A DNA stretch of 36,093 bases from positions 1-36,093 of the forward strand of contig VBHC01000127.1 in the NCBI GenBank assembly GCA_005889535.1, written 5' to 3'. Positions 1 through 36,093 of the stretch are shown here, in pieces (positions within the stretch are counted from its first letter, which is position 1; each line of letters begins with the position of its first letter). The DNA comes from Chloroflexota bacterium. GTDB lineage: Bacteria > Chloroflexota > Dormibacteria > CF-121. A program made the position numbers and the translations under genes. The notes beneath the pieces were generated by a model. That model made no database searches. It worked only from the letters and a program-made list of their open reading frames with translations, and had not been told where the DNA came from.

Positions 1-2
1 AT

Positions 3-416
3 ATCGATCCCGAAGTCAGCGGGGTCAGCGGCGTCAACCTCTTGAATATCGATGACCTTCACACGGTTGCCGAGGCCAACCGCGAGCGCCGCACCGCCTG
101 GGTTCCGTCCGCCGAGCGAATCATCGAAGAGGAGTTGCGAAAGACCCGCCTCGCGCTGGAGGCCCGCGACTCGGCGCCGACGATTCGAGCCCTGGTCGAC
201 CGCGTGGAGGGCGTTGCGGAGGCCGTGCTGGAACGACATCTGGCCCGGATGCCCGCCGCCGATCTGAAGACCCGTGCGGCAATGCGCCACCTCGCCGACG
301 CGCTTGCCGCCAACTTCCTGCACGGACCAATTCGCGCGCTGCGCGAAAGTCCGGATCCCGCGCTCGAAGCATCGGTGATGAAGGATGCCTTCGACCTCGA
401 CCGGGAGCTGTCGTAG
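3..416 (+). CDS. hemA: Glutamyl-tRNA reductase, C-terminal part (5' truncated by window edge)
   Basis: In-frame reading from base 3: IDPEVSGVSGVNLLNIDDLHTVAEANRERR...; GluTR C-terminal 'diDdL' region and helical dimerisation domain; followed by hemL. Confidence 0.85.
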   Translation: MDPEVSGVSGVNLLNIDDLHTVAEANRERRTAWVPSAERIIEEELRKTRLALEARDSAPTIRALVDRVEGVAEAVLERHLARMPAADLKTRAAMRHLADALAANFLHGPIRALRESPDPALEASVMKDAFDLDRELS

Positions 417-1711
417 GCATCGGTCGATCGGCGGCGCTGTTCGAGGAGGCCAAACGCCTGATCCCCGGCGGCGTCAACAGCCCGGTCCGGGCGCATGGCG
501 CGGTTGGGGGGACGCCGCCCTTTATCGCCCGGGGCGACGGGCCCTGGCTCTGGGACGTCGACGGGAACCGGTACCTCGATCTCATCGGTTCCTGGGGACC
601 GTTGATCCTGGGTCATCGCCCGGCGGCCGTCGTCGAGGCACTGCAAGCCCAACTGGCGCGAGGCTGGACCTTCGGCGCCCCGACCGAGGCCGAGGTGCGA
701 CTGGCTTTGCTTGTTTCCGACCGCATGCCGGCGATCGAGATGCTCCGCCTTGTCAATTCCGGAACCGAGGCCGCCATGTCCGCGGTCCGGCTCGCGCGGG
801 CTTTCACCGGCAGGCGCAAGCTCATCAAGTTCACCGGCGCCTACCACGGGCATGCCGACGCCCTGCTCGTGGACGCCGGCTCGGGCGTGGCGACGCTGGG
901 CATCCCGGGGACCCCGGGTATCACGCCGGCCGCCGCGCAGGACACCCTGGTGGCTCGATACAACAACCTCAGCGACGTCGAATCGGCGATGGCGCGCTGG
1001 CCCAACCAGGTTGCCGCTGTCATCGTCGAACCGGTCGCGGGGAACATGGGCGTCGTCCCTCCGGCGGCCGGCTTCCTCGCCGGGCTGCGCCAGGTGACTC
1101 GCGACAGTCAAAGCCTTCTGATTTTCGATGAAGTCATCACCGGCTTTAGGGTCGCCCGTGGTGGAGCCCAGCAACTCTATGGCGTGACCCCCGATCTCAC
1201 CTGCCTGGGCAAGGTGCTGGGGGGCGGCCTTCCGATCGGCGGGTACGGTGGGCGCCGAGAAATCATGGAGCAGGTTGCGCCGGCCGGTCCGGTCTATCAG
1301 GCCGGCACGCTGTCGGGAAATCCTCTGGCCGTCGCGGCCGGGCTGGCCACGCTCGAGGCGCTGGACGACAGCGTCTACCGCCAGCTTGAATCGGTTGGTG
1401 CTCGAGTTGCCGTCGAGCTGGCGTCAGCCGCTGCCGCGGCTGGCGTGCCGCTCACCGTCAACCGGGTGGGATCGATGCTGACCGCCTTCTTTGCGGCGGG
1501 CGCGATAACCGATTACGCGACGGCGAAGCAGGCCGACTCGGCGCAGTTTGCCGCCTGGTTTCGGAGTCTCCTGGCACGGGGCGTCTCGATTCCCCCCTCC
1601 CAGTTCGAGGCGGCGTTTCTTTCCACGGCGCACGACGAGGATGCCATCACGTTTTTGCACTCGAAACTCGAGGAATCCTTCACGAGCCTTCTGGCGTCCA
1701 CGACGAGGTAG
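413..1711 (+). CDS. hemL: Glutamate-1-semialdehyde 2,1-aminomutase (start codon uncertain)
   Basis: Frame-2 translation SAALFEEAKRLIPGGVNSPVRAHGAVGGTPPFIARGDGPWLWDVDGNRYLDLIGSWGPLILGHRP... continues directly into ORF 602..1711; PLP aminotransferase with VNSPVRA and GKVLGGGLPIGGYGG motifs. No ATG/GTG/TTG in frame between the upstream stop near 50 and TTG 602. Confidence 0.9.
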   Translation, partial: VGIGRSAALFEEAKRLIPGGVNSPVRAHGAVGGTPPFIARGDGPWLWDVDGNRYLDLIGSWGPLILGHRPAAVVEALQAQLARGWTFGAPTEAEVRLALLVSDRMPAIEMLRLVNSGTEAAMSAVRLARAFTGRRKLIKFTGAYHGHADALLVDAGSGVATLGIPGTPGITPAAAQDTLVARYNNLSDVESAMARWPNQVAAVIVEPVAGNMGVVPPAAGFLAGLRQVTRDSQSLLIFDEVITGFRVARGGAQQLYGVTPDLTCLGKVLGGGLPIGGYGGRREIMEQVAPAGPVYQAGTLSGNPLAVAAGLATLEALDDSVYRQLESVGARVAVELASAAAAAGVPLTVNRVGSMLTAFFAAGAITDYATAKQADSAQFAAWFRSLLARGVSIPPSQFEAAFLSTAHDEDAITFLHSKLEESFTSLLASTTR

Positions 1712-2345
1712 CGCTCCTCGGCCTTGACGCCACCCCGATCAGGCCGCCCAGCGCCGCCGTGCCTGCGGCAAGGCCGGTCCCGACCACCACCGTGGCCAGC
1801 AGACCGATCACCGAAGGAAGCGCGACGGCAACGCCGAATGGAGAGGATTCGAAACCTACCGGCGGCGGCGTTATGAAAAAGCCGGGGGGCGGGGTCGGGA
1901 GGACGACCCCAGACGGTGGCGTTGGCCCAAAACTGAAGGAGAAGGAACCACCGCCGCCACCCCGGATAGCGCTGGTTTGGGGACACAGCGTATCGACCTC
2001 CTGGAGCCGGTGCGTGACGGCGGGAGCAAACGGGACCGTGAGCAGCAACGCCACACCTGCAATGACGCCGAACAAGACACCGGCCAGTGTCGCCTGACCT
2101 ACCGATCCAACTGCGCGACCTGTGGCCATGCCGACCGCGGCCGCCAGCAACACGAACACGATCAGGGCGCCAACATCGAAAAGAAGGGCGGCGAGCGGGC
2201 CGAATCGGCAGAGGTCAGCCGGTCCGACGAGGAGGATCCAGAGGTTGGCGGCCAGGGTCGTAGCGAGGGCCATGATTCCGCCGATCACGCCGATTCGAGC
2301 CGAGGCTGGCTTCACGGCGAGGTCGGAGGGCTGGCATCCAGCCAA
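1680..2345 (-). CDS. Multi-pass membrane protein with Gly/Pro-rich extracytoplasmic loop, unknown function
   Basis: Several hydrophobic segments; loop GGGGGSFSFSFGPTPPSGVVLPTPPPGFFITPPPVGF; good fit in the intergenic interval. Confidence 0.6.
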   Translation of the reverse strand: MAGCQPSDLAVKPASARIGVIGGIMALATTLAANLWILLVGPADLCRFGPLAALLFDVGALIVFVLLAAAVGMATGRAVGSVGQATLAGVLFGVIAGVALLLTVPFAPAVTHRLQEVDTLCPQTSAIRGGGGGSFSFSFGPTPPSGVVLPTPPPGFFITPPPVGFESSPFGVAVALPSVIGLLATVVVGTGLAAGTAALGGLIGVASRPRSATSSWTPEGS

Positions 2346-2366
2346 GCCCTCCTGCTCGGTCTCAGC

Positions 2367-2834
2367 TCAGTGGGCGGCTCTGAGCTGTCCGCGAATCTCG
2401 CCTGCCGGGAGTTGCGAGGTGTGGACATTCACGTACGCATCACCGCTCTCGATCGCCGCGAGCAGCTCCGGGGTCGGGGTGAACGTCCCCTCGGCGAGGA
2501 TGCCGTCGGTTCGGCCAGGTCGCAGCTGCGCCGGTGGTCCGGACACCGGGTACAGCCATTGCCGGATTGGCCCCGGCACCCCCCGCGCCGCCACGTGGAT
2601 ATGCGCCATGATCACGTTGGTGATATTGGCGACGATCAGCTTGTAGCTGACGGTGCCGTCGGCGTTGAGGTGCATGATGACCTCGCCCTGCGCGAGGCTG
2701 TCGTTGGGCGGCGTTTCCTGGTCCCCTACCAGATGGGCGATGAACAGGTTGGTCCGCGCCGGTGCGGCCGCGGCCGTAGCGGGCAGCGCGATTGCTCCAA
2801 GCGTCAGCATCGCAACGACGATCAGGCGTTTCAT
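2367..2834 (-). CDS. CHRD domain-containing secreted protein
   Basis: Start MKRLIVVAMLTLGAIALPATAAAA signal peptide preceded by GGGGAGGAG; LVGDQETPP...GEVIMHLNADGTVSYKLIVANITNVIMAHIH...YVNVHTSQLPAGEIRGQL is typical CHRD. Confidence 0.88.
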   Translation of the reverse strand: MKRLIVVAMLTLGAIALPATAAAAPARTNLFIAHLVGDQETPPNDSLAQGEVIMHLNADGTVSYKLIVANITNVIMAHIHVAARGVPGPIRQWLYPVSGPPAQLRPGRTDGILAEGTFTPTPELLAAIESGDAYVNVHTSQLPAGEIRGQLRAAH

Positions 2835-2926
2835 ATGACTCCTCCCCGGTAACTGACTGGTCCAGCTGCGGGCCCCAGCCCTTATCAACGCTACGGTTCC
2901 TAGTTACATCCTGGCAGGTGGGCTCG

Positions 2927-4401
2927 TCAAGTGGTCCGCACCGTGAGCTCGCAGCCCGCACCTCGACCGAGTTGGAGCGTCAGCCGCGCCGTGGTAGCGT
3001 CCCATCGCGAGCTGGCAAGGCACGTGCCACGGCCAATCGGCGCCGCCAACGTCAGCGCCGACCATCCGATCACGATGGGCTGATCCGCGTGCGCCGCGTC
3101 CACCCGGATGGTCAGTGACCCCTGCACCCCATCGCCCCGTCCGGGATGCACGCCAGCGGGTGCGGCGATCACATATGGCCTCGCCAGGTGACGCAGCGCC
3201 GTCGCATTGACCGTCTGCCCTTGCGCGTCGCGAATCCCCCACCACCGGTTTTCCCGCCATTGCCACCAGGCCCAGCCGATGCCCAGTCGATCCGCCTCGT
3301 CGAGCGCCGCGTCCGCGTAGGACAAGGCGCCGTTCTGCGTCAAGTCGTAACCGAGCTCGCCCATCCACAGGGGCGCCGGGACCTGTGCCGCCTCTGTGAC
3401 CCGCTGCTGAACGCGCTGCCGAAGGAAGGCCGGATCACCGTTCCAGAAGGGCGGGATCAACGATCCCTCGTAGAGGTGCGTCCCGTAAACGAGATTCGGG
3501 GCCTTCAGGTGGACCACGACGGTGTTCATGGTGAGCAACAGGATGCCCTCGACGATGAAGAGGTGGTTGGGATCGACGGCGCCGATCGCCTCGATCGCCT
3601 CCTTGAACATTGGCCAGAGGTAAAACTTTTCGAAGATGCGGGGTGGGATCGGTAGCGGATGGGCTTCATTGAAGATGTCATAGCCGGCGATGCCCGAAGT
3701 GTCTTTGAAGCGTGCCGCGACGGCTTGCCAGGCCTGATAGAAGTCCTTTTTCCAGTCGGACGACAGCCAGAAGTAGGTATCCGATGTGAACGACGCGGGG
3801 GACAGGGATGGGCTCCACGAGTACTTCGGCAGCGGGTTCCAGTTCGGAGCGCCGATCGTGGCCCATCCCGGTGCCCCGGAGTATCCGAAACGCGGGCTCC
3901 AGCCCAGCCGGAAGTGCATGTCGAGAACGACGTACAGGCCGTGGCGGTTGAGCAGTGTCACCGTGGCGGCGACCCGATCGAGATACACCCGGTCGATCCG
4001 GCCGCGCACCGGCTCGAGTTGTGACCAATCGACGCCCAGGCGCACGACGTCGAAGCCCGCCCGTTGCATCAGCGTGGCATCGGTTTCGTCGAGCGGCGCC
4101 GGTGGGCTCTTGGGGTAGGCCACGAGCGCATCGGTATTGAAGCCGCGCAAGAGCACCTTTCGCCCCTGCTCGTCGACGATCTGACCCCGGTCCGTCCGCA
4201 GCCAGGAGAGGCCCGCGTCAGCGGGGCCGTACCGGGTTGCCGAAACCGAGGCGGCCAGGCTGCCGGCCGGAAGGTAGGCCACGACGGTGATCAGGACGAC
4301 GACCGCCAGCAGGCCAAGCGCAATGCGACGCAGCCGCCCCCAGCGGCGTTTTGCGGCACGGCGCGACGGCTGTCGCGAGGCTTCGGATTCTCGCCGTCGG
4401 C

Positions 4402-4405
<4 letters not shown>
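2927..4405 (-). CDS. Glycoside hydrolase family 5-like (endoglycoceramidase/cellulase-type) exported protein, probable CTG start
   Basis: [38 protein letters not shown] motifs of GH5; in-frame upstream extension [47 protein letters not shown] gives a signal anchor; only CTG 4405 available as start. Confidence 0.82.
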
Positions 4406-5294
<889 letters not shown>

Positions 5295-5298
<4 letters not shown>

Positions 5299-6446
5299 GA
5301 GGCCGCGGCGGGCCTGCCGGTACCGGTGGCGGCGAGCTCGACGATTTTCCGCGCAGCCGCGCTCGCGCTGGCCTCCGGTGGGATCCCGGCTTCCTTGAGC
5401 AAGCGCCGCCCTTCCTCTTCGCGGGTACCGGTCATCCGGACGACCAGCGGGAGTTTGAGGTCCAGGTCGCGCGTGGCGTCGATGATCCCGTGCGCAACTT
5501 CGTCGCCGCGCGTAATGCCGCCGAAGATGTTGATCAGGATCCCCTTCACCCGCGGATCGCCGGCCAGCAGCTCCAACGCGCTGTGCACCACCTCGGCCTT
5601 CGCCCCGCCGCCGATATCGAGAAAGTCGGCCGCATGACCCCCCTCGCGCTCCACCAGGTCAAGGGTGTTCATCACCAGCCCCGCGCCGTTGCCGATGACA
5701 CCGATCGCGCCGTCGAGACGGACGTAGGTCAGCTTCCGGCGCTTCGCCTCGGCTTCCATGGGATCTTCATCAGACTCATCGGCGCCGTGGAGGTCCTTAT
5801 GGCGAAACATAGCGTTCTCATCGATCTCGAGTTTGCCGTCTGCCGCCACGAGGCCGCCGTCGCGCGTCAGCGCGAGCGGATTGATTTCGATAGTCAGCGC
5901 ATCATAGGTGCGGCCCAGCGCGTACAGCTTGCTCACCAGCGGTGTCAGTTGCGCCTGCAGGGGGCCGAGCCCGGCCCGGAAAATCAGGTCGCGGACCTCG
6001 AAGGCAAGGGGGCCACGCCATGGATCGGGGTGCAGCTTCGCGATTGTCTCGGGATGCGTCTGCGCGACCTCTTCGATGTCCATGCCGCCCCGCGCACTCA
6101 GGATCAGCACGGGTTTGCGGGCGTCGCGGTCGAGGGTCAGACCGAGATAGAGCTCGCGCAGGATCTCCTGCGAGGTCTCGCACCAGACCTCCCTGACCGG
6201 ATAGCCCTTGATCGTCATCCCCAGGATTTCGGCGGCCGCCCGCTTGGCGTCGAGCGGCGTGCCGGCCAGCTTGATCCCGCCGGCCTTGCCACGGCCGCCG
6301 GTCGGTACCTGCGCCTTGACCACCACCGAGCCGAGGGCGCCGGCCGCCAGTGCCGCCTCGTCCGGGTTGCGCGCCAGCCGGCCGTCGGGGACCGGGATTC
6401 CGGCCGCCCTGAACCGCTCTTTCACCTGATACTCGAGAAATTTCAA
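5295..6446 (-). CDS. sucC: Succinyl-CoA ligase [ADP-forming] subunit beta
   Basis: [22 protein letters not shown]...[16 protein letters not shown]...[20 protein letters not shown] start overlapping upstream TGA; ATGA overlap with sucD. Confidence 0.96.
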
Positions 6447-8023
6447 AGGGGGATATTTCCGTGACGGCGGGTGGGGCGGGCTGCCTGTTTTTCCCTGAGG
6501 AGGTGCAAGGACCGGATCAAGGTGGGCCGAGTCTCCTGCGGCTCGATGACGTCGTCGAGAAACCCCCGTTCCGCCGCCACGTACGGATTGGCGAACTTCT
6601 CCTTGTAGTCCTCAACCAGCTGCTCGGCTTTCTTTGCCGGCTCCTTGGCCGCAGCGATTTCCCGCTTGAAGATGACGTTGACGGCAGCCTGGGGACCCAT
6701 AACGGCGATCTCGGCCGCCGGCCAGGCGTAATTGAAATCACCGCCGATGTGTTTGGACGCCATCACGTCGTAGGCGCCGCCATACGCTTTGCGCGTGATC
6801 ACCGTGAGTTTGGGCACCGTGGCCTCTGCAAAGGCATACAGCAACTTCGCGCCGTGCCGGATGATGCCGTTGTACTCCTGCGCCGTCCCGGGTAGGAAGC
6901 CGGGAACATCGACAAAGGTGACCAGCGGGATGTTGAAGGCATCACAGAACCGGACGAAGCGGGCGCCTTTTACCGAGGCGTTGATGTCCAACGCCCCGGC
7001 CAGGATCCGCGGCTGGTTGCCGACGATGCCGACCACCTCGCCGTCCAGGCGGGCAAAGCCAATCACGAGGTTCTGCGCGAAATGCTCTTGCACCTCGGTG
7101 AAGCTGCCTTGATCGACGATCGCGGAGATCGCCGCCTTCATGTCGTAGGGCTGATGCGGGTTCTCAGGAATCAGCGACTGCAGCGAGGCGTCCCGGCGCT
7201 GCGGATCGTCGCTGGGGCTCGCGCTCGGCGGCCGCTCCCGGTTGCTGCCTGGCAGGTACGACAGCAGCCGGCGCACCCCGGCAAACGCGTCCGGCTCCGA
7301 CTCGTGAAGAAAGTGCGCCACCCCGCTCTTGATGTTGTGGACCTCGGCACCGCCCAACTCATCGAAGCCCACCTTCTCGCCGGTTGTGACCCGGATGACC
7401 TCCGGCCCCGTGATGAACATATAGCCGAGGTGCTCGACCATGAAGATGAAGTCCGTGATGGCCGGCGAGTACACCGCGCCGCCGGTGCACGGTCCGGCGA
7501 TCACGGAGATCTGCGGCACCACCCCGGACGACTGGACGTTTCGGTAAAAGATCTCGGCATACCCGGCCAGGCTGACCACGCCTTCCTGGATGCGGGCGCC
7601 GCCCGAGTCATTGATCCCGACGCAGGGCCGGCCGGCCCGGACGGCCAGGTCCATCACCTTGCAGACCTTCTCGGCAAACACCTCGCCCAGCGAGCCGCCA
7701 AACACGCTGGCGTCGTGCGAGAAGATGAAGATGTCGCGGCCATCGACCGCGCCGTAGCCCGTGACCACGCCGTCGCCCGGGACCTTTTTCTCGCCCATTC
7801 CGAACGCCTCGGTCCGGTGGACGGCAAAGGCATCGAGTTCGGTAAAGGATCCAGGGTCGACCAGGAGCTCGATGCGCTCGCGCGCCGTGAGCTTGCCCTT
7901 CGGGTGCTGCTTGTCATCGGGATCGCCACCCCGATGCATCGCGTCGTACTTTCGCTTCCGGAGAATGTTGATCTGGCGCTCGGAAGGCGACGGGGCGGCG
8001 TCTTTCGCGGCGCGGGTCGCCAT
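6443..8023 (-). CDS. pccB: Acyl-CoA (propionyl-CoA) carboxylase beta subunit
   Basis: Start MATRAAKDAAPSPSERQINILRKRKYDAMHRGGDPDDKQHPKGKLTARERI; carboxyltransferase motifs GGARIQEGV, GPCTGGAVYSPA, VDVPGFLPGTAQE. Confidence 0.93.
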   Translation of the reverse strand: MATRAAKDAAPSPSERQINILRKRKYDAMHRGGDPDDKQHPKGKLTARERIELLVDPGSFTELDAFAVHRTEAFGMGEKKVPGDGVVTGYGAVDGRDIFIFSHDASVFGGSLGEVFAEKVCKVMDLAVRAGRPCVGINDSGGARIQEGVVSLAGYAEIFYRNVQSSGVVPQISVIAGPCTGGAVYSPAITDFIFMVEHLGYMFITGPEVIRVTTGEKVGFDELGGAEVHNIKSGVAHFLHESEPDAFAGVRRLLSYLPGSNRERPPSASPSDDPQRRDASLQSLIPENPHQPYDMKAAISAIVDQGSFTEVQEHFAQNLVIGFARLDGEVVGIVGNQPRILAGALDINASVKGARFVRFCDAFNIPLVTFVDVPGFLPGTAQEYNGIIRHGAKLLYAFAEATVPKLTVITRKAYGGAYDVMASKHIGGDFNYAWPAAEIAVMGPQAAVNVIFKREIAAAKEPAKKAEQLVEDYKEKFANPYVAAERGFLDDVIEPQETRPTLIRSLHLLREKQAARPTRRHGNIPL

Positions 8024-8027
8024 GGAT

Positions 8028-9629
8028 TTAGCTGCGAGTCCCCGGCCGGTGCTCGCCAAACACGCCGCGCAACACGTCACACACCTCTCCTATGGTGGCA
8101 TAGGCCCGCAGCGCCTCTCGCATCGGAGGAAGCAGGTTCGCTGTGCCCTCCGCGGCCCGGCCCACCTCTGCCAGCGCCGCCCTGACGCGGGCCGCGTCGC
8201 GTTCCGCCCGAAGCCGCTGGAGCGCCTCGACCTGCTCGCCCTCATGTTTGGGACTGATCTTGACGATCTCGACGGCCTCGTCATCGCCGCTGAAGCGGTT
8301 GACGCCGACCACCACCCGCCGGCCATCCTCGACCGCCTGCTGGAATCGGTATGCGCTCTCCTGGATGGCATCCTGCGTGAACCCGGTCTCGATCGCCTCG
8401 ATCGCGCCACCCCGCCGGTCCACCTCGTCGATCAACGTCCTGGCGCCCGATTCCAGCTCGGCGGTCAACGCCTCCACCAGGTAGCTCCCACCCAGCGGAT
8501 CGGCGACGCTCGCCACATTGGTCTCGTGGGCGATGATCTGCTGCGTTCGCACCGAGAGTGTCGCCGCGGTCTCCGACGGGAGCCCGAGCGCCTCATCGAA
8601 GGAATTGGCGTGCAGGCTCTGGGTGCCGCCCAGGACGGCGCTCATCGCCTGTAGCGCCACCCGGACGATGTTGTTGTACGGCTGCTGCGCGGTCAGCGTG
8701 CTGCCACCGGTCTGGGTGTGGAAGCGAAGCGCCTGCGCCCGTCCGTCGCTCACGCCATAGCGATCCTTCATCAAGCGGGCCCACAGCGTCCGGGCGGCCC
8801 GGAACTTGGCCACCTCCTCGAAGAAGTCGGAGAAGACGGCAAAGAAAAAGGACACACGTGGCGCAAACTCTGTCACCTGGAGGCCGGCGGCGCGGGCCGC
8901 ATCGACGTAGGCAATCGCATGCGCCATCGTGAAGCCAAGTTCCTGGACCGCCGTGGCGCCGGCCTCCCGCAGGTGATAGCCCGAAATCGAGATGGTGTTC
9001 CAGTTCGGCAGCCGCTCCCTGCAGTAGGCGAAGAGGTCGGTCGTCAGCCGCATCGATGGCCGGGGTGGAAAGATGTAGGTGCCCCTGGCGGCGTACTCCT
9101 TCAGGATGTCGTTCTGGACGGTGCCATTGAGCCGATTCCCAGGCACGCCGTGCTGCTCGGCAACGAGCTCGTAGAGGAGGAGGAGAAGAGCGGCGGGGGC
9201 ATTGATCGTCATTGAGGTACTGACGTCGCCCAGCGGGATGCCCCCGAGGAGTATCTCCATGTCCTTCAACGAAGAGATCGACACCCCCACCTTGCCCACC
9301 TCGCCGCGAGCCATCAGGGCATCCGCGTCATGACCCATCTGGGTGGGAAGGTCGAAGGCGACCGAAAGGCCCGTCTGGCCGTGTCCAAGGAGGTAGCGGA
9401 AGCGACGATTTGTCTCGGCCGCGCTGCCGTAGCCGGCGTACTGCCGGATCGTCCACGGCCGCCGCCGGTACATCTGGGAGTAGATGCCGCGTGTGAATGG
9501 ATACTGCCCGGGCTCGGGCGGTTCAGGACCGGCGTCTTGCGCCCGGTAGACCGGCTTGAGCGGCAGGCCGCTGTCGGTGGTCGACTCGGCTCGATGGTCG
9601 GGCTTGGGCTCAGCTGCCGGGCTTGCCAT
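8028..9629 (-). CDS. Methylmalonyl-CoA mutase, large/catalytic subunit (no B12-binding domain)
   Basis: PFTRGIYSQMYRRRPWTIRQYAGYGSAAETNRRFRYLLGHGQTGLSVAFDLPTQMGHDAD; TGGSTLTAQQPYNNIVRVALQAMSAVLGGTQSLHANSFDEAL; ends without a DxHxxG cobalamin domain. Confidence 0.95.
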   Translation of the reverse strand: MASPAAEPKPDHRAESTTDSGLPLKPVYRAQDAGPEPPEPGQYPFTRGIYSQMYRRRPWTIRQYAGYGSAAETNRRFRYLLGHGQTGLSVAFDLPTQMGHDADALMARGEVGKVGVSISSLKDMEILLGGIPLGDVSTSMTINAPAALLLLLYELVAEQHGVPGNRLNGTVQNDILKEYAARGTYIFPPRPSMRLTTDLFAYCRERLPNWNTISISGYHLREAGATAVQELGFTMAHAIAYVDAARAAGLQVTEFAPRVSFFFAVFSDFFEEVAKFRAARTLWARLMKDRYGVSDGRAQALRFHTQTGGSTLTAQQPYNNIVRVALQAMSAVLGGTQSLHANSFDEALGLPSETAATLSVRTQQIIAHETNVASVADPLGGSYLVEALTAELESGARTLIDEVDRRGGAIEAIETGFTQDAIQESAYRFQQAVEDGRRVVVGVNRFSGDDEAVEIVKISPKHEGEQVEALQRLRAERDAARVRAALAEVGRAAEGTANLLPPMREALRAYATIGEVCDVLRGVFGEHRPGTRS

Positions 9630-10026
9630 CCGCTTCCACGAACTCGGTGAGAACCCCGCAGACGCTTTTGGGATGCACGAACCCGATCAGGGTGCCGTGC
9701 GCCCCGGGACGGGCCACTTCATCGAGCAGCTGCCCGCCCGCGGCCGCCGCCTCGGCAAGCGAGGCGCCGATGTCACTGGTCGCAAAGGCGACATGGTGAA
9801 CGGCCTCACCACGGTCACGGAGGAACTTCTCGACCGTCGACTCGGCGTTCAGTGGCGTGATCAGTTCGATCCGGCTTTCTCCGATGGGGATCATGGCGAT
9901 CTCGATACCCTCATTCTCGAGCCGCTCTCGGCCACTGGCCCGAAGCCCGAGCCGCCGCTCATACACCTGGATCGCCTGGTCGAGATCGCGCACGGCGATC
10001 CCCACATGATCGATCCGGGTCAGCAT
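9610..10026 (-). CDS. mce: Methylmalonyl-CoA epimerase
   Basis: MLTRIDHVGIAVRDLDQAIQVYERRLGL...VHHVAFATSDI...GTLIGFVHPKSVCGVLTEFVE; VOC fold; clustered with mutase. Confidence 0.93.
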   Translation of the reverse strand: MLTRIDHVGIAVRDLDQAIQVYERRLGLRASGRERLENEGIEIAMIPIGESRIELITPLNAESTVEKFLRDRGEAVHHVAFATSDIGASLAEAAAAGGQLLDEVARPGAHGTLIGFVHPKSVCGVLTEFVEADGKPGS

Positions 10027-10084
10027 TGGTTGATTCTACGGGCGGCTTTCGATGGCTCCCGATTCGGGGGCCAAATTGGCGGTT

Positions 10085-10115
10085 TGACAAGCTGTGCACC
10101 CTTTGTAGTAGGGTT
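10085..10115 (+). promoter_or_regulatory. Candidate promoter for CHAP gene
   Basis: TTGACA at 10085-10090 followed by TAG-rich -10-like region TAGTAGGGT; divergent intergenic region. Confidence 0.4.
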
Positions 10116-10222
10116 TAACACGGCCAGTTACATCACGCGGGGACTCCCTCTTTGTACTCAGGGTTCTGAACGGCCGGCAGTAGGCGGCGCGTCTGATCCA
10201 ACTGAGGGAAGGAGGTTGGACC

Positions 10223-10891
10223 CTGATCCGCACCGTTGGCGTAACGCTGCGTCGCACCGCCGGGGGAGGCGTGATCGTCGCGCTCGGCCTGGGAGCGCTG
10301 TCGACAGGACCGCACCAATTGGCCCCGGTGTCGGCCGCCGGCATCGCCCTTCCCGTCACGGCACTTCCCCTTACCGGTGCGACCACGGGCGCCGACCCGC
10401 CGCGGCCTGCACGCGCACCCTCCGTGGTCCAGATCTACGTGGAAGCGGTTCCCACGCCTGCCGCGGTTGCCGGGCCGCCGAAAGCGGTCGCACCCATCCG
10501 CGTGCTTTCCCGAACACCGGTTCGCCCAAGCCCGGCGCGGGTCACAGGCCCGGTGTCGGGGACGGCCAACGGCTTTGCCTATGGCTACTGCACCTGGTGG
10601 GTCGCGCACAAACGCTATGTGCCGTGGCGGGGCAACGCCGCGCAATGGTGGTGGAACGCCCGAGCCTTCGGGTTCGGTGAGGGCTCAGCCCCTCGCGCCG
10701 GCGCCATCATGGTCATGGGCTACAGCGCGACCTCACCGCAGGGCCATGTGGGTTACGTCGAGTCGGTCAACGCGAACGGCTCATTCGTCGTCTCGGAGAT
10801 GAACTGGTGGGGCGTGCCGGGAGGCGGCTGGGGCCGGGTGGACTACCGGACAGTGACGTCGATGCGCGGCATCCTCGGCTTTATCTACTAA
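10223..10891 (+). CDS. Secreted CHAP-domain (amidase/peptidase) protein, probable CTG start
   Basis: N-terminus IRTVGVTLRRTAGGGVIVALGLGALSTG...; C-terminal GFAYGYCTWWVAHKR...WNARAFGF...PRAGAIMVM...GHVGYVESVNANGSFVVSEMNWWG...GILGFIY; GGAGG at 10211-10215 places CTG 10223 at 7-nt spacing. Confidence 0.85.
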   Translation: MIRTVGVTLRRTAGGGVIVALGLGALSTGPHQLAPVSAAGIALPVTALPLTGATTGADPPRPARAPSVVQIYVEAVPTPAAVAGPPKAVAPIRVLSRTPVRPSPARVTGPVSGTANGFAYGYCTWWVAHKRYVPWRGNAAQWWWNARAFGFGEGSAPRAGAIMVMGYSATSPQGHVGYVESVNANGSFVVSEMNWWGVPGGGWGRVDYRTVTSMRGILGFIY

Positions 10892-10995
10892 AAGCGTCTA
10901 TCGGGTAAAGCGTCTATCCAGGCGCGCAAGACTCGAGCTGCTTTCACTCGACGCACGAACAAGACATGCCGTCTTGCGGACCACTGACGAGAAGG

Positions 10996-11820
10996 TTAGC
11001 CACTTCGCTTCAGCAGCCCGAGCCGCTTGGCGCGCTCCTCGGCGCGGCCGAAGCACCAGACCGATGCTGGCACCAGGACGATGCCCATCACCAGCAGAAT
11101 CGCGACATCCGGCAGGGCGCCGGCGAGCGAGAGCCCGTGGAGTAGGGCTTCCCGGACCCCATCGAGGGTGTAGGTCAGCGGCGAGAGGATGCCGGCCAGG
11201 TGCAATGGCCCCGGCAAGACGCTGATCGGGTAGTAGACGCCGGAAATCAGCAACAGGACCCCCTGGACCGCGAAGGCCATCTGCTCGCCCTTCTCCGGCG
11301 ACAGCAGCGGCAGGATCGAGGTGAAGATGCCCAGGCCCAACAGGGGCAGCGTGGCGGCCGCGAAGATCGCCAGCGCCGTCAGCCAGTTGGCGTGCGACAG
11401 GTCGATCCTGAACAGGAGGACCACACCGACGCCGATGATCGCCGTGCGCGCGATCCCGTACAGCAGCGACGCGGCGGAAACGCCCAGGAGGTGGGTCAGC
11501 CGCTTGATTGGCGCCATGAAGGTGTACTCGATAGTCCCCTCCCAGCGCTCCCAGGTGATGGCGAAGGCAATCTCGAAGAATACCAGCGACAAGTAGGTCC
11601 AGAGCAACGCCCCCACAAGCAGGTAGAGCTGCGTCTGGTGCAAATTCGCCTGTCCTTGCTCGAGCCCAAGCGTCGACAGCCCCGCCGCGAGGTAGCCGAT
11701 GCTCAGCACGCTGACCAGGTTGTAGAGCAGCCAGACCCCTTCCCACGCCCAGTAGCGCCGATAGAGGTTCTTTTGCCTCTCGATGAAGCCGACGAACGCG
11801 TTCAGCTCCCAGCGCAGCAT
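10996..11820 (-). CDS. ABC-2 type transporter permease
   Basis: MLRWELNAFVGFIERQKNLYRRYWAWEGVWLLYNLVSVLSIGYLAAG...; six hydrophobic segments; adjacent to ATPase gene. Confidence 0.85.
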   Translation of the reverse strand: MLRWELNAFVGFIERQKNLYRRYWAWEGVWLLYNLVSVLSIGYLAAGLSTLGLEQGQANLHQTQLYLLVGALLWTYLSLVFFEIAFAITWERWEGTIEYTFMAPIKRLTHLLGVSAASLLYGIARTAIIGVGVVLLFRIDLSHANWLTALAIFAAATLPLLGLGIFTSILPLLSPEKGEQMAFAVQGVLLLISGVYYPISVLPGPLHLAGILSPLTYTLDGVREALLHGLSLAGALPDVAILLVMGIVLVPASVWCFGRAEERAKRLGLLKRSG

Positions 11821-11828
11821 GTTTCCAG

Positions 11829-12674
11829 TCACTCCTCTTTCTCCTCTTCGTCTTCCTCGAGCCGCTTCCCGGTCAGCTGCATGAAGGCGTCCTCCAGGCT
11901 GCCGTCGGTCTTGCCGGCATGCGCGCGGATCAGCTCCGCAGGCGTACCTTCGGCCAGCACGCGGCCCTGGTCGATGACCACGACGCGGTCGCACAGCACC
12001 TCCGCCTCTTGCAGGTCGTGCGTACACAGCAGCACCGTGGCGGCGCGATCCCGCCGGATCGACCGCACCAGCTCCTGGACCTCACGCTTCGAGCGCGGAT
12101 CGAGCCCCGTGGTCGGCTCGTCCATCAGCAGCAGTGACGGCGATGTCAGGAAGCTGCGGGCGATCGCGACCTTCTGCTGCTGACCACGCGATAGTTGCTT
12201 CATCGGCTTGTCGAGCGTGTCGAGCGGCAGGCCGAGCCGCTCCAGCATCGCCTCGACCCGATCCCGCGTGCCCTCGCCGCCGCTGCCGTAGAGCCGCGCG
12301 GCGTAAAGCATGTTCTCCCAGGGGCTCATCTCCTTGAAGAAGGAGGCTTCGACCGAGACGCGGTTGATGTGGCGGCGCACGTCGTCGGGCTGCGACACCA
12401 CGTCGTAGCCGAAGACCGACGCCGTACCCTGATCGGGCGTTAACAAGGTGGCCAGGATCCGGATCAGCGTCGACTTGCCGCTGCCGTTGGCGCCCAGGAT
12501 CCCGGTGATCCGGCCGGTCTCGACGTGCAGCGACACTTGCTCGAGCGCCAACTTCGGCTTCTTCAGCTTCCGCCAGGGCATCAGCCGATTCGGGCGACCA
12601 GCTTCGCCAAACCGCTTCGAAATGCCGTCCACCTCGACCGCCGCTGTATTCAATTCGCTTGCGTGGATCGCCAT
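11829..12674 (-). CDS. ABC transporter ATP-binding protein (ABC-2/DrrA-like)
   Basis: Walker A GANGSGKST, signature LSRGQQQKVAIARS, Walker B LLLMDEPTTGLDP. Confidence 0.95.
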   Translation of the reverse strand: MAIHASELNTAAVEVDGISKRFGEAGRPNRLMPWRKLKKPKLALEQVSLHVETGRITGILGANGSGKSTLIRILATLLTPDQGTASVFGYDVVSQPDDVRRHINRVSVEASFFKEMSPWENMLYAARLYGSGGEGTRDRVEAMLERLGLPLDTLDKPMKQLSRGQQQKVAIARSFLTSPSLLLMDEPTTGLDPRSKREVQELVRSIRRDRAATVLLCTHDLQEAEVLCDRVVVIDQGRVLAEGTPAELIRAHAGKTDGSLEDAFMQLTGKRLEEDEEEKEE

Positions 12675-12708
12675 GATCTCAGCTCCTCAATGAAGTGCGC
12701 GGAACAAC

Positions 12709-12738
12709 AAAAAACCGTGGGCCTGAGGGCCACACGGT
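12709..12738 (-). terminator. Intrinsic terminator/attenuator hairpin upstream of ABC exporter
   Basis: Minus strand ACCGTGTGGCCCTCAGGCCCACGGTTTTTT: stem CCGTG(T)GGCC/GGCCCACGG followed by T6. Confidence 0.75.
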
Positions 12739-12775
12739 CGAAAGCGCTCGAAAAATGATCTAGATTACTTGGCTT

Positions 12776-12853
12776 TCAATGCTGTGAGGCCCGGACAGGG
12801 CAGGCTCCGCCCCTGAAGGTCGCGATGCTCGCTGAACGGATCCGCCGCCTCAT
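12776..12853 (-). CDS. Putative 25-aa leader peptide MRRRIRSASIATFRGGACPVRASQH
   Basis: ATG...TGA small ORF between a candidate promoter and the terminator hairpin preceding the ABC ATPase gene; GGAGG just upstream of ATG. Confidence 0.4.
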   Translation of the reverse strand: MRRRIRSASIATFRGGACPVRASQH

Positions 12854-12862
12854 AGCCTCCGT

Positions 12863-12892
12863 ACAGTACGCCCTGGGCGGGGCGGAAGTCAA
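12863..12892 (-). promoter_or_regulatory. Candidate sigma70-type promoter of ABC exporter leader
   Basis: Minus strand TTGACT-18 nt-TACTGT overlapping the 3' end of the upstream gene. Confidence 0.4.
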
Positions 12893-14904
12893 CCGGAAAT
12901 GGTGGTTGACACAGGCGCTTCGTCGATCGACTCCGCCAGGTACTGCGCGAGGTCCTTGACCTGCAACCTCGCCTCGGCGCCCTTTGCCGCGATCCCATCC
13001 CGGAACATGGTCAGACAGAACGGACAGGCGGTCGCCACCCGCGGCGCCTCCGTGCGCAGCGTCTGCTCGACCCGCTCGTGGTTGATTCGCTTTCCGATCT
13101 TTTCCTCCATCCACATCCGCCCGCCGCCGGCGCCGCAGCAGAAGCCACGCTTGTGATGGCGCTCGATCTCGACCAGCTTGGCGCCCGGGATCGCCTCGAT
13201 GACCTCGCGCGGGGGGTCGTAGATATCGTTCCAGCGGCCGAGGTAGCAGGAATCGTGGTAGGTGAACTTCCCATCGACGGCCTTGTTCGGCTTGAGCCGG
13301 CCGTCTTTGATCAGCCTGGCGAGTAGCTGCGTGTGATGGATGACCTCGTAGGTGCCGCCGAACTGCGGGAACTCGTTCTTGATGGTGTTGAAGCAATGCG
13401 GGCAGCTGGCGATCACCTTCTTGACCCTGGCAGCGGCCATCGCCTCGATGTTCTGCTGCGCCTGCGTTTGGTAGAGGTACTCGTTCCCGATGCGGCGGGC
13501 CGGGTCGCCGTTGCAGGTCTCCCGTGGGCCGAGGATCGCGAAATCGACGCCGGCCTTCTGCAGCAGCTTGACGAGGGACCGAGCCACGTCCCGGCTGGCT
13601 TCATCGTAGGAGGCCGCGCAGCCGACGAAATAGAGATACTCGGCATCGGGCTTCTCCTCGACCGTCTTGACGCCCAGCCCTTGAGTCCAATCGGTCCGCT
13701 GCGCGCGCGGCAGGCCATAAGGATTGCCCTGGGTCTCGATGCTGCGCAGGGCGCCCTGGGCCTCTTTGGGAAACCTGCTCTCTTCCAGGACCAGACTGCG
13801 ACGCATGTCAACGATCTTTGGGACGTGCTCGATCAGCACTGGGCACTCCTGCTGACATGCGCCGCAGGCAACGCAGGCCCAGAGCTCATCTTCTTTGATG
13901 GCGTCCCCGATCAGCTTCTGGGACTGTGGGGCATCGCGCCGTTGCTCGGCGGGCGCGTCGCGGATCGTCTTGTAGAGGTTCTCCCGCGCGTCGACGATGA
14001 TCATCTTGGGATTGAGCGGCTTGCCGGTCAGGAAGGCTGGGCACTGTTCCTGGCAGCGGCCGCACTCGGTACAGGAGTACAGGTCGAGCAGGTTTTTCCA
14101 GGACCACTGCGTCACCTGGCTGACCCCGTAGTGCTCGGCGTGCTCGAGATCGATCGGCGCGAGCATGGCCCCGGCTTTGGGTCCGAGCTTGCGGAAGAAG
14201 ACATTGGGAATGGCGACGATGATGTGCAGGTGCTTCGAGCTCGGGATGTAGACGAGGAACGCCAGCACCGCCAGGATGTGGATCCAGTAGAAGACCTCGT
14301 GCGCCGGGATCGCCGCCGATCGCTCCCAGCCGAAGCCTTCAAACAGGCGGGCGAGCGCCGAGGAGAGCGGCCGCCAGGATGCCGAGGGATCGCCGCCCTC
14401 CGCGATCCGGGCGGCGTTCTGGCCCAGCATGCCGATCATGATGGTGGCGATCAGGCCGAGGATGATGAGGGCATCGGTTTCGTTGCTTTCGTGGAACTGG
14501 CGTGGCCGGATGACAAGCCGGTTGACGAGCGCCATCAGCACGCCCACCAGGACCAGGATGCCGAACAGGTCCTGCAAGAAGGCGATCCAGGTGGTCCCAC
14601 CGATCGGGGCCAGGCTGAAGCCCGGGACAACGCCTTCCCCGAAGGCCTGGATGATCGCGGTCAGAAGGACCACGAATCCCCAGAAAATGAAGAAATGGAG
14701 GATGCCCGAGTACAGGTTGCGGAACATCCTGGTGTGGAGGCCGACGTAGCTGAGGACACTTCGGATCCGTTCCGGAATGTGGTCGAACCGGTTCTCGTTG
14801 GGGCCCAGCCGCAACATACGGTAGAGCCGTCGTGTCCGGACGGCGAAGTAGGCGACCGCCGCCAGCAGCACCGCCAGCACGGCGATCGACTTCACCAGGG
14901 TCAT
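12889..14904 (-). CDS. Membrane (Fe-S)-binding oxidoreductase with CCG domains (EtfD / heterodisulfide reductase-like)
   Basis: N-terminal NarI-like TM region, two 4Fe-4S motifs CTECGRCQEQCP and CVACGACQQECP, CCG-domain motifs CGAGGG/RGFCCGAGGGRMW. Confidence 0.9.
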   Translation of the reverse strand: MTLVKSIAVLAVLLAAVAYFAVRTRRLYRMLRLGPNENRFDHIPERIRSVLSYVGLHTRMFRNLYSGILHFFIFWGFVVLLTAIIQAFGEGVVPGFSLAPIGGTTWIAFLQDLFGILVLVGVLMALVNRLVIRPRQFHESNETDALIILGLIATIMIGMLGQNAARIAEGGDPSASWRPLSSALARLFEGFGWERSAAIPAHEVFYWIHILAVLAFLVYIPSSKHLHIIVAIPNVFFRKLGPKAGAMLAPIDLEHAEHYGVSQVTQWSWKNLLDLYSCTECGRCQEQCPAFLTGKPLNPKMIIVDARENLYKTIRDAPAEQRRDAPQSQKLIGDAIKEDELWACVACGACQQECPVLIEHVPKIVDMRRSLVLEESRFPKEAQGALRSIETQGNPYGLPRAQRTDWTQGLGVKTVEEKPDAEYLYFVGCAASYDEASRDVARSLVKLLQKAGVDFAILGPRETCNGDPARRIGNEYLYQTQAQQNIEAMAAARVKKVIASCPHCFNTIKNEFPQFGGTYEVIHHTQLLARLIKDGRLKPNKAVDGKFTYHDSCYLGRWNDIYDPPREVIEAIPGAKLVEIERHHKRGFCCGAGGGRMWMEEKIGKRINHERVEQTLRTEAPRVATACPFCLTMFRDGIAAKGAEARLQVKDLAQYLAESIDEAPVSTTISG

Positions 14905-14929
14905 CTCTGGTAATCGTAGCGTCAGTGAT

Positions 14930-15538
14930 ATGCGAGTTTTGGGCCTCACCGGCGGGCTCGGTTCCGGCAAGTCACTGGTCACCAAGATGTTCCGCGACCT
15001 CGGGGCCGAGGTAATCGATGCTGATCAGCTCGCCCGCGACGTCGTCGAACCCGGGCAGCCCGCGCTCGACGAGATCGTCAAGGCCTTCGGTCCGGGCATC
15101 CTGCTGCCGGATGGCCGGCTCAACCGGAGCCAGCTTGCCGCCACCATCTTCGCGGACGCCGTCGCCCGCCAGCGGCTCAACGCCATCACCCATCCGCGCA
15201 TCCGAGAGCGCATGGATGCTGAGGTGGCGGCGCGACGCGGGCGTCCGGGCGTTCTGGTCCTCGACATTCCGTTGCTTTACGAGAATGACCGGGCCGAGGC
15301 GGTGGAAACGGTGATCGTCGTCTGGGTCGATCCGCAGACGCAGCTCCGCCGACTCCGGGAGCGAGACCGCCTGACCGCCGAGGAAGCAGGGCAACGGATC
15401 GCCTCCCAGATGCCCCTCGAGGAGAAGCGAGCGCGGGCGAACGATGTCATCGACAACAGCGGCGACCGGGAAAACACCCGCCGGCAGGTGGAGGCGATCT
15501 ATCGACGCTACGCGCCCACCGAGCCGGCGCCTCGCTGA
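14930..15538 (+). CDS. coaE: Dephospho-CoA kinase
   Basis: MRVLGLTGGLGSGKSLVTKMFRDLGAEVIDADQLARDVVEPG...HPRIRERM...DIPLLYE. Confidence 0.95.
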   Translation: MRVLGLTGGLGSGKSLVTKMFRDLGAEVIDADQLARDVVEPGQPALDEIVKAFGPGILLPDGRLNRSQLAATIFADAVARQRLNAITHPRIRERMDAEVAARRGRPGVLVLDIPLLYENDRAEAVETVIVVWVDPQTQLRRLRERDRLTAEEAGQRIASQMPLEEKRARANDVIDNSGDRENTRRQVEAIYRRYAPTEPAPR

Positions 15539-15545
15539 CCCCGGC

Positions 15546-15932
15546 TCACCCTGCCTTGCGTCGACGATCCGGCAACTCGCGCCGATTGGAAAGGTCGATG
15601 TCAATCGGTTGCCGCACCCTTACCGTGAAGCGGGTCAAAAAGACCACCGCGAGGCCCACGACGAAGAGGACGGTACCGGGCGCCGCGTCGGAGAGCTTGC
15701 TCTGGACGCCAATGACCTCGCCCACCCAGCTGCTCGAGCCAACCACGCCGTGGAAGAAGAGCAGGGTGCCAGCGATGACGCAGGCCAAACCCAGGACGAG
15801 CCCGGCGAGCGAGTAGACGAGCTGAAGGAGCGCCAGCCGGCTCCAGAAATGCCGCTCCCGGGGATCCGGCGGCAACTCCAGGGCGACGAGCGTGAACTGC
15901 AGCCCGCTCAGAAGCCATTGCAGCAGCTTCAT
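15546..15932 (-). CDS. Small membrane protein, unknown function
   Basis: MKLLQWLLSGLQFTLVALELPPDPRERHFWSRLALLQLVYSLAGLVLGLACVIAGTLLFF; TM segments; SD GGGAGGAG before ATG. Confidence 0.65.
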   Translation of the reverse strand: MKLLQWLLSGLQFTLVALELPPDPRERHFWSRLALLQLVYSLAGLVLGLACVIAGTLLFFHGVVGSSSWVGEVIGVQSKLSDAAPGTVLFVVGLAVVFLTRFTVRVRQPIDIDLSNRRELPDRRRKAG

Positions 15933-16038
15933 GACTCCTCCCGCTATCAGCTTAGGCATCGAACGCTACGGGGCTGAAGCGCGCGGGCGATCGTCGCCGA
16001 AACGTCAGCGCCTTGTCGCGAAGTCGTCGCCCGGAGGG

Positions 16039-16749
16039 CTAGATCGTGGAGTAGTAGGCCGCGGGCGTGGGCGCGGGCGATTGACCGGGGGTGGCTGGCG
16101 GGGTACCTGGCCGTCCCTTGGGACCGAACCGGAACTTCAGGCCGGAGCCAACCCGCGACAGCATGGCATCTTCCTGGGCCTGGGTGATCGTCCCCGCCTT
16201 GACCGCCTTGTCGAGCACACCCTTCGCGGCGTTCTTCATGGCGGTCTTTACGGCGCTATCGCTCACCTTTTGCTGGACCTCGAGATCACTGAGCGACTTC
16301 CCCGCCTTTAACGCGTTTTTGAGATCCGTTGCGCTCATGTGCAGGGCGCTGGCGACGGCGTTCGCTTCCGCGGTGGCCAGCTCCTGCATCAGGGCGCGAT
16401 CGCCTTTAAAGGCGCCGGGCCGCAATCCGAAACCGCCAATCGGGCCCAGACCCTGGCCGGCATTGATCCTCGCCTTCATGGCGTCCGCCTGCTGCTGGGT
16501 GATCCTGCCGTCCTTCAGCATCTGGTCGACGGTCTGCAACTCCGCTCGCTTCAACGCATCCCTGGTTTGGGTCGAGTTCAGGTGCAGAATGGCCGCCAGC
16601 TTGTCGACGAAAACCTGTGCGTAATTCTTCGTCCCGCTCGTGGATGGCGACGGCGAGGGCGCGGCCTCGACCGCCACGATTCCGATGATGATCGCCGCCA
16701 GCCCGGCCGCCGGTAGCGCGATCCAGCGCTTTCCTTTCATCTGCGACAA
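16039..16749 (-). CDS. Secreted/anchored helical protein with repeated ITQAQ(A/E)DAM-type motifs
   Basis: Signal anchor MSQMKGKRWIALPAAGLAAIIIGIVAVEA; repeats GRITQQQADAMKARI and GTITQAQEDAMLSRV. Confidence 0.65.
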   Translation of the reverse strand: MSQMKGKRWIALPAAGLAAIIIGIVAVEAAPSPSPSTSGTKNYAQVFVDKLAAILHLNSTQTRDALKRAELQTVDQMLKDGRITQQQADAMKARINAGQGLGPIGGFGLRPGAFKGDRALMQELATAEANAVASALHMSATDLKNALKAGKSLSDLEVQQKVSDSAVKTAMKNAAKGVLDKAVKAGTITQAQEDAMLSRVGSGLKFRFGPKGRPGTPPATPGQSPAPTPAAYYSTI

Positions 16750-16863
16750 CTCCTTCCCGGGGTTATGACCCTACTATCCTTGCCGATCTCGATGAACTCC
16801 GGCTGAGAAGCGGCTTAGAAAGCGGTAAGAGACTGACACGCCAGGCGTAACGTCCCACGGTAC

Positions 16864-16882
16864 AAGCCCTAAAGGGGCTTTT
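16864..16882 (+). promoter_or_regulatory. Hairpin followed by short T run in 5' leader of TIGR03118-like gene
   Basis: AAGCCC-TAAAG-GGGCTT then TT; lies 34 nt upstream of ATG 16916. Confidence 0.35.
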
Positions 16883-16915
16883 CGGGCCCTCCAACGGGAC
16901 GCAAGGAGGCAAGGC

Positions 16916-17992
16916 ATGCGACTCAGACGGTTACCCCTGGCAATCGCTCTGGCGACGGGGCTCTTCAGCCTTTCCGCCATTGGCGCTGGCGCGGGCGCCG
17001 GCAAGACGGCGTTCACCCAAACCAACCTGGTATCGAACCGAACGGACCAGGGCGCCAGCGTCGTTGACCCCAGCTTGCAGAACCCCTGGGGCATCTCTGC
17101 CGGCCCGGCGACGCCGATGTGGGTATCGGACAACGGCGCCGGCGTCACCACCCTCTACGGGGGCAACGGCTCGAAGGTGCCCTTGACAGTGGTGATTCCG
17201 CCCGGCGCGGGCAGTTCCGCGGGAACCCTGGGGACGCCGACCGGTACGGTCTTCAACGGCAACAGCGCCGAGTTTCGCGGCGATCGCTTTCTATTCGCGA
17301 CTGAGGATGGCACGATTGCCGGTTGGCAGCCGGCCTATGGCACGGTCGCACACACCCAGGTCGACAATTCCCTACCGGCACCGGGCGCCGTGTACAAGGG
17401 TCTGGCGATCGGCTCGACCGCGACCGGCGACCGCATCTATGTAGCGAATTTTCGGGGCGGTGCCGTGGATGTGTTCAACAGCAACTACGCCCCAGCCGGA
17501 TCCTTTACGGATCCAAAAATCCCGACTGACTACGCACCCTTCGACGTCCAAACCCTCGGGGGAGTCCTGTATGTCACCTTCGCCATGCGGGATGCGACGG
17601 GTCACGATGACGTCGCCGGCCAGGGGCATGGCTTTGTGGACGCCTTCGATACCAACGGCAACCTGCTACGCCGGCTAGTCTCTCATGGACAGCTCGACTC
17701 ACCATGGGGCCTGGCCATCGCGCCGGCGAGCTTCGGGGATTTCGCGGGCGACCTGCTGGTCGGAAACTTCGGCAACGGCCGCATCAATGCCTTCACCCTC
17801 GACAAGGGCAACTTCCGCGGGACCCTGAAGTCGGACCAGGGACCGATCGCGATCGACGGCCTGTGGGCCCTCCGGGTGGGGAATGGAGCCCCACCACCCA
17901 ATGGCGGCGACCCGAACGCCGTCTATTTCACCGCAGGCATCAATGGCGAGGCGGACGGCCTCTTCGGCACGATCACAAACGCGGGTAGTTAA
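16916..17992 (+). CDS. TIGR03118 family secreted beta-propeller-like protein
   Basis: Signal peptide; TNLVSNRTDQGASVVDPSLQNPWGISAGPATPMWVSDNGAGVTTLYGGNG...GTVFNGN...FATEDGTIAGWQPAYG. Confidence 0.88.
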   Translation: MRLRRLPLAIALATGLFSLSAIGAGAGAGKTAFTQTNLVSNRTDQGASVVDPSLQNPWGISAGPATPMWVSDNGAGVTTLYGGNGSKVPLTVVIPPGAGSSAGTLGTPTGTVFNGNSAEFRGDRFLFATEDGTIAGWQPAYGTVAHTQVDNSLPAPGAVYKGLAIGSTATGDRIYVANFRGGAVDVFNSNYAPAGSFTDPKIPTDYAPFDVQTLGGVLYVTFAMRDATGHDDVAGQGHGFVDAFDTNGNLLRRLVSHGQLDSPWGLAIAPASFGDFAGDLLVGNFGNGRINAFTLDKGNFRGTLKSDQGPIAIDGLWALRVGNGAPPPNGGDPNAVYFTAGINGEADGLFGTITNAGS

Positions 17993-18004
17993 CCCCGAGC
18001 CTTT

Positions 18005-18034
18005 GGCTGAGGCGGGACGCAAACCGCCTCAGCC
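18005..18034. terminator. Bidirectional terminator-like perfect 11-bp hairpin between convergent genes
   Basis: GGCTGAGGCGG-gacgcaaa-CCGCCTCAGCC; overlaps the stop codon of the minus-strand gene. Confidence 0.7.
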
Positions 18035-18940
18035 GTTCTCGATCTCATCGAGCCGCAGGCACGGCTCGACGCAGACATCACGCCCGCCGAAGCGCGCCAT
18101 CCATTCTTCGCGCGTCGCCGGCGCGAGCACCGATCGCACATCCTCGACGGCCGATGGGTCGAACTGTCGCTCCGTGAGGTCAGCGCGGCCGATCGCACCG
18201 CAGAACTCCGCCCAGAAGTCCGGCTCGAGCGCCGCCACTGTGAGGTAGCCATCGCGAACCGGGTAGACGTGGTAGCAGGGCACGTCGCCGGTGAGCGGCA
18301 ACCCGGGGAGGCCGGCCTCCATGGCCGCCCGCGGAAGCGCCGTCCAGCTCTGCATCAGGTCGGTCATCGAGACCTCGACCCTGGTGCCGCGCCCCGAGCT
18401 GGCGCGCCCGGTGAGTGCGGCCGCGATCAGGAAGGCGGCCTGCATTCCGCCGGCGAGATCGGCCACTTGCAATCCAGGGATGGTCGGGGCGCCGTCGCGC
18501 TGTGGCATCAGCGATAACGCGCCGCTGCGCGCGAGGTAGTTGAGGTCATGGCCGGCGCGGCGCGCCAGCGCGCCGCTCGAGCCATAGCCCGTGATGGCGC
18601 AGTAGACGAGCGCGGGGTTGATGCCGGACAGCGCGGCATAGCCGAGCTCCATTTGGTCGAGGACCCCTGGCCGAAACCCCTCCACCAGGACGTCCGCATC
18701 GACGATTCGCCGGTAGAGCGCCTGGTGCCCGCTCTCGGTGCGGAGATCGAGCATGAGGAGATGCTGGCCGCGATGCAGGGCGTCGAAAAACGCCTCGCCG
18801 CCGGGCAACCGGCGGATCGGGTCGCCGGTCGGCGCCTCGATCTTGGTGATCTCCGCACCCTGCGCCTGGAGCAGCTGCGTGCAGTACGCGCCCGGGAGCA
18901 GGCGGGAAACATCGAGGACGCGAACGCCGCGGAGCAGCAT
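18029..18940 (-). CDS. CaiB/BaiF family CoA-transferase
   Basis: MLLRGVRVLDVSRLLPGAYCTQLLQAQGAEITKIEAPTGDPIRRLP...LDLRTESGHQAL...DVLVEGFRPGVLDQMELGY. Confidence 0.92.
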   Translation of the reverse strand: MLLRGVRVLDVSRLLPGAYCTQLLQAQGAEITKIEAPTGDPIRRLPGGEAFFDALHRGQHLLMLDLRTESGHQALYRRIVDADVLVEGFRPGVLDQMELGYAALSGINPALVYCAITGYGSSGALARRAGHDLNYLARSGALSLMPQRDGAPTIPGLQVADLAGGMQAAFLIAAALTGRASSGRGTRVEVSMTDLMQSWTALPRAAMEAGLPGLPLTGDVPCYHVYPVRDGYLTVAALEPDFWAEFCGAIGRADLTERQFDPSAVEDVRSVLAPATREEWMARFGGRDVCVEPCLRLDEIENG

Positions 18941-18959
18941 GCCCTGCTAGGTTAGCGAC

Positions 18960-20705
18960 GTGCGTAATGCCGACATCGCGGCCATGCTCAACCGGGTCGC
19001 CGACCTGCTAGAGATCAAAGGAGAGAACTTTTTCAAGATCCGCGCCTACCGCGAGGCCGTCCGGCAGCTTGACAACCTGACCAGCGAGGTCGAGGAGCTG
19101 GTCAAGCAAGGACGGCTCAAGGAAATCCCGGGCATCGGTGAGGCGATGGAAAAGAAGATCGTCGAGTTTGTCACCACCGGACAGCTGGAGTTCCTGACTC
19201 GACTCGAGCGCGAGGTCCCGCCGGCACTTCTCGAGCTCACTCGCGTCCCGGGATTGGGACCGCGCACGGCCAAGGATATCTACGACGCGCTGGGCATCCT
19301 GAGTCTCGACGCGCTGGAGGAGGCGGCGCAAGCCCATCGGCTGCTCCTCGTGCGCGGCATCAAAGCCAGGACGGAGGAGAACATCCTCAAGGGCATTGCC
19401 ATGCTGAAGCGGACCGAAGGCCGCCGGTTCTTTCCTGAGGGCTGGATCCTGGCCGACTCCCTCCTGACCACCCTTCGGTCGATGCCGGGCGTGTTTCGCG
19501 CGGAAATCGCGGGAAGCGTCCGACGCGCTCGCGAAACCATCAGCGACCTCGACCTGCTCGTTGCCACGAGCGATCCGGATGCGACCTGCCGGGAGTTCGC
19601 ACACTTGCCGCAGGTCAATGAGGTGATCGCCCAGGGCGGCACCAAGACATCCATCCGAACCCGGTCGGGGATGGAGGTCGACTTGCGCGCGGTGAAGCCG
19701 GAAAGCTTCGGCGCCGCCTGGCAGTACTTCACTGGCTCCCAGGCCCACAACGTCCAGCTGCGCGGCCGCTCGGGGCGCATGGGCAAGCTCAAGATCAACG
19801 AGTACGGCGTCTTCAGAGAGGACGGCACAAAAATTGGCGGCGAGAACGAAGAGGAGGTCTACGCCGCCGTGGGCTGTGCATGGATTCCACCGGAGCTCCG
19901 GGAGGGGCGTGGCGAGATCGAGCTGGCGGCGCAAGGACCGCTGCCGCAGCTGGTCGAGCAGCGGGATCTTCGCGGCGATCTGCATACCCACAGCAACTGG
20001 AGTGACGGCCGCAACGAGATCGCCGTCATGGCGCGGGCTGCCATGGAGCGCGGCTATCGCTATCTGGTGATGACCGACCACACCCAGTCCCTGCTGATCG
20101 CCCAGGGGCTGACGCCGCAGCGCTTTTCGGAGCGGGCTGCGGCGATCGCGTCGGTCAACGCCAGCCCGGGCGTGGCGCGTGTGCTGAATGGCGCCGAGGT
20201 CGACATTCTGCCCGATGGCAGCCTCGATCTTCCGGACGAAAGCCTCGCCGAGCTCGAGGTGGTCGTCGCCTCGGTTCACACGGCGCTGGACCAGCCGAAA
20301 GATTTGATCACGCAACGGGTCCTGACGGCGTTACGATCGCCCCACGTGGACGTGCTGGCCCATCCCACCTCCCGCCGGCTGGACCGCCGCGGGGAGACGA
20401 GTCTCGATATCGATGCGGTGATCACCGAGGCGGTCAAGACCGGCACTGCCCTGGAGATCAACAGCAGCCCCTGGCGCCTCGACCTCAACGACACCTGGGC
20501 GCGCAAGGCGCGGGACGCCGGCGCCATCCTCGCGATCGACACCGACGCGCACTACCCCGCCGAATTCGACTCGGTCCGCTACGGATGCGCGATTGGCCGC
20601 CGCGCCGGCCTGACCCCTGATCGGGTGCTGAATACGGGCGATGCCGAGGCGGTGCTGGCGCACTGCCGAGCAAAAGCAGCAAGAGCTGTCGCGAATTTCC
20701 GTTGA
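18960..20705 (+). CDS. polX: PolX-type DNA polymerase/3'-5' exonuclease with PHP domain
   Basis: GTG start; MLNRVADLLEIKGENFFKIRAYREAVRQL; HhH IPGIGEAMEKKI; polymerase GSVRRARETISDLDLLV; PHP DLHTHSNWSDG. Confidence 0.95.
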   Translation: MRNADIAAMLNRVADLLEIKGENFFKIRAYREAVRQLDNLTSEVEELVKQGRLKEIPGIGEAMEKKIVEFVTTGQLEFLTRLEREVPPALLELTRVPGLGPRTAKDIYDALGILSLDALEEAAQAHRLLLVRGIKARTEENILKGIAMLKRTEGRRFFPEGWILADSLLTTLRSMPGVFRAEIAGSVRRARETISDLDLLVATSDPDATCREFAHLPQVNEVIAQGGTKTSIRTRSGMEVDLRAVKPESFGAAWQYFTGSQAHNVQLRGRSGRMGKLKINEYGVFREDGTKIGGENEEEVYAAVGCAWIPPELREGRGEIELAAQGPLPQLVEQRDLRGDLHTHSNWSDGRNEIAVMARAAMERGYRYLVMTDHTQSLLIAQGLTPQRFSERAAAIASVNASPGVARVLNGAEVDILPDGSLDLPDESLAELEVVVASVHTALDQPKDLITQRVLTALRSPHVDVLAHPTSRRLDRRGETSLDIDAVITEAVKTGTALEINSSPWRLDLNDTWARKARDAGAILAIDTDAHYPAEFDSVRYGCAIGRRAGLTPDRVLNTGDAEAVLAHCRAKAARAVANFR

Positions 20706-20720
20706 ATGTGTTAACGCCGG

Positions 20721-20726
20721 TATAAT
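20721..20726 (+). promoter_or_regulatory. Consensus -10 element TATAAT upstream of 20752 CDS
   Basis: TATAAT 26 nt before ATG; SD AGAAGGAGA. Confidence 0.45.
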
Positions 20727-20751
20727 CAAAAACAGAAGGAGATTCTGGCGA

Positions 20752-21270
20752 ATGCTTCAGGAGCTCGTCATCAAAGTGCCGGCTCCCTTTGCCGGTCGGG
20801 CTGATGTCGGGTTCTCGACCCGGTATCCCGCGCAACCCGCCCAGGCTCCCCTCAAGGATGTGCCCTTCATCATCGAGGGACCGTCCGGCCCCATGCGCCA
20901 GCTCCAATCGCGGCTGGAGCTCTTCCGCCAGAAGCGGAGTCTGATCCCGGACGCGCCGGAGGAAGCCTACAGCTGGACCGACCTGATTTCATTAAACGAC
21001 GAGCTGTTCATCCTCGCCTTCCGGGACGAAAGCCTGGCCGACCCGGCCGCCGATCGCGAGTCGGAGCAGCGATACATCGTCAACCTGGTCCGCCCGCTAG
21101 TCTTTCCCTTCCTGAAAGACTGCGTGCGAATCGGCGAGCTGGCCCTACGCGATCACATCCTGCTTGCCGTCCTCGATGACACGCGCGTGATGGCCGAGCT
21201 CGAACTCCAGCGGGCGCAGATCGTGCCCCGAAACGGCTCGATCGTGCTGGGCGAGGCGATCGCCGGCTAG
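20752..21270 (+). CDS. Conserved-looking hypothetical protein (172 aa)
   Basis: ATG with SD AGAAGGAGA; MLQELVIKVPAPFAGRADVGFSTRYPAQPAQAPLKDVPFIIEGPSGPMRQLQSRLELFRQKRSLIPDAPEE. Confidence 0.75.
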   Translation: MLQELVIKVPAPFAGRADVGFSTRYPAQPAQAPLKDVPFIIEGPSGPMRQLQSRLELFRQKRSLIPDAPEEAYSWTDLISLNDELFILAFRDESLADPAADRESEQRYIVNLVRPLVFPFLKDCVRIGELALRDHILLAVLDDTRVMAELELQRAQIVPRNGSIVLGEAIAG

Positions 21271-21281
21271 ACTCGCTCCGG

Positions 21282-21662
21282 CTAGGGCGAGGCGGACGGC
21301 TTTGGGCTGCCGCTCGGCGACGGGGAGGACGTCGGGCTTGGCGACGGGCATGGCGTCGGCGACGCGCTGGTCACCACCGTCCCGGAGGGGGTGGCAGAGC
21401 TTGCTGATGAGGACTTCGGCGTTGGAGTCGGCGTCGCGCGTGGGCTCGCGGTCGCGGAACCGGACGGCGTGCTGACTGTGGACACGCAGCTGGGGGTCGG
21501 CGTCGGTTGCAGCAGCGTCTGGTTGGGCGGGGTCGTCGTTTTGCCGCTCCCTTCCAGGATCAGCGCCGCCGGGACGACCAGCAGGCCGAGAATGACGGTG
21601 ACGACGAAGGCAAGCGCGCCCCATTCGTGGAGCCAGAAGGCCCGCGACGAGTTACGGATCAG
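21282..21662 (-). CDS. Single-TM protein with Pro/Ser/Thr-rich tail, probable CTG start
   Basis: Frame reads (CTG)IRNSSRAFWLHEWGALAFVVTVILGLLVVPAALILEGSGKTTTPPNQTLLQPTPTPSCVSTVSTPSGSATASPRATPTPTPK...; CTGA overlap with the upstream gene stop. Confidence 0.7.
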   Translation of the reverse strand: MIRNSSRAFWLHEWGALAFVVTVILGLLVVPAALILEGSGKTTTPPNQTLLQPTPTPSCVSTVSTPSGSATASPRATPTPTPKSSSASSATPSGTVVTSASPTPCPSPSPTSSPSPSGSPKPSASP

Positions 21663-21913
21663 GGCTCGTCGTCCGACTCGGGCTGGGGCTTGTTACGGGT
21701 GTTGAGAATGCGGACGAAGTCCTGCGCCCGCGCCAGCGCCTTCCACCGCTCCGGGAAGAAGTCTTGAGCCACCACCTGCTTCGATGGCAGCTGAAAGACG
21801 GTGACGCACCACTTGTTCAGTGTGTGTGACACCTCGACCTCGAAGTCGCCCTCGGTGTTCAAATACCGAACGACCCGGTCCTCGTCGGATCTGCGTCTCC
21901 CTGAAACTGCCAT
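21659..21913 (-). CDS. Small hypothetical protein (84 aa)
   Basis: MAVSGRRRSDEDRVVRYLNTEGDFEVEVSHTLNKWCVTVFQLPSKQVVAQDFFPERWKALARAQDFVRILNTRNK; upstream TATAAT on minus strand at 21961-21966. Confidence 0.7.
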   Translation of the reverse strand: MAVSGRRRSDEDRVVRYLNTEGDFEVEVSHTLNKWCVTVFQLPSKQVVAQDFFPERWKALARAQDFVRILNTRNKPQPESDDEP

Positions 21914-21990
21914 GTCTGGACCTGATTGCGGTATCGCTAAAGCCATTCAACGGACCCCTCATTATAGGCTCGGAACCACCCCCTCGACGC

Positions 21991-22006
21991 CGTCCGGGAC
22001 GGCTCC
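21991..22006 (-). terminator. Hairpin downstream of galU
   Basis: GCCGTCC/GGACGGC inverted repeat directly after the galU stop. Confidence 0.5.
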
Positions 22007-22885
22007 CTAGGCGGGCTTCGTGCCGTTCAGGCTCTTCAAGTAGCTCAGCAGCTCCTCGCGAAGCCCGGGACGCTCCAGGGCGAACGCGATTGAGGTCTTG
22101 AGGAAGCCGCTGACCGTTCCCACGTCGTGGTACGTGCCCTCGAATTCGAGCCCGAGGACCTTTTCCTGTTGGGCCATGCTGCGCAGGGCATCGGTGAGCT
22201 GGATCTCGCCACCGACGCCCTCGTGGGTCGTCTCCAGGATGCCAAAAATCGACGGCTTGAGCAGATAGCGCCCGAGAATGGCGAGGTTGGAAGGTGCCTT
22301 GCTCGGCTCGGGCTTCTCCACCATGTCGGTCACCTCATGGATCCGGCCATCGCTTTTTGCCACCTTGACCACGCCGTAGCGAGAAACCTGGTCCGGCTCG
22401 ACCCGCTGCAGGGCGAGCACCGACACCTGGTGCTGGGCATAGACGTCCATCATCTGTTTGATCACGGGCGTCTGTGACCGAATGATGTCGTCTGCCAGAA
22501 AGACCGCGAACGGCTCGTTGCCCACCACATCTTTCGCCATCAGCACAGCGTGGCCGAGGCCGAGCGGCTCCTTTTGATGGATGTAGGTGATGTCGACCAT
22601 GTCTGAGATCTTGCGCACCACTTGAAGCTCTCGGGTCTTGCCGCGATCCTTCAGGTAATGCTCGAGCTCGAAGGAGATGTCGAAATGGTCCACGATCGCG
22701 CGCTTGTCACGGCCGGTGACCACGATGATCTGGTCGATGCCGGCGGCAACCGCCTCCTCAACGCCGTACTGGATGATCGGTTTGTCGACCACCGGCAGCA
22801 TCTCTTTGGGTTGCGCCTTGGTCGCCGGCAGGAAACGCGTGCCCAGTCCGGCGGCCGGGAACACCGCTTTGCGGATCGCAGTCAC
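22007..22885 (-). CDS. galU: UTP--glucose-1-phosphate uridylyltransferase
   Basis: AVFPAAGLGTRFLPATKAQPKEMLPVVDKPIIQYGVEEAVAAGI. Confidence 0.96.
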   Translation of the reverse strand: MTAIRKAVFPAAGLGTRFLPATKAQPKEMLPVVDKPIIQYGVEEAVAAGIDQIIVVTGRDKRAIVDHFDISFELEHYLKDRGKTRELQVVRKISDMVDITYIHQKEPLGLGHAVLMAKDVVGNEPFAVFLADDIIRSQTPVIKQMMDVYAQHQVSVLALQRVEPDQVSRYGVVKVAKSDGRIHEVTDMVEKPEPSKAPSNLAILGRYLLKPSIFGILETTHEGVGGEIQLTDALRSMAQQEKVLGLEFEGTYHDVGTVSGFLKTSIAFALERPGLREELLSYLKSLNGTKPA

Positions 22886-22894
22886 GGATCTACT

Positions 22895-23047
22895 TTACTT
22901 TTTCTTCTTCTTCGCCCGGTCGCGAAGGGAGAGCTGGATCCGCTTGACCCCCGAATTGTCGACCACCATCTTCGGCGGCCTTGCCTTGCGCTCGCGGGCC
23001 CGGATGCGGGCGGCCTCCCGCGGAGATAATCCGTCGTCGATCGTCAT
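22895..23047 (-). CDS. Small basic protein (50 aa): MTIDDGLSPREAARIRARERKARPPKMVVDNSGVKRIQLSLRDRAKKKKK
   Basis: ATG overlapping the deacetylase stop (ATGA); high GC3; ends before galU; below track size cutoff. Confidence 0.6.
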   Translation of the reverse strand: MTIDDGLSPREAARIRARERKARPPKMVVDNSGVKRIQLSLRDRAKKKKK

Positions 23048-24018
23048 GTTCGCAATTCGGCCGCGGTCGGCGGGGGACCGCCGACGATGTGCGCATACGT
23101 GCTCAGAAGCATGCTCCCCCCGACGCGCACTCGGGACAATTCCATCAACTGGGCCGCCGAATGAATGGTGCCATAGAGGGTGGAGACCGCCGTCTCGAAG
23201 CCGAACCGCACCGCCAACGCCATCACCGAGGCATCGAAACTCCCGTAGGGATAGGCGAAATCCACCACCTGATGGCCGAGCAGTTTTTCCAGGATCAGCT
23301 GGCTTTGACGCATTTCCCAGCTCGCCCGAGCCGGCGAGATCGCCGCGAGCGCCACGTGATCGACGGTATGCGCGCCGATGTCGAAGCCGAGCCCATCTGC
23401 GGCGACGACCTGGCCGGGCGTCATGAAACCGGGCAAGCCCATCCGCCCGGTGACCACGAAGTCGGTCGCCGTGAAGCCGTCGCTGAGCATGACGGGAAGC
23501 GCGGCGGTAAAGAAGTCACTGTAGCCATCATCGAACGTCAGCACCACGGGCCGCGCCGGGAGGGCCGTGTGATTGCGGATTGCGACGACCGCCTGGTGAA
23601 GCGAGATGACGTGGAACGCATGGTCGGCCAGGTATTGCATCTGCGCGCGGAACATGGCCGGCGGCGTCGACAGGCCGAAGCCGACCCGATCGCGCGGGTT
23701 TGGGTTGATGCGGATGTAGTGGTAGAGAAGGATCGGCACATGGGTGGTCGGCCCCGAGACCGAGGGGGCGACTCCGGTGCCGAGCTCCCCAATCTCCGGT
23801 TGTCCCGTGCCTGGGGCCGACTGCGGCCCGGCGACCAGGCGCTCGGCGACCAGGCCTGGCACTTCATCCGCGGGGTCGGACGGGGCCTCCAGCACTAATG
23901 GCGGGGGACCGATTGGGACGCCGCCCGTGCGGCCGGTGCCCGGGATGGCCACGGCCATCAGCAACGGCAACAGGACGAGGGCGCGCCACCGGGCGCAAGT
24001 CGCGATCCACCGAGTCAT
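23044..24018 (-). CDS. Polysaccharide deacetylase (NodB homology) exported protein
   Basis: Signal sequence; ILLYHYI, VLTFDDGYSDFF, GAHTVDHVAL, FAYPYGSFD. Confidence 0.92.
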   Translation of the reverse strand: MTRWIATCARWRALVLLPLLMAVAIPGTGRTGGVPIGPPPLVLEAPSDPADEVPGLVAERLVAGPQSAPGTGQPEIGELGTGVAPSVSGPTTHVPILLYHYIRINPNPRDRVGFGLSTPPAMFRAQMQYLADHAFHVISLHQAVVAIRNHTALPARPVVLTFDDGYSDFFTAALPVMLSDGFTATDFVVTGRMGLPGFMTPGQVVAADGLGFDIGAHTVDHVALAAISPARASWEMRQSQLILEKLLGHQVVDFAYPYGSFDASVMALAVRFGFETAVSTLYGTIHSAAQLMELSRVRVGGSMLLSTYAHIVGGPPPTAAELRT

Positions 24019-24060
24019 CAGCTCGGGATGTAACGGGGAAACCGAGTGAGAGTTTCGCGC

Positions 24061-24453
24061 CTAGCGGACGGAGGCGATCGCCGGCTTGATAGCGCCGCGC
24101 TGACGCCACACGGCAAAGCCAACCACACCCAGCAACACCAGGGCGGCGCCGCCCACCACGGGGGTCCATTTTGGATCGAGGTTGCCCAGGCGGCGGTTCA
24201 TCTCCGACTCGAGCCGCACCCATCCGGCGGGGGCCGGGCTGGCCGGGATCCCAAGCGCCCTGATCGCGCGCCGCTGCAGCCTGTCCCGCCGGCCGGTCGC
24301 GACCGTCATCCGGGGAAAGCTGTCGTTCAGATAGGAGACGAGCGCCAGCGACCCGGGTGGGACTTCGCTGGCCGCCGCGCCGCCGGACTCGGCGAAGACG
24401 ACCCGGTCGATCGCCCTGGCCAGCGCATCGATATCTTCTGGCCGCGGATTCAT
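24061..24453 (-). CDS. Single-TM protein co-transcribed with sigma factor; putative anti-sigma factor
   Basis: ATGA overlap with the sigma gene; cytoplasmic N-terminus and one TM (WTPVVGGAALVLLGVVGFAVW). Confidence 0.6.
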   Translation of the reverse strand: MNPRPEDIDALARAIDRVVFAESGGAAASEVPPGSLALVSYLNDSFPRMTVATGRRDRLQRRAIRALGIPASPAPAGWVRLESEMNRRLGNLDPKWTPVVGGAALVLLGVVGFAVWRQRGAIKPAIASVR

Positions 24454-25010
24454 CGCCGCTTCTCCTGTTCCTGAAGCCGCCGGCGCAGGCCATGCACCGC
24501 CCGAAAGAGCAACAGCTTCACCGCGCCCTCGCTTCGACCCATGATCACGCCGATCTCCTTGTTCTTGAGGCGCCCCTCGAATTTGAGCAGCACCGCCTCT
24601 CGCTGGTCAAGCGGCAAGGTGCGCACAGCTCTGTGCAGCTCATCCCCCTGCTCCCGGCGGAGCCACAACCGTTCGGGATCGTTTTCGCCGCTGCCCGCGA
24701 TCGGGTCGGGGAGCTCGATCCAGGGCGGCCGGCGCCGCCGCTTGGACATCAGGTTCGACGCGACTTTGTACAACCATGCTGAATATGGGATCCCTCGCCA
24801 TTCAAAATCGTCGAGCCCCTCCAATGCGCGTTGGAAGGTCTCGCTCGCCAGATCCTCCGCCTCCTCGCGCCGGCCGGAGTGGTAATAGCAGTACGAGTAG
24901 ATCTGATCGAAGTATCGGTCGTACAGCGCCGCAAACGCCTTGCGGTCCCGCTTGGCGGCTTCGATCAGGCGCGCCTCGTCTTGCAGCTCCGCCGCCGAAC
25001 GCTCGGTCAC
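24450..25010 (-). CDS. ECF-type RNA polymerase sigma factor
   Basis: AFAALYDRYFDQIYSYCYYHSGRREEAEDLASETFQRAL (region 2) and LPLDQREAVLLKFEGRLKNKEIGVIMGRSEGAVKLLLFRAVHGLRR (region 4). Confidence 0.92.
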   Translation of the reverse strand: MTERSAAELQDEARLIEAAKRDRKAFAALYDRYFDQIYSYCYYHSGRREEAEDLASETFQRALEGLDDFEWRGIPYSAWLYKVASNLMSKRRRRPPWIELPDPIAGSGENDPERLWLRREQGDELHRAVRTLPLDQREAVLLKFEGRLKNKEIGVIMGRSEGAVKLLLFRAVHGLRRRLQEQEKRR

Positions 25011-25050
25011 GCCGATGACCTACTCATATATGTGCCTTCGGTGATGAAGG

Positions 25051-26238
25051 TTACGCGATCACCCCAAGTTCCCTGCCGCCCTGCTCGAAGGCTTCCAGCG
25101 CCCGATCGAGCTGCTGATCCGTGTGGACGCTGGTGACGATGGTCCGGATCCGAGCCCGGCCCTCCGGCACGGTCGGGTATCCGATCCCCTGGGCGAACAC
25201 CCCCAGGCTGAACAGCCGGTCGGACAGGTCCATCGCCACCGAGCCCTTGCCAACGATGACGGGCGTGATGGGAGTCTCACTGGCGCCCGTCTCGAACCCA
25301 ATGCGCTTGAGGCCGGCCTTGAACCGGGCCGTGTTCTTCCACAGCCTCTCGATCCGCTCCGGCTCGGCGAGCAGGACATCGATAGCGGCGATGCCCGCGG
25401 CAGCGACGCCGGGCGGGTGGGAGGTGCTGAAGAGGAAGGGTCGGGCGCGATGGATCAGGAAGTCGCGGACCGGCTGGGGCGCCGCCACGTACCCGCCCAG
25501 CACGCCAATCGCCTTCGAGAGCGTTCCCATCTGCAGGTCGACCCGGCCGTCGAGGGCGAAATGATTGACCGAGCCGCGACCGTTCTTTCCCAGCACGCCG
25601 CTGGCGTGGGCGTCGTCGACCATGACCAGGGCTTGGAACCCTTCGGCCCGCTCCACGATGCCGGCGAGCGGGGCGATGTCGCCGTCCATGCTGAAGACCC
25701 CGTCCGTCACCACTAGCTTCACGCGCTTGTCGCGATGCTTCTCGAGGTGGCGCTCGAGGTCATCCAGGTCGCGGTGCTTGAAGATCGAGCGCTCCGCCTT
25801 GGAGAGCCGGATCCCGTCGATGATCGAGGCATGATTCAGCTCGTCGCTGATGATGACGTCGCCCTCCTTGACCAGCGATTGCAGGACGCCGAGATTCGCG
25901 GTGAAGCCCGACTGGAAGACCAGCGACGCCTCGGTGTGCTTGAACTCGGCGAGCCGGCGCTCGAGCTCCTCGTGGATCGTCATGGTCCCGGCGATGGTGC
26001 GCACCGCCCCGGAACCGGCGCCCCATTCCTCGGTGGCCTTGACCATGGCGCTCTTCAGCCGAGGATGGGTTGTCAGACCAAGGTAGTTATTCGACGACAG
26101 GTTGAGCACGCGTTTGCCATCCACCACCACCTCGGTGTCCTGCGCCGATCCCAGCACCCGAAGCGGGCGAAACAGGCCGTCTTTTTTGAGCTGGTCGAGT
26201 TCGTCGACCAGGAACTGTGTCTTTTTCTCGGTGATCAT
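25051..26238 (-). CDS. kbl: Glycine C-acetyltransferase (2-amino-3-ketobutyrate CoA ligase)
   Basis: [44 protein letters not shown]; adjacent to tdh. Confidence 0.93.
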
Positions 26239-26247
26239 GGCATCCTC

Positions 26248-27291
26248 CTAGCCGCCGTTCGGCAGCAGTACGACTTTGCCCGCCCGGCCGCTCTTCATCT
26301 GGGCCATCGCCTCCTGGAAGTCGTCGAGCGGAAACCGGTGGGTGATCAGCGGCGACACGTCGACCTTCCCGGTGCTCAGGTAGCTCGAGGTGCGCTCCCA
26401 CGTGTCCCAGATGCGCCGGCCGAAGATGCCGTAGATCGTGATGCTTTTCGTGACAACGAGGTCATTCAGATCGAGCGTGACCGGCCGGTCGCCAATCCCG
26501 AGCAAGCTGATCCATCCTCCGTTGTGGAGGACCTGCAGCCCCTGCTCGACCGCCGTCGGATGGCCCGACATCTCGAGGACGACATCGACGCCAGCACCGC
26601 TGTTCGCCCGCCGAATGTCTTGCACCGTCGAATCGTCGGGCGGAAAGACGGCGGTCGCACCCATCCGCTCCGCCAGCGCCCGGCGATACGGATTCGGCTC
26701 CACTCCATAGACCGCGGCGGCGCCTTCGGCCCGGGCGATGCCGACGGCACAGAGGCCAATCGGCCCCAGTCCAAAAATCGCGACGGCATTGTCTTTCAGG
26801 GGGCCGGCGAGCGCGGCGTGGACCGCATTGCCGAAAGGCTCCTGCAAGGCGGCCACTTCCGGACTCAGGCCGGGCGCGTTGCGCCAGCAATTTTCGGCCG
26901 GCAGCAGGACGTAGCGGGCAAACGACCCATCGCGATCGACGCCCAGGACTCGGACGTTCTCACACAGGTGGTAGAGACCAGCCTGACACTGCCGGCAGGT
27001 GTGGTCGACGACGTGGGTTTCCGCTGCCACGAAGGTCCCTGGCTTCAGATCCCGCACCTCGGGCCCGACGGCGACGACCCGGCCGGACATCTCGTGCCCG
27101 AAAACCCGGGGTGGATGGATATGGCGGCGGGCCCAGTCGTTCCAATCGAAGATGTGGACGTCGGTCCCACAGATCGAGGACGCGGCCACCTCGATCAAGA
27201 CATCCTTGCCGCTCGGCTCGGGGATAGCGATCTGGTCGATCTCGGCGCCCGGGCCGGCAGCGGCCTTGACCACTGCCGTCATGGACGTCAT
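26248..27291 (-). CDS. tdh: L-threonine 3-dehydrogenase / zinc-type alcohol dehydrogenase
   Basis: MTSMTAVVKAAAGPGAEIDQIAIPEPSGKDVLIEVAASSICGTDVHIFDWNDWARRHIHPPRVFGHEMSGRVVAVG. Confidence 0.93.
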   Translation of the reverse strand: MTSMTAVVKAAAGPGAEIDQIAIPEPSGKDVLIEVAASSICGTDVHIFDWNDWARRHIHPPRVFGHEMSGRVVAVGPEVRDLKPGTFVAAETHVVDHTCRQCQAGLYHLCENVRVLGVDRDGSFARYVLLPAENCWRNAPGLSPEVAALQEPFGNAVHAALAGPLKDNAVAIFGLGPIGLCAVGIARAEGAAAVYGVEPNPYRRALAERMGATAVFPPDDSTVQDIRRANSGAGVDVVLEMSGHPTAVEQGLQVLHNGGWISLLGIGDRPVTLDLNDLVVTKSITIYGIFGRRIWDTWERTSSYLSTGKVDVSPLITHRFPLDDFQEAMAQMKSGRAGKVVLLPNGG

Positions 27292-27355
27292 GGCCTCCAT
27301 CTTAGCCTCGACCAAACCCGTATCCTGAAGATCGAAATTCGTCCAGGAGGGTGCA

Positions 27356-27583
27356 ATGCGAGCGTACGTCCTCATCAACGCGTCGGCGGGAAAAGCCATC
27401 GAGGTCGCCAGGTCGCTTCAGGGCGTGAAGGGCATCGAGCTCGCGGACGCGATCACCGGCGAGTATGACGTGATCGCCGCTGTCGAGGCCCCCGACGTGG
27501 CCGGCATCGGCTCGATCATCGTGGAGAAGATCCAGAAGATCGACGGTGTCTTCAAGACGGTCACCTGCCTGGCGGTTCGCTAG
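27356..27583 (+). CDS. Lrp/AsnC ligand-binding (RAM) domain protein
   Basis: MRAYVLINASAGKAIEVARSLQGVKGIELADAITGEYDVIAAVEAPDVAGIGSIIVEKIQKIDGVFKTVTCLAVR. Confidence 0.88.
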   Translation: MRAYVLINASAGKAIEVARSLQGVKGIELADAITGEYDVIAAVEAPDVAGIGSIIVEKIQKIDGVFKTVTCLAVR

Positions 27584-27987
27584 CGGAGCTGGCCGTAGGC
27601 GCGGTCGACCGAGAGCGACAGCAGCAGGCGCTGCTCCTTGAGCATCGCCGCGTCGTATTCGGCCCAGTCGGGATGATCGCCCCGCACTTTGCGGTAGTAG
27701 TGGCGTAGAGCTTCAGCTAGACCGTCGCCTTCGATGAACTCCACGGTGCCCTCCGCCACCAGGTATTCATAGCGATCGCGGCCCTGGACGTGGAGGCTGG
27801 CGCGTGGGTCACGGCGAAGGTTATGGGTCTTGGCCCGGGTCTGCGTCGCCGAGATTTTGATACGGCCATCGTCATCCAGGAAATAGAGGATGTTGGAGAG
27901 CTGCGGTCTCCCGTCGCGCTTGATGGTGACCAGGATTCCATCGTGCCGCACCTTGAGGAAGTGGCGGGCGCGATCGAGGTCGATCAT
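27580..27987 (-). CDS. PPOX-class F420/FMN-dependent flavoprotein
   Basis: MIDLDRARHFLKVRHDGILVTIKRDGRPQLSNILYFLDDDGRIKISATQTRAKTHNLRRDPRASLHV. Confidence 0.9.
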   Translation of the reverse strand: MIDLDRARHFLKVRHDGILVTIKRDGRPQLSNILYFLDDDGRIKISATQTRAKTHNLRRDPRASLHVQGRDRYEYLVAEGTVEFIEGDGLAEALRHYYRKVRGDHPDWAEYDAAMLKEQRLLLSLSVDRAYGQLR

Positions 27988-28000
27988 GCCCCACAAATGC

Positions 28001-28030
28001 TACAGCCGGCGCCCGACGGCACCGGCTGTA
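28001..28030. terminator. Terminator-like 9-bp perfect hairpin
   Basis: TACAGCCGG-(12 nt)-CCGGCTGTA between Lys-rich peptide gene and PPOX gene. Confidence 0.6.
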
Positions 28031-28053
28031 TTGAAGTCAGCTTAAAAGCTAAC

Positions 28054-28119
28054 CTACTTCTTCTTCGACGACTTCTTCGCGGCTTTCTTCTTTCCGCCTG
28101 CTTTCTTCTTTGCGGCCAT
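28054..28119 (-). CDS. 21-aa lysine-rich peptide MAAKKKAGGKKKAAKKSSKKK
   Basis: Minus-strand ATG preceded by AAGGAGGTGAG; terminated by TAG and followed by a hairpin terminator. Confidence 0.6.
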   Translation of the reverse strand: MAAKKKAGGKKKAAKKSSKKK

Positions 28120-28538
28120 CCGGGCTCACCTCCTTCTTAGCAAGATTCCCCCGGTCGGCCGCTTGTACGCCGCCGCCGAACGCGCGTGAGCGCCACGGGT
28201 ACCGTGGACGCGCGGGCGCCGGCGAGGCCGGGTACCGGAAGCAAAGAAGAGAGAGAGAAATGAGGGGAGCGACGACGCGTCGCGATCGACCCTCCTGTTC
28301 CGCGATACCACGCGTCGATGCGTATCGATGTCGACCGCGGAGTTCTTTGAATGTTGCCCTTCTTCAGATCCTCGCCCTGATCCGCGCGATGATCAGAGCG
28401 CGGCTGCGCGCTCATTAAGTGCGACCATAGCATGAATCGAGCCGTTTTGCACAGCCTCGACCCAAATTTTTTCTCGAGCGCCGCGCCGATGAGCCTCAGC
28501 GCGGGTCGACGGCAGAATTTTTCAGAATTTTCGCGGCG

Positions 28539-28685
28539 TCATGAGCAACGACCGCCATCGCAGCAGGTTTCGTAATAGAGACCGCATCCGCGACAACGAA
28601 ATTTGTGTCCATCCCAGTCCGTTGAGCCTCCGCATGGACATTCGGGACCTTCATGCGAGTCCGTTGGATGCCCTTGCACCCTCAT
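28539..28685 (-). CDS. 48-aa Cys-rich zinc-ribbon-like protein MRVQGHPTDSHEGPECPCGGSTDWDGHKFRCRGCGLYYETCCDGGRCS
   Basis: Complete ATG..TGA ORF immediately downstream of nrdJ; CxCGG-x-CxxCG pattern, seven cysteines. Confidence 0.45.
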   Translation of the reverse strand: MRVQGHPTDSHEGPECPCGGSTDWDGHKFRCRGCGLYYETCCDGGRCS

Positions 28686-28695
28686 GGAGACCGAA

Positions 28696-28723
28696 GAGGA
28701 AGCGACGCTCGAGTCGCTTCCTC
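28696..28723. terminator. Hairpin downstream of nrdJ
   Basis: GAGGAAGCGAC-GCTCGA-GTCGCTTCCTC inverted repeat 9 nt after the nrdJ stop. Confidence 0.55.
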
Positions 28724-28731
28724 CCTCTTGC

Positions 28732-31530
28732 TTAGGAGCAGCCGCTCGTGCTGCCGCAGTTGAGGCACTTATAGCAGGTGCCGTTGCGAATCATGATCGA
28801 GCCGCAGTCGGAGCAGGCCGGCGCATCCTCCTGGCCCTGGAAACTGATCTTGATCGGGCTAGTTTGCGCGGGCGCCGGCTTGATCGGCGCCGGCGCCGGA
28901 GCGGCGGACGCCTCAACCTCGACGATGGGTTCCCGTCGCACGATACCGATCGCTTCCTGCTGCGTCCCATCAAGGAATTTCGACGCGAGCCAGCGGAAAA
29001 TGTAGTCGGTGATCGACTTGGCGATCGGGATTTCGGGGTTCTTCGTGAAGCCGGAGGGCTCGAAACGCGTGTGGGCGAACTTCTTGACCAGCACCTCGAG
29101 CGGGACCCCATACTGCAGCGCCAGTGAGATGCTCGTGGCGAAGGCATCCATCAGGCCGGAGATCGTGCTCCCTTCCTTGGACATGACCAGGAAGATCTCG
29201 CCGGGGGTTCCATCCTCGTAAATGCCGACCGTGATATAGCCCTCGTGACCCTGGATATCGAACTTGTGCGTGATCGCCCGGCGCTCATCTGGCAGCTTGC
29301 GACGAACGGCACGGGCTGGCTCGCTCAGGGCGACCTCCCTGGTCGAGGGGGCCGGCGCGGCCGCGCTCTTCTTGCTGTCGAGCGCCGTGTTCAGCGGCTG
29401 TGACCGCTTGGAGCCGTCTCGGTAGATGGCAATCGCCTTGAGGCCCATCCGCCAGCCTTCGAGGTAGACCTCCATGATGTCCTCGGGGGTCGCCAGCTCG
29501 GGCATATTGACGGTCTTGGAGATGGCGCCGGAGATGAATGGCTGGGCCGCCGCCATCATCTTGACGTGCCCCATGTAGTGGATCGTCCGCGAGCCCTTGG
29601 CCGGCTTGAAGGCACAGTCGAATACCGCCAGGTCGTCGGCCCGCAGGTGCGGGGCGCCCTCGATAGTGTCGTTCTCGTCGATGTACTGCAGGATCTCGGA
29701 AACCTGCGTCTCGGGATAGCCGAGGCGGCGCAGGGCGATCGGCACGGTCTGGTTGACAATCTTCAACATCCCGCCGCCGACCAGCTTCTTGTACTTGACC
29801 AGGGCGATATCCGGCTCGATCCCGGTGGTGTCGCAGTCCATCATGAAGCCGATCGTGCCGGTGGGGGCGATCACGGTCGCCTGCGAGTTGCGGTAGCCAT
29901 ACAGGTCGCCGAGCTGGCAGGCCTTGTCCCAGGCGTCCCGGGCCGCGCTCAGCAACGGCAGCGGGACATGCGCCGGGTTGATGTGGTCGACGGAGCTGCG
30001 GTGCTGATCCATGACGCGCAGCATGGGCTCGCGGTTGATGGCGAAGCCGTTGAAGGAACCCTTGCGCTGGGCGATGCGGGCCGACTGCGCATAGGCCTCG
30101 CCCGTCATCACCGCGGTCAGCGCCGCCGCCACGTCGCGCCCCGCGTCGCTGTCGTAGGGCAGGCCTGACGCCATCAGCAGCGCGCCCAGGTTGGCGTAGC
30201 CGAGCCCGAGCGGTCGGAAGTCCCGGCTGTTCTGGGTGATCGCCTCGGTCGGGTAGCTGGCGTTGTCGACAAGGATCTCCTGGGCGGTGATCAAGATCCG
30301 GCAGGCCTCTCGATAGGCCTCGACGTCGAACTCGCCGCGCTCGTCCAGGAACTTCATCAGGTTGATGGACGCCAGGTTGCAGGAGGTGTTATCGAGGAAC
30401 ATGTACTCGGAGCACGGGTTCGAGGCGTTGATCCGGTCGGTGTTCGGGCAGGTGTGCCAGTGGTTGACGGTCGTGTCGTACTGCAGCCCCGGATCGCCGC
30501 AGGCCCAGGCGGCGTCGGCCATCATGCGCATCAGGTCACGCGCCCTGTAGGTATCCATGATCTGGCCGGTCGTGACGGCGAAGGTGTGCCACTCGGAATC
30601 TTCTTCGACCGCCTTCATGAAGTCGTCTTTGACCCGGACGCTGTTGTTGGAGTTCTGGAAGAAGATCGAGCTGTACGCCGGGCCGTTGAACGACGGGTCA
30701 TAGCCGCCTTCGATCAGCGTCCAGGCCTTGCGCTCCTCATCGACCTTGCAGTTGATGAACTCGACGATGTCCGGATGGTCGGCGTTGAGGATGACCATCT
30801 TGGCCGCCCGCCGCGTCTTGCCGCCCGACTTGATCACGCCGGCGAAGGCGTCGAAGCCCTTCATGAAGGAGACCGGGCCGGATGCCGTGCCGCCGCCCGC
30901 AAGCAGTTCGCGCGAGGAGCGAAGCGGCGAGAGGTTCGTGCCGGTGCCCGAACCGTACTTGAAGAGCATGCCCTCGGTCTTGGCGAGGGTGAGGATCGAC
31001 TCCATCCGGTCCTCGACCCTGTTGATAAAGCACGCCGACAATTGAGGGCGCTGCTCGATCCCGGCGTTGAACCAGACGGGACTGTTGAAGGCGGCTTTTT
31101 GATGCACCAGCAGATGCGTCAGCTCATCCCGGAAGATCTCCGACGCCTCGGGGGTTGCGAAATATCCCTGCTTGTTGGCCCACCCATGGATGGTGCGCAC
31201 GACGCGCCCGATCAGTTGCTTGACGCTGCGCTCGCGCTCCGGCGTGCCGATTACCCCGCGGAAGTACTTCGAGACCACCACGTTGGTTGCCACCTGGGAC
31301 CAGGTGGTCGGAATCTCGACTTCATGCTGTTCGAAGACGACCTCGCCCTTCTCGTTGGTGATGCTGGCCTCGCGTGTCTCCCACTGGACTTCGTCGAATG
31401 GGGCCACGCCGGGTCGGGTGAAGTAGCGCTTCCAGGGAAGGCCGTTGCGGTTGCGTTTGGGCGTCGTGCTGGGGGCCGCCGCCGTCAAGTTGGGTCGGTC
31501 AGTCGAAGTCTTCTGGGTGGATCGGGCCAT
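28732..31530 (-). CDS. nrdJ: Adenosylcobalamin-dependent (class II) ribonucleoside-diphosphate reductase
   Basis: FNSPVWFNAGI, GSGTGTNLSPLRSS, NPCSEYMFLDNTSCNLASINL, ATVIAPTGTIGFMMDCDTTGIEPD; C-terminal zinc ribbon CSDCGSIMIRNGTCYKCLNCGSTSGCS. Confidence 0.97.
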   Translation of the reverse strand: MARSTQKTSTDRPNLTAAAPSTTPKRNRNGLPWKRYFTRPGVAPFDEVQWETREASITNEKGEVVFEQHEVEIPTTWSQVATNVVVSKYFRGVIGTPERERSVKQLIGRVVRTIHGWANKQGYFATPEASEIFRDELTHLLVHQKAAFNSPVWFNAGIEQRPQLSACFINRVEDRMESILTLAKTEGMLFKYGSGTGTNLSPLRSSRELLAGGGTASGPVSFMKGFDAFAGVIKSGGKTRRAAKMVILNADHPDIVEFINCKVDEERKAWTLIEGGYDPSFNGPAYSSIFFQNSNNSVRVKDDFMKAVEEDSEWHTFAVTTGQIMDTYRARDLMRMMADAAWACGDPGLQYDTTVNHWHTCPNTDRINASNPCSEYMFLDNTSCNLASINLMKFLDERGEFDVEAYREACRILITAQEILVDNASYPTEAITQNSRDFRPLGLGYANLGALLMASGLPYDSDAGRDVAAALTAVMTGEAYAQSARIAQRKGSFNGFAINREPMLRVMDQHRSSVDHINPAHVPLPLLSAARDAWDKACQLGDLYGYRNSQATVIAPTGTIGFMMDCDTTGIEPDIALVKYKKLVGGGMLKIVNQTVPIALRRLGYPETQVSEILQYIDENDTIEGAPHLRADDLAVFDCAFKPAKGSRTIHYMGHVKMMAAAQPFISGAISKTVNMPELATPEDIMEVYLEGWRMGLKAIAIYRDGSKRSQPLNTALDSKKSAAAPAPSTREVALSEPARAVRRKLPDERRAITHKFDIQGHEGYITVGIYEDGTPGEIFLVMSKEGSTISGLMDAFATSISLALQYGVPLEVLVKKFAHTRFEPSGFTKNPEIPIAKSITDYIFRWLASKFLDGTQQEAIGIVRREPIVEVEASAAPAPAPIKPAPAQTSPIKISFQGQEDAPACSDCGSIMIRNGTCYKCLNCGSTSGCS

Positions 31531-31568
31531 CGATGAACCTCCGTAGGGTGGGGTGGAGAGCGGCCCAC

Positions 31569-31597
31569 ATCGTATGCCGTAGGATGAAGCCTGTCAA
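31569..31597 (-). promoter_or_regulatory. Near-consensus sigma70 promoter for nrdJ
   Basis: Minus strand TTGACA-17 nt-TACGAT, about 39 nt before the nrdJ start. Confidence 0.75.
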
Positions 31598-31663
31598 GCA
31601 GTTTACCACAGCCTGTAGGGTTTGCCACGGGCTTAGGCCACAACATATGCCAATACCAGCCTG

Positions 31664-31921
31664 ATGCTGATCTGGGGCCTCGGACTCAGCCTGGCCGCCA
31701 TCGTCCTGCTTCGAATCGCGCTTCGACGGGCCCGCCGGGATGCCCTGTTCTCCAGTGCCTTCTGGCAGACGTTTCCCGAGTTCGCCCGCTACCGGCTGAA
31801 GCGGCTCTGGCCGGCCCCCCTCGGCCTGGTCGGCGTCATCCTACTTATATGGGGGCTGGTTTTGCTCTTCCAATGGTTGCTCGGCTACTACGCCGCCCGG
31901 CTCGGCCATCCGGTCGGCTAA
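31664..31921 (+). CDS. Small membrane protein (85 aa)
   Basis: MLIWGLGLSLAAIVLLRIALRRARRDALF...LGLVGVILLIWGLVLLFQWLLGYYAARLGHPVG; two TM segments. Confidence 0.6.
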   Translation: MLIWGLGLSLAAIVLLRIALRRARRDALFSSAFWQTFPEFARYRLKRLWPAPLGLVGVILLIWGLVLLFQWLLGYYAARLGHPVG

Positions 31922-32310
31922 CCGGAGGGCTCGTGCGTCTCGCGTTCGATTTCCGCCTGATGGCGCGCGGCCTCAGCATCGCCGCGCTCGAGTTTGGCGT
32001 CCCGCCGATTGACGTCAGCCTCCGAGCGATCGAGTGACTCGCGGGAGTGCTCGATCCGTTGACGCGTAGAGCGGATGGCGTCTCGGGCCGATTCCTGAGA
32101 GCTCAGGGAATCCAAACCGAGGCGCGCCGCCCGTTCCCGTACTCGCCGCTCCTGTGCCTCGACCTGCCGTTCTCGGGCATCGAGGGCCGCCTCCCGATCG
32201 TCCGCGCGGCGCTCGCGCTCGTCGGCCAGCCCCTCGCGTTCGTTCGCCAGCCTTTCCCGCTCATCGCCCGCTCGATCGCGCCTGTTCGTGACGGGTCCTG
32301 CCGCGCTCAC
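31918..32310 (-). CDS. Charged coiled-coil protein with (A)DERER-type repeats
   Basis: GTG start; DERERLANEREGLADERERRADDREAALDARERQVEAQERR. Confidence 0.6.
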   Translation of the reverse strand: MSAAGPVTNRRDRAGDERERLANEREGLADERERRADDREAALDARERQVEAQERRVRERAARLGLDSLSSQESARDAIRSTRQRIEHSRESLDRSEADVNRRDAKLERGDAEAARHQAEIERETHEPSG

Positions 32311-32342
32311 AAGCCAAGCTTAGGCCTCGGCAACTCGCTGCG

Positions 32343-34196
32343 CTAGCCGGCCGCGGGCAATTCGCGCTTGCGGAGCTTGATCCGCTCGCTCGCGCTCAAG
32401 ACCCGCTTGCGCATCCTGATTCCCTTCGGCGTCACCTCCACCAGCTCGTCGTCCTCGATGAAGTCGAGGCACTCCTCGAGCGACATCTGGCGAGGCGGAA
32501 CGAGCTTCACGGTGGCGTCTTCGGTCGAGGCGCGCATGTTCGTCTTTTGCTTCTGCTTGGTGGCATTGACGTCGATATCCCCGCCTCGGCGGTTGAGCCC
32601 GATGATCATACCCTCGTAGACGTGCGTTCCCGGACCGATAAAGGGCTGCCCGCGTTCCTGGACGCCCTGCAACCCGTAGGCGACGGCCATGCCGGTCTGG
32701 CTCGCGGTGAGGACCCCATTGCGCGTTCGCGACGGCAGGGTCCGCCACCGCTCCCAGCCGACCAGCCTCGTGGACATCACCCCGGTTCCACGGGTGAGGG
32801 TCAAGATCAGGCTGCGCAATCCGATCAGCGCTCGGGTTGGCGCGAGGTAGGTGAGCCGGGCACCGCTACCGGCATCGGTCCGCATCGTCTGCAACTGCGC
32901 CCCCCGTGAGCCGAGCGCCTCGGTGATGGCGCCGACGGCCTCGAGGCTGCAGTCGATGATGCATTCCTCGACGGGTTCGTGCCGTTGCCCGCCAATGTCA
33001 CGCGTGATGACGGCCGGACGTGAGACCTCGAATTCATAGCCCTCCCGGCGCATGGTCTCGATCAGGATCGCCAGGTGCAGCTCGCCCCGACCGCTGACCT
33101 CGAAGATGTCGGCAGTCGCTCCGTCCGCGACCTTGAGCGCAATGTTGGTCTGCAACTCGCGCGCCAGCCGAGCCCGAAGCTGGCGCGACGTGCTGCTCGT
33201 GGTGGCCTCCCGTCCGGCGAAGGGTGACTGGTTCACAGAGAATTGCATCCGCAGGGTCGGCTGGCTCACCTCGAGCCGCGGCAGGGCTTCGGGATGGTCG
33301 ACGTCGGCGACGGTATCGCCCACCGCGATATCGGGAAGGCCGGCAAGATACACGATCTCCCCCGCCGCCGCGGCGTCGGCTGGACGCCGCTGCAAGGCCT
33401 CGACCGTCAGCAGCGTGGTGATGCGCTGCGGCGGGCCGATGCCGGCCTCGCTGCACCGAACCACGTCTTGCCCCTGCCGGATGGTGCCGCGCGCGATCCG
33501 GCCGATCGCCAGCCGTCCGATGTGATTGTCGTGATCCAGGTTGCTGACCAGCAGCTGCAAGGGGCCGAGCGGGTCGCCTTTTGGCGGTGGGATCTGGGCG
33601 AGCAGCGCGTCGAGGAGCGGCTCGAGGGTCGTGCCTGGGTGGCGCAGGTCGACGGTCGCCGTACCCTCACGGGCGTTGGTGTAGATCACTGGAGCATTGA
33701 GCTGATCGGGATGCTTTGCCAGTTCGAGCAGCAGGTCGTGGGTCATCTCGACGGTCTCGGCTGGCCTTGCGTTGACGCGGTCGATCTTGTTCACAACGAT
33801 GATCGGTGCCAGCCCCAGCTCGAGCGCGAGCCGAAGCACGACGCGAGTTTGCGGCATCGGTCCCTCGAGCGCGTCCACGAGAAGCAGGCAGCCGTCGGCC
33901 ATGCCCAGCACGCGCTCGACCTCGCCTCCAAAGTCGGCATGGCCCGGCGTGTCGATGATGTTGATCTTGATGCCTCGATAGCGAATGGAGGTGGTCTTTG
34001 CCAGGATGGTGATGCCCTTCTCTCGCTCCAGCACGTTGGAGTCCATGATCAGCTCGCCCACCTGCTCGTGGGCGGCGAACACATGCGACTGCTTCAGCAG
34101 GGCGTCGACGAGTGTGGTCTTGCCGTGGTCGACGTGCGCGATGATCGCCACGTTCCGGAGATCGTCGCGACGCCCCGGGTGGCCGGCGACCGTCAG
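32343..34196 (-). CDS. typA: Ribosome-associated GTPase TypA/BipA, probable CTG start
   Basis: (CTG)[39 protein letters not shown]...[17 protein letters not shown]...[16 protein letters not shown]; no ATG/GTG/TTG upstream of V16. Confidence 0.95.
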
Positions 34197-35104
34197 GCGA
34201 CCCCTTCGCCGCGCCGGCTCGCCGGCTCGCCGAGGAAGGCGAGGACGAGTTTGTTGAAGCGATCGGGCTCTTCCATCTGAGGCGTATGGCCGCTATTCTC
34301 GAAGATCTCCACCCGGCCATTGCGAATTTTGGCCCTGGCCGTCTCGGCGTGGCTCGCCGGAAAGATGTGGTCCTGCCGGCCCCAGATCAGCAACGTCGGC
34401 ATCCGGAGCTCGGCGAGACGATCCTCGACGGTGATGCCGTCTCGCAACTGACCCATCCTGGCGATCGATCGAAGCGCCGACAGGTAGGCCGCCCGGTACT
34501 CCGGCGTCGACAGGAGCGTGCCATGGTTGGCGATCCGCTCGTCGCTGAGAATCGTGTCCACCCGCCCGGGCCGGCGCAAGTACCAGCCCCAAAAGCGCCG
34601 AATCGTTGCCGGGTTCATCCGGCGCAGCGCGCGAGCCGTCCCGCTGAGGGTGAGCTCGCCCAGACCCCTGGTCAGCAGGATGCGATAGGCGAGTACCCGC
34701 CGCGGCGGGCCGACGCCGAGTGCATCCACCAGCACCAGTCGCTCAACGAGATCAGGCGATTCGAGCGCGAGCCCGAGTGCCACCCGCCCGCCCATCGAGA
34801 CGCCCATCACGGCGGCCCGTTCCAGCTGCTCGGACGCCATCACGTCGCGGACGGCCTTCACGAAGATCTCGATCGTGTACTCGAGTACCGGCTTGTCGGA
34901 GTGCCCGAAGCCAGGAAGGTCGATGGCGATCACTCGGTGATTCGCGGCCAGCGGCTCCAGGTTGAAGTAGAACTCGACCGCGGCCGAGCTGCCCAGGCCG
35001 TGCACCAGCACCAGCGGCGAACCGCTTCCCCCACAGACATAGTGGATGTTGACGCCATCGATCGTCACCGCGCGGCTATCGAAGGAAGGGAACGGCGCCG
35101 CCAT
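34193..35104 (-). CDS. Alpha/beta hydrolase
   Basis: NIHYVCGGSGSPLVLVHGLGSSA, AIDLPGFGHSDKP, AVMGVSMGGRVAL, SGHTPQMEEPDRFN. Confidence 0.92.
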   Translation of the reverse strand: MAAPFPSFDSRAVTIDGVNIHYVCGGSGSPLVLVHGLGSSAAVEFYFNLEPLAANHRVIAIDLPGFGHSDKPVLEYTIEIFVKAVRDVMASEQLERAAVMGVSMGGRVALGLALESPDLVERLVLVDALGVGPPRRVLAYRILLTRGLGELTLSGTARALRRMNPATIRRFWGWYLRRPGRVDTILSDERIANHGTLLSTPEYRAAYLSALRSIARMGQLRDGITVEDRLAELRMPTLLIWGRQDHIFPASHAETARAKIRNGRVEIFENSGHTPQMEEPDRFNKLVLAFLGEPASRRGEGVA

Positions 35105-35116
35105 AACGTGAGTCTA

Positions 35117-35530
35117 TTAGGCCCGGCTGCGGACCGAGACCGTTGCCGCAAACCCGAAGTAGGCGAGCACCGCACCGCTGACCAGGTGAAGCGGGATATC
35201 GAAGCCAGCCAGGGGAAGAACGCCCAACAGGTTGCCGGCGAAAACCCCCAGGATCCCCAGAATCAGCAGGATCACACCGACCACCTGGCAGAAAGAGCGC
35301 GAATTGGCGACGCTGCTCGCGGCGGCGAGCCCCGCAATCCCGACGAGCAGATGCACCAGATTGTGAAGGAGGTTGATGTCGGCGATTCCCAGCAACGTGT
35401 GCTTGTCCTGCGTAATCGTGATGAAACTGCTGGTCCCAATCAGCGGGCCGATGAAGCCGAGTACGCCAACCACGAAGTAGATGACACCGAAGACCAAGGC
35501 GACGGTTTGTACGACCGCTCGATTGCCCAT
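35117..35530 (-). CDS. DUF4383-like membrane protein
   Basis: VFGVIYFVVGVLGFIGPL...LLGIADINLLHNLVHLLVGIAGLAA; four TM segments. Confidence 0.75.
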   Translation of the reverse strand: MGNRAVVQTVALVFGVIYFVVGVLGFIGPLIGTSSFITITQDKHTLLGIADINLLHNLVHLLVGIAGLAAASSVANSRSFCQVVGVILLILGILGVFAGNLLGVLPLAGFDIPLHLVSGAVLAYFGFAATVSVRSRA

Positions 35531-35582
35531 TGCATCACCCCCGAGAAAGAATTGCTCCCATGGTACGGCCGCGATCGATGGT

Positions 35583-36093
35583 CTACGCCTTCGCCATCAG
35601 CTCGCGGTAGGCGCGCTCGATCCGTGAGGCCGGCTCTCCCCGAAGCTCAGGCAGGTTGATGGCCACGTTGGCGAGGGCACCATCGAGGCCGGTCTGCAAC
35701 AGCTTGCTGCCTACGGCCAGGTCAGAGGCGGTCATGTCCCAGGCATTCTTGCTCGCCTCCGCGGCGAGCGCGAGCCCGCGGGCGGCCGCCGACGCGGTCG
35801 CCAGTGGGACGTCGGCCGCCCGTTCGTAAGCTCGTTCGAGGGCGGTACCACCGGTGCCGGACTTGCGGGCGTCGATCACGGCTCGATAGGCATCGATGTC
35901 GTCCTGGCTGAGCTCGAGCAGGCGATCGGCAAGCCGGTCCAGCTCCGGCACGAGGTCGGTAAGGGCCGCGCGACCCTCGTCCGCCCTGGCCTTTTTCGCG
36001 CTGAGCTTCGCCACCATGCTCACCAGAGCCGCACCCATGGCTGCGGCCAGCGCGGCCGCGCTGCCGCCGCCGGGGACCGCCGACGTGGAGGCG
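35583..36093 (-). CDS. Formimidoyltransferase-cyclodeaminase C-terminal domain (FTCD_C)-like protein, start beyond window
   Basis: In-frame upstream reading ASTSAVPGGGSAAALAAAMGAALVSMVAKLS; D-AY--V pattern; open at window edge. Confidence 0.82.
   Translation of the reverse strand, partial: ASTSAVPGGGSAAALAAAMGAALVSMVAKLSAKKARADEGRAALTDLVPELDRLADRLLELSQDDIDAYRAVIDARKSGTGGTALERAYERAADVPLATASAAARGLALAAEASKNAWDMTASDLAVGSKLLQTGLDGALANVAINLPELRGEPASRIERAYRELMAKA

Follow-up and report, generated by a model that had tools for sequence, protein, structure and literature searches.

A 21-residue polycationic micropeptide, MAAKKKAGGKKKAAKKSSKKK, is encoded on the minus strand of a stretch of DNA from uncultivated soil Chloroflexi (Dormibacteria) at a locus that, judged by comparison with its relatives, is a real gene: it combines an open reading frame (ORF) with a very strong Shine-Dalgarno (SD) sequence, conservation throughout its family and selection on its amino acids. 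The whole stretch analysed (the window, 36,093 nt) comes from a genome of 2.77 Mb that is 81% complete. We assign a probability of about 0.48 to the reading that the product would be made constitutively and be disordered, acting in trans as a polycation on DNA, RNA or polyphosphate much as the tail of histone H1, AlgP or HU might if it were detached. The gene and its ribosome-binding site are located as follows.

28054..28119, minus strand: micro-ORF of 21 aa, MAAKKKAGGKKKAAKKSSKKK, with its start ATG at 28119 and its stop TAG ending at 28054.
28125..28135, minus strand: extended Shine-Dalgarno sequence AAGGAGGTGAG, with a 9-nt spacer from GGAGG to the ATG.

The peptide is composed of 11 K, 5 A, 2 G, 2 S and 1 M, contains no acidic residues, has Ala and Met as its only hydrophobic residues and, from this composition, is presumably disordered; Lys codons account for 11 of the 20 sense codons past the start. 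The first-pass annotation had reported a Lys-rich peptide of 21 aa behind a perfect SD, and both are present exactly as claimed, on the minus strand, which had been left unstated. Neither an in-frame Lys-rich extension nor a longer Lys-rich ORF was found around the micro-ORF among the window ORFs, and the tail of a larger Lys-rich gene is ruled out, the ORF being complete at 21 aa. Pairing of the SD with a generic bacterial 16S 3' end, which may differ from that of this genome, gave a duplex energy of -18.5 kcal/mol. This value beats those of all 81 predicted genes from the window and from relatives of the same family (median -7.6, best -16.3 kcal/mol), each allowed its best start.

The region was found in 15/15 genomes of the genus and 18/18 genomes of the family (f1), and the AAGGAGGTGA motif is kept in all 18. 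The peptide is identical in 14 of the 15 genus genomes, the exception (G010) having S in place of GG and a length of 20 aa. In G017 and G015, which represent two genera beyond that of the window, it is identical save for a GTG start, with four and six synonymous codon changes, respectively; G016 carries the amino-acid changes A2P and K21R and seven synonymous changes. Non-synonymous codons number 0/20 in the micro-ORF of both G017 and G015, as compared with 33% and 29% in the adjoining gene of the pyridoxamine 5'-phosphate oxidase-like (PPOX) family. The P values for zero amino-acid changes at the PPOX rate (3e-4 for G017, 1e-3 for G015) and for the 0-2 synonymous changes seen in the micro-ORF within the genus, versus 5.5-9.4 expected from PPOX (1.3e-2 to 3e-6), are indicative only, as the calculation treats each codon independently and compares genomes in pairs, and Lys offers fewer synonymous codons than the average amino acid. 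The absence of amino-acid changes across genera, together with the scarcity of synonymous changes within the genus, points to constraint both on the peptide and on the nucleic acid or codon choice.

Low-complexity Lys codons arise easily, which is the one point in favour of the view that the ORF came about by chance in purine-rich DNA or is what remains of a larger Lys-rich protein. Such an origin is barely credible here, and chance itself is ruled out, because all 18 family genomes keep the frame, the SD and the amino acids, the reversed-pattern controls gave 0 matches and no longer Lys-rich ORF lies nearby. The earlier proposal of a real short gene is borne out, with ORF length, SD and Lys pattern all kept in relatives.

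Upstream of the ORF, the following elements were delineated.

28120..28242, minus strand: conserved 5' leader of 123 nt, a predicted rod-shaped RNA whose 3' end is the SD plus spacer.
28424..28429, minus strand: candidate -10 box TATGGT (extended, TGCTATGGT), with AAAAAATTT upstream, ~300-310 nt before the ORF.

The rod fold of the leader was predicted from the single sequence and from the alignment alike, with CUUCCGGU/ACCGGGAG as the closing stem. Leader blocks from -110 to -50 show 97% pairwise identity within the genus. Loops vary, with 7/68 paired versus 27/38 unpaired columns being variable, a comparison that is partly circular in that a consensus fold favours conserved columns, although the single-sequence fold agrees. 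No compensatory changes were found in the leader stems in the alignment of relatives, and the fold energy was not better than that of shuffled sequences (z -0.88); on these predictions, structure in the leader RNA is plausible. A model of the leader (R1) matches family f1 only and did not bear out the weak leader matches of the class search in family f2. No Rfam family matched at gathering level (best below-threshold E 1.1), which, with the confinement of the R1 leader to f1, rules out a known structured RNA family. The block with TATGGT is 95% identical in the genus and kept in those genus genomes that reach that far; identity within the genus is 90-97% over leader, ORF and hairpin, and past TATGGT conservation is uneven, mostly high for 170 bases. 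The consensus scan reported no sigma-70 site, so the TATGGT promoter is a proposal only.

Given that synonymous changes are scarce and the leader is equally conserved within the genus, some of the constraint bears on the RNA or DNA and not on the peptide. RNA could even be the main product, as a structured, conserved transcript of ~400 nt with a regulatory or dual function, the ORF being secondary and serving ribosome loading or stability. The leader and promoter region are conserved about as much as the ORF, predicted loops vary where stems do not, synonymous sites are nearly frozen in the genus, and in f4, a second family of the class, a long leader of another sequence is likewise conserved, all of which would suit such a transcript. 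We nonetheless consider it unlikely, because the leader is not common to the families, whereas the peptide type and the SD are; because the ORF changes synonymously across genera but not in amino acids; and because the Rfam, compensatory-pair and fold-energy results above lend it nothing.

The upstream neighbour (28732-31530, minus strand) is taken, from its Pfam domains and general knowledge, to be the class II ribonucleotide reductase gene nrdJ. It encodes 932 aa in the window and 1328 aa in G008 (L101), where a 393-residue insertion starts with CQPYDALVSTPKGM and ends with NNVVVHN before C; this insertion has the look of an intein that is absent from the window genome. Between nrdJ and the micro-ORF lies a 48-aa Cys-rich ORF, MRVQGHPTDSHEGPECPCGGSTDWDGHKFRCRGCGLYYETCCDGGRCS (28539-28685, minus strand), for which Pfam gave no match and which is probably a small zinc-ribbon-like protein; a similar Cys-rich sequence occupies the same place in G017. 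In G014 (L034, G014:C14:76914-77051), the promoter, leader and SD occur again ~490 bp upstream. After ATGGCCGCAAA, this extra copy runs into the 3' part of the small Cys-rich ORF, in a different frame, and it apparently arose by a tandem duplication joined at a shared GGATGGCCGCAAA.

Downstream of the micro-ORF, a hairpin and the PPOX gene follow.

28003..28028, minus strand: 11-bp hairpin, CAGCCGGTGCC-GTCG-GGCGCCGGCTG, 25 nt past the stop, with one U-G pair in the window.
27580..27987, minus strand: PNPOx_N (pyridoxamine 5'-phosphate oxidase-like, PPOX) ORF, whose ATG is 15 nt past the hairpin.

Pairing of the hairpin holds in 176/176 cells over 16 distinct sequences, as compared with 28-61% when the partner was slid by 1-3 columns, and the hairpin is paired in 18/18 family genomes. 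Its loop is of the cUUCGg type in most relatives; its variants are U-G, C-G and U-A at one pair and G-C and G-U at another, all changes being one-sided. No T-run follows it in f1 (TAGCATTTGTGG follows in the window), and the terminator scan of the window did not report it. Of the 9-bp perfect terminator hairpin claimed in the first-pass annotation, the conserved hairpin stands, with 11 bp of which one is G-U, no T-run and a position directly before the next ORF; termination by it in f1 is unproven because of the missing T-run and because it ends 15 nt before the start codon of the PPOX-family gene. The PPOX ORF is without a clear SD and is possibly on the same transcript as the micro-ORF, and the order of the two is the same in G008, G014, G015 and G017, which span three genera of f1. 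Downstream of PPOX are genes that we take, on the same grounds as for nrdJ, to be tdh-like and kbl-like, and a small ORF with an AsnC/Lrp domain is found on the other strand.

A short ORF rich in one amino acid and followed by a hairpin is also what leader-peptide attenuators of the trp, his and thr type have. By analogy, translation of or stalling on the Lys codons (11 in 20) might control the hairpin 25 nt past the stop, and hence PPOX, by attenuation or coupling, and the PPOX start 15 nt past the hairpin, its want of a clear SD and the gene order kept in three f1 genera are in keeping with this. A cis-acting role of this kind is nevertheless unlikely. The window ORF, unlike attenuators, has no cognate biosynthetic gene downstream and its contexts vary; downstream genes differ by family and phylum with no recurring lysine-biosynthesis operon; the f4 hairpin is a T-run terminator, and the gene after it is in some cases encoded on the opposite strand; and no antiterminator or competing pairing is evident by inspection. 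A lysA-like ORF downstream of a micro-ORF was read in translation only at L155. A lysine attenuator with a conserved downstream lysine operon is ruled out, as PPOX-tdh-kbl follows in f1 and varied genes follow in f4 and in other phyla.

Within the phylum, the pattern SD + MA(A)KKK was matched in 31/400 genomes (reversed control 0), some few of these matches being the starts of ordinary longer proteins. A pattern ending in KK-stop was matched in 48/110 genomes of the class (control 0/110); some few of the places listed may be other short Lys-rich ORFs (G014:C5, for example). By family, its matches were 18/18 in f1, 30/42 in f4 and 0/50 in f2 and f3 together, and the peptide is thus not essential to the class. 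Beyond f1, the phylum contains further Lys/Ala peptides of 13-27 aa with strong SDs, chiefly in f4, where they are 20-27 aa long (for example MAKKKAAKKPAKKAAKKTSKKK and MAKKKAPAKKATAKKAPAKKASSKKK) and each has GGAGGT; some f4 members have KKPAKKAAKK-type motifs, and Pro is present only in some relatives, chiefly of f4. Most f4 genes are followed by the terminator GCCGGGGTTCTGTGGAGCCCCGGC and then T-rich sequence, and most are preceded by their own long conserved leader, different in sequence from that of f1, after a promoter-like region with TTGACG and TATGG. Several genomes have two or more different copies, sometimes in tandem (L086, L090), and a record of Candidatus Dormibacteraeota (L148) contains a peptide identical to an f4 peptide. 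The f4 contexts, from reading of translations, include alpha/beta-hydrolase-like, MFS-like, oxidoreductase-like and aldo-keto-reductase-like genes and an imuA/imuB-like pair, while the f1 context is nrdJ and PPOX-tdh-kbl; as the neighbours differ, the common element is the product and not one neighbour. The f1 and f4 peptides, which differ in sequence, leader and context, may be convergent rather than homologous.

A scan with one genome per species was carried out across phyla; the range of phyla that it shows is a minimum. Among the 80 matches listed, at least 58 places encode tiny Lys-rich peptides (11-39 aa, median 62% Lys), and D or E is present in only 3 of these 58 listed tiny ORFs. A minority of the 58 listed places are Chloroflexi of the window's class; by record titles, others are Rokubacteria, Methylomirabilota (up to three in tandem), Planctomycetes (Phycisphaerae and Sedimentisphaerales among them), Eisenbacteria, Nitrospira, Omnitrophota, Terriglobia, 'Deltaproteobacteria', Limisphaerales, Parachlamydia and DPANN archaea. 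Syntrophobacter, too, is named in titles of the scan matches. The motif AAGGAGGTGA, not demanded by the search pattern, is present at 36/58 listed tiny ORFs versus 1/23 of the longer proteins that the pattern also picked up (P 1e-6), the latter being an imperfect control as they come partly from different taxa. Neighbours in other phyla are unrelated (for example nadD-like, lysA-like, lpxC-like and mutS-like ORFs, translations read). By sequence features, the window gene would be one of a class of Lys/Ala micropeptides of 11-39 aa, with like SDs and unrelated contexts in many phyla, and this class has probably arisen repeatedly.

Tandem micro-ORFs, two or three in number and each with its own SD, were seen at operon 3' ends followed by a GC-rich hairpin in Methylomirabilota (L109, L122, L160, L171) and Rokubacteria (L108, L112, L126), and at several of the Methylomirabilota tandem loci a GCACTCATA-like sequence comes after the hairpin. 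Very similar poly-Lys micro-ORFs, such as MAKKKKKNKKKDKKKKKNKKKRR, were also seen on viral-labelled contigs (L292, L326, L335, L310, L319 and others), where they are preceded by AGGAGGT.

The Rokubacteria micro-ORFs stand at an operon end, convergent with an L28-like (rpmB) ORF and followed by strong hairpins, as read from the sequence. This placement, with the size, the charge and the very strong SD, would fit a micro-protein associated with ribosomes or rRNA, akin to Thx or bL36 and highly made to match ribosomes. We judge such a role unlikely. The window peptide shares small size and strong basicity with Thx and other tiny basic ribosomal proteins, but it has no Arg, no aromatic residue, no structured motif and no Pfam or NCBIfam match; moreover, the rpmB neighbourhood was seen in Rokubacteria only, peptides of other phyla are alike in composition only, and two families of the class have none.

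In a comparison with known families at E up to 5, the window peptide matched no family in Pfam and none in NCBIfam, and the peptides tested are covered by no model of either database, so that a known protein family is ruled out. The resemblance to histone H1 or HctB tails put forward in the first-pass annotation thus holds for composition, and no known-family profile stands behind it. Chlamydial HctB is an H1-like, Lys/Ala/Pro-rich bacterial protein, and actinobacterial HU and TopA have Lys-rich C-terminal extensions with an AAKK/PAKK-like composition. Those tails are carried on folded proteins, whereas the window peptide has no folded domain. The HU-like proteins of f1, of which a few copies were read, have no long Lys-rich tail; this would fit a tail supplied in trans and does not show it. 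The f1 HU relative (L243, L250, L256) is divergent (MAKTQKWTASTFVSLV..KPRWSFPKAVREAY..), with weak PF00216 scores of ~35 bits, and G016 also has a standard HU (113.8 bits, PF00216). With the Rv3852 family (NCBIfam NF050153), the window peptide gave no match, and the f4 peptide MAKKKAPAKKATAKKAPAKKASSKKK gave a weak one (E 0.0095, 16.4 bits against a cut-off of 100 bits).

A close likeness in composition is to the histone H1-like tails, the KPAA domains of AlgP and PhaF, with which the window peptide shares the character of a Lys-rich, Ala-rich, low-complexity and presumably disordered polycation. In AlgP, a 154-aa repeat region is attached to a helical N-terminal domain (PMC9239181). The window product differs in being a free peptide of 21 aa without Pro and without a long repeat domain, encoded behind a leader and SD of its own. 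Short peptides of the KPAA type bind DNA in vitro, and the spacing and positioning of polyphosphate granules depend on the KPAA tail of AlgP, which resembles that of H1 (PMC9239181). Considered as a molecule, the peptide amounts to a known kind of disordered, Lys-rich tail reduced to a minimum. A class of free-standing micropeptides with strong translation, on the other hand, appears to be undescribed, and neither such sequences nor a description of them was found in the open literature searched (subscription journals and most preprints being outside this scope).

The composition, the lack of acidic and bulky hydrophobic residues, the strong translation signals and the indifference to context together argue for a trans-acting polycation. 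Under this preferred reading, a promoter ~300 nt upstream would yield a roughly 400-nt transcript on which the strong SD would drive very frequent initiation, and the conserved 5' leader would probably set mRNA stability or the level of expression. The peptide would then accumulate and bind polyanions in trans, nucleoid DNA first, with RNA or polyphosphate as alternatives, and would work like the detached C-terminal tail of histone H1, AlgP or an actinobacterial HU. It is the charge alone that suggests binding to nucleic acids. A wider extension, which we advance tentatively and with less than even confidence, is that the poly-Lys peptides of 11-39 aa with near-maximal SDs form a phylum-spanning class that would constitute the smallest stand-alone nucleoid or polyanion binders known and be among the most translated messages of many uncultivated bacteria.

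Gene finders with length limits are likely to overlook ORFs of only 11-30 codons, and similarity searches can lose Lys-rich ORFs to low-complexity filters, so polycationic peptides of a recurrent and strongly translated class could have stayed unnamed. The near-perfect SD with its conserved leader would be a ready candidate module for strong expression. Should the peptides accumulate, they would bring to the barely explored nucleoid biology of these phyla a minimal component for condensing chromatin or RNA, and would be a strikingly short example of a protein kept by strong purifying selection.
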